64,000 nt of DNA from an uncultured archaeon (GTDB lineage: Archaea > Thermoproteota > Nitrososphaeria > JACIWG01), in NCBI GenBank assembly GCA_938034445.1, contig CALHLD010000029.1:1-64000 (forward strand). Reading direction: 5' to 3'. The notes under the pieces are model-generated. The model saw nothing but the letters and a program-made list of their open reading frames with translations, ran no database searches and was not told the DNA's origin. Positions 1 through 64,000 of the stretch are shown here, piece by piece. The position numbers and the translations under genes are program-made. The number at the start of each line of letters is the position of its first letter. Positions within the stretch are counted from its first letter, which is position 1.

Positions 1-79
1 TAATTTTAGAACTTTTTCCCAAAATCAATAGTGTAACTATCTTTATTATATCGTAGAGATCTTGTACTTCAAAAGACAT
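1..79 (-). CDS. Possible 5' end of an unidentified protein gene, cut by the window edge
   Basis: An ATG on the minus strand at 79-77 opens a frame that stays open to the window edge (26 codons, beginning MSFEVQDLY and continuing with a hydrophobic stretch). A GGAAGG ribosome-site-like sequence and an AT-rich TATATA element lie upstream. The composition looks protein-like, but the fragment is too short to recognise. It would be transcribed in the same direction as the malate dehydrogenase gene that ends 66 bases before it. Confidence 0.35.
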   Translation of the reverse strand, partial: MSFEVQDLYDIIKIVTLLILGKSSKI

Positions 80-145
80 TTTCTTAATCGAACCTTCCTA
101 TATATTGTTTCATATAGTGGGTTTAGCCTATTCCGTGGACATTAT

Positions 146-1087
146 TTAAACTTTCTCGATGCTTGAAATAGCGTCAACATATGTTTTATAGACGGCCTTT
201 GCAGCCTCAAAAATTTTTTCCCTCTCCTCAAAAGATAGTTTGCTGTAAATGTTTTCTCCTAAACTTCTTCCAAGTCTTGTTGGAACACTAACATAAACGG
301 GTTCAGGTATGCTATCAAATCTTATCGGCACATCTATGGGAAAAATATTTCTTTCATCCTCGACTATTGATTTGACGATATCTCGAAATGCTGCGGCTGG
401 ACCGTATTCTGTTCCACCAACATTATCTATTATAAACCTAGTTACTGACTTAATATAATCTTCTACAACATACTTTTCTAGACTTTTTCCTCTAATTTTC
501 GAATACTCTTCTACTGCCATATCATAGACTTTGACCGTTGTCCATAATATGGTTGCTAAATCTCCATGCTCTCCACCTACCCATCCATTAACTCTTGACA
601 CAGGAACTTGAAAATATTCTGCAAGCTTAGACCTTAGCCTCAAACTTTCAAGATATGTTCCAGTTCCTATCACAAACTCTGCCCTAGAATATTTTTTGCA
701 AACCATTGTCATAGCATCCACTGGATTTGTTATAACAACATATTTTGCACCAGGATTTAATGGTGCAACTGTCTCAGAAACATATTTTACGATTTTAGCA
801 TTCTCTATAGCCAGGTCTCTTCTACTCATACTAACTCCAGGCACTCTCGCCTTTCCGGCTGAAATAAGTATAAGGTCTGCACCATATACATCCTCATCCC
901 TTTCGCAAGAGTTTATTTTAACATCTACACCAAGGCTGGCTGAAACATGCTTTAATTCTTCAGCGAACGCCTTTGCTAGGCCAGGCTTTATATCACATAC
1001 TGTTATCTCTTCCGCTAGATTCTCACATAATATTGTGTATGCTGTAGGTCGACCAACCCTCCCTGTACCAATTTGTGCAATATGCAA
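146..1087 (-). CDS. mdh: Malate dehydrogenase (LDH/MDH family), TTG start
   Basis: NAD-dependent malate/oxaloacetate interconversion in the cytoplasm. The 313 residues have the usual length of archaeal LDH-like malate dehydrogenases. Visible are the Rossmann motif GTGRVG (residues 7-12), Asp32 at the end of strand 2, which favours NAD over NADP, the NPVD motif at 121-124 and the catalytic His174 in GGEHGD. Arg81 in the mobile loop occupies the position that separates malate (Arg) from lactate (Gln) dehydrogenases, so I call malate. The Asp that normally pairs with the catalytic His (LDSxR motif) is Glu147 here. The start is TTG, backed by a GGAG box 7 nt upstream; no in-frame ATG fits. Family identity is firm; substrate preference is inferred from one residue. 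Confidence 0.9.
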   Translation of the reverse strand: MHIAQIGTGRVGRPTAYTILCENLAEEITVCDIKPGLAKAFAEELKHVSASLGVDVKINSCERDEDVYGADLILISAGKARVPGVSMSRRDLAIENAKIVKYVSETVAPLNPGAKYVVITNPVDAMTMVCKKYSRAEFVIGTGTYLESLRLRSKLAEYFQVPVSRVNGWVGGEHGDLATILWTTVKVYDMAVEEYSKIRGKSLEKYVVEDYIKSVTRFIIDNVGGTEYGPAAAFRDIVKSIVEDERNIFPIDVPIRFDSIPEPVYVSVPTRLGRSLGENIYSKLSFEEREKIFEAAKAVYKTYVDAISSIEKV

Positions 1088-1143
1088 ACGTTCTCTCCAA
1101 AATATTTCCTCTTAACACTATTTCAACTTTACCAAGTTAATTA

Positions 1144-1671
1144 TTATACTGTGGTTGTGAAACTGTCTTTCCCCAAATGCAGTATTGGCTTAAACTTTGA
1201 CGTGTTCAAGATTCCAAGACCGTATGCTTCCTCTTCACCATATGCTTCAACAACTCTTCCAACGAACAGGTCATGGTCTCCTAGCTCAATCTTCTTCTCT
1301 AACACACATTCTAGGTGGGCTATACATTCTTTTATTATTGCTGTATCAATTTTTCTAGCTCTCTCTTTTGTAAGTTTTGCTGTTTCCCATTTGTTCTTAT
1401 CCTTACCTGAAATGCTTCCACATACTTTTACTGCATTCGATTGTTCGTTTGTTGGCACATTTATTGCAAAAGCCCTGTACTTTTCAATTAAATTGTAGCT
1501 GTATCTTTTTGGAGATATTGCGACTGCAACAAGTGGTGGTTTTCTTGAAATCGGTATCGACCATGCTATTGATATTATATTACTTTTTTCAAATGGCCCA
1601 CATGTTATTAATAGTGCTGGTTTGGGATGAAGTAAATATGGTATGTTGGCTGCCTCAATGTCCTTTTTCAT
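1144..1671 (-). CDS. Flavin reductase-like FMN-binding split-barrel protein
   Basis: A 175-residue protein of the flavin reductase / NADH:flavin oxidoreductase-like family (DIM6/NTAB, split beta-barrel). Such proteins bind FMN and reduce flavins or ferric complexes with NAD(P)H. The sequence shows the N-terminal strand pattern with 'ALLITCG' and 'NIISIAWSIPIS', where family members contact FMN, followed by 'PPLVAVAIS' and the mid-protein 'AINVPT' strand. No metal or cluster motif is present. It is read in the same direction as mdh but is separated from it by about 55 bases, with no obvious functional link. The exact substrate cannot be told from sequence. Confidence 0.75.
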   Translation of the reverse strand: MKKDIEAANIPYLLHPKPALLITCGPFEKSNIISIAWSIPISRKPPLVAVAISPKRYSYNLIEKYRAFAINVPTNEQSNAVKVCGSISGKDKNKWETAKLTKERARKIDTAIIKECIAHLECVLEKKIELGDHDLFVGRVVEAYGEEEAYGLGILNTSKFKPILHLGKDSFTTTV

Positions 1672-1728
1672 AGTATATGTGATTTGCTGTAGGCTATTAA
1701 AAAGTTTTAACTCACATATAACTATATA

Positions 1729-2187
1729 GTGTTGGTGAACATTATCTTGATACTCTGCAGTGCATGTCTTCTTGGAATAAAGTGCAATTATAGGGGTGAA
1801 GATAACTTGAATTTGAAAGTTCTAAAGCTTCTTGAACATGAAATTTTGATCCCCGTGTGCCCTGAACAGTTAGGAGGTCTTCCAACTCCAAGGGAAAGCT
1901 CTGAAATAATCGGTGATGGTTACATGGTTTTAGACGGTAAGGCGAAGGTCGTAACTTTTTCTGGAAAAGATGTAACATCAAATTTTGTTAGAGGTGCGGA
2001 GGAAACTTTAAGGATTGCAAAACTTTATGGAATCACTTCAGCCATATTTAAGCAGGGCAGTCCCTCATGCGGCAATGGTAAAGTCTATGATGGAACCTTT
2101 TCCAAAAGACTAGTTTCAGGTGATGGTGTTACTACAGCCCTTTTGAAACGTAATGCTATTAAAATTGTTTCGGAAGAGGAGGTCTAG
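1729..2187 (+). CDS. DUF523 family protein
   Basis: A protein of the DUF523 family, small cysteine-containing proteins of unknown role. The hallmark N-terminal 'CSACLLG' stretch followed by C-x-Y-R-G is present, as are the 'PVCPEQLGGLPTPR' segment and the 'FKQGSPSCG' motif, so the three conserved cysteine regions are intact. Three possible starts lie in a row (GTG 1729, TTG 1732, GTG 1735); family members usually begin shortly before the SACLLG motif, so 1735 is as likely as 1729. An AT-rich element lies just upstream. The 3' end overlaps the end of the convergent aldehyde oxidoreductase gene by 4 bases. Family call firm, function unknown. Confidence 0.85.
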   Translation: MLVNIILILCSACLLGIKCNYRGEDNLNLKVLKLLEHEILIPVCPEQLGGLPTPRESSEIIGDGYMVLDGKAKVVTFSGKDVTSNFVRGAEETLRIAKLYGITSAIFKQGSPSCGNGKVYDGTFSKRLVSGDGVTTALLKRNAIKIVSEEEV

Positions 2188-3950
2188 GAGTTTCGAGCAC
2201 GCTCTTTCAGTATCTTGTAGAATTCTTTAACGCTTTCGTAAAGTGTCTTCTCTTCAAGGAGTCCGAAGGGTGTTGGTGTCTCAAATATTCTTTTAGGAAA
2301 CCTTTGATTAAGCATATTGAATCCTTCACGCTCTTTAAAATCGTTTTTATTACTCAATATCTTTTCACCTAATCTTTTTAACTCTACTTCATTAAAACTG
2401 TAACCTAGAATATCTAGTGTTTCACATACAGTTTCTGGTGTATATATTCCTCTCGAAAAAAAGCAGACCACTAGACTCGATAGTATCTGTCTCCAAGATT
2501 CTTCATGATATAGTTTTTCCGCGATCTCCTTTTCCGAAAGCTGTTTTCCTTTTAAAGTTTCTTGGTCGAGGCTGTAGCCTGCACTGTCGAGGTGGCTGTG
2601 CCTTGCACCCGTTAGATATGTTAAATGGGCTCCAGGTCCTGTATGATATCCTGGCATACCATTTCCACCATATGAGAGGGAAAACTCTTCTCCACCATAT
2701 CTACTTGTGAGAGCATCCAGTCCCTTTGATGCTGTCTTATAGAATTCGTTAACTCCCTTTACAATATATTCTATGGCTTTAGTATATGATTCAACTGATC
2801 CCCATTCCAATTTTAAGCCAAGTATCTCATTTTCTCCTACTATTCCCCTTTCATAAGCTTCTGTCATCCAAGCTAGCACTGTACCAGTCATCATAGCATC
2901 AACACCCCACTTTTCAACCTCATCTATTAGCTTTAGGACTCCTTCAGTATCTTTTACGCCGATCATAGAGCCGAGAGCATACAATAGCTCATGGTCATAT
3001 GATATCATTGTAGTCTTGTAAAAGTATGGTTCTGTAACATATGGTTCTCTTAAGGCTGCAAGGTGTATGCATGCTATTGGACAGTGTGCGCATGCAACTC
3101 TTCTACCAAGATATTTTTCAGCCAGCCTTTCTCCAGAAATGTTTTCTGCATACTCAAAACTTGACTCTCTCAAATTTTTTGTTGGTAGGGCATGTATTGT
3201 GTTCAGCGGTATTATGTTGGATGCCGTTCCAAGGTCATGATATTTTTTCATTACACTAGATTTAATCGATGTTGTATAGATTTTATCATATAATTCTCTA
3301 TACCTTTTAACATTAGATACTGATATCATCGTCTTCCCAGAAACTATAACAGCCTTCAATTTTTTGCTTCCAAAAACAGCTCCTAATCCAAGTCTCCCAA
3401 AATGCCTATACGTTTCAGTATTAACTGAAGCATATGAAACAAGATTTTCTCCTGCAACACCAATTCTCATTATCGTCCTTACACCAGCACCTCCCTCTAT
3501 CTCCCTAAGCACCCTTCCAACAGTTATACTATTTCTTAACCCCCAAAGTGCTGAAGCGTTTCTGAAAATGATATTTTTCCCATGTACTGCAACATACACC
3601 GGTGTTTCGCTAGCTCCCTTTATTACTATTGCACCATATCCAGCCTGTCTTATCGCTATAGCACTTCTTCCCCCCGCATGACTTTCTCCATAGGATTTTG
3701 TTAAAGGTGACTTAAAACATGCTACAGTTTTTGATGCAAGTGGAAAGAGTCCATTTAATGGGCCGACCGCAAAAACTATTACATTTTCTGGCCCAAGTGG
3801 GTCAGCATTTTTTGGACATTCCTCTAATAGAATTTTTGAAGCAACTCCAACACCACCTAAATATTCTTCGAAAAGGCTCCCTCTATCTTCAACCCAGAAT
3901 CTCTTTCTTGAAAGATCAATATACAAGATATTTTTTAGGTATTCGTCCAA
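2184..3950 (-). CDS. aor: Tungsten-type aldehyde:ferredoxin oxidoreductase
   Basis: Oxidises aldehydes to carboxylic acids in the cytoplasm and passes electrons to ferredoxin, using a tungsto-bispterin cofactor and a [4Fe-4S] cluster. The 588 residues match the family length (about 600). Cluster ligands are visible as Cys287, Cys290, Cys294 and Cys496, spaced as in the Pyrococcus furiosus enzyme. The N-terminal pterin-binding domain has the typical GGVGVASK and 'HAGGRSAIAIRQAGYGAI' segments. The start is TTG, overlapping a GAGGT box close upstream. It follows the 16-cysteine ferredoxin gene by 9 bases, so the two form an operon in which the ferredoxin is the likely electron partner. The aldehyde used (amino-acid-derived or sugar-derived) cannot be decided. 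Confidence 0.93.
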   Translation of the reverse strand: MDEYLKNILYIDLSRKRFWVEDRGSLFEEYLGGVGVASKILLEECPKNADPLGPENVIVFAVGPLNGLFPLASKTVACFKSPLTKSYGESHAGGRSAIAIRQAGYGAIVIKGASETPVYVAVHGKNIIFRNASALWGLRNSITVGRVLREIEGGAGVRTIMRIGVAGENLVSYASVNTETYRHFGRLGLGAVFGSKKLKAVIVSGKTMISVSNVKRYRELYDKIYTTSIKSSVMKKYHDLGTASNIIPLNTIHALPTKNLRESSFEYAENISGERLAEKYLGRRVACAHCPIACIHLAALREPYVTEPYFYKTTMISYDHELLYALGSMIGVKDTEGVLKLIDEVEKWGVDAMMTGTVLAWMTEAYERGIVGENEILGLKLEWGSVESYTKAIEYIVKGVNEFYKTASKGLDALTSRYGGEEFSLSYGGNGMPGYHTGPGAHLTYLTGARHSHLDSAGYSLDQETLKGKQLSEKEIAEKLYHEESWRQILSSLVVCFFSRGIYTPETVCETLDILGYSFNEVELKRLGEKILSNKNDFKEREGFNMLNQRFPKRIFETPTPFGLLEEKTLYESVKEFYKILKERARNS

Positions 3951-3959
3951 AACCTCTTC

Positions 3960-4370
3960 TCACCCCAATTCTTCTAATGCTATAACCTCGTGGGGACAGT
4001 ATCCTGCACAGTATCCACAGTATACGCAAATGTTCGGTTTATTTTCCCTCTCATTCCAAAAAATTGCTCCATAAGGGCATGATTTAGCACAAAATCCGCA
4101 TCCAATACATTTTGCAGCATCCAATATTACTCCCCCTCCGACCCTAACCTTTAGTGCGTCAACTGGACAAACTTTTGCACATGGTGGGTCTGGGCAGGCT
4201 CTACAAACTATGACAACAAAACCATGTTCTATACCTCCAACAGAACGTACATGTATTGCTGAATAGGCTAACCCACCAACACCAAATCTTCTAGAGCATG
4301 CGAACATGCAGCTTTGGCATCCAGTACACCTGTTAGCGTCTAGAACAGAAAGGCGTTTAACCATAATCAC
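3960..4370 (-). CDS. Polyferredoxin with four [4Fe-4S] motifs, AOR partner
   Basis: A 136-residue HycB/DmsB-like iron-sulfur protein. Four cysteine groups are visible: CTGCQSCMFAC near the N-terminus, C-x2-C-x4-C-x3-C in the middle, CIGCGFCAKSCP, and CVYCGYCAGYCP at the C-terminus, giving 16 cysteines and four predicted [4Fe-4S] clusters. It precedes the aldehyde oxidoreductase gene by 9 bases and is co-oriented with it, so it probably receives electrons from that enzyme and hands them on; the final acceptor is not visible here. A second ATG is the third codon, so the start could be either. Cluster content is read from sequence; the redox partner is inferred from context. Confidence 0.88.
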   Translation of the reverse strand: MIMVKRLSVLDANRCTGCQSCMFACSRRFGVGGLAYSAIHVRSVGGIEHGFVVIVCRACPDPPCAKVCPVDALKVRVGGGVILDAAKCIGCGFCAKSCPYGAIFWNERENKPNICVYCGYCAGYCPHEVIALEELG

Positions 4371-4389
4371 ATCGTCTCCATTCCTTTTG

Positions 4390-4833
4390 TTATAAAAGAC
4401 CTAGTTCCCTAATTTTTGCTAAAACTTCTTCAGCATGGTTTTCTGGTTTAACTTTTTCAAAAACGTGTCTAAGAACACCATTTTTATCGAATATGAATGT
4501 AACTCTTTCCGCTAATCCTGAAGGTCTGAGTACACCAAATGTCTCTGACACCTTTTTATCGTAGTCCGCGATTAACGTGAAATTTAGCGAATGTGTAAGG
4601 TAAAATTTTTTATGCGAATCGACATCTTGAACACTTACACCAACAACATTTATGTCCTTGAATCTACTCATATTGTCTCTGAAAGAGCAGGCTTCTTTCG
4701 TGCATCCTGGAGTAAAATCTTTTGGATAAAAGTATACTACTGTCACTTTACCGATAAAACTTCTAAAATTTATTTTTTCCCCATTTTGGTCTAATGCTAC
4801 AATTTCTGGAATGGTTGAGCCAACATTAAGCAT
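4390..4833 (-). CDS. bcp: Peroxiredoxin, BCP/PrxQ type
   Basis: Thiol peroxidase that reduces hydrogen peroxide and organic peroxides in the cytoplasm. The 147-residue length is typical of the BCP/PrxQ subfamily. The peroxidatic Cys44 lies in the motif DFTPGCTKEAC, and the resolving Cys49 five residues later marks the atypical two-cysteine BCP class. The thioredoxin-fold 'VVYFYPKDFTPGC' strand-loop is clear. The gene lies 19 bases downstream of nothing recognisable and ends just upstream of the polyferredoxin gene on the same strand, so it might head the ferredoxin/AOR transcript. A role against oxygen stress in an anaerobe rich in iron-sulfur enzymes is plausible. Confidence 0.93.
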   Translation of the reverse strand: MLNVGSTIPEIVALDQNGEKINFRSFIGKVTVVYFYPKDFTPGCTKEACSFRDNMSRFKDINVVGVSVQDVDSHKKFYLTHSLNFTLIADYDKKVSETFGVLRPSGLAERVTFIFDKNGVLRHVFEKVKPENHAEEVLAKIRELGLL

Positions 4834-4924
4834 AAAATAAGTTTTTACTACGTTATATTAAAACATTACTAAGTAGACTGCTAATGTTCGAAAAATTTTT
4901 AATGGCATACTACTAAATCATATT

Positions 4925-5167
4925 ATGCCATATAGAATTGTTATAGATAGAGGCTTATGTATATCCTGCGGTGCTGCTCCGGCAATATGTCCTAAAGTTT
5001 ATGAGTTAGGAAATGATAATGGAAAAAATAGGGTTGTCGAAAAATATAGTGTGGAACTTGGGCCTGGAAGGTCTGTTGGAATAATTCCAGACGAACTTTA
5101 TGAATGTGCTAAGGAGGGTGCTGAAGTCTGTCCTGTTTCTGCAATATTTTTGGAAAAGATAGAATAG
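4925..5167 (+). CDS. Single-cluster ferredoxin lacking the third cysteine ligand
   Basis: An 80-residue ferredoxin of the Pyrococcus/Thermotoga single-[4Fe-4S] type. The expected C-x2-C-x2-C-x3-CP motif reads C12-x2-C15-x2-A18-x3-C22-P, so the third ligand is Ala (codon GCT). Cys61 and Cys69 correspond to the disulfide cysteine and the distal ligand of P. furiosus ferredoxin. Cys22, normally one half of a disulfide, could take over as ligand, or the protein may hold a [3Fe-4S] cluster. An AT-rich box precedes the ATG by about 25 bases. The enolase-superfamily gene follows 32 bases later with its own TATA-like element. Ferredoxin call firm; cluster type open. Confidence 0.85.
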   Translation: MPYRIVIDRGLCISCGAAPAICPKVYELGNDNGKNRVVEKYSVELGPGRSVGIIPDELYECAKEGAEVCPVSAIFLEKIE

Positions 5168-5176
5168 GTTAAATAG
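5168..5176 (+). promoter_or_regulatory. TATA-like box ahead of the enolase-superfamily gene
   Basis: The AT-rich sequence GTTAAATAG is centred 28 nt before the ATG at 5200, the archaeal TATA spacing expected if transcription starts at or very near the start codon. No Shine-Dalgarno sequence is seen before that ATG, consistent with a leaderless message. Confidence 0.45.
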
Positions 5177-5199
5177 TCAGCTTTAGATATAGCATTAAC

Positions 5200-6354
5200 A
5201 TGTCGAAGATCGTTGATATTATAGTATATCCTGTATATTCTGAGGCAACTTCTGCATTGTCAGGATATTTACCATTTCAGGAATCGCTTGAAAAAACTGT
5301 TAGACGTGGTTACTCTTCATGTTTTGTTAAGGTTGTTGCAGATGATGGCTTATATGGTTTTGGAGAATGCTGGGTTAGGGAAGTCCCTCAAGCTACGGCT
5401 GAAATTGTTAGAAGGCTTCTAAAAAATATTGTTGTAGGAAAAAGTCCTTTAGAAACTGAAGTATTGTGGGAGGAAATGTTTGCTTCCCTTAAAAATCGAG
5501 GTCATACTAGGGGATATTTTATAGAAGCTTTGGCTGGAATAGACATCGCACTATGGGATCTTAAGGGGAAGATTCTTCAACGTCCAGTATACGAGCTTCT
5601 TGGTGGAAGGTTTAGAGAAAGTTTGAAGGCTTATGCTTCATCAATTGTTTTTGGCAAGCCTGAGGAGATGGCTAAAAGGGCTAGGGAGTGGGTTGATGAG
5701 GGACATGATCAGATTAAGGTTAAGGTTGGTATGGGTGTTGAACGTGATATCGAGAATTTGAAGGCAATAAGAAAGGAGGTAGGAAAGGGTGTTGAAATTA
5801 TGGCTGATGCGAATTCAGCCTACAATTTAAGCAGTGCATTAAAACTTGCAAGATTTCTTGAGAGGATTGAAGTAAGATGGTTTGAAGAGCCTCTACCATC
5901 CTATGACTTGAAAGGTTACACTACTTTAAAGAGGAAGGTTGATGTTCCAATAGCTTGCGGTGAATCCCTTTTCACTGTATACGATTTTAAGGACTATATC
6001 GAAAATGGTGCTGTGGACATAATTCAGCCTGATGTTGCAAGGGCTGGAGGGATAACTGAGTGTTCAAAGATAGTTCATCTTGCAAGAACCTATAATATAC
6101 AATTTTCTCCACATATTGGTTTGTCTGGTGCAGGATGCAGGGCCGCAACATTACATCTTTCAGCATCAACCTCTCCAGAAACATTTCTAACATATGAGGT
6201 GTATGATATAAAGGAGAGTCCAAATCCGTTCTCAAACCCTATATGTGATGAGCCTGTTGAGATATTTTCTAAAGGATATGTTAGGGTTCCAGAAAGGATT
6301 GGTCTTGGGTTAGAAGTTAATGAAAGAAGGTTAGAACAATTTTTGTGCAAATAA
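5200..6354 (+). CDS. Mandelate racemase-subgroup enolase-superfamily enzyme, probable sugar-acid dehydratase
   Basis: A 384-residue member of the enolase superfamily. It should abstract the proton next to a carboxylate, most likely dehydrating an aldonic or uronic acid. All key residues of the mandelate racemase subgroup are visible: the Lys173-x-Lys175 base pair, metal ligands Asp203, Glu229 and Glu255, and the Asp278/His305 dyad. The capping domain covers about residues 1-125 and the barrel the rest. Archaeal gluconate/galactonate dehydratases of the branched Entner-Doudoroff pathway belong to this group and have this length, but no aldolase or KDG kinase is nearby, so the substrate is not fixed. 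A deacetylase-like gene follows within 45 bases. Confidence 0.88.
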   Translation: MSKIVDIIVYPVYSEATSALSGYLPFQESLEKTVRRGYSSCFVKVVADDGLYGFGECWVREVPQATAEIVRRLLKNIVVGKSPLETEVLWEEMFASLKNRGHTRGYFIEALAGIDIALWDLKGKILQRPVYELLGGRFRESLKAYASSIVFGKPEEMAKRAREWVDEGHDQIKVKVGMGVERDIENLKAIRKEVGKGVEIMADANSAYNLSSALKLARFLERIEVRWFEEPLPSYDLKGYTTLKRKVDVPIACGESLFTVYDFKDYIENGAVDIIQPDVARAGGITECSKIVHLARTYNIQFSPHIGLSGAGCRAATLHLSASTSPETFLTYEVYDIKESPNPFSNPICDEPVEIFSKGYVRVPERIGLGLEVNERRLEQFLCK

Positions 6355-6366
6355 TTTTTTGGAAAA

Positions 6367-6375
6367 ATTTATTAC
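6367..6375 (+). promoter_or_regulatory. TATA-like box ahead of the acetyl-esterase gene
   Basis: The sequence ATTTATTAC is centred about 27 nt upstream of the ATG at 6398. The spacing fits an archaeal promoter producing a leaderless transcript, so the esterase gene can be transcribed separately from the enolase-superfamily gene 43 bases upstream. Confidence 0.4.
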
Positions 6376-6397
6376 TAAACCATATAGAATATGATGT

Positions 6398-7357
6398 ATG
6401 CCTCTTGTAGATTTAGCGTTAAAGGAGCTTAAAGAGTACAAACCCCCTCTAACAAGGAGAAGTGATTTCAAAAGATTTTGGGAAGAGAATGTGAAACTTG
6501 CTGAAGAGCAGCCACTAAATTTTGTTGAAAAGAAAATAGAATATTTTACAAACAGGATTGAAGTTTATAAGATAGTCTTTGAAGGATATATTGATAGAAC
6601 TCCAATAACAGCATTTTTTGCGAAAGATTCAAAGAACAAGGAACCATCTCCAACAATAGTATTCTTTCACGGATACGGTTCAAGTAAGGGTGTCATTACA
6701 GACTATCTTGGCTGGATAATGCTCGGTTTCTCAGTTTTAGCTGTCGATGTTAGAGGCCAAGCTGGTGAGGCACCAGATTATGCAAGATATCCTTTCGGAA
6801 ACATTACGGGTAACATGACAAAGGGTATACAAGACAAAAGCACATACTATTATAGGTACGTTTTTATGGACTGTTATAGGGCAATAAAATACGTTCTAGA
6901 AAGAAGTGATGTTGACAAAGATAGGATTGGCGTTTCTGGAATGAGTCAAGGTGGAGGTTTATCCACAGCAGCTGCAGCCTTACATCCAAAAGTTTCTATT
7001 GCAATGCCAAGTGTACCATACCTATGCCATTTCGATAGGGCCATATATGTTGCGGAAGCAGGACCATATCTTGAAATATTAAACTATCTTAGAATAAGGC
7101 CTGAAGAAGAGGAAAGGATCATGGAGACTCTCTCGTACTTTGATGGAATGAATTTTGCGCCAGAAATCAATAAGCCAACAATATTTTCTGTAGGATTAAT
7201 AGACACCGTTTGTCCGCCTTCAACAATATTTGCTGCATACAATCATTTAGCTTCTAAGGAAAAGGCTATAGAAGTATATCATGGAATGGGCCATGAGGAG
7301 ATAGGTGTGCATGTTGAAAAGAAAATGAAATGGGCTACCAGATACCTTCAAATGTAG
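6398..7357 (+). CDS. Acetyl xylan esterase / cephalosporin C deacetylase family hydrolase
   Basis: A 319-residue alpha/beta hydrolase of the AXE1 family, which removes acetyl groups from xylo-oligosaccharides and other small acetylated compounds. The catalytic triad is visible: Ser183 in GMSQGG, Asp269 in GLIDTVCPP and His299 in GMGHEE. 'VFFHGYGSSKG' provides the oxyanion-hole region. No signal peptide is seen, so it acts inside the cell on imported acetylated sugars. It sits next to the sugar-acid dehydratase, which supports a role in breakdown of plant-derived or extracellular polysaccharide, although no glycoside hydrolase is in the window. Confidence 0.9.
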   Translation: MPLVDLALKELKEYKPPLTRRSDFKRFWEENVKLAEEQPLNFVEKKIEYFTNRIEVYKIVFEGYIDRTPITAFFAKDSKNKEPSPTIVFFHGYGSSKGVITDYLGWIMLGFSVLAVDVRGQAGEAPDYARYPFGNITGNMTKGIQDKSTYYYRYVFMDCYRAIKYVLERSDVDKDRIGVSGMSQGGGLSTAAAALHPKVSIAMPSVPYLCHFDRAIYVAEAGPYLEILNYLRIRPEEEERIMETLSYFDGMNFAPEINKPTIFSVGLIDTVCPPSTIFAAYNHLASKEKAIEVYHGMGHEEIGVHVEKKMKWATRYLQM

Positions 7358-7419
7358 GCGAACATAACCTTTTTAAACAACATTAACTAATAAATAGCGT
7401 GAAATTTTTTTGAAGAAAA

Positions 7420-9102
7420 GTGAAAAAGGTTTTACTAATAACTTTCCTCTCAATAATACCACTAATAATAGTACAGCTTATATTAGGCTATAGTATGCTT
7501 TTACACTTTGGGACAGTAGAAAAGATATATTTTGCTGAACACCTTAAAGAAATAAAGAATTGTGTTGCAGAGAAGATTAGAGAATTGGATGTGGTTGTAA
7601 AAGATTGGGCGTACTCTGATGAAAGCTATGATTTTATGAAAACAAAAAGTAGTGCTTATATTGAAAATAAGTTGGTCTCTGATACTTTTGAAAATTTAAA
7701 GGTAAACCTTATCATTTTCATAAATAATAGTGGAGAAGTCTTTTGGGGTGCCAAATATAATTTAACAACAAAAGAGATGACGCCATTGCCTGAAAGCCTA
7801 ATTTCCAAACTAAAAGCTAATTCAACAATTTTTGAAGGTTGTTTAGAGAAAAATGGTTTAAGTGGAATCATTATTTTGGAGAAGCCTACATTATTTTCTA
7901 TACACCCAATTCTGACAAGTGTGGGGAAAGGGTCATCAATGGGGTTTTTGGTGATGGGAAGACATCTTGACTCTAGTCAATTGGATCACATTAGATCTGC
8001 TTTAGGGAAAAATTTTTCTGTTTACAGTCTTGGAATTGAAATTGAAAAGGTTGAAGGTGAACCTTTATATGAAAACATTTATGTTAAACCGCATAATGAA
8101 AATATTATTGGATATGTTGTTTTTAAGGATGTTTATGGCAAAGATGCTCTGGCCTTTGAGCTTATAGAGTTTAGGTGGATTTATAGGGAGGGTATTATTC
8201 ATGTCTTTTACTATAGCTTATCAACTATATTATGTGTAATTTTAATTGGTATAGGAGCATTTTTGTTGTTTAAGTATGGTATTTTAAAGGATATTGAGCG
8301 TGTTGATGAAGAGTTAGAGATGATTGGTGAAAGTGGAAATATTTCTGCAAGATTAAATGTGAGGGGTGATGACGAAATAGCTAACATGTGCAAGATTATT
8401 AACGGCATGCTTGATAAGCTTGAAAAGGCTCAGATCAAACTCCAAGAAGAACGTGTTTCTGTCATTGGGGAGACTGCAAAAATTGTTGCACATGACCTTA
8501 GGAATCCTCTTCAATCGATAGTTAATAACATATATTTGATAGAGGAAAAGATTAGGTCTTCAAAAACAGTTCAACCAGATGTCCTTGAAAAATTGGATTC
8601 TATAAAGCTCCAAATAAAGTATATGGATAAAATTATTTCAGACCTTTACTATTATGGAAGCAACCTTAAGGTAATTAAGAAGGATATTAGTTTATGCAAA
8701 TTTATAAGGGACACAGTTTCTTTCACACCCATACCCCAAAACATAAGGACTGAAATACGTTGTGAGGAAGGATTAAAAGTAGTCTCTGATCCAATGATTT
8801 TGAGGCGTGTTCTTACGAACATCGTAATAAACGCTGTACAAGCTATGCCTGATGGGGGGCAATTGGTTGTCGAGGGGAAGATGGAGGGTGGAAATGTAAT
8901 TTTAACTGTCACAGATACTGGTAAAGGTATTCCTAAAGAATTACAGGACAAAATCTTTGAACCACTTTTTACGACAAGGTCTAAGGGCATGGGTTTGGGT
9001 CTTGCTGTGTGTAAAAGGCTTGTAGAGTCATTGGGTGGGGAAATAACTTTTCATAGCATAGAGGGTGCTGGTACAACATTCACTATAACTCTTCCATTGT
9101 AA
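7420..9102 (+). CDS. Membrane sensor histidine kinase with CHASE4-like extracellular domain
   Basis: A 560-residue sensor kinase. An N-terminal membrane segment (about 4-28) is followed by an extracellular CHASE4-like domain (about 30-255, with the early W-x-Y-x-D segment 'DWAYSDESYDF'), a second membrane segment (about 258-282), a HAMP linker, a HisKA domain with phosphoacceptor His358 in AHDLRNP, and a GHKL ATPase domain with 'NAVQAMPDGG', 'DTGKGIP' and 'GMGLGLAV'. The start is GTG; a stop three codons upstream excludes earlier starts. No response regulator lies next to it, so its partner and signal are unknown. Archaeal two-component kinases are mostly acquired from bacteria, and orphan ones are common. 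Confidence 0.92.
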   Translation: MKKVLLITFLSIIPLIIVQLILGYSMLLHFGTVEKIYFAEHLKEIKNCVAEKIRELDVVVKDWAYSDESYDFMKTKSSAYIENKLVSDTFENLKVNLIIFINNSGEVFWGAKYNLTTKEMTPLPESLISKLKANSTIFEGCLEKNGLSGIIILEKPTLFSIHPILTSVGKGSSMGFLVMGRHLDSSQLDHIRSALGKNFSVYSLGIEIEKVEGEPLYENIYVKPHNENIIGYVVFKDVYGKDALAFELIEFRWIYREGIIHVFYYSLSTILCVILIGIGAFLLFKYGILKDIERVDEELEMIGESGNISARLNVRGDDEIANMCKIINGMLDKLEKAQIKLQEERVSVIGETAKIVAHDLRNPLQSIVNNIYLIEEKIRSSKTVQPDVLEKLDSIKLQIKYMDKIISDLYYYGSNLKVIKKDISLCKFIRDTVSFTPIPQNIRTEIRCEEGLKVVSDPMILRRVLTNIVINAVQAMPDGGQLVVEGKMEGGNVILTVTDTGKGIPKELQDKIFEPLFTTRSKGMGLGLAVCKRLVESLGGEITFHSIEGAGTTFTITLPL

Positions 9103-9177
9103 AAATTTCAAAGTTTTTTCAAACCTTACCTTGTTAGAGGAATATTTATAAAATGGCCTTAATGTAAACAATTTAAT

Positions 9178-10236
9178 TTGAATATGAACACAAGTTTTTT
9201 AGAATATCCTTCGGTGAGGGAATCGATATTTTATGAAAAATTAGGTGGTGCTAGGGTCAAGTGTTCTTTATGTGAAAGAAGATGTGTTATTGCTGTTGGA
9301 GACAAGGGTTTTTGTGGTACAAGAATTAACATTGACGGGAAACTTTACACACTCGTATATGGTGATGTTAGTGCTATAGAGAGTAGGCCTATAGAAATTA
9401 AACCATTTTACCATTATTGGCCCGGCTCTACCGCTCTAACATTTTCAACATGGTCTTGCAACTTCACATGTCCTTGGTGCCAAAACTTTCATCTTTCAAG
9501 AACATCCCCTTTCCCAGCTAGGGCATCTTATCTTGATGCTGGAAAGGTTGTTGAGCTTGCCTTAAAATATGGTGACATGGGTTTATGTGCAAGCTTTCAG
9601 GAGCCGACTCTTTTAACAGAATGGGCTGGAGACGTCTTTAGTAGAGGTTCTAAACTAGGGTTGTACTGCTGTTATGTGAGTAATGGCTATCTTACCATAG
9701 AAGCTTTACATTTTCTGAAGAATATGGGTTTAGATGGGTTAAAGGTTGATGTTAAAGGTGATGCTATCACATACGATAAGTATCTTGGAGGTCTTGATGT
9801 TGAGGTGGTGTGGAGAAATGTCAGGGAAGCTAAAAGGCTTGGCTTACATGTCGAGGTAGTTAATCTTATTGTTACGGGTGTAAATGATAGTGAAGAATGT
9901 GTTAGGTGGGTTGTTGAAAGGCATGTTAGAGAAGCTGGGCCTGAAACTCCAATACATTTCACCAGATACTTTCCAGCATACAAGTTTAATGCCCCTCCAA
10001 CTAAAGTTGAAGTTCTTGAAATGGCCTACAGTTTAGCGAAGAAGGCTGGTATATGGTATCCGTATGTTGGTAATGTTCCAGGTCACAGATTTTCTCACAC
10101 ATACTGTCATAATTGTGGTGAAAGGGTTATTGTAAGGTCAGATTTTAAAGTTTTAGGCTACCATCTTTCGGGTGATGGAAGGTGTCCTAAGTGTGGTGTA
10201 CAGGTTCCTATTAGAGGCAAGTATGTTAGGAGATGA
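9178..10236 (+). CDS. amrS: Radical SAM protein of the AmrS / PflA-like family
   Basis: A 352-residue radical SAM enzyme related to pyruvate-formate-lyase activase, of the type grouped with AMMECR1 and Memo proteins (AmmeMemoRadiSam). The SAM-cluster motif C-x3-C-x2-C is seen as SCNFTCPWCQN around residues 97-107. An N-terminal cysteine group (CSLCERRC and GFCGTR) and a C-terminal zinc-ribbon-like pair (CHNCG and CPKCG) flank it, as in the family. The AMMECR1 and Memo genes are not beside it here. Start codon choice is open: the listed TTG is followed by ATG at codon 3. Radical SAM chemistry is certain from the motif; the substrate is unknown. Confidence 0.85.
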   Translation: MNMNTSFLEYPSVRESIFYEKLGGARVKCSLCERRCVIAVGDKGFCGTRINIDGKLYTLVYGDVSAIESRPIEIKPFYHYWPGSTALTFSTWSCNFTCPWCQNFHLSRTSPFPARASYLDAGKVVELALKYGDMGLCASFQEPTLLTEWAGDVFSRGSKLGLYCCYVSNGYLTIEALHFLKNMGLDGLKVDVKGDAITYDKYLGGLDVEVVWRNVREAKRLGLHVEVVNLIVTGVNDSEECVRWVVERHVREAGPETPIHFTRYFPAYKFNAPPTKVEVLEMAYSLAKKAGIWYPYVGNVPGHRFSHTYCHNCGERVIVRSDFKVLGYHLSGDGRCPKCGVQVPIRGKYVRR

Positions 10237-10287
10237 GCTTTCTTTTTGGATAAAGTTATATTTGGTTAAAAGGAAACCTCCTAGCAT

Positions 10288-11361
10288 ATGAATTCTAGCA
10301 TTATGGTGAGAAGGGAGAAGATTCTTTTAAAGGCTGAAGAGCTCGGCTTTAAACAGGTTCTAGTAACTGGTGTTGAAAACATTTACTACTTTACTGGGTT
10401 TTGGGGTGGAGGCTACCTTCTTTTAACCCAGGATGGTGTCCGACTTTTCACAAGCCTTCTTGAAAAGGATAGGGCTTCTGAAAATTCTTTTGAAACCGAC
10501 GTTTTTTCTGCACCCTTAGGTGAACCTGCTTTTTCTCTCCTAAAAGGGTATGTTAGAGGCAATGTTCTTGTAGACGAAATCTCGTTTTCTTTGAAGGAGC
10601 GTTTGGAGAATAGTTTGGGTGTGGGCTTGGCTGTTGAGCCAAAAATTTTCTATGGCCTCAGGAGGGTTAAGGACGAGTATGAGGTTAGCCTATTAAGAGA
10701 AGCTTCTAAGCGTGTTGACATGCTCTACGATCTTTCTACGAAGATTATAAGGGAGGGTGTTAGTGAGAGGGAGGTTGCTTCTAAAATTGTTGGTGAAGCT
10801 ATAGGTTTAGGTCTTGACACATCACATGTTAACACTGACTTTACGCCAATAATAGTGGCTTCAGGTCAAAACTCTTGTTTTCCTCATGCACAGGTTACTG
10901 ATAGAAGGTTCAGGCGTGGTGATGTTATAAAGTTAGACTTTTTCTTTAGATATAGAGGCTATGTTTCTGACGAGACTAGAACATTTATTCTTGGCCGTGC
11001 AACAAATGAATTTAGAACTGCTTATGAGGCTGTTCTATTGGCTCAGGAGGAGGGTGTTAAGGCTATTAGAGCGGGTGTTAAGGCTGGTGACATTGACTCT
11101 ATATGTAGGAGGGTTGTTGGTGAAAGAGGTTATCTAGAATATTTTACCCACGGCACCGGCCATGGTGTTGGTCTTGAAGTTCATGAGCCTCCAACTCTTT
11201 CAGTGAACCAGTCTGAGCTGCTTGAGTTAGGGAATGTTGTTACCGTAGAACCTGGCGTTTATATTCCTAAAAGGTTTGGTGTACGTATTGAGGATACAGT
11301 CTATGTTGGGGAAAATGTAGAATGTTTAACGCATTTTACAAAGGAATTGATTGAATTATGA
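10288..11361 (+). CDS. pepQ: Xaa-Pro dipeptidase/aminopeptidase (M24 family)
   Basis: A cytoplasmic metallopeptidase of 357 residues that removes residues from, or splits, X-Pro peptides. The pita-bread fold's five metal ligands are recognisable: Asp in 'KLDFFFR', Asp in 'SDETRTF', His in 'GTGHGVGLEVHEPP', Glu in 'TVEPGVYI' and Glu in 'RIEDTVYV'. An N-terminal creatinase-like domain (about residues 1-125) precedes the catalytic part, and length matches archaeal prolidases. A GGAAACC-like purine stretch sits upstream of the ATG. Adjacent genes (radical SAM upstream, CTP synthase downstream) give no functional hint. Prolidase versus aminopeptidase P activity cannot be separated from the sequence. 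Confidence 0.92.
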   Translation: MNSSIMVRREKILLKAEELGFKQVLVTGVENIYYFTGFWGGGYLLLTQDGVRLFTSLLEKDRASENSFETDVFSAPLGEPAFSLLKGYVRGNVLVDEISFSLKERLENSLGVGLAVEPKIFYGLRRVKDEYEVSLLREASKRVDMLYDLSTKIIREGVSEREVASKIVGEAIGLGLDTSHVNTDFTPIIVASGQNSCFPHAQVTDRRFRRGDVIKLDFFFRYRGYVSDETRTFILGRATNEFRTAYEAVLLAQEEGVKAIRAGVKAGDIDSICRRVVGERGYLEYFTHGTGHGVGLEVHEPPTLSVNQSELLELGNVVTVEPGVYIPKRFGVRIEDTVYVGENVECLTHFTKELIEL

Positions 11362-11371
11362 GGATGCGATA

Positions 11372-11383
11372 ATTATTTATATT
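11372..11383 (+). promoter_or_regulatory. TATA-like box of pyrG
   Basis: The run ATTATTTATATT ends about 20 nt before the ATG at 11403. Its core TTTATATT is centred roughly 24-25 nt upstream of that ATG, which supports the downstream start for CTP synthase and a leaderless transcript. Confidence 0.5.
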
Positions 11384-11402
11384 ATTGATTAGATTACCTT
11401 TT

Positions 11403-13031
11403 ATGCCCAAATACATCTTTGTCACTGGTGGGGTTATCAGTGGTATTGGTAAGGGTGTTATAGCAGGATCTATTGGCAAGATTCTCCAATCTTCTGGTAT
11501 AAAGGTTTCTATTATGAAGATGGACCCTTACCTTAATGTTGACGCTGGAACAATGAACCCTCTTGTACATGGTGAAGTTTTTGTCTGCGATGATGGTGCT
11601 GAAACTGACATGGACATAGGTACATACGAACGTTTTCTTGACGTAAACCTTTCTAGAGCAAACAATATAACAACCGGCCAAGTCTATCTTAATGTTCTAC
11701 AGAGAGAACGTGAAGGAAAGTATTTGGGTAAATGTGTTCAAATAATACCTCATATAACTGATGAAATAAAGCGTTTAATAAAATATGCTGCAAAAAAAGA
11801 TGATGCTGAAATTATGATTGTAGAATCTGGTGGAACGGTTGGAGACATCGAAGCCTTACCTTTTCTTGAAGCTCTGAGGCAAATGAGGTTTGAGGAGGGA
11901 AAAGATAATACACTTTTTGTGCACGTTACTCTTGCCCCAATAATAGAGGAAGTTGGTGAACTGAAAACTAAGCCAACTCAGCATAGTGTTCAAGAGCTTA
12001 GAAGAATAGGCATCCAGCCTGACATGATAATTGTCAGGTCAAAAAAGCGTTTGACTGAAGCGAACAGGGAAAAGATTTCTCTTTTCACAAACGTTCCAAA
12101 AGAAAATGTTCTCTCAAGCCCTGACCTAAAATCCCCATATCTTGTTCCACAAGTGCTTGAAGAACAGTGTCTCTCTAAAATAATATTTGAACAGCTAAAG
12201 ATTCCTCCAAAAAAGGTTGATTTAAGTGAATGGAATAATATTGTTAAAGACATGCTAGAGTCCAAGGATGAGGTTCATGTTGCGATGGTTGGAAAGTATG
12301 CTGAACTTGCTGACAGCTATGTTAGTGTAAATCATGCACTCTATCATGCGGGTGGAGTTTTAAAATGTAGGGTTAAAATCCATTGGATAGAATCTGAGAA
12401 TCTTGAATGTGACAGTAGTAATCTCCTTGAGCTTGAAAGGTATGATGGTATAATTGTCCCCGGAGGTTTTGGCAGTAGAGGTGTTGAAGGAAAGATTTTG
12501 GCAGCAAACTTTGCAAGAGAAAAGGGTATACCATACCTTGGTCTATGTTTCGGAATGCAGCTTGCTGTAGTCTCTTTTGCAAGGCATGTACTAGGATATG
12601 AGGGTGCAAATTCTACTGAAATTGATCCGAACACGCCATATCCTGTTATAGACCTTTTACCTGAGCAGAAGGGAATCGACAAACTTGGTGGAACGATGAG
12701 ACTTGGAGGGTGTAATGTTCTCTTGAAGGAGGGTACACTGGCTTACAAGCTTTATGGAAAAAATGTTATTAGAGAAAGGCACAGGCACAGGTATGAGGTT
12801 AATCCAAGCTATTGGAATGTTCTACAGGATGCTGGAATGGTTTTCTCAGGCTTTAGCGAGGATATGAAGCGGGTTGAAATTATAGAGTTGAAGGAACATC
12901 CATTCTATATGGCTTCGCAGTATCATCCTGAATTTGTTAGTAGACCCGGTAAGCCGGATCCAATATTTAAGGGATTTATTGAAGCAAGCTTGATGAGAAG
13001 AAAGGCTATCGGAGTATCTTTAAAAGTGTAG
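11403..13031 (+). CDS. pyrG: CTP synthase
   Basis: Makes CTP from UTP, ATP and glutamine in the cytoplasm. The N-terminal synthetase domain (about residues 1-265) opens with the P-loop region '[13 protein letters not shown]' and continues with '[13 protein letters not shown]'. The C-terminal class I glutamine amidotransferase domain has its nucleophile Cys in GLCFGMQ and the His-Glu pair in YHPEF. I start it at the ATG (542 residues) rather than at the TTG six codons upstream, because the family begins with M-x-K-Y-I-F-V-T-G-G and a TATA-like box lies about 25 nt before this ATG. The 3' end overlaps the convergent ECF S-component gene by 26 bases. Confidence 0.96.
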
Positions 13032-13503
13032 GCTCTAAAATCAAGTGAACCATATATGCTATAACAGTTCCTAGAGTACACTGTAGAATATTCCAAGGCA
13101 TTTCTATCAACGCTGCTCCAAGCCCGAAAAAGGAAAGCTCGAAGACAAAGTATGTTATTATCATGAATGTTCCACCAACCAACCCTGAAATGTATCCCAA
13201 AGTTTTAGAACTCTGAGAAAATCTTTTAAATAATGTTCCTACAATTGCACCTTCTCCACCCTTGGCTAATAATGTTATAGGCGCATAATGTGGATATCCT
13301 GAGATTATGTCTGCCAGTGAGGAACCTATTCCTCCAGCCAAGAAACCAATTTGTGGGCCGAACATTATCCCTGCAAGAATTACCATCGCATCTCCAAAGT
13401 TGAAGTATCCTTGTGTTGCGGGAATCGGAACCCTAACTATTATTGTCATTACGGTGACTAGTGGTGTCATTATGCTAAGAAATGCGACGCTTTTAGCTTT
13501 CAT
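13006..13503 (-). CDS. ECF transporter S component (vitamin-binding membrane protein)
   Basis: An integral membrane protein of about 165 residues with five to six hydrophobic segments, resembling the substrate-binding S components of energy-coupling-factor importers. The central 'FNFGDAMVILAGIMFGPQIGFLAGGIGSSLADI' stretch (too long to be other than the S-component core) is typical of the family. I start at the internal ATG (13503) followed by KAKSVAF; the longer open frame upstream adds a Cys/Lys/Arg-rich tail that would overlap the divergent RIO2 promoter and start. No ECF ATPases or T component are in the window, so it would share a module encoded elsewhere. The vitamin (riboflavin, thiamine precursor or other) cannot be told. 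It overlaps the end of pyrG by 26 bases. Confidence 0.78.
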   Translation of the reverse strand: MKAKSVAFLSIMTPLVTVMTIIVRVPIPATQGYFNFGDAMVILAGIMFGPQIGFLAGGIGSSLADIISGYPHYAPITLLAKGGEGAIVGTLFKRFSQSSKTLGYISGLVGGTFMIITYFVFELSFFGLGAALIEMPWNILQCTLGTVIAYMVHLILEPTLLKILR

Positions 13504-13578
13504 CTGCGAATATTTTGTTTGCAATGGATTTAAACTTAACCGAAATATTTTTACACACTTTCTCCTAATTTTCCATGT

Positions 13579-14466
13579 ATGTCTGCAGCTGAGGTGGCGG
13601 CAAACCTTGTCCGTTTGCTTGAAGCTAGAGATTATAGGGTGCTTCATGCTCTAGAGAAGGCTTTAGACTATTTTGAGCAGGTTAAAGCAGACTATATTGT
13701 GAAGGTAACGGGTTTGCATGAGGATGAGGTCACATACCGTATTAGGCGGCTTAGGGAAATGGGTTTGATTGCTAAGGGTGAATCCGGTTACTATCTTGTC
13801 TCAAGCGGGCTTGATGTGATAGCATTAAATGCTCTTGTGCAAAGAGGATTTATATCATCTTTTGGTGGTAATGTTGGAGTTGGAAAGGAAGCTGACGTCT
13901 TTGACGTCTTGGATGATAGAGGACGTATGTATGTTTTGAAATTTTATAGGATTGGTCGTACAAGTTTTAGAAATGTTCGTAGGAAGAGGAGAATTATGTT
14001 GGCTGAAGAAAGTTCTGTTTGGCTTAAGGCTTGCATTAATGCAGCTAAGAGGGAGGCTTGGGCTCTTTCTAGAGTTTATTCTGTTTGCGGTATGGTTCCA
14101 AAATTTTTTGCAAGGGAAAGGCATGCGGTTTTGATGGAGAAGATTGAGGGATTGATGTTGAATAAGGTTAATTTTCTTGAATCACCTTTAAAGGGGTTAA
14201 AGAACATCTTTTTCACTTTAAAAAAGGCTTATGTTAAAGCTTCGATAGTAAACGGTGATTTAAGCGAATTTAACATATTATATGATGGAGAAAAATATTA
14301 TGTTATTGACTGGCCTCAGGCGGTTGATGCAAGTTCTCCAAACAGCCAGTTTCTTCTTTCAAGAGACATCAATAATATTCTAAGGTTTTTTAGAAAGAAG
14401 TTTAATGTTGACTATCCTTTTGAGAAGGCATATAGGTTTATTACTGTACCCTATAGTAGGTTCTAG
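13579..14466 (+). CDS. rio2: RIO2-type atypical protein kinase
   Basis: Archaeal RIO2 takes part in maturation of the small ribosomal subunit as an ATPase/kinase. The 295 residues show an N-terminal winged helix (about 1-85), the ATP-binding loop GVGKEADVF, a Lys in 'YVLKFYR', the flexible-loop region with 'GRTSFRNVRRKR', the catalytic loop NGDLSEFN with Asp and Asn, and the metal-binding IDWPQ. All RIO2-specific signatures are intact and length is normal. It is divergent from the ECF S-component gene, with 75 bases between the two starts, and its 3' end overlaps the SAM synthetase gene by 4 bases in convergent arrangement. Confidence 0.95.
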   Translation: MSAAEVAANLVRLLEARDYRVLHALEKALDYFEQVKADYIVKVTGLHEDEVTYRIRRLREMGLIAKGESGYYLVSSGLDVIALNALVQRGFISSFGGNVGVGKEADVFDVLDDRGRMYVLKFYRIGRTSFRNVRRKRRIMLAEESSVWLKACINAAKREAWALSRVYSVCGMVPKFFARERHAVLMEKIEGLMLNKVNFLESPLKGLKNIFFTLKKAYVKASIVNGDLSEFNILYDGEKYYVIDWPQAVDASSPNSQFLLSRDINNILRFFRKKFNVDYPFEKAYRFITVPYSRF

Positions 14467-15668
14467 AATAGTGGCACTTTTCTTTCTCGAATTATTGATG
14501 TTATGTTACGTACATTAGAAAGTTCTTCTAAAACTATATTCTCAATATCATCTTTTACACTATTATATGATACGTTCTCTTGTAAACGCAATGCAACGCT
14601 TGCTATCATAGGCTCTGTAAGCGGGTTTCCGATCCTGCTCAGAATCCTCACATAAACTTCCTCAACTCCCTTGACTTCTTCAGAAATCTTTTGTGCAATA
14701 ATCTGTGCAAGCGCATTATATATTTTACCCGTGTGTATTGTCGGATTCTTTCCAGCTGTAGCCTCCATAGAATACATTCTCATAGGCGTTATTAATCCTG
14801 TTACCCGATTCCCTCTTCCAGTGTTTCCATCGTCACCTGATTCAGCTGAAGTTCCTGTTACTGTTAAATAGAAGCTGTTGTTTTCATAATCGTCTGCACT
14901 ATTTATTTTGATGGAAAGGTTTAGTTTCCCTGTTGTAAACTTGTTTAATAATGTTTCCCTAACCTCCTCTACCACACTGATGTAATGGTCTTTGTCTGGG
15001 ATATACTTGTCCACCATAGCCATTGCGACTGTAACATCAAGCTCATCTTTTCTCCTCATAGCCATAACCTTAATGTCTTCTCCAATTTCCGGATACCTTC
15101 TTTTTGTATTAGCGTCGTTTAGAAAACTTTCTATACCCAATGCAATCTTTTCTGTTTCAGTAAAGGGCGCGAATCCCACTCCTATTGAGGTATCGTTTGC
15201 TATGCCTTTTTCTGAAAGATAGCTTAGGTCACTTGAAGGTTTTCTGATTTTAAAACTTAATCTCACATGTTCTTCAACGTTCAAGTTTCTTATCGTCTTT
15301 CTTATATATTCTTTCGCAGCCCTTTTTGCGATAACCTCTACCGGTATCTCATACCTTGTCCCCTCTCTCATGTACCTTGAAACTGCTCTTCCAGCGACTA
15401 TAATTTGTATCGGTTTAACAACCTTTCCTCCACCAAATTTTGGCTTGGACTCCCCTCCAATGAGAAGCCCTTTGTCAACATTATGATGTAATATTTTACC
15501 AAACTGTTTCTCATAGTAGTCGCATAGTGCAAGTGAAACTGATTCACACACACCATCTATTAATGTGTCCGGATGCCCTAATCCCTTTCTTTCTACAATT
15601 TCAACCTCCTGTTTTGCGACAGGTTTTCCTGAAAGTACTTCCGTATGAATAAACCGTTTCACCGTCAT
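14463..15668 (-). CDS. mat: S-adenosylmethionine synthetase, archaeal type
   Basis: Forms S-adenosylmethionine from methionine and ATP. This is the archaeal family, very different in sequence from bacterial MetK. The 401-residue length is typical, and archaeal signatures include 'RKGLGHPDTLIDG', 'HNVDKGLLIGGES', 'FGGGK' and 'GDDGNTGRGNR'. A GGAGATAGAGG ribosome-site sequence precedes the ATG directly. It follows the LSm gene by 14 bases on the same strand, so the two are probably cotranscribed from a TATA-like element near 15960. Full length and no missing residues seen. Confidence 0.96.
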   Translation of the reverse strand: MTVKRFIHTEVLSGKPVAKQEVEIVERKGLGHPDTLIDGVCESVSLALCDYYEKQFGKILHHNVDKGLLIGGESKPKFGGGKVVKPIQIIVAGRAVSRYMREGTRYEIPVEVIAKRAAKEYIRKTIRNLNVEEHVRLSFKIRKPSSDLSYLSEKGIANDTSIGVGFAPFTETEKIALGIESFLNDANTKRRYPEIGEDIKVMAMRRKDELDVTVAMAMVDKYIPDKDHYISVVEEVRETLLNKFTTGKLNLSIKINSADDYENNSFYLTVTGTSAESGDDGNTGRGNRVTGLITPMRMYSMEATAGKNPTIHTGKIYNALAQIIAQKISEEVKGVEEVYVRILSRIGNPLTEPMIASVALRLQENVSYNSVKDDIENIVLEELSNVRNITSIIRERKVPLF

Positions 15669-15682
15669 CCTCTATCTCCTCT

Positions 15683-15928
15683 TTAAACGTTTGTACTATT
15701 CTTTAGTCCTACAAAGAGGACGTTGTTTCCCCGTATTATGACTGTGCCATAGCTTGCTGTCTGCTGCCCATTATAAAATTCTTTTGTATCATCTAGTATC
15801 ATGTTCATGTAAATGTCTACGTTTACCATTCTACCATGATATTCTACGTTGCTCTTGAGTCTCACGAAAACTTCCTTGTCAAGCATCTTTTGAAGCACAT
15901 TTAATGGTTTTTTAGGTTGGGTGGACAT
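15683..15928 (-). CDS. lsm: Sm-like archaeal protein (LSm)
   Basis: An 81-residue Sm-fold protein that forms a hexa- or heptameric ring and binds U-rich RNA, acting in RNA metabolism. Sm1 is visible as 'EVFVRLKSNVEYHGRMVNVDIYMN', whose D-x-Y-M-N pattern is the RNA-binding loop; Sm2 is visible as 'VIIRGNNVLFVG', with the R-G-N RNA contact. Size and motif order match SmAP1-type proteins. It is the first gene of a two-gene transcript with SAM synthetase. Upstream on the minus strand lies the AT-rich TTTATTTATATG, a likely TATA element. Confidence 0.95.
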   Translation of the reverse strand: MSTQPKKPLNVLQKMLDKEVFVRLKSNVEYHGRMVNVDIYMNMILDDTKEFYNGQQTASYGTVIIRGNNVLFVGLKNSTNV

Positions 15929-16004
15929 TCACATCATCAAACGAATCCTACCTTCTAAACATATAAATAAAAACATTATCCTTTATAAGCTGTCTACTCT
16001 GTAA

Positions 16005-17189
16005 TTAGGTCACATACTGTCTTAGACCATCCCATATGGTTTCAAGTTCATCAGAAATGTTTAGGCTCCTGTCAATTGTTCTCAAGCGTTTTAATACTGT
16101 CTCAAGCGCTGTGATAAGCTTTATTAGAAACTCTGGGTTAGCCGTGTAGCCCATGTGCCCCACCCTCAATGTTATATTCTCAAGTTTTCCTAAGCCTCCA
16201 CTTATCATGTAACCAAAGTCCTTATACAATGCTGATCGAACTTTCCCGTTCACATTTTCTGGGACAATAAATGTTGTAACAGTGGGTGATGCATCTTCTT
16301 CTTTTGGTAAAATGTTTAATCCAAGAGCCCTTATAGCCTGCCTATATCCTTTTGCAACATCAGCGTGTCTCCGATATCTTCTCTCTAATCCCTCCTCCAA
16401 AGCTTTTTCAGCAACATGATAGAACGCCCTCACAACTGATGTCGGCATCGATGTTGGATGAGGATGGCCTATACTCGACCATTCCTCTGAAAGTTTAATA
16501 TATTTTATTAGATTAAAATAGTGGCTTTTGACTGGAATCTTGCGTTCTCTAACTTCTTCAATAAATCTTTTGCTTACGGCGACGGGGCATATGCCATTTA
16601 TTCCACTCATACACTTGCTTGCATAACCTACAGCAAAATCTATTTTAAGCTGATCGAAATCAAGTTCCACCCCACCATACGATGATATTGCATCGACAAC
16701 AAGAATTTTATCTTTTTTCTTAACAATTTCTGCAACCCTTTTCAGATCATTTAAAACTCCTGTTGAAGTCTCATTATGTACCAGATACACTGCTTTGGTT
16801 TCAGGGTTTTCGTCGAGAACTTCCTCTAATTTTTCTAGGTTAACATTTTTTCCCCACTCGCTTTCAACCTTTAAAACGTTGGCATCATGTGATAAAAGCA
16901 TTTCAACCATATTGTCTCCGAAGAATCCATTTGTTATTGCAACAACCTTTTCCCCCTCTTTCTCTATTAGGTTGAAGGCTGACATTTCTAAGCACACGCT
17001 TCCAGGTAATGGTAATAGTGTAACGTATTCTTTTGTGCCAAAAATTTTTTTAGCAACCTCACATGTTTCATTATAGAGTTGGTGCCAGTCTGGACCATAA
17101 TGTGCCATAACCGGTTTTGCAAGCTCAAGTAATGTTTCAGGTTCAACTTCACTTGGTCCTGGTATATACAATGTTTTTTTCATTACCAT
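16005..17189 (-). CDS. Class V aminotransferase (alanine/serine-glyoxylate type), copy 1
   Basis: A PLP enzyme of 394 residues in the alanine-glyoxylate / serine-glyoxylate aminotransferase group (class V, fold type I). The N-terminal 'IPGPSEVEPE' motif, the 'HNETSTG' segment, the PLP-stacking 'VVDAISSYGG' and the Schiff-base Lys192 in 'YASKCMSG' are all visible, with the C-terminal 'RVGHMGYTANPEF'. It faces away from an FGGY kinase and is a clear paralogue of the gene at 18865. Candidate substrates are alanine, serine or another amino donor with glyoxylate. The C-terminal tail is about 25 residues longer than in copy 2. Specificity is not determinable. Confidence 0.85.
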   Translation of the reverse strand: MVMKKTLYIPGPSEVEPETLLELAKPVMAHYGPDWHQLYNETCEVAKKIFGTKEYVTLLPLPGSVCLEMSAFNLIEKEGEKVVAITNGFFGDNMVEMLLSHDANVLKVESEWGKNVNLEKLEEVLDENPETKAVYLVHNETSTGVLNDLKRVAEIVKKKDKILVVDAISSYGGVELDFDQLKIDFAVGYASKCMSGINGICPVAVSKRFIEEVRERKIPVKSHYFNLIKYIKLSEEWSSIGHPHPTSMPTSVVRAFYHVAEKALEEGLERRYRRHADVAKGYRQAIRALGLNILPKEEDASPTVTTFIVPENVNGKVRSALYKDFGYMISGGLGKLENITLRVGHMGYTANPEFLIKLITALETVLKRLRTIDRSLNISDELETIWDGLRQYVT

Positions 17190-17263
17190 CTTAGGCTGTT
17201 TCCAAATTATATAAGGTTTTAAAAAATTTTAATCTAATCTTAATTGTTTCCTAAAAATATATA

Positions 17264-18814
17264 ATGCTTTCACTTGTATACTCTAATCGCTTGATAATAT
17301 TATCTTTGGATATTGGGACTAGTGGATGCAAGGGCTATATGATTAGTTCGGACGGAAAGATTCTTTCTTCAGCGAAGGTTGGTTATAAAACTTACTTTGG
17401 CCCAGGTAATGTTGTTGAACAGAATCCGATCGACTGGGTTAATGCTTCCATAAAATGTCTTAAGGTCCTGTGTAGGAATAGTGATTTGAAAAAGGATGTT
17501 GCCGGTCTTTGTGTTGATGCGACTGTCGGTACTCTTGTTCCAATAGAAAGGTGGGGTGTCGCATCTGTTGATAGGGTTCCAATGTACTCTGACATGAGAG
17601 CTTTGGATGAAACTGAGTTTGTTAGAGAAAGGTTTGGCGAATCATTCTTGTATGAGAAAACAGGTAATCCTTTGACTCCTGTTCCGACATTATTAAAGAT
17701 GATTTGGATTAAAAAAAACATGAATAAAGTTTATGAGAGGACAAGAAAGTTTATCTTTCACAAGGATTTTGTTGTAGAAAACCTTATTGATGAAGGTAAG
17801 CCTTTTACAGACTATAGTGATGCTTCAGCAACAATGGCATACGACATTAGGAAAAAGGAGTGGATTAGTGAAGTTCTTGAAGAAACTGGTATTGCAGCTG
17901 ATAAGATGGTTGATGTTAAGGAGTCGACGGAAATAGTTGGAGATTTGAGAAGAGATATTGCAGAGGAGCTTGGGGTCAAACGTGTTCCAGTTACTGTAGG
18001 TGCAGGTGATTGTGCTGCAACACTATATGGTGCCGGTGCGATATCTGATGCTACTGGCGATATCTATATTGGCACTGCGCCTGAAGTTGATTTAACTTTA
18101 GAGGAGCTTAGGCTGGACCCTAAATTTAGGGTTCCAGTAAGGTGTCATGTGCTTAAAAATCAATGGTATTCTTCTGCCACAACATTATCTGGTTACTCTA
18201 TAGGATGGTTTTTTGATAGGTTTGGCAAGAATTTGGGGATAAAGCATGCCTTGAACCCTATCGATTTTTTAAATGAAAGGTGCTCAACCATTCCACCTGG
18301 TTCAGGTGGCCTAATCTATCTTCCTTATATTATTGGTGAAAGGTGTCCTCTAATGGATCCTTTGGCTAGGGCTGCCTTTATAGGCTTGGATGTAAATCAT
18401 GGTATCGAGCACATGTATAAGGCTGTTTTGGAAGGAATTGGGTTTGCACTTAGAGAAAATTATGAAGTTTACATTAAGGATATGGGTGTTGAAATAAGTT
18501 ACCTGGCTTTCTGTGGTGGAGGTGCACAGAATGCTATGTTGAGAAAGATTATTGTATCGAATCTTAAGGTTGATGGTCTGCTTCTAGAGAATCCTATTGA
18601 CTGTGCAGCTTTAGGCAATACTATGCTTTTTCTCAAATCTATAGGATTTTTTAAAGACTTTAGGCAAGCAAAGGATGTTATTGTAAAGTCTGTTGGCAAA
18701 GAAGTTCCTGACAAGGGTCTTGAAAAATTTTATGATGAAATTTATCAAGTTTATAGGGAATCATATTTTAGGCTCAAGGACGTTTTTTCTAAGCTTAAAA
18801 GGTATAGGCTTTAA
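17264..18814 (+). CDS. FGGY-family carbohydrate kinase, copy 1
   Basis: A 516-residue sugar kinase of the FGGY family (xylulokinase/gluconokinase/glycerol-kinase fold). The phosphate-1 loop is 'LDIGTSGCKGYM' near the N-terminus, and the C-terminal domain carries 'AFCGGGAQNAMLRKI', the FGGY signature region with ATP-binding glycines, plus 'YIIGERCPLMDP'. Divergent from aminotransferase copy 1 (74 bases between starts) and 50 bases upstream of aminotransferase copy 2, it might be a kinase for a sugar-like or hydroxy-acid compound processed with these enzymes. It is only distantly like the second FGGY kinase at 54484. Substrate unknown. Confidence 0.85.
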   Translation: MLSLVYSNRLIILSLDIGTSGCKGYMISSDGKILSSAKVGYKTYFGPGNVVEQNPIDWVNASIKCLKVLCRNSDLKKDVAGLCVDATVGTLVPIERWGVASVDRVPMYSDMRALDETEFVRERFGESFLYEKTGNPLTPVPTLLKMIWIKKNMNKVYERTRKFIFHKDFVVENLIDEGKPFTDYSDASATMAYDIRKKEWISEVLEETGIAADKMVDVKESTEIVGDLRRDIAEELGVKRVPVTVGAGDCAATLYGAGAISDATGDIYIGTAPEVDLTLEELRLDPKFRVPVRCHVLKNQWYSSATTLSGYSIGWFFDRFGKNLGIKHALNPIDFLNERCSTIPPGSGGLIYLPYIIGERCPLMDPLARAAFIGLDVNHGIEHMYKAVLEGIGFALRENYEVYIKDMGVEISYLAFCGGGAQNAMLRKIIVSNLKVDGLLLENPIDCAALGNTMLFLKSIGFFKDFRQAKDVIVKSVGKEVPDKGLEKFYDEIYQVYRESYFRLKDVFSKLKRYRL

Positions 18815-18832
18815 CTCTTTTAGTTAATAAAA

Positions 18833-18843
18833 TGTATAAATAG
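18833..18843 (+). promoter_or_regulatory. TATA-like box of aminotransferase copy 2
   Basis: The sequence TGTATAAATAG is centred 27 nt before the ATG at 18865. Archaeal TATA spacing and the lack of a strong Shine-Dalgarno point to a leaderless transcript that would cover aminotransferase copy 2 and the overlapping threonine-synthase-like gene. Confidence 0.5.
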
Positions 18844-18864
18844 CTTCAACTAAACCCCAAGTAT

Positions 18865-20010
18865 ATGGATGAAAAATTACTTTTAATGACGCCTGGCCCA
18901 ACTGAAGTTGATCCAAGAATTATTAAGGCGATGATTAGGCCATCCATTTACCACTACGACCAAGATTTTATCTCATTATATGATGAAACAGAGGACCTTC
19001 TTAGAACTGTTTTTCAGACGGATAATGATGTTATAATGTTACCGGGCTCTGGACGTACTGGTATAGAGTGTGCCTCACTGTCCTTTATAGAGCGAGGTGA
19101 AAGAGTTCTAGCTATTACATGTGGAACTTTTGGAAACTGGTTTATTGAAATTTTAAAGGTATATGGTGCAGATGTTCTATCATTATCTTTTCCAAAAGGT
19201 GGATATATAGATTTAGAGCATGTTAAAAAAGTTTTGGAAGAAGATAAGAAGATTACAACTCTTGTGATGGTGCATAATGAAACTTCTACAGCAGCAATAT
19301 ACAGTAGAGAGGTTGAGGAGCTAGGTTGTCTGGCAAAAAAATTTGACAAACTCTTTATGGTTGACACCATTTCTTCAATGGGTGGTACAAATGTTCCAGT
19401 TGATAGGTGGAATATTGATGTCTGTATTACAGGCGCTCAAAAAGCTTTAGGAGGCTTGCCTGGTGTATCTATTGTAAGTGTCAGTCAAAAGGCTTGGGAT
19501 AAGGTTCTTAAAAGGCCTGTAATAAAAAGTTTCACACTAGACTTGTTGAGATGGAAGCAGATGTGGGTGAAAAAGGAGCGTGGAGGTCTGCTTTTGCGTG
19601 GAAGAAGAAGTTTTCCAGTAATTCCTCCAACACATTTAATTTTAGCATTAAATGAATCGCTTAAAATAATTGTTGATGAAGGCTTAGAGAATAGGTTTAG
19701 GAGGCATGATGAAGCGGCTTCAGAGATGAGAAAACTTGGTATGGAAATTGGGCTTGAACTATTTCCAGAAGAAGCTCTTGCCTCTCCAACGGTTACAGCC
19801 TTTAAAGTTCCTGAAGGCATAACAGGGAAACAAATTAGGCAGGTTATGAGAGAAGACTATTCTATCTTGGTTGCAGGTGGAATGGACGATCTTTCTGAAA
19901 AGATAATTAGAGTTGGCCATATGGGCTACACTGCAAACAATAAGTTTGTAAAACGTACTGTAGTGGCCTTAGATGGTGCCTTAAAAAAGCTTGGATTTAG
20001 AAAAGGGTAG
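18865..20010 (+). CDS. Class V aminotransferase (alanine/serine-glyoxylate type), copy 2
   Basis: A 381-residue PLP enzyme, paralogous to the gene at 16005. It shows 'TPGPTEVDPR', the 'HNETSTAAI' segment, the PLP-contacting 'VDTISSMGG', the Schiff-base Lys193 in 'GAQKALGG' and the C-terminal 'RVGHMGYTANN'. The lysine context (AQKALGG) is nearer to canonical alanine-glyoxylate aminotransferases than that of copy 1. The last codons overlap an open TTG frame of the threonine-synthase-like gene, so the two are translationally close and probably cotranscribed. A role in moving amino groups between glyoxylate, glycine, serine or alanine is the family expectation. Confidence 0.87.
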   Translation: MDEKLLLMTPGPTEVDPRIIKAMIRPSIYHYDQDFISLYDETEDLLRTVFQTDNDVIMLPGSGRTGIECASLSFIERGERVLAITCGTFGNWFIEILKVYGADVLSLSFPKGGYIDLEHVKKVLEEDKKITTLVMVHNETSTAAIYSREVEELGCLAKKFDKLFMVDTISSMGGTNVPVDRWNIDVCITGAQKALGGLPGVSIVSVSQKAWDKVLKRPVIKSFTLDLLRWKQMWVKKERGGLLLRGRRSFPVIPPTHLILALNESLKIIVDEGLENRFRRHDEAASEMRKLGMEIGLELFPEEALASPTVTAFKVPEGITGKQIRQVMREDYSILVAGGMDDLSEKIIRVGHMGYTANNKFVKRTVVALDGALKKLGFRKG

Positions 20011-20017
20011 TATATTC

Positions 20018-21238
20018 TTGAAAAAGGATATTTTTCTTGAATGCCCCTCATGTGGTTATGAAAAGGATGTTAAATATTTTAGGATCGATTGTCCTCGATG
20101 TGGTTACCCTTCTGCCCTCTTTCAGATAAGGTACAGTAAACTGCCTCAAGAATTTCCATTAAAAGGCTATGTTCAATCAATATTAAGGTATCTCCCAATT
20201 ATGCCCCTGGAAGTTGACGAGATAATTGACGTAAATGTAGGGAACACTCCATTGGTTCATGCGAAGAACCTTGAAAAGTTTTTTGGGCTGGAAAACCTTT
20301 ACATAAAGGATGAAACACGTAATGCCTCTGGCTCATTTAAGGATAGAGGTGCTGTTATTGGAGTGTCTGCTGCAAAGGCTTTAGGCTATAATTTTTTGAA
20401 TGTTGCGTCAAGTGGAAATTTTGCCTCAGCAGTAGCGAGGGTGTGCACAGTTTCTGGCATAAAATGTATTGTTCTCGTTCCTGAAGACACTCCTGATGAA
20501 AAGATGGTGATGATAGCAGCTTACGGGGGCAAAGTTATAAGAGTTAAAGGCATCTTCGACGAATGTAGAAGATTATCTATAGAGCTTTCTAGAAAAAAGA
20601 ACATACTATCAGCCAGCTGGGATCTTAAACCCTTTACATTAGAGGGTTGGAAAACAACTTTCTTGGAAATCTTTGAACAGATAGCTTACAACTTACCTGA
20701 CACAATAATCTTGCCTGTTGGAGGCGGTGGCCACATACTTGGCACCTGGAAGGCGATAAAAGAGCTTTCAGCTATGAAAAAAGTTGATAAGTTTCCTAGG
20801 ATCATAGGCGTTCAAGCTTCCGGTTCAGCCCCATATGTTAAGGCAGTAAGCGAAGGCTTAGATTATGTGCCATCTGTAGACAATCCTCAAACTATCGCAA
20901 AGTCTTTAAAGGTTTCGAGTCCTTTAGAAAAGAATGATGTTCTAAAGGCTGTAAAAGAAGTTGGTGGAACATTCGTTGACGTTAGTGATGAAGAAATACT
21001 TGATGCTGTGGTTTTGCTTGGTAAAATGGAGGGCATATTTTCAGAGCCTGGAGCTGCCGCATCTATTGCGGGATTAAAAAAGTTGATTGAATGTGGAAAA
21101 ATAGACCGCTCCGAAAAGGTTGTTGCTGTAGTTACGGGTTCTGGTCTTAAGGATGTTATGGATGTTAAAAATATTTTTGGACATTTTCCACTTGTTGAAA
21201 GTGGTTCCTCAGTAGAGGCTATCCTCTCTCTAGCATAG
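20018..21238 (+). CDS. Threonine synthase-like PLP enzyme with N-terminal zinc ribbon
   Basis: A fold-type II PLP enzyme of 406 residues, similar to archaeal threonine synthases (phosphohomoserine to threonine). A zinc ribbon with two CPxCGY pairs opens the protein. The PLP lysine is in GSFKDRGA, the phosphate-binding loop is 'SSGNFASA', and 'PVGGGGHILGTWKA' and 'VVTGSGLKD' follow. I prefer the TTG at 20018, eight bases after the previous stop, over the in-frame TTG at 19991 that would overlap the aminotransferase by 20 bases. It might also be a threonine-synthase paralogue with another beta-replacement or elimination substrate, since no homoserine kinase or dehydrogenase is beside it. Confidence 0.82.
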   Translation: MKKDIFLECPSCGYEKDVKYFRIDCPRCGYPSALFQIRYSKLPQEFPLKGYVQSILRYLPIMPLEVDEIIDVNVGNTPLVHAKNLEKFFGLENLYIKDETRNASGSFKDRGAVIGVSAAKALGYNFLNVASSGNFASAVARVCTVSGIKCIVLVPEDTPDEKMVMIAAYGGKVIRVKGIFDECRRLSIELSRKKNILSASWDLKPFTLEGWKTTFLEIFEQIAYNLPDTIILPVGGGGHILGTWKAIKELSAMKKVDKFPRIIGVQASGSAPYVKAVSEGLDYVPSVDNPQTIAKSLKVSSPLEKNDVLKAVKEVGGTFVDVSDEEILDAVVLLGKMEGIFSEPGAAASIAGLKKLIECGKIDRSEKVVAVVTGSGLKDVMDVKNIFGHFPLVESGSSVEAILSLA

Positions 21239-21242
21239 CATT

Positions 21243-21300
21243 AAAGGTTAAAAATTTTTAAAATTTAAAATTTTGTTAATAAAAATATTTAAAATTTTTG
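21243..21300. other. Extremely AT-rich intergenic segment with A/T-run palindromes
   Basis: Nearly pure A/T sequence built from alternating AAAATTTT-like blocks lies between the threonine-synthase-like gene and the binding-protein gene. It could work as upstream promoter or terminator DNA for the convergent-free gap, since T-runs on the coding strand can stop archaeal RNA polymerase. No coding frame is seen. Confidence 0.4.
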
Positions 21301-21365
21301 TCCAGTTGTCATTTTATAAAAAACGTTTTTATACCCTTTTGTTAAAGTATATGTAAGTGAAGTGT

Positions 21366-22622
21366 ATGAGCGAAGTTAAAAGGCGTGATTTTGTTAAAGT
21401 TGCTGCCGGTACTGTTGCAGGACTTGCTGTTGGAGGTGTTGTAGGATACTTTGCTGGACAAGCGTCGACTCCAAAGGTTGGTAAACCCATGTTGTCTGGT
21501 GAGATTCCAATAGGCATATTACATGCTGCACCTATTGAAGTTGGGCCTGAAGCACCTGCTATTGAAATGGCTCGAGAGGATATCAACAATTTCTGTAGAG
21601 ATCTGGGCCTAGACGTTAGATTCAAGTTTCTAGAAGAAAATGCTGAAGAGTCTGCTACAAAGGCTGTTGAAAGAGCTCAAGCATTGATTGGACAGGGTGT
21701 TAAAATAATTGTCGGCTCTGAATGGAGCTCGCACTGTAAGGCTGTGCTGCCCCTAGTTACTGAGAAAAAGGTTGTATTGTTAAGCCAAAGTTCTTCTTCA
21801 CCCTCTCTATCTATACCCGGTGACCTTCTTTTCAGACTTCAGCCAGATGATACAAGACAGGCTCTAGCTATTAGAAGATTAACTGTCGACTTAGGTTTGA
21901 AGGCTGTTGCTGTAGTCTATGCTAAGGAAGCTTATGCTGAAGGATTGTGGAAAGAGTGTGAGCCCAAGTGGCGTGAAAGTGGTGTAGAAATTATAGAATC
22001 GTTAGGTGTTGACCCTGAAAAGAAAGAGTATATTGGTGAATTTTCTACAATAGATTCGAAGGTAAAGGATGCGTTGAAAAAGTATTCAACTGACCAGATA
22101 GGTCTCTTCCTATTCGGAACATATGGTCCAATCATTCCCATGCTTACTAGCTTAGCTAAATATCCTGACCTCCTTAAATTGAGAGTGTTCGACTCTGATA
22201 GTGGTGGTGCATCAGGTTACATAGAATATGCTGGCGACATTTGTGTTCAGGTTAGATTCACGGCATACGCTTTTGGGCCTGCTGTTTCACCAAAATATCT
22301 TGATTTTGCTACAAGGTACAAGAATAAGGCTGGATATGAACCTTACTTTACTGCTGTAAACATTTATGACTGTCTCTGGATAGCTGCTTTATCAATTCTT
22401 CTCGCAGAATCTTATGATGGTGAAGCAATAGCTAAGGTTCTGCCAAAGGTTGCTGACAGCTACTTTGGTGTTGGGGGATGGACTGCATTAAACGAAGCTG
22501 GTGACAGAAAGTATCCAACATACAACCTATACCAGATTGTAAAAGAGAACGGTAATATAAAGTGGAAGACCATAGGGTTCTACGATGGTGTCACAGACTC
22601 TATCAGTTGGACAAAATCTTAG
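21366..22622 (+). CDS. Tat-exported ABC substrate-binding protein, branched-chain-amino-acid type
   Basis: The extracellular receptor of an ABC importer (type I periplasmic-binding fold, LivJ/amide/urea-type family), about 418 residues. The N-terminus has a twin-arginine signal, KRRDFVK followed by a hydrophobic 'AAGTVAGLAVGGVVGYFAG', so it is exported folded and probably held in the membrane by this helix. The mature part shows 'GSEWSSHCKAVLPLV' and 'VLLSQSSSSPSLS', the ligand-loop regions of the family. I start at ATG 21366 rather than the GTG three codons earlier. It leads the importer genes that follow. The ligand (amino acid, amide, purine or aromatic acid) is unknown. Confidence 0.87.
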   Translation: MSEVKRRDFVKVAAGTVAGLAVGGVVGYFAGQASTPKVGKPMLSGEIPIGILHAAPIEVGPEAPAIEMAREDINNFCRDLGLDVRFKFLEENAEESATKAVERAQALIGQGVKIIVGSEWSSHCKAVLPLVTEKKVVLLSQSSSSPSLSIPGDLLFRLQPDDTRQALAIRRLTVDLGLKAVAVVYAKEAYAEGLWKECEPKWRESGVEIIESLGVDPEKKEYIGEFSTIDSKVKDALKKYSTDQIGLFLFGTYGPIIPMLTSLAKYPDLLKLRVFDSDSGGASGYIEYAGDICVQVRFTAYAFGPAVSPKYLDFATRYKNKAGYEPYFTAVNIYDCLWIAALSILLAESYDGEAIAKVLPKVADSYFGVGGWTALNEAGDRKYPTYNLYQIVKENGNIKWKTIGFYDGVTDSISWTKS

Positions 22623-23388
22623 CTCAAAAGAAAGCAGACCATTACTAATCATAGACAATGTTTCAAAACGCTTCGGTAGCTTCTATGCTCTCCAAAATAT
22701 TTCTTTAACTGTACCGGAAAAAAGTATAGTTCTTCTAATAGGTCCAAATGGTAGTGGTAAAACTACTCTAATAAACTGTATTTCTGGCGTGTATAAACCT
22801 GATGATGGTAAAATTTTTTTTAATGGAAAGGATATTACTGGAATGCCTGTTCACGATGTTGTTAAGACTGGTCTTGTAAGAAGTTTCCAGGTGCCTGCTC
22901 CATTTAAAAGATTAAATGTTGCAGAAAATCTTCTTGTATGTGGCCAAAATAATCCTGGTGAAGGATTTTTAGGTTCACTTAATCGGCAAAGGTGGCGTTT
23001 TTTTGAAAAGGGGCAGGTGGAAAGGATGTTTAAGGTTTTGAAGACTATAGGTTTAGAAGATAAGGTTGATACTTTGGCTGGAGAACTTAGCGGTGGGCAG
23101 CTTAAGCTTTTGGAGCTTGGTAGGCTTTTGATGATGAATCCAAGGATGATGTTACTTGATGAACCTATTGGTGGTGTGAACCCTGTTTTAGCCAACAAAA
23201 TACTGTCCCACATTATTGATATTAGGAACGAGTTTGGTACAAGTTTTATGATCGTAGAACATAGGCTTGACATTGTAATGAAGTATGTTGATTACGTGTA
23301 TGTTCTTTCTAAAGGCAATCTTATTGCATCTGGAACCCCAACAGATATTGTTGAAAGGAAGGAACTTTATGATGTTTATTTGGCGTGA
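22585..23388 (+). CDS. ABC importer ATPase, LivG type
   Basis: A 267-residue ATP-hydrolysing subunit of the branched-chain-amino-acid-type importer. Walker A is GPNGSGKTT, the signature is LSGGQLKLLELG, Walker B is 'MMLLDEPIGGVNP', and the switch His lies in 'IVEHRLDIV'. The 'IGGVNP' after Walker B is characteristic of LivG rather than LivF. The only reasonable start is the ATG inside the end of the binding-protein gene (38-base overlap), which points to coupled translation. It is followed 6 bases later by the permease gene. Confidence 0.9.
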   Translation: MVSQTLSVGQNLSSKESRPLLIIDNVSKRFGSFYALQNISLTVPEKSIVLLIGPNGSGKTTLINCISGVYKPDDGKIFFNGKDITGMPVHDVVKTGLVRSFQVPAPFKRLNVAENLLVCGQNNPGEGFLGSLNRQRWRFFEKGQVERMFKVLKTIGLEDKVDTLAGELSGGQLKLLELGRLLMMNPRMMLLDEPIGGVNPVLANKILSHIIDIRNEFGTSFMIVEHRLDIVMKYVDYVYVLSKGNLIASGTPTDIVERKELYDVYLA

Positions 23389-23394
23389 TATGAA

Positions 23395-24300
23395 ATGATA
23401 CCTTTACCTATCTTATTGACAGCTTTAGTCTACTCCTTTATACTTAGTTTGCTTGCCATGGGTTTCACTTTACAGTATATTACCTTGAGTGTACCAAATC
23501 TAGCCTATGCTACCATAGCTTTTGCCTCAACATATCTTACTTTAACATTCTCGCTTATGGGTTTAACACCCTATATAACTATGCCCTTCGCTTTCATTTT
23601 AGGTGGTGCAATAAGCTTTATGCTCTACAAGTTTGTTTCTTTTCTTAGGGATAGGGGTACTTCTATTGTTGGACTTATGATGGCTACAATTGTTTTCGAC
23701 CTAATAATATATGCTGGCATGAACATTTACGCAGACTACCTTGCAACTGTTTTCAAAATATATGCTGGCTCCTTCTCTCTTTCCGAATTCGATTTCAAAA
23801 TATTTTCTCTTCCAGCTGTGCTATTTGTTTCTGGAATAACTTCCATAAGTCTTGTGGCCTTCTTCACGTTGATGCTTGTTAAGACAAAGTTCGGTGTTGC
23901 CATGAGGGCTGTCATGGAAAACTATAGTCTTGCCTCGGTTCATGGAATAAATACTGAGCAAATACTTTCTATTGCATGGTTTTTTGTTGGCGGTTTAGCT
24001 GGATTAAGTGGTTCACTTTATCCTATATGGTTTGCTATGGACCCTTGGGTTGGGGCTAGAATGTTCATAAGCATATTTGCCGCCTGTGTTGTTGGTGGAT
24101 TGAGAAGTATTTATGGTAGTCTTTTAGGCGGGTTTATAATCGCTTTCTCTGAAGTTGTTGTAACATACTTGATTTCAATATACTTTCCATGGGTTTGGGC
24201 TTATCGTTCTGTAACCTCTATGGTTATCGCGGCTGTCGCTTTGATTGAAATGCCTTCTGGTATTGCTGGCCTGATACAGAAATTTAGAGGTGGTAGATGA
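23395..24300 (+). CDS. ABC importer permease, LivH type
   Basis: A 301-residue permease with about eight membrane segments, one half of the transmembrane channel of the branched-chain-amino-acid-type importer. Family features include the cytoplasmic coupling region 'MRAVMENYSLASVHGINTEQI', with the E-N/D-x-x-x-A-x-x-x-G-I pattern that contacts the ATPase, and the later 'GGLRSIYGSLLGG'. Its stop codon overlaps the ATG of the LivM-type gene (ATGA), a sign of translational coupling. Confidence 0.9.
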   Translation: MIPLPILLTALVYSFILSLLAMGFTLQYITLSVPNLAYATIAFASTYLTLTFSLMGLTPYITMPFAFILGGAISFMLYKFVSFLRDRGTSIVGLMMATIVFDLIIYAGMNIYADYLATVFKIYAGSFSLSEFDFKIFSLPAVLFVSGITSISLVAFFTLMLVKTKFGVAMRAVMENYSLASVHGINTEQILSIAWFFVGGLAGLSGSLYPIWFAMDPWVGARMFISIFAACVVGGLRSIYGSLLGGFIIAFSEVVVTYLISIYFPWVWAYRSVTSMVIAAVALIEMPSGIAGLIQKFRGGR

Positions 24301-25328
24301 GTTTGATAGATTTGATAATGGACATTATCACCTTCTTCTGCATATATGCTATCATAACATTATCGTTAAATTTTCAGCAAGGCTATACTGGAATATTTAA
24401 TCTTGGCCTATATTTTCCAATAATTGTTGGTGCAATTATTACCGCATACTTGCCTGGTAGGCTTGCTATGATAGTATATGGTATAGATTCAAAACTCGAC
24501 TTCTCAGCAAATAATGCTGTTGTAGTAAGTATTCTTAGGTCAAAACTTTCTTCAGACCCCCTTATGTCTGTACTGCTTTTGGCTATAACATTGGCTGTTG
24601 TAGCGTTAACATGTTATGTTCTAGGCTTTTTGAGTGCATATCCTGCTCTTAAGCTTCCAGCAGACTATCTTGCCCTCTTCATGTTATGTGCTAGTGAAAG
24701 TCTTAGGGTTATTGGTATGCAAACAGACTGGCTTGCTGGCGGTGTTATGGGTATAACAATAATAAACCCCTTCTGGTGGCTTGGAGGCTTCTCATATTAT
24801 GGGATGTCAGTTTTCACAATATTGGCCACAGTTTGCATCATACTCTTATATCAGAGGATGTGTGATTCTCCTCTTGGAAGGCTTCTTAAGAGTATTAGAG
24901 AAAATGAGTTAACGGCTGAGTCTGTGGGTAAGAATGTGAATGGGATTAAAAGGACTACCCTAGCATTCTCCTTCATGATATTGGGTCTAGCTGGTGTGTT
25001 GCACGCTTTTATGATGGGCGCCGTTGTTGTTGGAGGATATACTCGTGTAGACTTCTCGTTTTGGCCTTGGCTTATGATGATAATTGGGGGTACTGGAAAC
25101 AATATTGGTGTTTTTCTTGGAACATTCGGCCTAGTTATCATGAGAAGGATAATGATTGTTGGCAAGCACTATTTCTGGTTTCTGCCCTTTAATGTTGTCT
25201 GGTTTGAACCAATACTTTTGGCCATAATGCTTATGATTACACTAGTCTTTAGACCTGAAGGTATCTTGCCTGAAAAGTCTCCAAGCATAAAAGATTATGT
25301 GCGAAGAGTCCTTAAGTTAGAGTCCTAA
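24297..25328 (+). CDS. ABC importer permease, LivM type
   Basis: A 343-residue second permease of the importer with roughly eight to nine membrane segments. The start overlaps the LivH stop by four bases. The coupling helix region 'LLKSIRENELTAESVGKNVNGIK' and the downstream 'GGTGNNIGVFLGTFG' match the LivM family, which is longer than LivH at the N-terminus as seen here. The 3' end overlaps the convergent LivF-type ATPase gene by 12 bases. Confidence 0.9.
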   Translation: MSLIDLIMDIITFFCIYAIITLSLNFQQGYTGIFNLGLYFPIIVGAIITAYLPGRLAMIVYGIDSKLDFSANNAVVVSILRSKLSSDPLMSVLLLAITLAVVALTCYVLGFLSAYPALKLPADYLALFMLCASESLRVIGMQTDWLAGGVMGITIINPFWWLGGFSYYGMSVFTILATVCIILLYQRMCDSPLGRLLKSIRENELTAESVGKNVNGIKRTTLAFSFMILGLAGVLHAFMMGAVVVGGYTRVDFSFWPWLMMIIGGTGNNIGVFLGTFGLVIMRRIMIVGKHYFWFLPFNVVWFEPILLAIMLMITLVFRPEGILPEKSPSIKDYVRRVLKLES

Positions 25329-26030
25329 AAAGAGTTTTCCAAACTTTTCGTTAGCCATAAGTTCCTTTGATGGGCCATAATAGTTTACTCTACCTGAAAC
25401 TAGAAGGTATGCCATGTCACTTTCTTCTAGTGCCCTTCTAACATTTTGTTCCACTAAAACTACAGTAATTCCATAGCTTTTATTCAATTCCTTTATCTTC
25501 TCGAATATTTGGTTCGCTATCTTTGGTGCAAGATGGGCTGTTGGCTCGTCAAACATCATAAGAGACGGCTGCCTCATGAGAGCCATCGCCATTACGAGGA
25601 TTTGACGTTCCCCTCCACTTAATGTGTAAACTTTTCTATCCATATAATCCTTTAGTACTGGAAAGACTTCCTCAACATACCTTATCCTTTCCTCAATCTC
25701 ATTTTTTTCAAGAATATATCCTGACATCATCAAATTTTCTCTGACATTCAAGTTTAAGTACACACTGTCCACTTGAGGTAAGTATGCTACTCCTAATCTT
25801 GCAACCTTATATGGTTCCATTCCCGTGATATCTTTTTCCTTAAACTTTATTGAACCACTGTAGACTGTTGTCAGTCCAAAGACTGTCTTCAAAACTGTAG
25901 ACTTCCCACTACCATTTGGGCCAAGTATTGCACATATTGTGCCATCTTCAATATTTAATGATACGTCAAAAAGTATATGAGATTTACCGTATCCTGCATT
26001 CAAGTTGTTAACTTCAAGTATGTTTGCCAA
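25317..26030 (-). CDS. ABC importer ATPase, LivF type, on the opposite strand
   Basis: A 237-residue ATPase that should pair with the LivG-type ATPase. Walker A is GPNGSGKST, the signature is LSGGERQILVMA, Walker B is 'SLMMFDEPTAHLAP', and the switch His is replaced by Gln in 'VLVEQNVRRAL', as is normal for LivF. The TTG start is the only candidate near the family N-terminus. Unusually it is convergent with the other four importer genes, overlapping the LivM end by 12 bases, so it must be made from a separate transcript. Whether it serves only this importer is inference from proximity. Confidence 0.88.
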   Translation of the reverse strand: MANILEVNNLNAGYGKSHILFDVSLNIEDGTICAILGPNGSGKSTVLKTVFGLTTVYSGSIKFKEKDITGMEPYKVARLGVAYLPQVDSVYLNLNVRENLMMSGYILEKNEIEERIRYVEEVFPVLKDYMDRKVYTLSGGERQILVMAMALMRQPSLMMFDEPTAHLAPKIANQIFEKIKELNKSYGITVVLVEQNVRRALEESDMAYLLVSGRVNYYGPSKELMANEKFGKLFLGL

Positions 26031-26079
26031 TCTTCCACGGAAAATATTTTTATAAGAAGCTAATTAAAATTTTCTCTAC

Positions 26080-27048
26080 TCATATTGCAAGCTTTTCCGC
26101 CAGATTAAGCATATAAATTTCTCTTTCACCAATGACTCTCTTTTTTCCTGAAAGTTCACTTTCCCTGATTCTATTATCTATTATGCCCACCATAACATTC
26201 TTTTTTCCATCAAATATCATTTCAACAGCTTTGGCGCCGAATAGGTTTGCAAGTATTCTCGAACGTAGGGTAGGTGTTCCTCCACGTTGTATATAGCCTA
26301 TTGAAGAGAACCTGACTTCAGCGTCTATCCTTTTCTTTAGAATGTTAACTAATGTTAGGCCGTCGATTGCACCTTCTGCTAGAACAGCGATCATCGAAGT
26401 TTTTCCTAAAGACTTCATTACCCTATATTTTTCTATTAGATTATCTACGTTGGGCTGCCTTTCTGGTATGAGAATGAATTCGGAGCCCGATGCTAAGCCT
26501 ACAGCTATTGCCAGGAAACCGCTCCCCCTACCCATAACTTCTACAATAAAAAATCTTTCGTGAGAGGTTGCTGTATCCCTTATCTTGTCTATAGCATCTA
26601 AAGCTGTGTTGACTGCAGTATCGAATCCTATGGTCTCCTCAGTTCCACCTATATCATTGTCTATTGAAGCCGGGATTCCAATAGAGTGTACTCCAGATTT
26701 TCTAGATATTTCTTTGGCTGCACGAAATGTCCCATCTCCCCCTATAACTATTAGATAATCTAGTGAAAGCTCATTTAAGTTTCTTGCAGCCTTCTCTAAA
26801 CCTTCCTCTGTACGAATTTCCTCACATCTTGCCGTCTTTAATATTGTTCCACCCAAGTTTATGATCCCACTAACACTTCTTGAAGTGAGTGTTTCAAAAT
26901 CTTTTTCAATTAAACCCTTATACCCTCTTCTAATGCCTACAACTTTGTTTTCTCCGGCTGAAAGGTTTCTTACACAGGCTCTTATTGCTGCATTCATTCC
27001 TGGTGCATCCCCTCCTGCCGTAACTATGCCCACCGTAAGCCTCCCCAT
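26080..27048 (-). CDS. pfkA: 6-phosphofructokinase, PfkA family, ATP-type
   Basis: Phosphorylates fructose 6-phosphate in glycolysis. The 322 residues match bacterial ATP-PFK length. Visible are GGDAPGMNAAIR, the nucleotide loop GGDGTFRAA, the catalytic 'PASIDNDIGGTEETIGFDTA', 'MGRGSGFLA' and 'RGGTPTLRSR'. The residues equal to Gly104 and Gly124 of the E. coli enzyme are Gly and Ala, not the Asp and Lys of typical pyrophosphate-dependent enzymes, so ATP is the likely phosphoryl donor. PfkA is uncommon in archaea, which mostly use ADP-dependent or PfkB-type enzymes. A GAGGTG ribosome site lies 8 nt before the ATG. It follows the tRNA-binding-domain gene by 23 bases. Confidence 0.93.
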   Translation of the reverse strand: MGRLTVGIVTAGGDAPGMNAAIRACVRNLSAGENKVVGIRRGYKGLIEKDFETLTSRSVSGIINLGGTILKTARCEEIRTEEGLEKAARNLNELSLDYLIVIGGDGTFRAAKEISRKSGVHSIGIPASIDNDIGGTEETIGFDTAVNTALDAIDKIRDTATSHERFFIVEVMGRGSGFLAIAVGLASGSEFILIPERQPNVDNLIEKYRVMKSLGKTSMIAVLAEGAIDGLTLVNILKKRIDAEVRFSSIGYIQRGGTPTLRSRILANLFGAKAVEMIFDGKKNVMVGIIDNRIRESELSGKKRVIGEREIYMLNLAEKLAI

Positions 27049-27071
27049 TTTTTTTCACCTCAAAGAATTTT

Positions 27072-27401
27072 TTAGTAGAAGCGTGAACCTATAGGCGCAT
27101 CTTCAACTGAAACTAAATATGTTTTCTTGTTTTCGTCTTCAGCTAAAAGAAGCATACCTTTACTCTCTATTCCAAAAACCTTTTTAGGTTTAAGATTTAG
27201 TACAAAAACCATTTTTTTCCCTTTAAACTCTGAAGGTGTATGCTGGTCAGCGACGCCTGTCACAATTGTCCTCTTCTCTTTTCCAAAGTCTACTGTAAGT
27301 TTTATAAGTTTTTGTGAGCCCTGTACCTTTTCAGCTTCCACAATCTGGCCGACTCTTATGTCAAATTTCCAGAATTCTTCAACTGAATATTCTTGACTCA
27401 T
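27072..27401 (-). CDS. tRNA-binding (tRBD/EMAP-II-like) domain protein
   Basis: A 109-residue stand-alone tRNA-binding OB-fold domain, the equivalent of the C-terminal domain of methionyl-tRNA synthetase or of CsaA. Signatures are 'FDIRVGQIVEAEKVQGSQKLIKLTVDFG', 'RTIVTGVADQHTP', 'KKMVFVLNLKPKKVFGIESKGMLL' and the end 'PIGSRFY'. In many archaea this module is encoded apart from MetRS and binds it or tRNA directly. It shares strand and near-adjacency with pfkA, but no functional tie is known. Confidence 0.9.
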   Translation of the reverse strand: MSQEYSVEEFWKFDIRVGQIVEAEKVQGSQKLIKLTVDFGKEKRTIVTGVADQHTPSEFKGKKMVFVLNLKPKKVFGIESKGMLLLAEDENKKTYLVSVEDAPIGSRFY

Positions 27402-27662
27402 ATGGATAGGACTGTATTTTTTGGTTAAAAAGTATTTTGTTATATCAACATTTTACAAGTTCTTGTTAAAAAGGATTAAATATGTGCTTTTAAAATTGCG
27501 TAAACGAGGGAAATTGGTTTTTTCTGGAATCTCTTTTTATAGGCTTCCGTATAATCTTTTTAATTTAAAGTTTAGGCTTTTATTTTCATACTTAAGTAAA
27601 TTATTCTCATGTTTTTGTCTAAACTTTTGTATCCGCTCTTTTTCCAAAGTATGATGGTGTTT
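27402..27662. other. AT-rich intergenic region between divergent genes
   Basis: About 260 bases lie between the start of the tRNA-binding-domain gene (minus strand) and the BMP-type importer ATPase (plus strand). The sequence is rich in T-runs and A-runs and must hold both promoters; AT-rich stretches near 27476-27482 and 27595-27601 are possible TATA elements. A 77-codon open frame in it is Phe/Leu/Lys-rich and I do not regard it as a gene. No RNA gene is seen. Confidence 0.4.
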
Positions 27663-27676
27663 GAGGTGTTGTTGTG

Positions 27677-29203
27677 ATGGATGAAAATGTTCTAGAGATG
27701 GTGGATATAGTTAAAGTTTTCCCCGGTGTTATCGCTAATGATAGAGTAAACTTTTCTTTGAAGGCTGGCGAAATTCATGCTCTTTTAGGTGAAAATGGCG
27801 CTGGTAAAACTACTTTGATGAACATTCTATACGGAATTTATAGGATGGACAGTGGTGTTATCAAAGTTGATGGTAGGAAAGTTACTATTCGTTCTCCACG
27901 TGATGCGATAAAGCTTGGAATTGGCATGGTTCACCAAAATTTTAAACTTATTCCAGCCCATACTGTTGTAGAAAATGTGATTTTAGGTTCTGAAAAGAAT
28001 GGTTTTATTCTTGATCTGAAAAAATCTGGTGAAGAAATTAAAAATTTGGCGTCATCTTTCGGTCTCAAAGTTGACCCATTTTCTGAGGTTTGGAAACTTT
28101 CTATGGGTGAAAGGCAGAGGGTTGAAATTCTAAAGCTTCTATACAAGAATGTTCGTATCATGATACTTGACGAACCTACTGCTGTTTTAACTCCACAAGA
28201 GAAGAGGGAACTTTTTTCTTCTTTAAGGGAAATGTCTTCTAAGGGTAAGAGTATAATATTTATTACACATAAGCTTGATGAAGTTTTAGAAATTAGTGAT
28301 AGAGTAACTGTTTTGAGAAGGGGTAAGAATGTTGCAACAAAGGTTACGAAAGAAACAAATAAGATTGAATTGGCTAATTTGATGATCGGTAGGCCGATTA
28401 TTTTCGAATATTCTAAAAATCCGCAAAAATTGTCTGGTTTAGTTTTGAAGGTTGAAAATGTTCGAGTTTTGGATGAGGAAGGAAATGTTAGGCTTAAGGG
28501 TGTAAGCTTTAGTTTGAATGGTGGTGAAATTGTTGGTGTCGCAGGTATTGCTGGAAATGGGCAGAAGGAGTTGGCTGAAGCTATAACGGGGTTAAAGCGT
28601 GTCTCAAGTGGTAAAATTTTTGTTCGAGGCAAGGATTTGACGAACGCTTCTCCTAAAAAGTTTTTTGATAACGGTGTCCTTTTTATTCCAGAAGAGAGGC
28701 TTGGTGTTGGTACTGCTCCTAATCTTTCTATTGCAGAAAACCTTATTCTTAAAAGTTATGATAATAAGCTTTTTTCTGGCCCAGTTTTTTTAAACTTTGA
28801 TGCTATTCAAAAGTTTGCTGAAAAGCTTGTTAAAGATTTTGAAATATTATGTTCTTCTGTTAATGTTCCTGTAAAATTTCTTTCTGGTGGAAATCTGCAA
28901 AAGGTTGTTTTGGCTAGAGAATTAGGTAACATAATAAATAATGCTGGTGGTAATGTTATTGTTGCAATGTATCCTACACGTGGTCTTGATGTTGGTGCGA
29001 CCGAATATGTTAGAAAGCTTTTTTTAAAGATGAGAGATGAAGGTAATGCGATAATCTTTTTCTCTGAAGATTTGGAGGAAATTCTTTCAATATCTGACAG
29101 AGTTTTTGTAATGTTTGATGGAAGAATTGTGGGCGAAATTGATTCAAGTGAGGCTGATGTTGAAAAGATTGGGTTAATGATGGCTGGATCTGTTGCATCG
29201 TAG
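27677..29203 (+). CDS. BMP/nucleoside-type ABC importer ATPase (double domain)
   Basis: A 508-residue fused ATPase with two nucleotide-binding domains, as in sugar and nucleoside importers (RbsA/YufO type). The first domain has GENGAGKTT, 'LSMGERQRVEI' and 'MILDEPTAVLTP'; the second has a degenerate Walker A ('GIAGNGQKE') and 'LSGGNLQKVVLAREL', which is normal for this family. A GAGGTG box lies 8 nt ahead of the ATG at 27677 (the preceding GTG is the alternative start). It heads a four-gene operon with two permeases and a binding protein. Confidence 0.92.
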   Translation: MDENVLEMVDIVKVFPGVIANDRVNFSLKAGEIHALLGENGAGKTTLMNILYGIYRMDSGVIKVDGRKVTIRSPRDAIKLGIGMVHQNFKLIPAHTVVENVILGSEKNGFILDLKKSGEEIKNLASSFGLKVDPFSEVWKLSMGERQRVEILKLLYKNVRIMILDEPTAVLTPQEKRELFSSLREMSSKGKSIIFITHKLDEVLEISDRVTVLRRGKNVATKVTKETNKIELANLMIGRPIIFEYSKNPQKLSGLVLKVENVRVLDEEGNVRLKGVSFSLNGGEIVGVAGIAGNGQKELAEAITGLKRVSSGKIFVRGKDLTNASPKKFFDNGVLFIPEERLGVGTAPNLSIAENLILKSYDNKLFSGPVFLNFDAIQKFAEKLVKDFEILCSSVNVPVKFLSGGNLQKVVLARELGNIINNAGGNVIVAMYPTRGLDVGATEYVRKLFLKMRDEGNAIIFFSEDLEEILSISDRVFVMFDGRIVGEIDSSEADVEKIGLMMAGSVAS

Positions 29204-29213
29204 GTGATTTTTA

Positions 29214-30278
29214 TTGAACAGAATACAATTTTTTCCCCGTGAAAGGATTTCGGGTCCAATGTCTTTTGCAATAAGTTTAGCTTCCATAATCTTGGCTTTC
29301 ATGATTTCAGGCCTTATATTTGTTTTCTCGAATGTTGATCCAATTTTAGCATACTATAACCTTTTTAAATCATTTACAAACGTAGCATTACTTTCTGAGG
29401 CTATAGTTAGGGCAATACCTATAATGCTTGTTGCTTTAGGTCTTGCTCTAGCGTATAAGGCTAATTTTATTTCTGTCGGTGGTGAAGGCCAAATTTATGT
29501 TGGCGGTATGATTATAACCTTCCTAGTGTTATGGAACACACAGAATAGGTTTTTGCCTGACCCATTTTTTATGCCATTTGCAATCATAATCGTATTTCTA
29601 TCTTCTAGTGTATGGGGTATTATACCTGCTTTTCTTAAAGCAAGGTTTGAAACAAACGAGGTTTTAACTACTCTTATGATGAACTATATTGCACAGATTG
29701 TATCCAATTACCTTGTTATTGGCCCATGGAAGGATCCTAAAGGTTATGGTTTTCCACATTCTCAAGCCTTTCCAGAGTATGCTAGATTTCCTCTGATTCC
29801 TGGAACAACAATAAACTCAAGCATATTTATTGGAATATTTGCGGCTATATTAATCTATATTATTTTGGCTAAGACGAAATTTGGTTTTGAAGTTAAGGTT
29901 GTTGGTGATAGTTATTCTGCAGCAAAGTATGCGGGTATATCTTATACTAAGGTTGTGTGCTTGGTCATGGCTATTAGTGCAGGCTTATCTGGTTTAGCTG
30001 GAATGTCTTTATTAAGTGGCGTAATAGGCAGGTTAAGGCCTGACTTTTCACCAGGATATGGTTATACGGGAATAATTGTTGCATGGTTATGTAATCTGAA
30101 TCCATTTGTTATTGTTTTAGGCTCAATATTTTTTGGGGGACTATTGGTTGGAGGTGAAGTTTTACAAGGTTCAATGGGTTTATCGGTTGGCATAACAGAT
30201 GTTTTTCAAGCACTCTTATTAATCACCACCCTTTCTGGAGAATTTTTTAAAAGATATAGGCTTGTTTGGAGGCGATAA
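29214..30278 (+). CDS. BMP/nucleoside-type importer permease 1 (YufP-like), TTG start
   Basis: A 354-residue integral membrane permease with about nine to ten hydrophobic segments. The conserved 'FISVGGEGQIYVGG', 'ARFETNEVLTTLMMNYIA' and the coupling segment 'EVKVVGDSYSAAKYAGISYTK' match the nucleoside/simple-sugar permease family. TTG is the start; it lies 10 bases after the ATPase stop. The gene continues into the second permease, whose ribosome site is embedded in its last codons. Confidence 0.9.
   Translation: MNRIQFFPRERISGPMSFAISLASIILAFMISGLIFVFSNVDPILAYYNLFKSFTNVALLSEAIVRAIPIMLVALGLALAYKANFISVGGEGQIYVGGMIITFLVLWNTQNRFLPDPFFMPFAIIIVFLSSSVWGIIPAFLKARFETNEVLTTLMMNYIAQIVSNYLVIGPWKDPKGYGFPHSQAFPEYARFPLIPGTTINSSIFIGIFAAILIYIILAKTKFGFEVKVVGDSYSAAKYAGISYTKVVCLVMAISAGLSGLAGMSLLSGVIGRLRPDFSPGYGYTGIIVAWLCNLNPFVIVLGSIFFGGLLVGGEVLQGSMGLSVGITDVFQALLLITTLSGEFFKRYRLVWRR
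30268..30272 (+). promoter_or_regulatory. Shine-Dalgarno GGAGG that fixes the start of permease 2
   Basis: A perfect GGAGG sits inside the last codons of permease 1, 8 nt before the GTG at 30281. This spacing favours the GTG just after the previous stop over the in-frame TTG at 30266, which would put the ribosome site inside the coding region. Confidence 0.75.
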
Positions 30279-30280
30279 AA

Positions 30281-31216
30281 GTGGACCCATTAACAATATT
30301 GACTACAATGTTCATTCTTATGGTCCAGGAAGGTAGTATACTGCTTGTAGCTACTTTAGGTGAAATCTTTACAGAACGTTCTGGAATATTGAATTTAGGT
30401 GTCGAGGGCCTTATATGCTTTGGAGCCTTGTCATCGTTTATTGTATACTATCTTACGGGCAATTGGATTATTGCAACTTTGGCAGCGGCCTCGGCCGGCC
30501 TCATGTTAAGCCTTATACATGCGTTTGTTTCTATAACATTAAAAGCGAACCAGACTGTTAGCGGCCTTGCAATAACAATACTTGGGCTTGGGTTAAGTAG
30601 TTTCATAGGACGACCAATTGCTCTCTCAAGAATTAGGATAGATCCTCTTGAAAGTGTTAGGGTCCCATTACTTTCAGAAATACCTGTCATTGGCCCATCC
30701 TTCTTTAACCAGAATCCACTAGTATACTTCTCATATATTATGGTTATAGTTTTATGGTTCATCTTATATAAGACACGTTTTGGCCTAAACCTAAGGTCTG
30801 TTGGAGAAAATCCTTCTATGGCGGACTCTCTCGGCATAAATGTTTTTCTTACAAGATATGTTGCAACTTCAGTAGGAGGTGCATTGTGTGGTATCTCAGG
30901 TGCTCTGCTGATTCTAGGATATTATCCAAGCTGGTATGATGGTATAACAGCTGGAAGAGGCTGGATAGCTGTAGCTCTAGTAATATTCTCTTCATGGAAT
31001 CCATTGTACGCCTTCTTTGGCGCATACTTTTTTGGTCTAGTTGGAACATTAAACGCTACCTTTCAATCGATAGGCTTTAGAGCAATACCCACAGACTTTT
31101 TTAGAACACTCCCATATCTTTTAACGATACTTGTGCTGATAATATTTTCTTCTACAAGATTTCGTAGGCGTAAAATGCCTGCTTCTCTAGGCAAACCCTA
31201 CACAAGAGAACTTTAA
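30281..31216 (+). CDS. BMP/nucleoside-type importer permease 2 (YufQ-like)
   Basis: A membrane permease of about 311 residues. Conserved features are 'LGEIFTERSGILNLGVEGLICFGA', 'ITLKANQTVSGLAITILGLGLSS', and the coupling segment 'LRSVGENPSMADSLGINVFLTRY'. Together with permease 1 it forms the channel of a nucleoside- or purine-type ABC importer. The GTG start is supported by a GGAGG 8 nt upstream and lies just after the stop of permease 1. The last residues are basic and cytoplasmic. Confidence 0.92.
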   Translation: MDPLTILTTMFILMVQEGSILLVATLGEIFTERSGILNLGVEGLICFGALSSFIVYYLTGNWIIATLAAASAGLMLSLIHAFVSITLKANQTVSGLAITILGLGLSSFIGRPIALSRIRIDPLESVRVPLLSEIPVIGPSFFNQNPLVYFSYIMVIVLWFILYKTRFGLNLRSVGENPSMADSLGINVFLTRYVATSVGGALCGISGALLILGYYPSWYDGITAGRGWIAVALVIFSSWNPLYAFFGAYFFGLVGTLNATFQSIGFRAIPTDFFRTLPYLLTILVLIIFSSTRFRRRKMPASLGKPYTREL

Positions 31217-31274
31217 CATAATCTTGTAAATAAAAGTTAAATAGTGCAATTATTTTTACTATAATGAGTTAAAT

Positions 31275-32540
31275 ATGAGTCTAGAAAAATCTAGAAGAAG
31301 TTTTCTAAGAGATACTGCATTCGCTTTAGGAGGTATTGCAGTTGGTGCAGGATTAGGTTATATCGCCGCTGGAGGTGGACAGGCTCCAACAACCCAAACT
31401 TTTACAAAAACTGTGACGCAAACTACAACTCAGGCTGCAGCTGAAAAAAAGGTTGTAGCAGGGTTTGTTTATGTTGGTCCAGTTTCAGACTACGGTTGGA
31501 CCCACGCTCACGACGCTGGTAGGGCTTACGCAAAAAGTGTTTGCCCATGGCTTGAAACAAAAATAGTTGAAAGTGTGGAGGAGGCTAAGGTTCAGGGTGC
31601 TATAGAAACATTGATAGGTCAAGGTTGTAACATAATCTTCACAACAAGTTTCGGTTTCATGGAAGGCACTGCTGAAGCGGCGCAAAAGCATCCTGACCTA
31701 TACTTTGCACACTGTTCAGGGTACAAGAGTGGTGCTGCTGGGAATGCGCCTCAAAATCTTAGTGCATATTTTGCCGAATTCTATCAACTCTATTACTTGA
31801 ATGGTCTCGCAGCTGGTGCTGTAACAGAAACAGGTGTACTAGGGTATGTGGGTGCTATACCTATTCCTGAAGTTATTAGACACATAAATGCTTTTGTATT
31901 GGGTGCTAGGGAGGCTGCTAAGGCTAGGGGTAAAAATATTAAAGTTTATGTTCAATGGTTAAACGCTTGGTTTGACCCAGAAGGAGCTAATAAAGCTGCA
32001 ACCAGTCTCGTTGAAAATAATAATGCTGATGTTTTAGCTTTTACAGAAGATACTCCAACAGTTTTACAGGTTGCTGAATCCTATCAGAAGAAGGGTAAAA
32101 AGGTTTGGAGTTTCAGCCACTATAGTGATATGAGCAAGGAGGGTCCAAACGCTCATCTTACGGGCCAGATAGTTAATTGGGGTCCAATATACGTTGATTT
32201 TGTCACACAAGTTTATGCAAAAAGTTGGAAGAGTGTCGACATTTGGGCTAGAGTAGGTGACTATATGCCATATAAGTGGGCTAATCTCTCAAATCCGAAG
32301 GTCGAATATGAGGGAGCCGTTTACCTTGCACCCCTAAATCCTGTGATTCCAGAAAATGTTAGAGCCTTGATTGCTTTAAGATGGCAGCAGATGAAGGAAA
32401 TGTTGTTTGAACCCTTTACCGGTCCAATAAAGGATATGGATGGAAATGTTAGATTAAAGGATGGCGAAAGGGCTACACATGACATACTCTGGAATATGGA
32501 CTGGCATGTTGAAGGTGTAGAAACTCCTCTCCCCAAGTAG
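31275..32540 (+). CDS. Tat-exported BMP-family (PnrA-like) substrate-binding protein
   Basis: A 421-residue extracellular receptor of the basic-membrane-protein family. The N-terminus carries SRRSFLR and a hydrophobic stretch, a twin-arginine signal, then a Thr/Gln-rich linker (about residues 37-57) like those that tether archaeal binding proteins above the membrane. The mature domain begins 'VVAGFVYVGPVSDYGWTHAHDAGR', typical of BMP/Med-like purine or nucleoside binders. It closes the importer operon. Bacterial homologues bind purine nucleosides or bases; the ligand here is inferred. Confidence 0.88.
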   Translation: MSLEKSRRSFLRDTAFALGGIAVGAGLGYIAAGGGQAPTTQTFTKTVTQTTTQAAAEKKVVAGFVYVGPVSDYGWTHAHDAGRAYAKSVCPWLETKIVESVEEAKVQGAIETLIGQGCNIIFTTSFGFMEGTAEAAQKHPDLYFAHCSGYKSGAAGNAPQNLSAYFAEFYQLYYLNGLAAGAVTETGVLGYVGAIPIPEVIRHINAFVLGAREAAKARGKNIKVYVQWLNAWFDPEGANKAATSLVENNNADVLAFTEDTPTVLQVAESYQKKGKKVWSFSHYSDMSKEGPNAHLTGQIVNWGPIYVDFVTQVYAKSWKSVDIWARVGDYMPYKWANLSNPKVEYEGAVYLAPLNPVIPENVRALIALRWQQMKEMLFEPFTGPIKDMDGNVRLKDGERATHDILWNMDWHVEGVETPLPK

Positions 32541-32613
32541 TCGCAACCAAAATCATTTCTAACTCCAATTTTTTTATATAAGTTTAAATGTATTATGTAA
32601 TGCAAAGGGTTTG

Positions 32614-33696
32614 ATGGAGAGGAGGGAAGATTTTCTTTCTGGTAAGAGGATTAGGGCTGTTAAGCCAAAAACCTTTTCTAATATACTGGATATTATAGAA
32701 GGTTTCGACCTTTCTGGAGCATATAATGCTGGTAGACTTGCTGAAGCATGTATAGTTTATGAGAAGATGGTTAGGGCTGGTTCAACTATTACGGTAACAC
32801 TTGCTGGAGCCTTCACACCGACAGGCTTAGGAAGCTACATTATTAATGCAATAGAAAGGGGTCTTATTGACATGGTTATTTCAACTGGCGCAAACCTTTA
32901 TCATGACATGCATTTTGCTTTAAACCTTCCACTTTATCAAGGTTCTCCTAGTGTTGATGATGAAAAGCTTTTGAAGCATGGTATTGTTAGAATATACGAT
33001 ATCTTTATTCCTGATGAGACTCTTTTTGAAACAGATAAGGTTGTTCAAAAAATTGTTTATGAAATTAGCGAAAAAGTTAATACACCACTTTCAACTTCAG
33101 ACTTCCACTATCTTCTTGGAAGGTGGCTTCTTGAAAATGCTCCGAATCCTGAAGAATCGATTCTCGCTACAGCAGCAAAATATAATGTGCCCATCTACAC
33201 TCCTTCGCCAGGTGACTCGAGTATTGGAATGAATGTTGCAAAGGCAAAAATTGATGGGCAGGGTGTACTTATTGACCCTGACCTTGATGTTCTTGAGACT
33301 GCGGCAATAGTGTACTGTAGTGGAAGTAATGGTGTTATTGTTTTGGGTGGCGGTTCTCCTAAAAACTTTTACTTTCAAACACAGCCTATGCTTGATCAAA
33401 TACTTGGTATTGGTAGAGGCGGCCATGATTATGTTATACAACTTACTGTTGATGTTCCACAGTATGGTGGCTTATCTGGCGCTACCTTACAGGAGGCTGT
33501 ATCTTGGGGCAAGATTAGGCCACGGGAGGATGTGAATAAGGTTACCGTCTACATGGATATTACTGTTTCAGCACCATTACTGTTCTCTTATATGTTCTCC
33601 AAAAACTATGTGTGTTCGCACAAAAACATTTATTTGAAAAGAAAAGATTTTCTAGAAAACTTAAAAGAAGCCTGCGATCGTAAAAAAATAAGGTAA
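32614..33696 (+). CDS. dys: Deoxyhypusine synthase
   Basis: Transfers the aminobutyl group of spermidine to a lysine of translation factor aIF5A, the first step of hypusine formation. The 360 residues show the NAD-binding 'TLAGAFTPTGLG', 'ISTGANLYHDMHFAL', 'YTPSPGDSSIGMN', 'VLGGGSPKNF' and the catalytic lysine in 'SWGKIRP' (near residue 300), so this is an active-type family member rather than a lysine-less paralogue. ATG 32614 is preferred to the TTG one codon earlier. It begins 73 bases after the binding-protein gene, behind an AT-rich TTTTTATATAAG box, and is followed within 6 bases by an MFS gene. Confidence 0.94.
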   Translation: MERREDFLSGKRIRAVKPKTFSNILDIIEGFDLSGAYNAGRLAEACIVYEKMVRAGSTITVTLAGAFTPTGLGSYIINAIERGLIDMVISTGANLYHDMHFALNLPLYQGSPSVDDEKLLKHGIVRIYDIFIPDETLFETDKVVQKIVYEISEKVNTPLSTSDFHYLLGRWLLENAPNPEESILATAAKYNVPIYTPSPGDSSIGMNVAKAKIDGQGVLIDPDLDVLETAAIVYCSGSNGVIVLGGGSPKNFYFQTQPMLDQILGIGRGGHDYVIQLTVDVPQYGGLSGATLQEAVSWGKIRPREDVNKVTVYMDITVSAPLLFSYMFSKNYVCSHKNIYLKRKDFLENLKEACDRKKIR

Positions 33697-33702
33697 TTTG
33701 AT

Positions 33703-34887
33703 ATGGATGATAAGACTAAATCCATATATTTTATGATAACACTTATTGGAATAGTTAGTATGATGGGTGACATTGTCTATGAAGGTGGTAGAGGAATAAT
33801 ACCATCTTATCTCCAAATTTTAGGCGCTTCAGCCTTTATTGTAGGACTTGTTACTGGCCTTGGAGATTTTATAGGATATGCTATAAGGCTTGTTAGTGGA
33901 TATTTGTCTGACAGAATAGGAACATATTGGATGTTCATGTTCTTGGGGTATGGTCTTATTATTGCGATACCTCTTCTTTCTGTAACCAATTTCTGGTTTG
34001 CTGCAGCCTTTCTTGTTCTAATGGAAAGGCTTGGTAAGGCTATTAGGGCTCCAGCAAGGGATGCTATCGTATCTATTGTTAGTAGGGGTGTTGGTGTTGG
34101 TAAAGCTTTTGGCTTGCATGAGCTTCTTGACCAGGTTGGTGCGGTTTTAGGACCTTTATTTGTTTCCATAATATTGTACCTTACATTCAACAATTATTCA
34201 ATCACTTTTGCATCACTCTTTGTACCCTACACTATACTTGTTGCTACACTGTTTTATGTGTATTCTAAGATTAGAGTTAAAGTTTCTGAAGGGCAAAGTG
34301 TGGGGGATAAAATTTTGTCCAAACCCTTTTCTAAAGATTTTTACCTATACTCTTTAGCTGTTTTCGCTAACGTTCTAGGGCTTGTTCCAGCCTCACTTAT
34401 TCTATATAAGGCTTCAACCATTTTATCATCCTCCAATATGGAATGGGTTGTGCCACTGCTTTTTATGCTTATACAGTTGATTGATGCTCCCTCTGCCTTA
34501 TTTTCTGGAATCGTTTTTGACCGTGTTGGCACAAGAGTTTTGACAGTATCCTTTATTCTCTCTATATTCACATGCTTCTTCGCTTTCCAAGCGATAGACT
34601 TAACTTATCTTATTATATCATGTATTTTTTATGGTATTGTTTTGGGTATGCAAGAATCCGTTTATAGGGCTGCAGTATCATACTATGTTCCAAAGGAATC
34701 TCGTGGAACAGCATATGGTGTATTTAATACTGTTTATGGTGTAGGTTTTCTTTTAAGTGGTGCTGTCTTCGGCCTATTTTTGGACACTGGTGCTGGAATA
34801 TTATACATCGTCTCTTATACTATATTAATGCAGGCTTTAGCCCTCTCTTGTCTCATTAAAAGTTATGGTAGACAATTTAAGGAATGA
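33703..34887 (+). CDS. Major facilitator superfamily transporter
   Basis: A 394-residue membrane protein with about twelve hydrophobic segments. The loop between helices 2 and 3 reads 'GYLSDRIGTYWMF', the MFS signature G-x-x-x-D-R-x-G, repeated in weaker form in the second half as 'GIVFDRVGTRVL'. The region 'ERLGKAIRAPARDAIVS' is typical of a subgroup of MFS proteins with unknown substrates. It starts six bases after deoxyhypusine synthase and may be cotranscribed. Export or import substrate cannot be predicted. Confidence 0.85.
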   Translation: MDDKTKSIYFMITLIGIVSMMGDIVYEGGRGIIPSYLQILGASAFIVGLVTGLGDFIGYAIRLVSGYLSDRIGTYWMFMFLGYGLIIAIPLLSVTNFWFAAAFLVLMERLGKAIRAPARDAIVSIVSRGVGVGKAFGLHELLDQVGAVLGPLFVSIILYLTFNNYSITFASLFVPYTILVATLFYVYSKIRVKVSEGQSVGDKILSKPFSKDFYLYSLAVFANVLGLVPASLILYKASTILSSSNMEWVVPLLFMLIQLIDAPSALFSGIVFDRVGTRVLTVSFILSIFTCFFAFQAIDLTYLIISCIFYGIVLGMQESVYRAAVSYYVPKESRGTAYGVFNTVYGVGFLLSGAVFGLFLDTGAGILYIVSYTILMQALALSCLIKSYGRQFKE

Positions 34888-34889
34888 AT

Positions 34890-35900
34890 TCACTCTCTCC
34901 TCCCCAAGATTCTATACAATTTATCTTCAGCTTTAGACATTTTTGACTCTTCAAATATTTTCCATAGCCTATTGAATACTGGGTTTCCAAGATTTTGTTC
35001 CATAGCCCATTCTTTTGCAAAACTTCCATCATATATCTTATACAATGTTTTTCGAATGTTTTCTTTAAGTTCTGGGTTGTTGTACATTTTTAAAGCGTTT
35101 GTTAGCTGCCCATATTGGCTTGTTCTAGAATGATATTTTAGCTGTTTAAAGAATCCTAGGTCAGCCATCGCCTGAAAAACTTCACTCATTTCTCCTGAGG
35201 CATAAAGTTCTAGAAGCGCAGCTTCCGGTGAAACACCGAACTCTTCAGTTAATACTTCAAAGGATGCCACCATAGAAGCTATTAGGCTTGGTGCAAGAAA
35301 CTGTTCACTAAAAAGGTCTATAAGTGTCTCCTCTTCGAAACTCGATTCTACAGCAACCCCTCCAGGTAAGAGTGCTCCGATACCCTTTGCTATTGCTAGA
35401 GCGTAATCCCAAGCCTTACCTGAAATGTTCTGGTAAACTCCTAAAAGTACTGGAAAACCTCTTTTCTTAACCATCACAACATCAATTATACCTGCTCCAA
35501 TCATTCTAGGTGCTACAAGGATAATGTCTGAGTTAGCTGGAGGTCTTATATACCCGTATGTTATATTGTATCCGCTTGCAAAATTCATAATACAAAACTC
35601 TTTTTTCTCAACATTTGGCAAAATTTCTTTAACATAAACTTCTGGTGCAACCTCATCTGGTATAAGTATCATTAGAACATCCGCTAACTTTGAAGCTTCA
35701 CCAATGTCATAAACTTTGAAACCATCTGATACCGCCTGATCCCAGCTCTTGTCTCTTATGTTTCCAACTATAACATTTAATCCATTAAGTTCTTTCAAAA
35801 TTCTTGCCTGTGCTCTTCCTTGGTTACCATATCCTATTACTGAAATGGTCTTATCTTTTAACAAGGAGATGTCTCCATCCAAAAATATTTTCTTATTCAT
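34890..35900 (-). CDS. Ketol-acid reductoisomerase homologue lacking catalytic His and Lys
   Basis: A 336-residue protein with the fold of class I ketol-acid reductoisomerase (IlvC). The NAD(P)-binding GYGNQGRAQA (23-32) and the knotted C-terminal domain with metal ligands Glu191, Asp195 and Glu199 in 'EETLIDLFSEQ' are present. Yet the catalytic His of FAHGF is Ser109 (FASGY), the catalytic Lys of 'APKGPGH' is Arg132 ('APRMIGAG'), the GPGHxVR loop is absent, and the second metal-site Glu on the C-terminal helix appears lost. No other branched-chain biosynthesis gene is near. I therefore call a KARI-like oxidoreductase of unknown substrate, not a safe ilvC. It is convergent with the MFS gene. 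Confidence 0.8.
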   Translation of the reverse strand: MNKKIFLDGDISLLKDKTISVIGYGNQGRAQARILKELNGLNVIVGNIRDKSWDQAVSDGFKVYDIGEASKLADVLMILIPDEVAPEVYVKEILPNVEKKEFCIMNFASGYNITYGYIRPPANSDIILVAPRMIGAGIIDVVMVKKRGFPVLLGVYQNISGKAWDYALAIAKGIGALLPGGVAVESSFEEETLIDLFSEQFLAPSLIASMVASFEVLTEEFGVSPEAALLELYASGEMSEVFQAMADLGFFKQLKYHSRTSQYGQLTNALKMYNNPELKENIRKTLYKIYDGSFAKEWAMEQNLGNPVFNRLWKIFEESKMSKAEDKLYRILGRRE

Positions 35901-36019
35901 TTTTATCGTGAAACCTTATAATTTTTTAATATAAAAAACTTATTATAATATAGGATATGGGTGAAGTGTTAGGAGGCTGCGATATATTTTTTGGAGGGTC
36001 GATTGTAGAGCTGATTTGT

Positions 36020-36742
36020 ATGGAAAGGAAAAAGTTGATAGAGGTAATAAATGTGTCGAAGGTTTATAGGATTGGTGGTGGTAATGAGTTTTGGGCTCTT
36101 AGGAATGTAAGTTTAGATGTTTGTGAAAGAGAATTTTTGGCTATAATGGGCCCTTCTGGTCATGGCAAAACAACTTTAATGAATATAATAGGTTTACTTG
36201 ATAAACCTTCTTCTGGAAAGGTTCTTATCGATGGTGTTGACACGGCAAAATTAAATGATGACCAACTTTCCCAGCTTAGAAATAGGAAAATAGGATTCGT
36301 ATTCCAACAATATAATCTTATTAATAGAATGTCTGTCTTAGAGAATATTGAGGTCCCGCTTCTTTTAAGAGGCTTGCCTAGAAGTGAGCGTGTTAAGTTG
36401 ACTGTAAGAGCTTTGGAGATGGCTGGTGGCGAAAAGAGTTGGCTTTATAAGAAGCCTAACCAGCTTTCTGGAGGACAGCAGCAGCGTGTCGCAATAGCTA
36501 GGGCGATTGTAGGCGACCCTGAAATCATATTGGCTGACGAGCCTACAGGTAATCTCGACACTGCCTCCTCGAAGATTGTTATGCAAACCTTTTCAAAGCT
36601 AAATGTTCTCGGTAAGACAATAGTTATGGTTACACATAATCCTGAAGTAGCCTTGTGTTCGAAGAGGATTTTGTATATCAGGGATGGGCGGATTAGTGGA
36701 GAGGAGGTGCCTGATCCAACAAAATGTTCTTTTTTGAAATAA
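36020..36742 (+). CDS. ABC ATPase, MacB/LolD type
   Basis: A 240-residue ATPase of the MacB/LolD/FtsE family, with Walker [10 protein letters not shown] (a His replaces the usual Ser/Cys), '[15 protein letters not shown]', Walker B '[12 protein letters not shown]' and the switch His in 'VTHNPE'. These ATPases drive permeases by mechanotransmission rather than by moving substrate through the membrane. I start at the internal ATG because the family N-terminus begins here; the longer frame upstream to 35957 has no family resemblance. The giant surface protein gene and the MacB-like permease gene follow on the same strand. Confidence 0.9.
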
Positions 36743-36800
36743 TGTTAGGTCTAAAGTAATGTATATAGGTTATTCTGATGTACTGTTGGTGAGTGATGCT

Positions 36801-39800
36801 ATGAAGGTTAAGAAGGCTATTTCACTTGTCTTTATTTTATTGCTTTTGCAGAACATGTTATTAGGCGTATTTAACCTAAATTTTGTTGTTGAAGCTCAAG
36901 GGGGTTCACATTTTAAGTTTTTGGGGTCACAGTGGGGTTCTCTAGATAGTCCCCAAAAGGTTTATCCTGGAAGCTCTAATGTTAATCTCATAATATTTGT
37001 TAGAAACGATTTTGGATTAGATTTGGTTAGTGTTCATGTAACATTGTATCTTCCTTTTGGAATAGAAAGTTATGATGGTAAAGGCAACATTACCTCGATG
37101 GGGTTTGTGCGAGATGGCGATTCAATAAGATATAGCGTAAATTCCGGAGAAGTTTTTCAATCAAACTTTCTATTAAATATTTTGGATTATGCTGAAGCTA
37201 AAGACTATAATTGTACTGCTTCAATAGAATTTTCTTACATTAGTGGCTCAAACTATTATGTTGAAAGTGAAAATATTAGTGTATTGTTTACTGTAAACGA
37301 TTTCCCCACATTTAGTTTTGATCTTATTGAATCTTATTGGACAACATCTGCAGGCTATAGGGTTAATGGTTCAACTGGTGCAAGAAACCTTAACCTCAAC
37401 ATTGTGTTAAAAAATTTGGGTGAAGATTCAATAAACAGAATATATGCTGAACTGGATTCGGGAAACGTACTTTATCCTAGGACGTCTACTGCAACAATCA
37501 ATAATATCGGAAAAGGTGAAGTGTTCACTATAACATTTAATCAGATTTCAATACCGATCTCAGTGTTACCAGGAACTTACACTCTATCACTTAAACTAAA
37601 CTGCACTTTTGTAGGCTATGGTAATGCTGTAAATGTTCAATCATACACTCTTCCAGTCGATATTCGAGTTATGGAACAATCTTCACCAAATCTTAGGCTT
37701 GTGAAAGTCGGTTGGAGAAACTATGAGAAAGGTTATCCGGGTTCACGTGCTATAGTTTTAGATTTTACAGTACAAAATTTTGGTGAATATACATTAAGCG
37801 ACACCCTAATTGTAGTGAAACTCCCAAAAGGCTTTACTGACATTTATGGAAAGAATATTGTAAACTCGACATCTCAGGCTGCTTTCGGCTATGGCGAGTT
37901 CGCTTTATTTTCTATTGGCCCAATATATATTGCCTCAAACGTTAATCCTGGCGTATATTATGGTAATGCAACAATACAGTGTATTGGTTTAAGGGATGCT
38001 TCACAGCTTATTTTAAGCCAGAACATGTCAATACCATTAATAGTAAGTAGGTATGTATCAAACTTTGATGTCTCAAGTGTTGAATGGCTTTATAATGGTC
38101 AACCTGCTGTAGCATTACCTGGTGCACAGAATATTCAGCTATCCATAACTTTGGTGAATAGGGGTGAGGAAACTTTGGCTGGATTATCTGCTTCTCCTGA
38201 TGCTCCTCCAGGCTTTAAGTTGTTGGGTGAAAGCGTTTACGGTGGCACCGTTCCTTCAGCTTCATCCTTTACCATATCCTTTTACTTTAACATAAGCCAG
38301 AATGTTAGGCCAGGAAACTATATTATACCCATATCTTTAACATTTAATGTTAATCCTTCCTCATCTAACATTATAGCATCTTCGGGTGTTCTGGTTCCTG
38401 TTTGGGTTGAGGACCCAAAATTCTTTGACTCGAACCTTAAGATTGTTAGCGTGTTTTGGGGGACTGTAGGTAATCCTCTTGTAGTTTATCCTGGTTCAAA
38501 GTTTGTTCCATTAACTTTAGAAGTTCTAAATAATGGCATCTATGCTGTTCATGGTGTTCACTTAAAACTTTATACTCCAGAAGCTTTTGAAACCATTGTA
38601 GGCGAATCTGATCTTTCAGCAAACATTCCTCCTGGAACCTTTTCCACATCAACCTTCTATTTGAATATAAAGTTTGACGCTTCACCTAAAACATATAATC
38701 TTACTCTACAACAATATTATTTCATAAGCTTGTACGGTGCCCAGATTCTGAAAACAAGAAATCTTACTGTACAAGTTAATGTTTTCCCTCCAGCTGTTAA
38801 ACCACCTTATGTAAAAGTTATCTCAAGCGGGTGGGGTAATGGTTATCCAGTTTATCCGGGAACCGAAAATGCAACATTCAATGTAGTGGTCTCCAATCAG
38901 GCTCCATATCCTATATCGGGTGTACAGGCTACCATAAAATCTTTCACCATATTTAGTGAAAGTGGCTTTGAAGGCTTCAAAGCATATGTTTCTGGTCCAA
39001 TAGCATCTTGGCAGACGGCCACATTATCCTTTAAATTGAATGTAGACCCAAAGGCTTTTCCTGGAAACTATAACATGAGCTTAACAATAGAGTACACACT
39101 TTTATCTGGAGGCAATAATGTTAGAGTTAAAGAAGAACATTCCATAAATCTTAAGGTTAATGCATTAAATAGTCCAGAGCATGTTTATTCTGGGTGGATT
39201 AGGTTCAGCCCAGGTCCTGGAAACAAGGGCGCTCTACTACTACTTATCTTTAGAAACAATGAAATTCCTCTCATGAAGGGCACGTATGTTACAGTGTCCT
39301 TGCCTAAAGGATTCAAATCAACTGTCACTGGATCGGAAAAGGTTAATGTTACCCCTTCATCCTTTTCTTCAACAACTCAAATACAGGATATTATAAACCT
39401 TTTATCAGGTCAGGGGCTGGCTTTTGCCCAGACGTTTCCAACTCCCCAGGCTCAGGTTGGTGTTGGGGACTTTATCGCCGTTCCTGTTCAAGTTGATGTT
39501 GAACCTGATGCTGGTCTTGGTAAACATTATCTTGTGGCAGAATTCAGTTTCATAGACCAGTGGTCGAATGTTAGGAGGGCGAAAGTTGATGCTCAATTCA
39601 TGTTGATGGGTTCAACATACATGATTGAAATAATTGAGGGCAAGTCTAAGCTTGTTATAGGCTTAAGGTCTTCTGTCATAGAACTTTTTGTAAAAAATAA
39701 TGGTACTGCACCAATTAAGGATGTTTATGTTGCAATTGGAGGTGCTCCACAGGGCATTTCCGTATCATCTTCAATAAAATATGTTACCGAAATAGGTCCA

Positions 39801-40433
39801 AGAGAAGAAGTTAATCTCTCATGGTTTGCGTCTGTTAACCCTCAAACCCCTTACACAGGCTCTCTCCCAATACTTGTTGTCGTCAGCTTCGCTGACTCGC
39901 TTGGTAATAGAAGGACTTTTAATCAGACTGCAATAGTTTATGTCGAAGGTGTCGTCGAACTCAATTTAATGGATACTTCAGTTTCTCCTCAAGTAATATA
40001 TTCTGGTGAAACTTTAACAGTTTCAACTACAATATTGAATCTTGGAACCTATAAGGCAAGAAATGTTGAAGCAAACATTGTTGGAAGTTTCTTAGAAAAT
40101 GTGACTGGCAGCTACACCTTTGTAGGTGATGTTGATGTTGGGGCACAAGTTCCTGTAAGCTTGCAGGCTCGTGTAAAAGATTTTGTTGGTGAAAGGACAC
40201 TTTATCTGGTGATAAGATATAGGAACGTGTTCAATGAGCCTATAACTCAAGTTTATCCAGTAAATGTGACCATAAGTCCAAGGCCTACTGCAACAACCAC
40301 TACAGCTATTCCAATAATAGAATTTATAGACACGTACAGGGCAGTTTTTATCATATTGATTTTAGGTTTTCTTATCGCTAGTGGAATATTAATCTACAGA
40401 CTTTATCAGAGGGTGAAAAGGGCTGCGGTGTAA
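36801..40433 (+). CDS. Giant secreted Ig-repeat surface protein with C-terminal anchor
   Basis: A protein of about 1210 residues with an N-terminal signal peptide (basic start, hydrophobic core to about residue 24, cleavage near VVEAQGG) and a single C-terminal membrane helix ('VFIILILGFLIASGILIYRLY') with a basic tail inside. Between them I count nine tandem repeats of roughly 110-140 residues, each starting with a pattern like 'V-x-W-(x)n-Y-P-G-S-x-x-V-x-L-x-x-x-V-x-N', as in NEW3/CARDB/COG1361-type Ig-like domains. A Thr-rich hinge precedes the anchor. Start ATG 36801 has a GGTGA box 8 nt upstream. It lies between an ABC ATPase and a MacB-like permease gene (8-base gap to the permease), so it is probably the outer part of that machine. 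Function unknown. Confidence 0.85.
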   Translation: MKVKKAISLVFILLLLQNMLLGVFNLNFVVEAQGGSHFKFLGSQWGSLDSPQKVYPGSSNVNLIIFVRNDFGLDLVSVHVTLYLPFGIESYDGKGNITSMGFVRDGDSIRYSVNSGEVFQSNFLLNILDYAEAKDYNCTASIEFSYISGSNYYVESENISVLFTVNDFPTFSFDLIESYWTTSAGYRVNGSTGARNLNLNIVLKNLGEDSINRIYAELDSGNVLYPRTSTATINNIGKGEVFTITFNQISIPISVLPGTYTLSLKLNCTFVGYGNAVNVQSYTLPVDIRVMEQSSPNLRLVKVGWRNYEKGYPGSRAIVLDFTVQNFGEYTLSDTLIVVKLPKGFTDIYGKNIVNSTSQAAFGYGEFALFSIGPIYIASNVNPGVYYGNATIQCIGLRDASQLILSQNMSIPLIVSRYVSNFDVSSVEWLYNGQPAVALPGAQNIQLSITLVNRGEETLAGLSASPDAPPGFKLLGESVYGGTVPSASSFTISFYFNISQNVRPGNYIIPISLTFNVNPSSSNIIASSGVLVPVWVEDPKFFDSNLKIVSVFWGTVGNPLVVYPGSKFVPLTLEVLNNGIYAVHGVHLKLYTPEAFETIVGESDLSANIPPGTFSTSTFYLNIKFDASPKTYNLTLQQYYFISLYGAQILKTRNLTVQVNVFPPAVKPPYVKVISSGWGNGYPVYPGTENATFNVVVSNQAPYPISGVQATIKSFTIFSESGFEGFKAYVSGPIASWQTATLSFKLNVDPKAFPGNYNMSLTIEYTLLSGGNNVRVKEEHSINLKVNALNSPEHVYSGWIRFSPGPGNKGALLLLIFRNNEIPLMKGTYVTVSLPKGFKSTVTGSEKVNVTPSSFSSTTQIQDIINLLSGQGLAFAQTFPTPQAQVGVGDFIAVPVQVDVEPDAGLGKHYLVAEFSFIDQWSNVRRAKVDAQFMLMGSTYMIEIIEGKSKLVIGLRSSVIELFVKNNGTAPIKDVYVAIGGAPQGISVSSSIKYVTEIGPREEVNLSWFASVNPQTPYTGSLPILVVVSFADSLGNRRTFNQTAIVYVEGVVELNLMDTSVSPQVIYSGETLTVSTTILNLGTYKARNVEANIVGSFLENVTGSYTFVGDVDVGAQVPVSLQARVKDFVGERTLYLVIRYRNVFNEPITQVYPVNVTISPRPTATTTTAIPIIEFIDTYRAVFIILILGFLIASGILIYRLYQRVKRAAV

Positions 40434-40441
40434 ATTATGCT

Positions 40442-41659
40442 ATGATAAGGTTTTTTGACATTCTCCGTTTCGCTGTAAGTATTCTCAAGGAAAAGAAGGT
40501 TAGGGCTATCTTAACTATTATAGGTATCGCTATAGGGCCTGCCTCCATGGTTACAATAATTGGAACTACCCAAGGATATTCCCAGACAATATTGTCTCAG
40601 CTTACTTCGTTGGGAGGTAATGTTATTGTTGTTTTTCCCCAGAAAAGCTATTCTATAACCGACACGATGATCTCGAATATTGGAAAGATTGATGGTGTGG
40701 ATAAAGTTGCACCATTCTATGTTACTGAAGCTGTCTTTAGAAAGGCTGACGGTTCACAGGAGAGGGTTCAAATTTATGCTACTGAACTTGAAGTTATATT
40801 CAAGACTCTTGGAAATTTGAGGTTTGAAGACGGTACTTTGCCTCAGAAGACTATGATAACTTCTGCTGTAGTAGGCTATGATGTTATAAGAACTAAGGAT
40901 GGTAAAAGATTGTATGATGTGGGGAACGCTATAACTGTTAAGATACCTGTTTTTAAGGAGGATAGATTCGAGTTTAAAAGTGTTTCTATAAGAATTGTCG
41001 GTATTCTGCAAAAGTATGGTAATGCGCTAATGGTTAATCCTGACCTAACAATATTTCTTCCATTAAGTGCTGGCAGGTCTGTTCTAGGCTTATCCTCATA
41101 TTCTGGACTTTTTATTGTCGCAAAAGATAATAGTAGGGTTGACTATATATCTAGTCAGATTAAGAGTAGGTATCGTGACCTAGTTCAAGTTATAGCATTT
41201 CAACAGATTGCGAGCACAGTAACTTCTATAGTTGATGTGCTGGACTTCCTACTCTTCACCCTCTCAACCTCCGCTTTTGCTGTAGCGATAACTGGAACAA
41301 TGGCTACAATGTTTACTTCCATAATAGAGAGGACTAGAGAAATAGGTGTTTTGAAGGCTTTTGGTTTTTCAAGTAAGCATGTGCTTATACTAATTTTGGC
41401 TGAAGGGATTATAATGAGCATTATCGGCGGTGTTATCGGTGTTCTATTGGGCACAGTGGGAGCGTATGCCCTCTCTACTACAGGGTCTTTTACAGTATCT
41501 GGTGCAATATCATTTTCTATAAAGGCTGAGCCACTAATAAGCCTTCAACTCTTACTCCAATCTCTTGGCATGGCTGTTCTTGTTGGAAGTGTTGGAGGGT
41601 TGATTCCAGCCTATAGAGCTTCTAAGGTTCAGCCAATAGTAGCACTTAGGTATGAGTAG
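40442..41659 (+). CDS. MacB/FtsX-like ABC permease
   Basis: A 405-residue permease of the MacB/LolC/FtsX family: one N-terminal helix ('RAILTIIGIAIGPASMVTIIG'), a large extracellular MacB_PCD domain (about residues 45-265), then three membrane helices with the conserved coupling motif 'SIIERTREIGVLKAFGFSSKHV' and the end 'LIPAYRASKVQPIVALRYE'. This topology is used for mechanical work on extracytoplasmic partners. It follows the Ig-repeat protein by 8 bases and pairs naturally with the ATPase two genes upstream. It is full length. Confidence 0.92.
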   Translation: MIRFFDILRFAVSILKEKKVRAILTIIGIAIGPASMVTIIGTTQGYSQTILSQLTSLGGNVIVVFPQKSYSITDTMISNIGKIDGVDKVAPFYVTEAVFRKADGSQERVQIYATELEVIFKTLGNLRFEDGTLPQKTMITSAVVGYDVIRTKDGKRLYDVGNAITVKIPVFKEDRFEFKSVSIRIVGILQKYGNALMVNPDLTIFLPLSAGRSVLGLSSYSGLFIVAKDNSRVDYISSQIKSRYRDLVQVIAFQQIASTVTSIVDVLDFLLFTLSTSAFAVAITGTMATMFTSIIERTREIGVLKAFGFSSKHVLILILAEGIIMSIIGGVIGVLLGTVGAYALSTTGSFTVSGAISFSIKAEPLISLQLLLQSLGMAVLVGSVGGLIPAYRASKVQPIVALRYE

Positions 41660-42217
41660 CTAGCTTTGCCTAGGTCTATCAAAATAGATGCTTTTTCCAG
41701 TTGCTGAAAGGGGTAATCCAAGAATAAAGTCTGCATCAATGAGGTTAAGTTTCTTAGCGGCTAACCCAATAGTATACATTATCCTATTATCTACTCCGAG
41801 CATTGAAGCAAGTTTTACTGCTGATCCTAAAGCTATTCCAAGGTCAACTATAGGGTAAACGCAGCTTGGTCCAACAAAATCATTTTCCCCTCTTTCAGCT
41901 TTCCTGAACTCTGTACAGTCCTTGTACCCGCATGCTCCACAGTTCAGCTCTCTAGGCTTTGAACCCTTTACTCCAAAGACTAGTACAATTGAACTGTTTC
42001 TAACGTTATCAGCGTCCCTTTTAAACCACCATACGTTTCTTTCAATTGCTAAGCTTTCTAGCTTTTTTGCGACCTCCTCCTTCTCTTCTTCAGTCAATAT
42101 TGCTATTATAATATCATCCATTCCTCTTGCCTTTGGAGCAGTTCTTGCAGAAAGAGCTATTTCCTTTGCAACTTCCATTAAGCTATCCTTTTTTATTGAT
42201 TCAAGGTTTACTGGCAT
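41660..42217 (-). CDS. DUF2148 iron-sulfur (ferredoxin-like) protein
   Basis: A 185-residue DUF2148 family member. A [4Fe-4S]-type cysteine set is seen as NCGACGYKDC plus a further Cys in 'FVGPSCVYP', resembling the CODH/ACS and hydrogenase-associated ferredoxin domain. The C-terminal half 'GSAVKLASMLGVDNRIMYTIGLAA' resembles nitroreductase-like helices. The gene stop directly abuts the stop of the convergent MacB-like permease gene. Partner enzyme unknown; electron transfer in anaerobic metabolism is the likely setting. Confidence 0.82.
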   Translation of the reverse strand: MPVNLESIKKDSLMEVAKEIALSARTAPKARGMDDIIIAILTEEEKEEVAKKLESLAIERNVWWFKRDADNVRNSSIVLVFGVKGSKPRELNCGACGYKDCTEFRKAERGENDFVGPSCVYPIVDLGIALGSAVKLASMLGVDNRIMYTIGLAAKKLNLIDADFILGLPLSATGKSIYFDRPRQS

Positions 42218-42254
42218 GCACTATCATTCTAAAAAATCTTTTTTAAAGTTTAAT

Positions 42255-43799
42255 CTACTGAGGCTCTATTGTGGCTGGAGGCTTGCTTGAAACACAGTAG
42301 CTTACTGATGAAACATTTCTTATCTCATTCGTTATTCTCACACTTATTTTTTCGAGAAGATGATATGGTATTTTAGCCCAGTCCGCTGTCATACCATCCT
42401 TGGATGTTACAATCTTGACTGTAACAATGTATCCATAGTATCTTGTGTCACCTAAGACTGATACAACCTTATCGTCTCCAACAAAGGCGAAGGCTTGCCA
42501 GACCCTATCATATAATCCAGCCCTTCTAAGCTCCTCTTCCACAATGGCACTTGCCTCCCTACATATGTACAGCTTTTCCTCATTAACTTCCCCTATTATT
42601 CTTGCAGCTAAACCTGGTCCCGGAAACGGATGTCTTTTAACAATAGTTTCTGGTAGGCCAAGTTTCTTAGCCATCTTTCTAACCTCATCCTTGTAAAGAA
42701 ATTTTAGTGGCTCAATAAGCTCATATGAAATATTAGGGGGTAATCCTCCTACATTATGGTGTGTCTTTATTATCGAAGCCGGCCCACTCACTCTAGCGCT
42801 TTCTATCACATCAGGATATAGTGTCCCCTGAGCAAGATACTTAAATGGCCCATGTTTTTTTGAAATCTCGTCAAAGATTTTTACAAACGTTTCACCTACA
42901 ACTTTTCTTTTTTCCTCAGGGTCTGTTATTCCTCTCAATTTTTCTATAAACTGTTTTGAAGCGTCAACATAAAGTGGGTTTAAACCTATACTGGTAAGTG
43001 TTTTTAACACAGTCTCTGCCTCACCCTTTCTTAGTAGTCCATTGTCAACAAAAACGCATAACAGATTTTCTCCAACAACCTTTTTAACCAAGAATGCTGT
43101 TACAGTTGAATCTAGTCCACCGCTAACAGCACATATTACCTTGCCACCAGAATATCTTCTTCTTATCTCATCCAATGATGAATTGATGTATGAGCTGGTT
43201 CTCCATGTTGGTCTACATTCACACACTTTATATAGAAAATTTTTTAGAACCTTCTTACCTTCTACCGTGTGCACTACTTCTGGATGGAACTGTACACCAT
43301 AAATTTTTTTAATGTTATGTGAGAAGGCTGCATGTAATGTGTTTTCTGTCCTGGCAAGGCTTTTAAAGTTTGGTGGAAGCTTTAGAACACTGTCTCCATG
43401 GCTCATCCAAACTATTGTTTCTTTACTTAATTGGTCGAATAATATGTTTTTGTCTTCAATAACTAGTTTTGTCTTACCATATTCTCTAGCTTCTCCTCTA
43501 ATAACTTTTCCACCAAACTGTAATGCTATCATCTGGTGGCCATAGCATATGCCTAAGATAGGTAAACCTGTATCATAAACTCTTTTATCAATCATTGGAG
43601 CGTTAACATCATAGACGCTTAAAGGTCCTCCTGAAAAAATTAGTCCTTTAACATTAGGAAATCTGCTCAAACTTTCCATAATATGCTCATAAGATACAAT
43701 TTCACAATACACTTTAAGCTCCCTGACCCTCCTACTTATAAGATGGGTATATTGTCCACCGAAGTCTACAACAATGACAATGTCATGTTCTCTTTCCAT
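42255..43799 (-). CDS. guaA: GMP synthase (glutamine-hydrolysing), single-chain
   Basis: Converts XMP to GMP with glutamine and ATP. The 514 residues carry both parts in one chain: a class I amidotransferase with nucleophile Cys in 'LGICYGHQM' and His/Glu in 'QFHPEV', then the ATP pyrophosphatase with P-loop 'AVSGGLDSTV', and the dimerisation domain ending in 'SSKPPATIEPQ'. Many euryarchaea split these into two genes, so the fused form is the bacterial/eukaryotic and TACK-type layout. An AGGAGGAGAC ribosome site touches the ATG. It is 36 bases upstream of, and co-directional with, the DUF2148 gene. Confidence 0.96.
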   Translation of the reverse strand: MEREHDIVIVVDFGGQYTHLISRRVRELKVYCEIVSYEHIMESLSRFPNVKGLIFSGGPLSVYDVNAPMIDKRVYDTGLPILGICYGHQMIALQFGGKVIRGEAREYGKTKLVIEDKNILFDQLSKETIVWMSHGDSVLKLPPNFKSLARTENTLHAAFSHNIKKIYGVQFHPEVVHTVEGKKVLKNFLYKVCECRPTWRTSSYINSSLDEIRRRYSGGKVICAVSGGLDSTVTAFLVKKVVGENLLCVFVDNGLLRKGEAETVLKTLTSIGLNPLYVDASKQFIEKLRGITDPEEKRKVVGETFVKIFDEISKKHGPFKYLAQGTLYPDVIESARVSGPASIIKTHHNVGGLPPNISYELIEPLKFLYKDEVRKMAKKLGLPETIVKRHPFPGPGLAARIIGEVNEEKLYICREASAIVEEELRRAGLYDRVWQAFAFVGDDKVVSVLGDTRYYGYIVTVKIVTSKDGMTADWAKIPYHLLEKISVRITNEIRNVSSVSYCVSSKPPATIEPQ

Positions 43800-43877
43800 G
43801 TCTCCTCCTAAAAATGGGTTTGATTTTAAGTGTATTGGATTCTCATACTCTATTAACCCTATTTTTTACAAATTCTA

Positions 43878-44027
43878 TTATTTTTTCCCCTTAAAGGTTC
43901 CCTCCACTTCTTTTGCAAAAAATCTTACCTTCACAATTGGTTTATCAATTCTAATAATTTTTTCAAGGGTTCTGAGCCACGTAGTCTTTGATAGACATAC
44001 GTAGCTCTTCCCTCTCGATGAGCTCAT
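43878..44027 (-). CDS. Possible 49-residue protein downstream of the transposon remnant
   Basis: A short frame beginning ATG-AGC-TCA reads MSSSRGKSYVCLSKTTWL... and ends in KEVEGTFKGKK. Its composition (basic, with alternating hydrophobics in 'IVKVRFFAKEVEG') is protein-like, which is unusual for a chance frame. However, its first 22 codons overlap, in another frame, a stretch that reads as the last residues of TnpB. It may be a true small gene whose start was overwritten by the insertion, or a chance frame. I do not recognise a family. Confidence 0.3.
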   Translation of the reverse strand: MSSSRGKSYVCLSKTTWLRTLEKIIRIDKPIVKVRFFAKEVEGTFKGKK

Positions 44028-44735
44028 TGAGGGCTTTTAGAGTGAACCGATTCCCCACATTTGAAGGTTTAATACAGCAACGATGTCTCTATCCATTGTC
44101 AAGCCGCATTTTTCACACTTAGTTAGCCTGCCCTCATAGGAAGCCATGCTTCCAGAGCAGAGGGGGCTGATCTTAGAGCTGCTCCTTGGATTAACATACT
44201 TCACATCTAATTCGAGCCATTTAAGCTTGTATTCTAGCATGGATTGGAAGGTTCGAGCTTTCCACTTTGAGAGCTTCCTATTCATTTCTTTTGAGCCATT
44301 AAGAACTCGTCTCTTTGTTTCTTTTAATTCTCGAGTGTTGCTCCACGGTTATTCTCTTTAAGTTCCCTCGCTATTTTAGTAGTTAATTTATGCACAAAGT
44401 CCTTAGCTCTGCTCCTTTCACGCTTAGAATACTTCATGAGAAGTCTTCTGGAAGTCTTCGGCTTAAACTTTACCAATTTCTGAATCTTCTGTCTTTTAAT
44501 CTCATAGACTCTATGAATGTGATAAAGCTTCTTCAAGTTATAGCGTTCAATCCCTCCATCTATGAACGCAGTCACGTTTGTTAGATTCACGTCAAATGAT
44601 GCCCAGTCCTCAGCCTTTGGCTCAACTTCTTTCTTCACGTGATTATCAGCTCTCTTTCAGTCAGAAGCAGACCTCCAATTTTATCAAAGCCTCTTAGAAT
44701 CCATAAATACTTTGTTAAATCAACCTCTACTTAAA
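43963..44735 (-). pseudogene. tnpB: Decayed TnpB (IS200/IS605 OrfB) gene, at least three frameshifts
   Basis: Pieces of an RNA-guided-nuclease-type transposon protein lie in different frames: 'FDKIGGLLLTERELIIT' near 44640-44700, then 'EDWASFDVNLTNVTAFIDGG' with the first RuvC Asp, a break near 44325-44345 in the 'LEN' catalytic-Glu segment, then 'NGSKEMNRKLSKWKARTFQ', the zinc-finger region (first Cys pair already damaged: SPLCSGSM) and 'CEKCGLTMDRDIVAVLNLQMWG' with the last Asp, and after another shift 'FTLKALNELIEREELRM'. The N-terminal 150 or so residues are missing. It is therefore dead as a nuclease. No TnpA is beside it. Confidence 0.88.
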
Positions 44736-44769
44736 CTATAGATGTAACAATCTTTACTATAGATGCAAC
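44735..44769. repeat. 14-bp direct repeat pair at the broken transposon edge
   Basis: ACTATAGATGTAAC at 44735-44748 and ACTATAGATGCAAC at 44756-44769 are identical at 13 of 14 positions and lie between the TnpB remnant and the truncated gene that follows. Such a pair could have mediated a deletion or mark successive insertion/excision events. The second copy supplies the stop codon that ends the truncated gene. Confidence 0.7.
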
Positions 44770-45035
44770 TTTTCACTGCATGAAAAGTATGCGTCGTCTA
44801 CATCATGTTCTCTTATAATCTTCTCTAATAGCTCTTCATCATATATTGGTATACCTTTTGGATATCTTTTTCCACATGCTTTTGGAGGATATATTCTGTT
44901 AGATATTCCTTGTATTTGTGCTGCTGTAAAGGCTATAGCCTTTACATCTTTTCTATTTCTAAAGTAGACGTTAAAGTTGTGAAAGTCTCTTACTGCTGCA
45001 CCCAATATGATAGCTTTGCGGGCCATAAAAGTCAA
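44757..45035 (-). pseudogene. Truncated cyclic 2,3-diphosphoglycerate synthetase-like gene (N-terminal fragment)
   Basis: The 92-residue frame matches only the N-terminal Rossmann-like part of the cyclic 2,3-diphosphoglycerate synthetase / related GTPase family, whose members are about 450 residues. The signature 'GAAxRDFHNFNVYFR' is clear (with Val in place of the usual Gly), as are 'AFTAAQIQGI' and 'YPPKACGKRYPKGIPIYDEE'. The frame ends abruptly at the hairpin and direct repeats that border the TnpB remnant, and the remaining 80 percent is not in the window. I infer disruption and deletion by the transposon. Start could be the ATG at 45035 or the one at 45026. Confidence 0.8.
44769..44787. 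repeat. Perfect 7-bp hairpin, candidate IS200/IS605 end
   Basis: CTTTTCA-CTGCA-TGAAAAG forms a 7-bp stem with a 5-nt loop just beyond the TnpB remnant. IS200/IS605 elements have subterminal imperfect palindromes recognised as single-stranded hairpins by TnpA, so this may be the surviving left end. It lies inside the last codons of the truncated gene at 44757. Confidence 0.5.
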
Positions 45036-45075
45036 TAAATTTTCTTCTAATGCCTCTTATATACCTTTATATTTT

Positions 45076-45795
45076 CTATAGCTCGTCTGCAACCTTCTTA
45101 TACTCATACAATATTTCAGTATAGCCTAGGGGCTCTGTACCTGTTACGGTATAGTTGATTACTAGACCTTCTACTCCAATCTTTTTCAATATTCTAAGAT
45201 CATTGGGTTCAATGTACTTTTGTGTTGGCACTATAACCGGTTTTGCCGCCCTCCTTGTTATTAGTGCATATGTTGTTATGTCTAGTAGTGTTAGAGGCAG
45301 CCTGAAAACTTGAGGTGAAATGATTGCTGCCTCGATGGCTCCGATTCTACCGTCGTGGGCTAATATTTCAACCTGTTCAAGCACATATCCGCTTCCCACA
45401 GAAATAATTTTGGATACTCTTTCATCATTATATATGAATGATGGCATATGATGTGCCATCATTTTAACATAATCTATTCCTGTTGAAACAATCTTTTCCC
45501 ACTCTTCTCTTCTAATCATCGGAGAATCCCCTATCCTTATGCCTACGGGCACCTTAACTGAACCTATTACCTCCGAAATCGCGTGCTCCTCTAAATCTAT
45601 TGTCCCATACCTTACACCAGTTCCGCTTTCTTCTAGGTTCAAGTTTAGCTCTATAGCGTCTGCACCACCTTCTTCTGAGGCTGTTGCAAGTTGAGCGCTG
45701 TTTGTATAAAGGTTTGATATTATTGCAAACCTGCTTTTTAAAATATCTGTTATCCTGCCCAAAGCCTTTTCCTCGCCAATAAAATAATTATTCAC
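45076..45795 (-). CDS. Unrecognised protein, probable TIM-barrel enzyme
   Basis: A 239-residue protein I cannot assign. The spacing of strands and helices suggests a TIM barrel: 'FAIISNLYTN', 'GADAIELNLNLE' (as in dihydroorotate-dehydrogenase-like barrels), 'VPVGIRIGDSP', 'GIDYVKMMAH', 'GAIEAAIISP', 'KPVIVPTQKYI' and the C-terminal 'GVEGLVINYTVTG' that could form a phosphate site. No signal peptide or cluster motif. It follows the MrfA-like helicase gene by 45 bases on the same strand and may share its transcript. An enzyme acting on a phosphorylated or flavin substrate is a guess from fold only. Confidence 0.6.
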   Translation of the reverse strand: MNNYFIGEEKALGRITDILKSRFAIISNLYTNSAQLATASEEGGADAIELNLNLEESGTGVRYGTIDLEEHAISEVIGSVKVPVGIRIGDSPMIRREEWEKIVSTGIDYVKMMAHHMPSFIYNDERVSKIISVGSGYVLEQVEILAHDGRIGAIEAAIISPQVFRLPLTLLDITTYALITRRAAKPVIVPTQKYIEPNDLRILKKIGVEGLVINYTVTGTEPLGYTEILYEYKKVADEL

Positions 45796-45840
45796 ATATT
45801 CTTAAATATTGTCTATAAAATTGGCTTGAAGGATACGATA

Positions 45841-48390
45841 TCATACGATTGTCTTATCATGTAGGCTATAGTCTGGCTCTGTTGAAGCTCCAGCCAATAT
45901 TCTTTTTATAACCTCTAGTGCACCTTTTTTATGCAGCATCCTATTATTGTTTCCACAATGGTATGAATACGTGCATCTTGGGCATCCACTTTCGCTTTCA
46001 CATGGACATTCTTCTAGAATATTCTGCCCTCTCGAAAGCGCCTTTTCTATCCTATCGAATAGAAGTTTTGATGCGCCGTTTCCTCCTTCAGTGCCATCGT
46101 ACACGTATATCATTCCAGTCGCACCTATAGAAACTCCCCCCATCTCATTTGAAGCTCCTCCTGTTATCATGTTCGACCCCTCTATTATAACATGTTCTGT
46201 GGCATGGAAGCTGCTTGCCAAGAGTTCATCAACTCTTCCACCTTCTTCTATAACCTTGTTTAGGAGGTTTTCTGGCTCAGGCGCTTTGAAGACAAAGCCT
46301 TTGGTTTCGAAACAGTATTCTATTGGCGTTTCTAGGAGAAACTGTTCTCCTCTTTCTTCGCTTTCACCCATCTTGAACTGCATGTAGCCTGTTACAATTT
46401 TAACAATTTTTAGGTCACAGAATGCAACCTTTATCCCAAAAACGTCTTTTATCTCATTAACCCTTATAACTGTAGGCTCTACTGTAGTTAATGGTTTTGT
46501 ATAATAGGGGTAATCTTGTGGAAGTTTTTCCACTTCAGCCACCCACTTTTCTCCGAAAACTTTGAGTTCCTTGCAAATGTAGTTTTCTCCCCCATGCATG
46601 TATATTGCCTTTGGATGAAGTTCTCCTATTCCAACTGGAATTTCTCTAAATCCAATATTTTTTCCTTCACAATATATTTCTATAACCTTTCCAGCTCCCC
46701 TTATATTTGTTTCTAAAGCATATTTTTTTCCTTCTCTTGTTGGATAAACTTTGTTTTTTGAATAAAATGCTTTTTTTTCTGAAACGAGTCTGTCAACCAC
46801 CTCTTCATCATAGAGCTTTTCATCAAAAGCTAGAGGTTTATCGCATATTGTGCATAAAATCTGTTTTTCTCTAACTATAGGGTTCATTGGGTCAGTATAG
46901 CATGCTGAAATGTCTTTGAAATAGTCCTCGGGGTGTCTGCTGTAGTAGCTGCTTATTGGATCATCTTCTCTTAAAACCAATAGTATGATACTCTCTTGCC
47001 CTCTTCTCCCAGCTCTTCCAGCCCTTTGAATCAAGTGTGTCACATTAACTATGTCTGATATTATTGCATCGACGTGGCCTATGTCTATTCCTAGTTCTAG
47101 TGTCGGTGTAGCTATTATTGCATCTATTTCACCCCTTTTAAACGCCTGCTCCACTTTTTCCCTTAATTCTCTTGTTAGGCCAGCTCGATGTATTCTAACA
47201 TTTAACCCCTCTCTTCTCGCATATCTTAGGAGGATTTCTGCATCAACATGACTGTTTGAGAATGATAGAACCTTGAAACCATTCTTTACAAGTGTTTTTA
47301 AAGCGTTCGTCCTCAAGATCCTGTTGGTGGATATTGTAGGGTACAACATTATAAAATGTGTTCTACCATGTCTTCCTTCAATCTCATGTACTACTTCAAA
47401 TGGTCTGTCAAAAAGTTTTTCACAAAATTCTTTTGGATTATATATTGTTGCAGAAGATGCTACAACCTGTAAGGTGCCTGTAAAACGTTCTAGTCTCTTT
47501 ACAATATAATGCACATGTGCTCCAAAACTTCCAATATAATTGTGCACTTCATCCACTACAATAATCTTTGCTCTCTTAAATAGATTAGAATATCTGGTGT
47601 TCGATAGAAGATGAATGTTTATTGTATCAAAGTTTGTTATCAAAGCTTCGGGAGGATTATCGTATATTTTTTCCCTCTCCCTTCTCGTCGTATCACCGTC
47701 AAATACTTCAACATTGAATCCGAAACCTTCAGCCAGCTTTTTAAGCCTAGCTCTTTGATCACGTGCAAGAGCCTTTGTAGGATATATTAACAAGATTATT
47801 GGTTTACAAAAATCACTACCCCCTATTTTCTCCAACAACTTTTTAGCTATTATAAAGATCGGTATCGAAAATGCCTCTGTCTTTCCACTTCCTGTTGGCG
47901 CGGAAAGGACCACATTCTTTCCTTCCAAAATTTCTTTTACTGCTTCAACTTGGAACTTGAAAAATTTTTCAAAAAATTTTTTTCTTATCCATTCTCCAAC
48001 TTCTTTACCGACAACCTTCTCTACATCGTCACCTTCTTCCGGCATTCTTTCTGGAAAAAGTTCATATTTTACAATGTTAGCTCTTTTTTCCTGCAGTATG
48101 AGCTTTATTGCAGGATTAAGTTCATCAAAATCTACTTCATACCTTTTAAGCAACTTTTTAATTTCATCCAATGTTTTTATCGGCTTATCTTCAGCTTTTA
48201 GGGCAAACTTTTCTTTGACCCCCTTGCCTATTTTATCATATTCTAGCATAAGCTTGAGGTATGCTTTCTCAACCCTGTTTTCATTAGAGGAGAACATGTA
48301 ATTGCATTCGTAGCAGTATAATTTTATTCTATTAACATCCTTTTCTAAGACCAATTCCTTTTTGCATAAGGGGCATTTAAGAAGAGGCAA
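45841..48390 (-). CDS. DExH helicase with DUF1998 domain (MrfA/YprA-like)
   Basis: An 849-residue superfamily 2 helicase. An N-terminal zinc-ribbon (CPLCKKEL and CYECNY) precedes the two RecA domains with Walker A 'SAPTGSGKTEA', the DEVH box 'IVVDEVHNY', 'SSATIYNP', 'IATPTLELGIDIG' and the motif VI 'QRAGRAGRRGQ'. The C-terminal DUF1998 (MZB) domain ends in a four-cysteine cluster 'CPCESESGCPRC' and 'YHCGNN'. Bacterial MrfA repairs mitomycin-type DNA adducts and eukaryotic Hrq1 is related; a repair role is likely. It begins at TTG, with an AGGT just ahead. No MrfB-type exonuclease neighbour is seen. Confidence 0.9.
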   Translation of the reverse strand: MPLLKCPLCKKELVLEKDVNRIKLYCYECNYMFSSNENRVEKAYLKLMLEYDKIGKGVKEKFALKAEDKPIKTLDEIKKLLKRYEVDFDELNPAIKLILQEKRANIVKYELFPERMPEEGDDVEKVVGKEVGEWIRKKFFEKFFKFQVEAVKEILEGKNVVLSAPTGSGKTEAFSIPIFIIAKKLLEKIGGSDFCKPIILLIYPTKALARDQRARLKKLAEGFGFNVEVFDGDTTRREREKIYDNPPEALITNFDTINIHLLSNTRYSNLFKRAKIIVVDEVHNYIGSFGAHVHYIVKRLERFTGTLQVVASSATIYNPKEFCEKLFDRPFEVVHEIEGRHGRTHFIMLYPTISTNRILRTNALKTLVKNGFKVLSFSNSHVDAEILLRYARREGLNVRIHRAGLTRELREKVEQAFKRGEIDAIIATPTLELGIDIGHVDAIISDIVNVTHLIQRAGRAGRRGQESIILLVLREDDPISSYYSRHPEDYFKDISACYTDPMNPIVREKQILCTICDKPLAFDEKLYDEEVVDRLVSEKKAFYSKNKVYPTREGKKYALETNIRGAGKVIEIYCEGKNIGFREIPVGIGELHPKAIYMHGGENYICKELKVFGEKWVAEVEKLPQDYPYYTKPLTTVEPTVIRVNEIKDVFGIKVAFCDLKIVKIVTGYMQFKMGESEERGEQFLLETPIEYCFETKGFVFKAPEPENLLNKVIEEGGRVDELLASSFHATEHVIIEGSNMITGGASNEMGGVSIGATGMIYVYDGTEGGNGASKLLFDRIEKALSRGQNILEECPCESESGCPRCTYSYHCGNNNRMLHKKGALEVIKRILAGASTEPDYSLHDKTIV

Positions 48391-48485
48391 ACCTAATGCT
48401 TTTTTCTTAAAGTTTGTTTAAAAATGTTTTCAAAATATCAAAAATTCTATATACCTCGTTTTGATGGCCTTACTGTGATGGACAT

Positions 48486-50639
48486 ATGGAAGTTCCCACA
48501 CCTTTCGAACAGACTGCATTAAATAGCATAATTCTTATTGCAATTGGTGCACTAATATATGCTGCGCTTCTTGCGAAACAGGTTCTAAGGGAGCCCATTG
48601 GTTCTGGAAAGATGGTTGAAGTCTGGGCTGGCATAAAGGAGGGTGCAAACGCTTACCTGAAAAGACAGTTTAAGTCGATACTCCTACTTATAGGAATTTT
48701 GGCAATCATATTATATGCTTCTGCAGCATTAGCGAATGCACCATTTTCAATTTCACTTGGTAGGGCTGTTGCATTTTTGATGGGCGCCTTCTTTTCTGCG
48801 ATGGTCGGATACCTTGGAATGAATATGGCTGTGCAGGGTAGTATAAGGACATCTAATGTTGCTGGCAAAAGTTTCAGGGATGCTTTAAGGATATCATATC
48901 GTTCTGGTACTGTAACTGGTATGTTGACTGATGGCTTAGGCCTTTTGGGTGGAACATTAATCTTCATCCTTTTCCTAAAGGATTCTCCTGAAGTGCTGCT
49001 TGGATTCGGTTTTGGCGGGACTCTTCTAGCGCTTTTCATGCGTGTTGGTGGAGGTATATATACTAAGGCTGCTGACGTTGGAGCCGACCTTGTTGGTAAG
49101 GTTGAAAAGGGTATTCCAGAAGACGATCCGAGAAATGCTGCTGTTGTAGCTGACCTTGTTGGTGATAATGTTGGAGACTGTGCTGGTATGGCTGCAGACA
49201 TTTTCGAATCATATGAGGTTACTATGGTTTCTGCAATGCTACTTGGTTTAGCTATTACTCCATTTGACTACAAATGGATTGTCTTCCCACTTCTTGTTAG
49301 GGCGATTGGTGTTATAAGTACAATTGTTGGAACATATTGTGTTTCCTTGTGGCCTGAAAGTTGGACTAAAGGTAATGCCTTCAAGGCTATGGACTTTTCA
49401 TACGATCTTTCTTCTGCAATATCTGTGGCAAGCACTTTCTTTCTAGCATTATATTATGCACAAGATTTAAGAGTATTTTATGCAGTTGCAGTTGGAGTAC
49501 TTCTTGCTATAAGCTTCAATAAACTTGCAGATTATTTCACAAGCCCACATAGGAAGCCTGTGGACGAGATAGCCAAATCATCTAATACTGGTGCTGCACC
49601 ACTTCTTCTTTCTGGTCTTGCGTTAGGATTTGAGAGTACTGTTTGGGTTTTGACTGTTATCGCTGCAACAATAGTTGCTTCAACAATATTCTTCACAGGC
49701 GGTGGACCCATTTTTGCCATGTATGGTGTCGCCTTAGCTGGTATAGGAATGCTCACTCACACTGGAAACAACGTTTCAATGGACACTTACGGTCCTATTG
49801 CTGATAATGCTGGAGGTATTGCTGAAATGGCTGGGGCTGAGGAGGAGAAGAAGAGGGCTCTTGCCGCCCTTGATGAAGCAGGTAATACTACAAAAGCTGT
49901 AACTAAGGCTATAGCTATAGCTTCAGCTGTTCTTGCTGCGATATCGCTCTTCGCATCTTATGCTGAATCAATCGGTGCTGGTCATACGATAACGTTGGAT
50001 ATTGCAGAACCAATAGTTTTTGTTGGTCTTCTAGTTGGTGGTGCTCTACCATTCTTATTTAGTTCGATTTCGATAAGAGCTGTTGGAAGGACTGCCTCTA
50101 AGGTTATAGAGGAGGTTAGAGAGCAGTTCAAGATACCTGGTGTGATGGAGGGTAAGGTTAAGCCAAACTATGCAAAAGTAGTTTCAATTGTCACATCAGC
50201 TGCACAAAGGGAGCTTGTAGGTTTAGCATTGCTTGGAATATTGACTCCGATAGCTGTTGGCCTACTTTTGGGAGAGTTTGCTTTAGGCGCCTTCTTGGCT
50301 GGTGTAATACTTACTGGCCAGTTGCTTGCAGTGTTTATGGCGAACACTGGTGCTGCATGGGATAATGCGAAAAAGAAGATAGAAGATGGATACTATGGTG
50401 GAAAGGGTTCAGAACAGCATAAGTCCGCTGTTATCGGCGATACTGTAGGTGATCCACTTAAGGATACTGCCGGCCCAGCATTGAACCCGATGATAAAGGT
50501 AATAAACTTAGTGAGCTTAATCTTTGCACCAATAATAATAAAGTTTAGAGAAAATATTCTACTTACTTCATTAGCAGCTTTACTACTACTCATAGTACTT
50601 GCGATTGTAATCATACGCAGTAAGAAAGAAGCCTTCTAA
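48486..50639 (+). CDS. hppA: Membrane H+-translocating pyrophosphatase, K+-independent type
   Basis: A 717-residue integral pump with about 16 helices that hydrolyses pyrophosphate and moves protons across the membrane. The pyrophosphate site is visible as 'GGGIYTKAADVGADLVGKVEKG' with 'DDPRNAAVVADLVGDNVGDCAGMAAD', plus the C-terminal 'DTVGDPLKDTAGPALNP'. In the GNTTKA motif, residue 470 is Lys; K+-dependent enzymes have Ala at that position, so this is the K+-independent class, which pumps H+. It recovers energy from PPi made in biosynthesis. The ATG follows a TCTATATAC box about 35 nt upstream. Confidence 0.95.
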   Translation: MEVPTPFEQTALNSIILIAIGALIYAALLAKQVLREPIGSGKMVEVWAGIKEGANAYLKRQFKSILLLIGILAIILYASAALANAPFSISLGRAVAFLMGAFFSAMVGYLGMNMAVQGSIRTSNVAGKSFRDALRISYRSGTVTGMLTDGLGLLGGTLIFILFLKDSPEVLLGFGFGGTLLALFMRVGGGIYTKAADVGADLVGKVEKGIPEDDPRNAAVVADLVGDNVGDCAGMAADIFESYEVTMVSAMLLGLAITPFDYKWIVFPLLVRAIGVISTIVGTYCVSLWPESWTKGNAFKAMDFSYDLSSAISVASTFFLALYYAQDLRVFYAVAVGVLLAISFNKLADYFTSPHRKPVDEIAKSSNTGAAPLLLSGLALGFESTVWVLTVIAATIVASTIFFTGGGPIFAMYGVALAGIGMLTHTGNNVSMDTYGPIADNAGGIAEMAGAEEEKKRALAALDEAGNTTKAVTKAIAIASAVLAAISLFASYAESIGAGHTITLDIAEPIVFVGLLVGGALPFLFSSISIRAVGRTASKVIEEVREQFKIPGVMEGKVKPNYAKVVSIVTSAAQRELVGLALLGILTPIAVGLLLGEFALGAFLAGVILTGQLLAVFMANTGAAWDNAKKKIEDGYYGGKGSEQHKSAVIGDTVGDPLKDTAGPALNPMIKVINLVSLIFAPIIIKFRENILLTSLAALLLLIVLAIVIIRSKKEAF

Positions 50640-50743
50640 ACTTCCACATATATTTTTTAAACTAAGGCAGATAAAACTATCATAAATTAGTTTGTAAAGA
50701 TTTTAATTAAACACTTAAATTCTAGCTTAAATCAAAGCATGTG

Positions 50744-51118
50744 ATGGTATTTAAAAGACAGGTAACTGTTTCCGTAATTCTTTTAATGGCGATCATTTTA
50801 ATATCCAACTATTTTGTGTACCAAACTTTTCCTCCAAAAGTATCGACTTCTCCTGTAACAGTTAACGCATATTGGTTGAAGACAAATGTAAAGTTAGGTG
50901 ACTCTGTAACATTCGTGGTTAAGGCAGCGAATAGTAACTTTGTAGTTCAAATATGGAAAGAGGGTATTTCAGGTGAGCCCGTAATCCAGTATCAAGGTTC
51001 AGGTATTCTATCACAAGATTTTATTCCCCCAGAAAAGGCTGTATACTATATTAAGGTTATATTTCCTGATGGAAGTGTGTGGGTGCAGCAGAAGGAATAC
51101 CAACTTATAGTAAATTAG
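50744..51118 (+). CDS. Small membrane-anchored extracellular protein of unknown function
   Basis: A 124-residue protein with an N-terminal hydrophobic helix ('VSVILLMAIILISNYFVYQ') after a short basic start, and an outside domain of about 95 residues rich in beta-strand-forming residues, beginning 'PVTVNAYWLKTNVKLGDSVTFVVKA' and ending 'VWVQQKEYQLIVN'. The pattern resembles a single Ig-like/CARDB-type bead. No cysteine or catalytic motif. It follows the pyrophosphatase gene by about 100 AT-rich bases and stands alone. I do not recognise the family. Confidence 0.65.
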   Translation: MVFKRQVTVSVILLMAIILISNYFVYQTFPPKVSTSPVTVNAYWLKTNVKLGDSVTFVVKAANSNFVVQIWKEGISGEPVIQYQGSGILSQDFIPPEKAVYYIKVIFPDGSVWVQQKEYQLIVN

Positions 51119-51234
51119 ATTATATTGTTAAAAGTTTGTAGCATCATCCAATAGTTGTGTCCACAGACGGATTATTCTCCCTCAATATGTTATGCTTTAG
51201 CTTCCTTCTAGTCTTCAACTTATTTCAGTAACCC

Positions 51235-51255
51235 TTCTCCATCTTTAATGGAGAA
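51235..51255. repeat. Perfect 8-bp inverted repeat in the gap before the HEPN gene
   Basis: TTCTCCAT-CTTTA-ATGGAGAA forms an 8-bp stem with a 5-nt loop, halfway through the 260-base gap between the small anchored protein and the HEPN gene. It has no T-run after it, so it is not a clear terminator. The rest of the gap (51119-51377) holds only short broken frames and a TATA-like CTTATATG near 51345 that fits the HEPN gene promoter. Confidence 0.5.
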
Positions 51256-51377
51256 CACTCTGTATATTCGCATGTTAAAACTGAACAATATAATGCACAT
51301 GCTCACCTATTAACGTGGAGGCTATCAAACTTGTGGAAAAATAAGCTTATATGCACGATTAATGTATTTGTGATGTC

Positions 51378-51767
51378 ATGGTTGCAAGGGCTAGGGATTG
51401 GCTAAGGCAGGCTTTAAGGGATTTGGAGCATGCAGAGAAAGCTTTTGAGGATGGGTACTTTGAATGGGCCTGTTTTTCTGCGCAGCAGTCTGCAGAAAAA
51501 GATGTTAAGGCGCTTTTCCAACATCTTAACATTGAAGTATGGGGGTGCTCTATTTCAAGGATGCTTGAATCTCTTCCCGATAACTTTAAGCCTGATCATG
51601 TGCTAGTGGATAGGGCTAAGGAGTTAGATAGACATTATATTCCAACAAGATACCCTAATTTTCATCCTGAAGGCGCTCCTATGGACTACTATACAAGGGA
51701 TGATGCCTTGAGAGCGATTAGATATGCAAAAGAAATCGTTGAATTCTGCAGAAATAAGATTGTTTAA
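51378..51767 (+). CDS. HEPN-domain protein of a HEPN/MNT pair
   Basis: A 129-residue all-helical HEPN protein of the COG2250 type, usually encoded with a minimal nucleotidyltransferase. Typical motifs are 'RDWLRQALRDLEHAE', 'ACFSAQQSAEKDVKAL' and 'LDRHYIPTRYPN'. In HEPN toxins an R-x4-6-H motif cleaves RNA; here R-Y-P-N-F-H fits the spacing, but most COG2250 members lack an active motif, so nuclease activity is uncertain. The nucleotidyltransferase starts one base after the stop. Pairs of this kind act as toxin-antitoxin or substrate-binding/transferase modules. Confidence 0.87.
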   Translation: MVARARDWLRQALRDLEHAEKAFEDGYFEWACFSAQQSAEKDVKALFQHLNIEVWGCSISRMLESLPDNFKPDHVLVDRAKELDRHYIPTRYPNFHPEGAPMDYYTRDDALRAIRYAKEIVEFCRNKIV

Positions 51768-51768
51768 G

Positions 51769-52140
51769 ATGAATTTGGAAGAGATTCTAGGATTTCTTAG
51801 AGCATATGCTAAAAGGCTTATATGTGAAGGGCGTGCTGAATTGGTTGTACTTATAGGCTCTCTTGCTAGAGGGGACTATACAGCATTTTCTGATGCGGAC
51901 ATTCTTATTGTTGCTGAAAATGTTCCAAAAATTCCATTGTATAGAATTTCAGCTTATATTGAATCTAGGAGTCCCATAGACATTGAGCCAAGAGTTTTAA
52001 CTAGAAACGAACTCTATAGTATGGCTTTAGAAAAAACTATGTTTGTGAGGGAAGTGCTAGAATATGGGATAATATTGGCTGGAGATCCCAAAATTCTAGA
52101 AGAGGCGAAAGTTTATTTTCTAAAAAATAGGTTGTTATAA
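51769..52140 (+). CDS. Minimal nucleotidyltransferase (MNT) of a HEPN/MNT pair
   Basis: A polymerase-beta-like nucleotidyltransferase of about 123 residues. The GS-x10-D-x-D motif is present ('GSLARGDYTAFSDAD'), with a later Asp in 'PIDIEPRVLT' that completes the acidic triad. I start at the ATG one base after the HEPN stop rather than at the earlier in-frame ATG that overlaps the HEPN gene. In characterised HepT/MntA systems the MNT AMPylates and silences the HEPN toxin. That role is inferred here from gene pairing. Confidence 0.87.
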   Translation: MNLEEILGFLRAYAKRLICEGRAELVVLIGSLARGDYTAFSDADILIVAENVPKIPLYRISAYIESRSPIDIEPRVLTRNELYSMALEKTMFVREVLEYGIILAGDPKILEEAKVYFLKNRLL

Positions 52141-52166
52141 GACTAAAGACTAATCTTTTTAGATAC

Positions 52167-52177
52167 ATTTAAATATT
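52167..52177 (+). promoter_or_regulatory. TATA-like box of the flavodiiron protein gene
   Basis: The sequence ATTTAAATATT lies about 23 nt ahead of the GTG start at 52195, and no Shine-Dalgarno is visible. This suggests a leaderless transcript separate from the HEPN/MNT pair. Confidence 0.45.
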
Positions 52178-52194
52178 TGATATAATTTTTTATA

Positions 52195-53373
52195 GTGATA
52201 AAATTGGGGTTTTTCGAATTTTCCAAGAACGTGTATTGGGTTGGTGTTAAGGATTGGAGTCGTAGAATGTTTGATGCTCTAATTCCGCTTCCACGTGGTA
52301 CAAGCTATAACTCTTATCTTATTGTTGGTGAAAAGAAGCTTCTTGTTGATACTGTCAATCCTGGGTTTGAGGACGAGTTGAAAAAGAATGTTGATGCTAT
52401 AGTTGGATTAGAAAATTTAGACTATTTGGTAATGAATCATGCTGAACCCGATCATGCTGGCGCGATACCATATTTGATGAGCTTAAATGGGAAGCTTAAG
52501 ATTTTGGCAACTTTAAAGGGTGCAAAGATTGCTCAAACATACTATAACGTCCCTTATGATAGGATAATTGTTGTAGAAGATGGAGATGGTCTTGAATTGG
52601 GTGGAAAGACTTTAAAGTTTATTGAGGCACCTATGCTACATTGGCCTGAAACAATGTTCACATATCTTCGAGAGGATAATATACTGTTTTCCTGTGACTT
52701 TTTTGGTGCACATTTGGCTGAAGGATTTTTTGATGATGAAGTTGAAGATTTGCCTGTTTTTGCGCAAAAATATTTTGGAGAAATTATGATGCCCTTTAAA
52801 GTCATGGGGAGGGCTGCATTGGAGAAGTTAAAAAATTTTGAAATAAAGGTTATTGCTCCAAGTCATGGCCCAATATATAAGAATCCGAATAAGATTTTGA
52901 ATCTCTATCGAAGTTGGATTGAAGGCTTCACAAGAGAAAAGGTGGTTATAGTTTATGTGAGTATGTGGGGTTCAACTGAAAATATGGCTCACATAATGTC
53001 GAAAACTTTAATGTCCGAGGGTGTGTATGTTGTTGAATATAATCTATCTTATGCTGACCTAGGTGACTTGATAAAGGATCTTGTTGATGCAAGAGCTATT
53101 GTTTTGGCTGCTCCAACTGTATTAAATGGCGCCCATCCTTTAATGGTCTATTTTCTCTACCTCTTTAATGCATTGCGTCCGCCTACAAAATACTGTATTA
53201 TACTTGGTTCTTTTGGCTGGGCTGGTGGTGGGGTGAAGCGGATTAAAGATGCGGTTAGTGCTAATGTTGAGGTTTTAGATGTTTTAGAAGTTAATGGTAG
53301 GGCTAATGAAACTGAAATTGCTAAGATTGTTGAATTTGGAAGGAGGCTGGCGAAAAAGGTTAAAGAAATATAG
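52195..53373 (+). CDS. fprA: A-type flavodiiron protein (FprA)
   Basis: A 392-residue flavoprotein that reduces oxygen (or nitric oxide) to water (or N2O) with electrons from F420H2, rubredoxin or another carrier. The N-terminal metallo-beta-lactamase-like domain carries the diiron ligands in 'MNHAEPDHAG', His in 'PMLHWPETMF', Asp in 'FSCDFFGAH' and His in 'APSHGPIY'. The C-terminal flavodoxin domain has the FMN loop 'SMWGSTENMAH' and 'GSFGWAGGG'. All ligands are intact. Start is GTG. No rubredoxin is nearby. It probably protects the anaerobe from oxygen. Confidence 0.94.
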   Translation: MIKLGFFEFSKNVYWVGVKDWSRRMFDALIPLPRGTSYNSYLIVGEKKLLVDTVNPGFEDELKKNVDAIVGLENLDYLVMNHAEPDHAGAIPYLMSLNGKLKILATLKGAKIAQTYYNVPYDRIIVVEDGDGLELGGKTLKFIEAPMLHWPETMFTYLREDNILFSCDFFGAHLAEGFFDDEVEDLPVFAQKYFGEIMMPFKVMGRAALEKLKNFEIKVIAPSHGPIYKNPNKILNLYRSWIEGFTREKVVIVYVSMWGSTENMAHIMSKTLMSEGVYVVEYNLSYADLGDLIKDLVDARAIVLAAPTVLNGAHPLMVYFLYLFNALRPPTKYCIILGSFGWAGGGVKRIKDAVSANVEVLDVLEVNGRANETEIAKIVEFGRRLAKKVKEI

Positions 53374-53376
53374 TTC

Positions 53377-54447
53377 TCATACTATCTTCCATTGTCCATT
53401 TTCCATTACAAGTTGGCTGTCAAAGTAGATTTTCCCCTTTTTCCTCAAATCCTTTATTATGTCCCAATGTATTGCTGAAACGTTTTTGCTTAATGTTTCC
53501 TTGTAACCGTTTCCTAGGGCTGTATGTATTGTGCCACCTATTTTTTCGTCAAATAATATGTTTTTTACCGGCCTTGTTATACTATAGTTTAGGCCTATAC
53601 CGAATTCTCCAAGCCTTTTTGCACCATCATCTGTGTCCAGAATCTTTTTTAGAAAATCTTTTCCCGATACTGCATCAGCTTCTACAACAACTCCATCCTT
53701 GAATTTTAATCTTATTCCCTCTATAACGTTACCCAAATATACTGCTGGTATGTCGTAGAAGATTTGGCCGTTAACACTATCTTCTACAATGCTTGTGAAC
53801 ACTTCACCATCTGGCATATTCTTTTTTCCATCACCTACTTTCGCATTCCTTCCCTTCACACTAAATGTTATGTCCGTATCCTCTCCTATAATATGTACTT
53901 GGTCTGTTTTGTCCAGCATTTTTTTCAACTTATATAGGTTGTCTGATAGGCTTCTCCAGTCTATTAGGCATGAATTGTACACAAATTCTTCAAATTCCTC
54001 TAGCGCCATTCCAGCCTCTTGTGCCAGAGATTCTACTGGATAGTAGAAGGCGCACCATCTTGTTTTTTCAACCCTCCAGTCTGAGATTGGCTTAAGAACT
54101 TTAACACGTTGTGAAATTTTTGAAGCTTCAATGTTTGCAAGCTCTTTAACGTTTGATGGTGCCCTTAGGGCAATGTAGACGTCCGTATTTTTTATCTCGT
54201 AAAGTTCGTGTTCTGGGAAAAAGTTCAATATTTTATCGCTTGCATACTTGTAGAATATGTAGTTTCTTCCTGGTATGTCAACCTTTATCCATGGATAAGC
54301 GTCTTTTAGTAGGCATTGTTTGTAGACTTCGAGGGCCAAATCTTTTGCGTGTACATCACATGATATCTGCACCCTATCTCCTGCTTTAACTTCTGTAGAA
54401 TATTCTATAAGAAGTTTGGCAAGCTTTATGATTCTGTCATCTACCAT
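53377..54447 (-). CDS. M29-family aminopeptidase
   Basis: A 356-residue metal-dependent aminopeptidase of peptidase family M29 (thermophilic aminopeptidase T/AmpS group). Conserved segments include 'GDRVQISCDVHAKDLALEVY', 'PDGEVFTSIVEDSVNG' with a metal Glu, 'GEFGIGLN' with a second Glu, 'IGGTIHTALGNG' and 'SAIHWDII' with the His and Asp ligands. Length is slightly shorter than the usual 400, mostly at the N-terminus. The stop is 3 bases from the flavodiiron stop, in convergent orientation. It probably trims peptides in the cytoplasm. Confidence 0.9.
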   Translation of the reverse strand: MVDDRIIKLAKLLIEYSTEVKAGDRVQISCDVHAKDLALEVYKQCLLKDAYPWIKVDIPGRNYIFYKYASDKILNFFPEHELYEIKNTDVYIALRAPSNVKELANIEASKISQRVKVLKPISDWRVEKTRWCAFYYPVESLAQEAGMALEEFEEFVYNSCLIDWRSLSDNLYKLKKMLDKTDQVHIIGEDTDITFSVKGRNAKVGDGKKNMPDGEVFTSIVEDSVNGQIFYDIPAVYLGNVIEGIRLKFKDGVVVEADAVSGKDFLKKILDTDDGAKRLGEFGIGLNYSITRPVKNILFDEKIGGTIHTALGNGYKETLSKNVSAIHWDIIKDLRKKGKIYFDSQLVMENGQWKIV

Positions 54448-54483
54448 AATCTAAATCCTTAACATATTATTTTATAAAATTAT

Positions 54484-56016
54484 CTATTTAAAAAATTCTA
54501 TTTTTGAAAGTTCAATGAAATCCTCTTTAAGATGTTCATAGATTCTCTTATATAATTTGAACATATTAGTATACCTTTTATGGTTTTCAGCATCCGGTAT
54601 AAGCTCCTCATCAATTTTAACCATCCTTTTAATCTCCTCTACACTTTTGTAGACTTTTACGCCTAATCCAGCTATTAGTGCATCCCCAAATGTTTCGGTT
54701 GCAAGCATTCTTGTAACCTCAACCTTTTTTCCTGTAATGTCTGTAATGATCTTTCTCCAAAGTCTACTTTTTGCTCCTCCCCCTCCAACTCTAATCTTTG
54801 GTATAGAAAATCCTGCTTCCTCGAATACCTCAATATTGTGTCTCAAACTGTATGCTACACCCTCCATTACAGCTCTCGCAATCTCTCCCCTTTTATGCAT
54901 TGCAGTGAAACCGAATAGTACTCCTCTAGCGTATGGGTCCCATATGGGGCTTTTTTCTCCAGAAAGGTATGGTAAAAATATTATTCCTCTTGATCCTGCC
55001 GGAACCTTTTCCGCCTCCTCATCTATCATCTGGTACGCTGACTTTCCTAAAATTTTTGCCTTTTCAGTGGTAAATGTTGCAAGTTCATCCCTAAACCATT
55101 TCATTGAAAGGCCCCCTCCCTGCATTAGCGCCATCGCCAGCCACCTGTCTTCGATTGCATGATGTATGTTGATGAACCTTTTATCAAATTTTGGTTGGTT
55201 CATACAGCAGCAGAGTCTTCCAAGTGTTCCTAATGTATAGAATGCTTCACCTTCGTCCAGTATTGCTGAGCCGACTGCAGCTCCTACTGTGTCCATACAG
55301 CCTGCTACTACTTGTGTTCCCTTTGCGAGTCCTGTTAACTTTGAAGCTTCCTCACTTACTTCTCCTACAATTTCCTTTGAAATATATGCGTCCGGCAGCT
55401 TTTCTATTGGAATACCAAGCATTTTGCAGAGCTCTTCTGACCACCCTTTTTCTTTTCCTATTTTATATAGTAGTGTGGTTGAGCATCTTGATAGGTCTAT
55501 TGTATATTTTCCAGTAAGCTTCATTGTTACGAAGCCTGTTGGAACCATGAACTTGTACGTTTTTTCGAAGACCTTTGGCATGTTCTCTTTTATCCATAAT
55601 ATTGTTGGTGCAAGAAATGTTCCTGAAGCAATCCTATTTCCCGTTGTCTCAAAAACCTTTTTTTCTCCAACTATTTCTCTAATCTTTTCCGCATACCTTA
55701 TGCTCCTGTTATCTAGCTGCATTATAGCATTTATTATAGCTTTACCTTCACTGTCTACTGCAACACAAGCGTTCGTTCCACTAACGCATACTCCTAAAAT
55801 TTCTTTTGGATTCACTTTAGATGTCTTCAGTACCGCTTTAACTGTATCCTGTAATGCTTTCCACCACCCGTTTTCTGGATCCTCTTCAGCGTATCCAACG
55901 TTTGGGCTTATTATTGGATACTCTTCTTGTGCTACCGCTACAGAATTTCCTTCGAGGTCAAATAGTTCACTTTTTGTGCTGCTTGTTCCAACATCTATTC
56001 CAAGTAGGTATGGCAT
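54484..56016 (-). CDS. xylB: FGGY-family ketose kinase (xylulokinase-like), copy 2
   Basis: A 510-residue sugar kinase with 'LGIDVGTSSTKSELFDLEG' as the phosphate loop, the Asp-containing 'GCMDTVGAAVG' region, 'FLPYLSGEKSPIWDP' and the ATP-site 'VGGGGAKSRLWRKIITDITG'. It is closest in pattern to xylulokinases. I start at the ATG 7 bases after the aldolase stop; the longer frame begins with TTG inside the aldolase gene. It completes an operon of dehydrogenase, class II aldolase and kinase, which would oxidise a polyol, phosphorylate the ketose and split it. The exact sugar (ribulose, xylulose or a deoxy sugar) is open. Confidence 0.9.
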   Translation of the reverse strand: MPYLLGIDVGTSSTKSELFDLEGNSVAVAQEEYPIISPNVGYAEEDPENGWWKALQDTVKAVLKTSKVNPKEILGVCVSGTNACVAVDSEGKAIINAIMQLDNRSIRYAEKIREIVGEKKVFETTGNRIASGTFLAPTILWIKENMPKVFEKTYKFMVPTGFVTMKLTGKYTIDLSRCSTTLLYKIGKEKGWSEELCKMLGIPIEKLPDAYISKEIVGEVSEEASKLTGLAKGTQVVAGCMDTVGAAVGSAILDEGEAFYTLGTLGRLCCCMNQPKFDKRFINIHHAIEDRWLAMALMQGGGLSMKWFRDELATFTTEKAKILGKSAYQMIDEEAEKVPAGSRGIIFLPYLSGEKSPIWDPYARGVLFGFTAMHKRGEIARAVMEGVAYSLRHNIEVFEEAGFSIPKIRVGGGGAKSRLWRKIITDITGKKVEVTRMLATETFGDALIAGLGVKVYKSVEEIKRMVKIDEELIPDAENHKRYTNMFKLYKRIYEHLKEDFIELSKIEFFK

Positions 56017-56023
56017 TTTGGAT

Positions 56024-56635
56024 TCAGTAGGGGATTGGTAATGGTTTTCCAATCTGCATTGAATATATTGCTATCTGTGCAGTAGCTTCGAGTAGGTCTG
56101 CGTAATTGTATGCTTCCTCTAAATCTTTTCCCACTGCGACTGCTCCGTGGCTCTGTAGGACTGCAACTTTAACGCTTTTATCCTTGAAAGCTTCTTTTGT
56201 CTTTTCAGCCAGCTCTATCGAGCCTGGGGGACCGTATCCTACAACTGGACATTTTCCTAGAATCTTTAAACCTTGAACTGTGACCAGGGGGATCTCCTTT
56301 CCAACAACTGCAAAGGATGTAGCAGCTATAGAGTGTGTGTGAAATACTGCGTTAACATCGTCTCTAACCTTATATATTCCAAGGTGCATGTTTATTTCCT
56401 TTGAAGGTTTCCCCTTTCCCTCCAGAACATTTCCATCTAAGTCTATGATAATGATGTCACTTCTTTTCATGTTCCTAAAAGAAGCTCCAGTTCTTTTTAT
56501 TATAACCTTATTTTCACCTAAAACTCTTGCACTTATGTTTCCACCGGAGGCAGAGATCAGTCCCCTTCTATATGCTTCCTGAGATATTTGGATACATTCT
56601 TCTATTAGCTCATCTAAGTTTGTGCTCATAACCAA
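56024..56635 (-). CDS. Class II aldolase/epimerase family (fuculose-phosphate aldolase-like)
   Basis: A 203-residue zinc enzyme of the class II aldolase/adducin family (fuculose-1-phosphate, rhamnulose-1-phosphate or ribulose-phosphate type). Zinc ligands are seen as His and His in 'FHTHSIAA' and a third in 'LQSHGAVAVG'; the acid/base Glu lies in 'KPSKEINMH'. The N-terminal 'GGNISARVL' phosphate loop and 'RTGASFRN' are intact. It would cleave a ketose 1-phosphate to dihydroxyacetone phosphate and an aldehyde. It sits between a polyol-type dehydrogenase and a ketose kinase on the same strand. Confidence 0.9.
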   Translation of the reverse strand: MVMSTNLDELIEECIQISQEAYRRGLISASGGNISARVLGENKVIIKRTGASFRNMKRSDIIIIDLDGNVLEGKGKPSKEINMHLGIYKVRDDVNAVFHTHSIAATSFAVVGKEIPLVTVQGLKILGKCPVVGYGPPGSIELAEKTKEAFKDKSVKVAVLQSHGAVAVGKDLEEAYNYADLLEATAQIAIYSMQIGKPLPIPY

Positions 56636-56674
56636 TATAGCCGAGTTTTAGGTAAATAAAAATTATTATCGAAG

Positions 56675-57706
56675 CTATGGTATAACAAGCGTCTTTAGTC
56701 CCTCAATCATTTCCTTCATTTCAAGACCCTTTACTACTTCTTCTAGCTTAAGCTTATGGGTTATAAGAGATTTTAGATTAACTCTTCCATTGTTCACAAG
56801 CTCTACAGCCTTCCTGTGCAGATATGGGGTTGATGCTGATGAGCCCGTCAACTCTATCTCCCTATAATGTATCCAGTTTGGGTCAATTGTTATCTTTGAA
56901 CCTTCAGGGCATCCAGCAAATATTACAACTCTAGCACCCTTCCTAGCACATTTTAGAGAATCTTCTATAAGCTTTGGAACACCAGCGTCTACTATTATCT
57001 TATCCGCTCCCTTTCCTCCAGTCTCACTTATTATCTTTTGATAAACATCCTCTTTTTGAGGGTTTATTACGATGTCTGCTCCAAGCTCTTTAGCCTTATT
57101 TGCTCTGAACTCGTTCATCTCACTCACGAATATTAGGCTTGCGCCTGCAATTCTTGCAAGCTGAACATGCATTAATCCGATTGGTCCAGCTCCAGCTATC
57201 CAAACATGTTCTCCATGTCTTATATCAAGTCTATTTATTCCATTCAAGCATGCTGCTAGAGGCTCCGTTATCGCTGCCTCCTCATAAGATATCTTGTCAG
57301 GCAATTTGATTACTGCACCATATGATATCGCCTCTTCTGGTATCTTAACATATTCTGCAAATCCTCCATCATATTCGTACCCTATAGTTGGTCTACTTAC
57401 ACAAATGTTCGGTCTACCCATCATACACGCGTAACATTTCCCGCATGCAATAACAGGATAAACCGTCACCCTATCTCCTACACTATAGCCTTCAACATTT
57501 CCACCTAACTCGACGATTTCTCCAGCGAACTCGTGTCCTATTATTCTCGGTGTCTTAATCTTCTTTGTACCCCTGTAGATTCTTAAATCAGTTCCACAGA
57601 TTGCTGCTGCCTTCACCTTAACTAAAACTTCATTTGATCCGACAGTCGGCTTTGGCGCATCCTCAACCTTCAAATTTAGTGCCTCATAAAAGACAGCTGC
57701 TTTCAT
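56675..57706 (-). CDS. Zinc-dependent medium-chain dehydrogenase (polyol/threonine dehydrogenase-like)
   Basis: A 343-residue MDR-superfamily dehydrogenase. Catalytic zinc ligands are Cys in 'AAICGTDLRIY', His-Glu in 'IGHEFAGEIV', and the structural zinc loop is 'CGKCYACMMGRPNIC'. The Rossmann motif is 'GAGPIGLMHVQLA'. An acidic Glu in 'FVSEMNEFRA' suggests NAD rather than NADP. The first gene of the operon with the aldolase (39 bases) and FGGY kinase, it would oxidise a sugar alcohol or sugar to the ketose or lactone. Confidence 0.9.
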   Translation of the reverse strand: MKAAVFYEALNLKVEDAPKPTVGSNEVLVKVKAAAICGTDLRIYRGTKKIKTPRIIGHEFAGEIVELGGNVEGYSVGDRVTVYPVIACGKCYACMMGRPNICVSRPTIGYEYDGGFAEYVKIPEEAISYGAVIKLPDKISYEEAAITEPLAACLNGINRLDIRHGEHVWIAGAGPIGLMHVQLARIAGASLIFVSEMNEFRANKAKELGADIVINPQKEDVYQKIISETGGKGADKIIVDAGVPKLIEDSLKCARKGARVVIFAGCPEGSKITIDPNWIHYREIELTGSSASTPYLHRKAVELVNNGRVNLKSLITHKLKLEEVVKGLEMKEMIEGLKTLVIP

Positions 57707-57794
57707 TTTCTCACGTCTTTAAAAGAATAATGTACGCTATTTATGGTTTATTTTTTTAGAATGCGTCCTGAATCCGTTTTCAAGCTGCCCACTT

Positions 57795-58859
57795 TTATGA
57801 AAAAGTTTTTCCAGTTATGTATTCGTTTTTGCATGGGTTGCCTATCGTGTAATGGTATATGTTTTTGCAGGTTTCTAGAATTGTTGACCCAAGTGTCTTA
57901 ATTTTTGAAATTGAATCATCATCTTGTCCATTAACATGTCTGCATATCGATGATGGGTAATCGAAGTGGTCTCTAAAAATTTCTTTTACGACTTCAACAT
58001 TTAATTGGGAACCCATTTTTCTAATTAACTGTTTTGCCCTAATTTCTCTAACGAAGGTGTCTCCAGACAATCCTTTGAGACCTGCATTTAATCCTCTGAA
58101 CCTGTCGCTTATAAAATGATTTGTATGAACAATAATTCCATCATCATCTACTTCTATGTATTCGAAATCTTTGGGAGTCAGCTCTAAGTCTATTATAAAA
58201 TCCTTTTTCGCTAGCAAAAAGTTTATTGACGAACTCCTCTTTGCATCTTTCACAAGTTCAAAAACCTTTGATAGCCTTGTGCAATTTAAAATGCTCCATC
58301 CTAAGACTGTGATAGCTGGGACACCAAGTTTTCCTCCATCATCCTTCGACCTCAATGCATTAATACATAATCCTATACCTTCAGAATTTAATCCCCTATG
58401 TGTTAATGCTCCCGCCTCAACCTGAGTAAAAACTGTGGGTCCCCCACTAATTCTATATCTTAAATTGACAACATTAGCTTCAATTCCAGCATACAGATCC
58501 CAATTTTGGGCAATAAAAGTATCCTCTCCGTTTGAAAAGCCTATTGAAGTACAAGAAGATCTTTCTGAAAAGATAATCTCATATCTATAATTTAGCACCA
58601 GAATATCGTTAAATGGAACACCAGCGCCCTCAGCTATTCCTTTCATAAACTCTATAGCGTCAGAATTAAAGGAGGAAACTTCTTCCACACCATCGTAAGC
58701 TCTTTCTATAAGTTTCTCCCATCCTAAACCATACTTATGTAAAAATATTGTCTTGTAGGTTTTGATATTTTTAGAAATAAGTCCCTTAACTTGTTCACCA
58801 TAAACTTTACCAACATGAAAAGGTTTTCCCTCCACTGATATTTCTACAACATTTTCCAT
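57795..58859 (-). CDS. C45 / acyl-CoA:6-APA acyltransferase-like amidohydrolase
   Basis: A 354-residue Ntn-hydrolase-fold protein of peptidase family C45 (isopenicillin-N acyltransferase-like). The nucleophile is the Cys in 'SSCTSIGFSNG' near residue 103, which in this family becomes N-terminal after self-cleavage. Conserved 'FIAQNWDLYAG', 'GALTHRGLNSEGIGLCINAL' and 'VHTNHF' are present. Members hydrolyse amides or transfer acyl groups; natural substrates are mostly unknown. It is read in the same direction as, and 88 bases upstream of, the polyol operon, so it may be coregulated. Confidence 0.82.
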   Translation of the reverse strand: MENVVEISVEGKPFHVGKVYGEQVKGLISKNIKTYKTIFLHKYGLGWEKLIERAYDGVEEVSSFNSDAIEFMKGIAEGAGVPFNDILVLNYRYEIIFSERSSCTSIGFSNGEDTFIAQNWDLYAGIEANVVNLRYRISGGPTVFTQVEAGALTHRGLNSEGIGLCINALRSKDDGGKLGVPAITVLGWSILNCTRLSKVFELVKDAKRSSSINFLLAKKDFIIDLELTPKDFEYIEVDDDGIIVHTNHFISDRFRGLNAGLKGLSGDTFVREIRAKQLIRKMGSQLNVEVVKEIFRDHFDYPSSICRHVNGQDDDSISKIKTLGSTILETCKNIYHYTIGNPCKNEYITGKTFS

Positions 58860-58935
58860 ACTCTATTCTATAAATTTAAAAGAATATTAAAGTTTAAGGC
58901 AAGTTAGCAATTTATATCTTCCTAACAATGTTATA

Positions 58936-59376
58936 TTACCAAATAATTTTAACACCAAACTGTTCCCCAACATATCCTAAATCTTTATCACCAGAAACAA
59001 TAGGTATCTGCAAAATTTTACTTACTGCAATTGTTGTAGCATCGCATCCTGAAAGTCTTCTATCACGTAACAAGACGTTTTTCATAAGCATACTGTCTCC
59101 TAAAACTTTAACCTTAGATGCCTCTGTAGCAACTCTCTCGTCCAACTTTATTTCCCTAAAACTTTGCGTAAGATACGTTATAATGTCTTCCTCACTAGAA
59201 AAACCAGGTAATCTACCTCTACGCCAATGATACATAATCTCATAAAATATTAAATAGTGTATGAACCCCTTCATCTTTCCAACTTTTATTTCAAGCATGC
59301 ATTTCTTAGCTGTAGATGTCAAAGTATCTGTGGCAGCAGAAAGGATCGCATATGTGTCAACGATCACCTTACTCAA
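58936..59376 (-). CDS. vapC: PIN-domain ribonuclease toxin (VapC)
   Basis: A 146-residue PIN-domain protein. Acidic residues expected in the active site are visible: Asp7 in IVDTYAI, Glu46 in 'FYEIMYHW', Asp112 in 'GCDATTIAV' and Asp130/Asp132 in 'VSGDKDLGY'. It should cut RNA (often tRNA or rRNA) when freed from its antitoxin. Its start overlaps the end of the AbrB-type antitoxin gene by 8 bases, the standard arrangement of VapBC pairs. Full length. Confidence 0.9.
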   Translation of the reverse strand: MSKVIVDTYAILSAATDTLTSTAKKCMLEIKVGKMKGFIHYLIFYEIMYHWRRGRLPGFSSEEDIITYLTQSFREIKLDERVATEASKVKVLGDSMLMKNVLLRDRRLSGCDATTIAVSKILQIPIVSGDKDLGYVGEQFGVKIIW

Positions 59377-59608
59377 TTACTTCACCCTTATCAAGTTCGA
59401 TTTCCGCTTCGTCTGGGCTATAGAGTCCCTTAGCGCAGCCAAAAAGCCTATTCCATAAATCCTCCTTGCACAGGATTATGTTAGTTTTATCGACTTTAAT
59501 CCTAAGAATGTCGCCCTCTTCTATTTTCAGAGCATCTCTAATCTTTTTTGGCAATACAATCACACCCCTTTTTCTAACTAATATAATGTCAGATTTTTTC
59601 ATAATCAA
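59369..59608 (-). CDS. vapB: AbrB-type antitoxin (VapB)
   Basis: A 79-residue SpoVT/AbrB-fold DNA-binding antitoxin. The motif 'VRKRGVIVLPKKIRDALKIEEGDILRIKVD' is the swapped-hairpin DNA-binding domain; the C-terminal acidic tail (about residues 50-79, 'SPDEAEIELDKGEV') would wrap the PIN toxin. It precedes and overlaps the toxin gene by 8 bases. Such antitoxins usually repress their own promoter, which would lie in the AT-rich region upstream at 59609-59660. Confidence 0.88.
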   Translation of the reverse strand: MIMKKSDIILVRKRGVIVLPKKIRDALKIEEGDILRIKVDKTNIILCKEDLWNRLFGCAKGLYSPDEAEIELDKGEVIE

Positions 59609-59824
59609 ACATATAACTCTGTCTGTTTATTAAATTTTCTGATATATGATCACCTAATATGAACATTATTTCGCTCTATTTAATCTCATTTTTACTTTAT
59701 TCTTTGTAGCTAAAAAACTAAAAGATTCTTTAAATTCCATTTTTCCAGGAAATATGTTATAAACCATTTTAGAGGAAGAATGGGTTTGCTTATGGGATTA
59801 CATGAAGCCATTGTGATTTACACT
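59609..59824. other. Intergenic region without recognised genes
   Basis: About 215 AT-rich bases lie between the VapB start and the end of the RNase HI gene, both on the minus strand. They must hold the VapBC promoter and operator. I see no RNA gene, no strong hairpin and no frame worth calling. Confidence 0.4.
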
Positions 59825-60263
59825 TTACATTTTATTAGAATGCAGGTACTCCTCGTATGCTTTTCTGCTTAGGCTGTCTGCTTCACTATTTTCTTCTCTT
59901 GGAACCCATAGGAAACGAATGTTTTTAAACAATTTAACCAAATCTCTTGCCTCATTATACTTTTGGATATAGTACCCCCTGTGGCATCTCCAAACTCCAT
60001 TCATCTGATTAACCAAAAGTTTAGAGTCAGATTTAACTAATACCTCTTCTCCAGTTAAATTCAATTTAACAAGAGTCCTTAATGCCTCACATAATGCTGC
60101 ATATTCTCCCACATTATTTGACATCCCCTCACCTTCTCCAACAACACCATACCCCTCTAAGACATGTCTTCCATTCATATAAATTGTATACCCATATGTT
60201 GCAATACCATTAGGGTTGGTAGGTTCGCTAACATAGACCGTCTATATAAACTATGACGGCCAT
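59825..60263 (-). pseudogene. rnhA: RNase HI gene with a 4-base frameshifting insertion
   Basis: The gene starts at ATG 60263 (AGGGGGTGAT ribosome site upstream) and reads MAVIVYIDGLC, containing the first catalytic Asp, then meets TAG. Dropping four bases (GCTA on the plus strand, 60227-60230, or an equivalent register) restores the frame to 'CEPTNPNGIATYGYTIYMNG' and on through 'NNVGEYAALCEAL' (Glu), 'LVKSDSKLLVNQM' (Asp) and 'REENSEADSLSRKA' (Asp), about 144 residues in all. The remaining DEDD residues are intact, so the damage is recent, or it is an assembly error. The open part alone (117 residues from ATG 60178) lacks the first Asp and would be inactive. Confidence 0.85.
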
Positions 60264-60422
60264 TTATTCATCACCCCCTGAGCAGGCATCCTTTTGCCCT
60301 TTTTTTGCATAAACTATTAACATCTATCATAGGTGTTCACTGTAGGGGATAATGCTTATAAAATTATTTGTGCGCAAAATGTATGTGATATGAATCAAGT
60401 CTAAATTGGAGATAATGTGGAA

Positions 60423-60515
60423 TGGGACTGGTGGGATTTGAACCCACGATCGCCAGCGTTCTGGACTGGATTGTTCCCCAGGCTGGCATCCTTGTCCAAA
60501 CTAGACGACAGTCCC
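60423..60515 (-). tRNA. tRNA-Pro(GGG) with a 17-nt intron
   Basis: The minus strand folds into a full cloverleaf: acceptor GGGACTG/CAGTCCC with discriminator A, T arm GTGGG-TTCAAAT-CCCAC, D arm, and anticodon stem CCAGC/GCTGG around the loop CT-GGG-G-C. The anticodon is GGG (proline). A 17-nt intron (60459-60475) interrupts positions 37/38. Around it the RNA forms a perfect bulge-helix-bulge: 3-nt bulges GGA and AAC flank the 4-bp helix CTGG:CCAG, with cleavage expected after the second bulge base on each side. CCA is not encoded, so the CCA-adding enzyme encoded about 0.8 kb away must finish it. Confidence 0.95.
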
Positions 60516-60542
60516 ACACAGCATTTACTTTCGCCGTATTCT

Positions 60543-61319
60543 TTAAAAATTTATCTTTACACTTTCTAGGACCCTTTTAAAGGATTCAAAATCCATTTTT
60601 GTCTTATATTCTTTTAATGCTGTAACTATTTTTTCTGTATCCCTTATATTCATTATTCTTCTTATTTTTGGAGAAATTTTTCCTCCAATAAATAGGCTTT
60701 GGGCTAATGCTGTTAGGTTAGAGTATTTTTTGTTCGATGTTGCTGACTCAAAATCTATTATTACTGGTTTCTCATTTTTGTCTATTATTATATGCTTTAG
60801 TGGGTTGCTTAGTTCACAGTGTGCTATTCTGTTTTGGTCAAGAACATATGCTTGCTCTAGCATCGCTTTTACCAATTTCTTTAGCCTTTTGCTCACTCCC
60901 TTTCCCCTTAATTCTCTTATATACTCGCCTATCCTCTTACCTTCAACATACTCTACTATAATAAACTCTTTTGATGTATGATATAGTTTTGGCCCAATAT
61001 CGTGTTCGTTAACTATTTTAAGGAATTTTGCCTCATTTTCTAAAGTTTTTCTGTTTGCATCGACTCTCAGCACCTTTACCGCTGCCCTACCGTAAACTGT
61101 TTCGGCCGCAAAAACTATTGCCGTGCACCCCTTTCCCAGAATGTTAAGTCCATCTAATTTAGTGCTCCCTATTAAAAGGACTTGTGATACTCCTGCCCCC
61201 AAAAGCTCTTTAGCTAAAATTTCCACTCTTTCCTGAACAATGTTTGGGTAGGAAAGCAGTATCCTATATGGTTCTCTTTTTAGTTCCTCAACTGAAATAC
61301 TTTTTTTCTCCTGGCTCAA
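60543..61319 (-). CDS. RIO-like serine/threonine protein kinase, COG2112 type
   Basis: A 258-residue kinase-like protein of the archaeal COG2112 group. The Gly-rich loop is 'LGKGCTAIVFAAE', the ATP Lys is in 'AAVKVLR', the catalytic loop reads 'AHCELSNPLKHIII' (Glu where most kinases have Asp, as is usual in this group), and the metal Asp is in 'VIIDFESA'. It starts with TTG, with a GGAG 5 nt ahead, and overlaps the end of the CCA-adding enzyme gene by 32 bases, so translation is probably coupled. Its location in an RNA-processing block suggests a link to tRNA or ribosome maturation, but the target is unknown. Confidence 0.82.
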   Translation of the reverse strand: MSQEKKSISVEELKREPYRILLSYPNIVQERVEILAKELLGAGVSQVLLIGSTKLDGLNILGKGCTAIVFAAETVYGRAAVKVLRVDANRKTLENEAKFLKIVNEHDIGPKLYHTSKEFIIVEYVEGKRIGEYIRELRGKGVSKRLKKLVKAMLEQAYVLDQNRIAHCELSNPLKHIIIDKNEKPVIIDFESATSNKKYSNLTALAQSLFIGGKISPKIRRIMNIRDTEKIVTALKEYKTKMDFESFKRVLESVKINF

Positions 61320-62655
61320 GTAGCTCCATCACTCCCCTAACTATCTCATCCCTTTTAACTTCTAAGACTTCTTTTCCTGTATAAATTTTGCCCTTTTTCA
61401 GTGCCTCAGCTATTTTTCTTGACGCACCATACTTTATTGGATCTTTTAAAATTTCTTCAAGCAACTTTTTCGCAGTATTGTTGTTTCGTCTTTTTAATGC
61501 ACATATCTTTCCCTCATCGTTTATCCAGAGTAGGTATGAACTGCCTATGTTTTTTGAAACAAATTTTTCGAAGTTTTCTTCATCGAAAACATATGGTCCG
61601 ATTCTACACTCGTACTCTGAAACCTGTTTTGTCTCGAATAGGAATAGGTATGCGCTGAAGCTTTCCTCGTCGCTTACTGTTACTGTTCTAGCGATTTTAA
61701 AATTATTTTCATTAAATTGTTTTATAAAATGATTTAGTGTTCTATACAGCATTCCCCAGAGTATGTCAGCACTAAACTTCTCGTGCTCGATTTCTAAGGC
61801 CATGACATTTTCTAGCAGAATACTATTTTCTATGTAATCTAACCTGATCTTCTTCTCCTCTTGCATAAAATATTCTTTTGACGGGTTTTTTATGAAGCTT
61901 CTGCATGCTAGCACAAATTTTGTAAGACTTTTTATTGAAAGTGCTCTTCCAAGGTTTCTATTATAGTCTACTGGATCTGTTATGATTATCTTATCTCCCT
62001 TAAACTTTTCTTTAACTTCTTTAACTTTGTCTTCTTCTGTTACTATTAGAGGCAGTCTCCATTTTGAAGCGTTTAAAATCAAATTTTTGAAGCTCCCGTA
62101 CCTGTATACTAGCGTTTCACACATGTATCCACTGAATCCTCCAACTTTAATTTCTGCACCGTATATTCCCTGGCTTTTAAGAAACTTTTTGAGTAATCTT
62201 ACATCTAGTGTCTGTTTTATGTTTTCTTTAACAAAATTTAGATGATATGGTGAGCGGTCAGCTGCTGTGATCCATTTTCCTAATTCAACTTTATAGCATG
62301 GTACAACGTTGATTCTAACGTTTTCAATATAGGTTTCAGTGTAAGGATGCTCAGCGTACCTTATAACAAGATTCTCTTCCCCGAACGCTTTACTCGATAT
62401 TCTGTAACTGTCTTCCTCCAGTTCCTTTCTGTTAACGTTTGTCGGATATCTTAAAAATATGTCAATGTCCGCTTCAAGAGGAAGCCAAGTGTTTCTAGCG
62501 TACGAGCCTCCTAATATTATCTCGGGCGAAAATCTGCTGTACTCTATAGATTTCCCAATTTTTTCCAGCACAAGTTTTGCAACATTCTCAACCCTTTCAA
62601 CCTCATCCTTTGAAGGTGTTACTAGTTCTGTTGCCTCCTCTAACACTCTATCCAT
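61288..62655 (-). CDS. cca: CCA-adding enzyme (archaeal class I)
   Basis: Adds or repairs the 3' CCA of tRNAs. The archaeal class I nucleotidyltransferase motif is visible as 'GGSYARNTWLPLEADIDIF', with the two carboxylates in D-x-D, followed by 'RYAEHPYTETYI', 'VDVVPCYK-like' 'INVVPCYKVELGKWITAADRSPYH', and 'GIYGAEIKVGGFSGYMCETL'. I start at the ATG of 'MDRVLEEATELV' (455 residues), since this aligns with the start of known archaeal enzymes and lies 10 bases after the ThpR stop; the longer frame would overlap ThpR by 41 bases. It is part of an operon with ThpR and the COG2112 kinase. Confidence 0.93.
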   Translation of the reverse strand: MDRVLEEATELVTPSKDEVERVENVAKLVLEKIGKSIEYSRFSPEIILGGSYARNTWLPLEADIDIFLRYPTNVNRKELEEDSYRISSKAFGEENLVIRYAEHPYTETYIENVRINVVPCYKVELGKWITAADRSPYHLNFVKENIKQTLDVRLLKKFLKSQGIYGAEIKVGGFSGYMCETLVYRYGSFKNLILNASKWRLPLIVTEEDKVKEVKEKFKGDKIIITDPVDYNRNLGRALSIKSLTKFVLACRSFIKNPSKEYFMQEEKKIRLDYIENSILLENVMALEIEHEKFSADILWGMLYRTLNHFIKQFNENNFKIARTVTVSDEESFSAYLFLFETKQVSEYECRIGPYVFDEENFEKFVSKNIGSSYLLWINDEGKICALKRRNNNTAKKLLEEILKDPIKYGASRKIAEALKKGKIYTGKEVLEVKRDEIVRGVMELLEPGEKKYFS

Positions 62656-62665
62656 TCTTTCCACA

Positions 62666-63226
62666 CTATTTGCTGACGACATAGAGGTCATAATATATTG
62701 GTCCATCCTTTGTTAGCACACTCTTCTTAACCTTTAGTTTCGACAAAACTTCTTCTCCAAACTCAGTTTTCTCATACATTCTGATCTTTGAAACAAGTTC
62801 ATTTTTACGTATGCCGCTTTTTATTCTCATTATGGTCATATGAGGTTCAAAATTTCTTTCTCTTGGAAAACCATTTTTTTCAAGTTCTCTTTCAACTGAA
62901 TCCCATAATCTTTTTATCTCTTCCTCAGAATCCTTGTCGACACCAACCCATACCACGTTAATGTGTGAAAGTGAAGGGAAGGCTCCTAATCCTTTAAACT
63001 TAACTTTTATAGGCTCAAACCTTATTCTAGAAACGCCTTCAATTACTTTCGAAACCTTTGACTCCTCAATTTCACCTAAAAACTTTATTGTAAAGTGGAG
63101 GTTTTCTGGTTCAACAGGTTTTGCGTCTACTCCAGTATCTAAAATTTCCTTTTGAACCTCTAAAATCCTGTTTTTTGTTAATCCATTTTCCAGGTCTAAT
63201 GCGATAAACGTTCTTATCCTATTCAT
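62666..63226 (-). CDS. thpR: RNA 2',3'-cyclic phosphodiesterase (ThpR/LigT)
   Basis: A 186-residue 2H phosphoesterase that opens 2',3'-cyclic phosphates on RNA, for example on tRNA splicing intermediates. The two H-x-T motifs are intact: 'LHFTIKFLG' and 'PHMTIMRI'. N-terminal 'RTFIALDLE' is typical of the family. It heads the operon with CCA-adding enzyme and COG2112 kinase, and an intron-containing tRNA lies just beyond that block, a functionally coherent neighbourhood. Start ATG, no overlap upstream. Confidence 0.93.
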   Translation of the reverse strand: MNRIRTFIALDLENGLTKNRILEVQKEILDTGVDAKPVEPENLHFTIKFLGEIEESKVSKVIEGVSRIRFEPIKVKFKGLGAFPSLSHINVVWVGVDKDSEEEIKRLWDSVERELEKNGFPRERNFEPHMTIMRIKSGIRKNELVSKIRMYEKTEFGEEVLSKLKVKKSVLTKDGPIYYDLYVVSK

Positions 63227-63318
63227 ACCATTTGTGTAATCTTTTTGCTGGTTGATAAAGATTACATTTACTCTTAGGATTAGGATAAAGAATATAATAT
63301 TATGTTCTCTTAAGGTTT

Positions 63319-63888
63319 ATGTGCTCTGTCTTGAAGCGTCCGTTTATAGTATGTTTGACTGGTATGCCTGGTTCAGGTAAGACTACTGTTGCCCATGCTA
63401 TTAAAGGTATGGGCTTCCACTATATTAGCTTAGGTGATGTTGTCCGGGAGGAAACAGTTTCTAGAGGGCTTGAAGTAAATGACAAAAACTGTGGTTTTGT
63501 AATGAAGGATTTACGTGAAAAACTTGGTCCACATGCTGTAGCCCAGCTTTCTCTCAAAAGTTTTCCTAGGGATAAGGATTTTATTGTAGTTGATGGTATA
63601 AGAAGTATTTATGAGATTCAAGTTTATCGTAATATTGGCAGGACTAAACTTTTGGCTATACATGCTTCACCTGATAGAAGGTATAGTTTTCTTTTGTCGA
63701 GGGGAAGGAAGGATGCACCATCGTCTAGGGTGGACTTTGATTTAAGAGATAGGAGGGAGCTTGAGGTTGGTGTTGGTGATGCTATAGCATTGTCTGACGA
63801 AATAATTTCTAACAATTCCACATTGGATGAGCTTATTGAGAAGGTTAGAAATCAGATCAAGTTATGGCTGGAGGAGGATATGTTATGA
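63319..63888 (+). CDS. P-loop kinase of the UPF0200 family (CoaE/adenylate-kinase-like)
   Basis: A 189-residue P-loop NTPase with Walker A 'GMPGSGKTTVAHAI', a Walker-B-like 'FIVVDGIRSIYEI' and an Arg-rich lid 'LLSRGRKDAPSSR'. This is the archaeal UPF0200 family, related to dephospho-CoA and nucleotide kinases; no activity is firmly known to me. Its stop overlaps the ATG of the next gene (ATGA). In many archaeal genomes a UPF0200 gene stands directly before a UPF0201 RNA-binding-like gene, as here. Confidence 0.82.
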   Translation: MCSVLKRPFIVCLTGMPGSGKTTVAHAIKGMGFHYISLGDVVREETVSRGLEVNDKNCGFVMKDLREKLGPHAVAQLSLKSFPRDKDFIVVDGIRSIYEIQVYRNIGRTKLLAIHASPDRRYSFLLSRGRKDAPSSRVDFDLRDRRELEVGVGDAIALSDEIISNNSTLDELIEKVRNQIKLWLEEDML

Positions 63889-64000
63889 GGCGTATACCTC
63901 GTCTTGACGCAAGTGTTAGGGTTAGGGTTTATGCTAAAGTTGAACCATACGAAGATCCTAAAAAGGTTGAACTTGCTATAAAAAATGCTGTAGGCCACGT
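63885..64000 (+). CDS. UPF0201-like protein, 5' part only
   Basis: The first 38 codons (MRRIPRLDASVRVRVYAK..., then 'EDPKKVELAIKNAVG') run off the window. The pattern of a beta strand rich in Val/Arg and then 'P-x-E-D-P-x-K-V-x-x-A-I-x-N' is typical of UPF0201 archaeal proteins, which often follow UPF0200 kinases and have an RNA-binding-like fold. A GGAGGAGG ribosome site lies 8 nt ahead of the ATG, and the start overlaps the previous stop by four bases. Confidence 0.65.
   Translation, partial: MRRIPRLDASVRVRVYAKVEPYEDPKKVELAIKNAVGH

Follow-up and report, generated by a model that had tools for sequence, protein, structure and literature searches.

A class of ketol-acid reductoisomerase-like proteins in archaea and bacteria that appears decoupled from branched-chain amino acid synthesis

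The protein encoded at positions 34890 to 35900 of the window (the whole 64,000-nucleotide stretch of DNA analyzed here, from an uncultured archaeon of the Nitrososphaeria) resembles ketol-acid reductoisomerase (KARI), the product of ilvC. Judging from sequence, it belongs to a distinct KARI-like class, referred to below as the lookalikes, whose characteristic residues hardly vary within a broad clade of archaea and bacteria. By gene neighborhood and genome content, this class is decoupled from branched-chain synthesis. What is new is this class-level picture of a broad KARI-like clade rather than the single gene. The one solved clade member known to us, Sso-KARI, is filed as an ordinary KARI, and the excerpts of the searched literature collection that deal with KARI homologs of sugar-acid catabolism and with ilvC paralogs (including PMC5041015) contain no description of the lookalike class.

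The gene starts with ATG and encodes 336 amino acids with zero internal stops. Its product has the KARI fold by domain content, with both KARI_N (Pfam, 5.7e-51; 172.8 bits against a cut-off of 20.6) and KARI_C (2e-28; 100 bits against 29.1) above their cut-offs. Against the ilvC model TIGR00465 it scores 220.8, just below the curated cut-off of 226.15, and against NF004017 it scores 237.9, well below the cut-off of 336. Three relatives (L077, L107, and L108) score above the TIGR00465 cut-off, which thus fails to split the lookalike and canonical classes. The gene and the sites discussed below are as follows.

34890..35900, minus strand: KARI-like gene of the FASGY/APRMIG class (open reading frame and Pfam)
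35814..35834, minus strand: Rossmann dinucleotide motif GYGNQGR, residues 23-29, invariant in 8/8 aligned rows
35760..35762, minus strand: Asn47 in the cofactor-binding loop VGN (alignment)
35574..35576, minus strand: Ser109 (FASGY), at the canonical catalytic-His position (alignment)
35505..35507, minus strand: Arg132 (APRM), at the canonical catalytic-Lys position (alignment)
35304..35330, minus strand: first metal-site helix, E191/D195/E199 kept (alignment)
35190..35210, minus strand: second metal-site segment from E231 to E237, with a 2-residue insert (alignment)
35124..35132, minus strand: H257-S258-R259 (HSRTSQYG), a new His next to the conserved Ser (alignment)

We take positions His109, Lys132, and Ser258 to be catalytic in KARI. 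The window protein lacks the catalytic His and Lys, having S109 in FASGYN and R132 in VAPRMIGAGI, as against FSHGFN and VAPKSPGKSM in the canonical ilvC of the same genome. Further along, it has EETLIDLFSE (E191, D195, and E199), LLELYASGE (E231 and E237), and YHSRTSQYG (H257 and S258), the last two as against YFEVCNE and SDTAKYG in the canonical protein. Passages of PMC8615647 give the canonical KARI metal ligands as Asp191, Glu195, Glu227, and Glu231. In the window protein D195, E199, and E231 are in register with the canonical ligands, and E237 is so only across the 2-residue insert; PDB titles name Mg2+ in Sso-KARI entries that carry the same insert. The open reading frame and the alignments bear out the first-pass annotation in its description of Ser109 in FASGY, Arg132 in APRMIGAGI, and the retained Glu191, Asp195, and Glu199. 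The displacement that it saw in a C-terminal metal-site Glu is real and is due to the insert (E-x5-E in place of E-x3-E). It had no mention of His257, gained directly before Ser258. In sum, the window protein shares with canonical class I IlvC (EC 1.1.1.86) the two KARI domains, the Rossmann site, the D195/E199/E231 register, and the active-site Ser, and differs from it by the absence of the catalytic His and Lys, the insert of two residues, the extra His257, scores below the TIGR00465 and NF004017 cut-offs, and a location away from ilvB, ilvN, and leuA.

S109, R132, H257, and both Glu residues are invariant in 8/8 of the nearest homologs aligned, and the dN/dS values of the window gene against two members of the same genus are 0.059 and 0.066 (a third comparison, against G004, is saturated at silent sites). 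This site is therefore not a product of chance or a sequencing artifact.

Three sources supplied homologs: the window's genome together with 60 relatives (61 genomes), 398 genomes of the phylum, and a scan of named genome contigs. The resulting alignment has 163 rows, repeat fetches and near-copies included: 125 lookalike rows and 38 canonical ones, the latter mostly archaeal with three bacterial. A row was assigned to the lookalikes if it had Arg132 or His257, so that the counts for these two columns, unlike the others, hold partly by definition: Arg132 is found in 124/125 lookalike rows, as against Lys in 38/38 canonical rows, and His257 in 124/125 as against 0/38. Met133 is likewise present in 124/125 lookalike and 0/38 canonical rows. 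The two Glu residues of the second metal segment are spaced as E-x5-E (7 residues) in 125/125 lookalike rows and as E-x3-E (5 residues) in 38/38 canonical rows, where the segment reads YFExxxE in place of the window's LLELYASGE. Residue 47 is Asn or Ser in 120/125 lookalike rows and Leu, Val, or Ala in all 38 canonical rows. Ser258 is found in 125/125 lookalike rows, and so are the metal-site residues E191, E199, and E237, with D195 and E231 in 124/125 each. The exceptions are row L075, with Lys132 and Asn231, row L088, with Gly257, and row L111, with Asn195 and Ala133. The window protein has the whole Sso-KARI-type set: R132, M133, H257, S258, T260, S261, the E-x5-E spacing, and Asn or Ser at position 47.

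A pseudogene or dead copy is disfavored by the intact frame, the nearly invariant site, and the dN/dS of about 0.06. The idea of a catalytically dead KARI paralog kept as a structural or regulatory partner would fit the change of both textbook catalytic residues, but it is hard to reconcile with metal-site residues that are nearly fixed across the class (124-125/125 rows), with the same low dN/dS, with the presence of the lookalike as the sole KARI homolog in some genomes, and with the binding of Mg2+, NAD(P)H, and the ligand CPD by Sso-KARI; we consider it very improbable.

All 80 loci among the matches listed from the scan of named contigs belong to the lookalike class; the scan used patterns from the lookalike alignment, so that it samples lookalikes and gives no frequency, and many of its records are metagenome bins, with some isolates. 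Among the matches listed, archaeal lookalikes come from Nitrososphaeria, Bathyarchaeota, Thermoprotei, Halobacteriales, and Asgard groups, and bacterial ones from, e.g., Deltaproteobacteria, Acidimicrobiia, Oscillospiraceae, Halanaerobium, and Planctomycetes. Unusually long KARI-like frames are found in L084 (match at 6670-7638, 508 amino acids), L109 (6863-7813, 504 amino acids), and L048 (3146-4123, 862 amino acids), and these are possible fusions or extensions.

In a tree of 110 of the 163 rows, built by a quick method, a single branch with an SH-aLRT support of 100 divides the canonical rows from all others. Near-copies, partial rows, and the single 862-residue row are left out of this tree, the trait columns are kept in, no class II, eukaryotic, or BurG rows are included, and five rows are long-branched. 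The phylogeny with true KARIs that had been proposed thus places the window protein outside the canonical IlvC rows, in a separate clade. The change from His to Ser, which the first-pass annotation described, does not define this clade. Position 109 is His in 38/38 canonical rows, and the 125 lookalike rows have Ser (104), His (20), or Thr (1) there, a pattern that takes at least 6 changes on the 110-row tree. The loss of His is therefore not the key step; the key steps are the Lys-to-Arg replacement, the two-residue insert, and the gain of His257.

The genome of the window encodes a second, canonical KARI (FSHGF, APKSPGK) on contig C2, where its gene immediately follows ilvB and ilvN and precedes leuA, with ilvD on the same contig. 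A search for a second canonical ilvC together with ilvB and ilvD, suggested in the earlier annotation, thus finds all of them, and with canonical ilvC, ilvB, ilvN, and ilvD in the genome, branched-chain synthesis in this cell does not have to rely on the lookalike. Among 26 genomes examined for pathway content, which were chosen for holding a lookalike, 20 have both a canonical KARI (cut by a contig end in one case) and an acetolactate synthase above the TIGR00118 cut-off; G137 is among the genomes that carry canonical ilvC. In the other 6, neither a canonical KARI nor an acetolactate synthase above that cut-off is found, and 5 of these also have no match to ilvD, which is present in G014. Completeness is 99% for three of the six (G298, G308, and G318), two of which are single-contig assemblies, and 80-86% for G014, G277, and G356. 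G318 and G356 have a match to the acetolactate synthase family of thiamine-diphosphate enzymes that stays below the cut-off (379 and 400 against 538 bits). With no ilvD match and no acetolactate synthase above the cut-off, G298, G308, and G318 lack the known pathway, which leaves no known route by which their lookalike could take part in branched-chain synthesis.

Ketopantoate reduction is a known side activity of IlvC, and a ketopantoate reductase for coenzyme A synthesis would need the reductase half of the chemistry alone. In keeping with such a role, ApbA_C (PanE) is without a match in 18 of the 23 genomes tested, among them that of the window. However, 14 of the 23, again with the window's, have no match to PanB, so that no ketopantoate is made there by the PanB route, and three lookalike-only Acidilobaceae-like genomes hold PanB and PanE side by side. 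The combination of PanB present and PanE absent is not seen in the window genome, where neither is matched; this role is disfavored and appears most unlikely.

Gene neighborhoods show a similar separation. At least one of ilvB, ilvN, and leuA lies within 1.5 kb of the KARI gene in 12/26 canonical loci and in only 1/101 lookalike loci. The 101 lookalike loci include at least three second fetches (L153, L154, and L158), full 1.5-kb flanks are available for 81/101 lookalike and 25/26 canonical loci, and the query sequences were those of L003, which is counted among the 12 canonical positives. A single archaeal family (f3) contributes 13 of the 14 canonical negatives, and the remaining one is a Rhodococcus plasmid gene. 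The only positive lookalike locus is L062 (the same as L157:4096-9393, genome G384), which has His109 and sits beside a canonical ilvB-ilvN-ilvC cluster. Around four plasmid-borne relatives annotated as ilvC, one of which has uninformative neighbors, no branched-chain biosynthesis gene is listed.

The window gene itself is solitary and has none of ilvB, ilvN, and leuA beside it. The genes nearest to it, and others in the window that might bear on a substrate, are as follows.

32611-33696: deoxyhypusine-synthase-family gene (PF01916), listed with a TTG start, ahead of the MFS gene
33703-34887: MFS transporter gene, convergent with the KARI-like gene
35957-36742: ABC ATPase gene, divergent from the KARI-like gene
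5200-6354: MR/MLE gene, far from the KARI-like gene
6398-7357: acetyl-xylan-esterase-family gene, far from the KARI-like gene
17264-18814 and 54484-56052: two FGGY kinases, far from the KARI-like gene

A BMP-type ABC transporter also lies ahead of the MFS gene. Among the loci examined, this neighbor order (MFS, deoxyhypusine-synthase-like, ABC) is found only in the window's own family, f1. With the gene solitary and the order confined to one family, the window gives no substrate. The PF01916 and MFS genes are also adjacent in L033, L034, and L035. On the other side, between the ABC ATPase gene and a MacB/FtsX permease gene, positions 36759-40433 encode a 1224-residue protein with a NEW3/NPCBM-associated match, and genes of matching size and order are found in L034 and in L035/L158.

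An AF2 model of the window protein (pLDDT 96.9) has as its best structure match Sso-KARI with Mg2+ (Z 40.9; 1.6 Å over 329 residues; 54% identity), followed by canonical KARIs and BurG. Sso-KARI (“putative ketol-acid reductoisomerase 2” of Saccharolobus solfataricus; PDB 6jcv, 6jcw, 6jcz, 6jd1, 6jd2, and others) is the closest solved relative, with 54-55% identity over the full length, and likewise has FASGY, APRM, the E-x5-E insert, HHSTTSQYG, and the VGN cofactor loop. The PDB titles name entries with Mg2+ and entries with NADPH or NADH plus CPD, which is presumably cyclopropane-1,1-dicarboxylate. A JACS study of 2019 reportedly found Sso-KARI to be active on acetolactate, to be bispecific for NADH and NADPH owing to the cofactor-loop Asn, and to be inactive at pH values above 7.8; the enzyme also presumably shows no induced fit. 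The passages of citing papers covered here do not give the activity of Sso-KARI. The first-pass annotation held that every working KARI has the His and Lys. This is doubtful, as structures of an enzyme with FASGY and APRM contain Mg2+, NAD(P)H, and CPD; if the reported acetolactate activity is right, that statement is wrong. The loss of His and Lys does not serve as proof of lost KARI chemistry.

The published record can be read in favor of a true second KARI isozyme for valine and isoleucine, in which Arg132, His257, and the shifted Glu replace His and Lys and which works with another cofactor (bispecific for NADH and NADPH) or under another condition. Passages of PMC8615647 count Sso-KARI among the characterized KARIs and stress the conservation of the active site, and those of PMC9359912 call cyclopropane-1,1-dicarboxylate a KARI inhibitor and place it between the two Mg2+ ions of BurG. 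Excerpts of the review PMC9580929, which names S. acidocaldarius, report temperature-dependent activity that matches temperature-resolved KARI structures from the research group of the 2019 study, and entries 6kou, 6kpa, and 6kpe, which have the Sso sequence, may come from that work. The published passages thus treat Sso-KARI as a KARI, it shares its motifs with the window protein, it was solved with the KARI inhibitor, and the Asn to which bispecificity is ascribed is kept as N47. Against this stand the 6 of 26 genomes without a canonical KARI and an acetolactate synthase above the cut-off, five of them also without an ilvD match, and the single locus of 101 that adjoins ilvB, ilvN, or leuA. 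We regard an isozyme as unlikely, though it is the most serious rival. Retained acetolactate activity in vitro, as reported for Sso-KARI, is compatible with a role outside branched-chain synthesis.

Genome G429 (row L146) encodes a copy identical to Sso-KARI over 327 residues, and this copy clusters with the window protein in the 110-row tree. Its gene directly follows thiC, a neighborhood that differs from that of the window gene. Both KARI-like copies of G429 (L145:6763-9102 and L146:8145-10487) lie about 45 bp downstream of a 433-residue gene of one cluster, identified as thiC (PF01964) in L146, which may reflect a joint duplication of the two genes.

The neighborhoods of several relatives have a sugar-acid flavor. 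L077 is next to a galactonate dehydratase (above cut-off), an FAA hydrolase, and a PfkB kinase whose nearest models, IolC and KDG kinase, are below cut-off. In L045 (Wolframiiraptor), a glyoxylate reductase (above cut-off) is directly upstream, in a run that also has an Fe-ADH and an inositol-phosphatase-family gene. L108 has GntR-FCD and GntP neighbors; Haladaptatus and Halomarina relatives have MR/MLE dehydratases, SDRs, and a sugar ABC transporter nearby; a Sulfitobacter relative has a TRAP transporter, glycerate kinase, and aldehyde dehydrogenase; and L153 (Ignisphaera) has Gfo/Idh, Zn-ADH, creatininase-family, and xylose-isomerase-like genes. This link is weaker for the window's own subgroup, which is archaeal, has Ser109, and is represented in this list by L045 and L153; the clearest sugar-acid clusters (L161, L162, L077, and L108) are elsewhere in the tree, and L161 and L162 retain His109. 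Other neighbors vary by lineage (thiC, a PF04199 hydrolase, a Mur ligase, an Nramp-like transporter, or nothing recognizable). No recurrence across the class is seen for the thiC, PF04199, MBL-fold, MurT/ADP-ribosylglycohydrolase, DnaB, sulfatase, or CstA neighbors; the MBL-fold protein is found in L081, with a similar-looking neighbor without a Pfam match in L143, and MurT and ADP-ribosylglycohydrolase are found in L041. Because neighborhoods differ so widely between lineages, they do not show one shared pathway, and the class may hold several functions.

Two further arrangements are seen. In L155:7018-8717 and L086:1583-4623, from two archaeal lineages, a PF04199 cyclase/hydrolase directly follows the KARI-like gene, followed in L086 by an MFS transporter; this neighbor may hint at a lactone or amide as the upstream substrate. 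In L066, L087, L090, and L099, a glycyl-radical enzyme and its activase are near the KARI-like gene, as judged by cluster membership. Of the four loci, L090 alone is annotated; its enzyme scores below every listed cut-off, and a molybdopterin oxidoreductase follows. These four loci possibly represent an anaerobic catabolic cluster.

The reading that we favor, and consider somewhat better than even, is that the lookalike is a Mg2+- and NAD(P)-dependent 2-hydroxy- or 2-keto-acid oxidoreductase outside branched-chain metabolism, perhaps a KARI running in reverse. By analogy with KARI and BurG, the window protein would bind two Mg2+ ions and NAD(P)(H) and, with the substrate held on the two metal ions, would add a hydride to C2 of a 2-keto acid or remove one from C2 of a 2-hydroxy acid; hydride transfer at C2 is what the retention of the fold, the cofactor site, and the metal-site residues points to. 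A polyhydroxy acid might also undergo the KARI-type shift in the oxidative, catabolic sense. Within the cell of the window, the lookalike would work beside the canonical IlvC, not in its place. The proposal in the first-pass annotation of a neofunctionalized oxidoreductase is supported in part, by the separate clade and the canonical ilvC of the same genome, and loses its argument from the missing His and Lys.

Other KARI relatives provide points of comparison. According to passages of PMC9359912, BurG is related to KARI but catalyzes a new reaction, as a cyclopropanol synthase, and the genomes that encode it also have ilvC; it uses two Mg2+ ions and NAD+, and its proposed first step is oxidation of C2 of the hydroxy-acid substrate. 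On the strength of these passages, BurG is a precedent for neofunctionalization of a KARI. It matches the window model with Z 35.6-37.3 at 31-32% identity and is no closer to the window protein than canonical KARIs are. The promiscuous IlvC paralogs of Streptomyces and relatives (PMC4353338) are likewise KARI homologs whose annotation needs biochemical checking. The wider conjecture, which we put forward tentatively and think rather less likely than the general oxidoreductase role, is that the class comprises widespread, unrecognized catabolic “reverse KARIs,” i.e., Mg2+/NAD(P)+ enzymes that act as oxidoisomerases or dehydrogenases on sugar acids, branched or polyhydroxy, and in which Arg132 and His257 replace Lys and His. 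Apionate oxidoisomerase catalyzes a reverse-KARI-type reaction on a branched sugar acid and, by analogy, might be a lead as a model for the lookalike class. If this conjecture is true, that family would include Sso-KARI, which serves as a model in cryo-EM enzymology, and the bispecificity, pH 7.8 limit, and lack of induced fit attributed to Sso-KARI would be signs of a nonnative substrate.

KARI is a textbook metabolic marker and a target of herbicides and antibiotics, and ilvC calls serve to credit genomes with valine and isoleucine synthesis. Naming the lookalike ilvC is probably misleading. The earlier expectation that automatic annotation would make this error is supported by the four plasmid relatives, which are named ilvC and carry valine and isoleucine GO terms. 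A wrong credit does not arise for the cell of the window, which has ilvB, ilvN, canonical ilvC, and ilvD; it would apply to genomes such as G298, G308, and G318, which have the lookalike only. A class that is named ilvC in four records and is yet found without acetolactate synthase and dihydroxy-acid dehydratase leads to false credits, as exemplified by the Acidilobaceae-like genomes in this set. By the same token, the solved “KARI” of S. solfataricus may not be the branched-chain enzyme of its organism. The class as a whole represents a natural experiment on which residues are truly needed for KARI chemistry.
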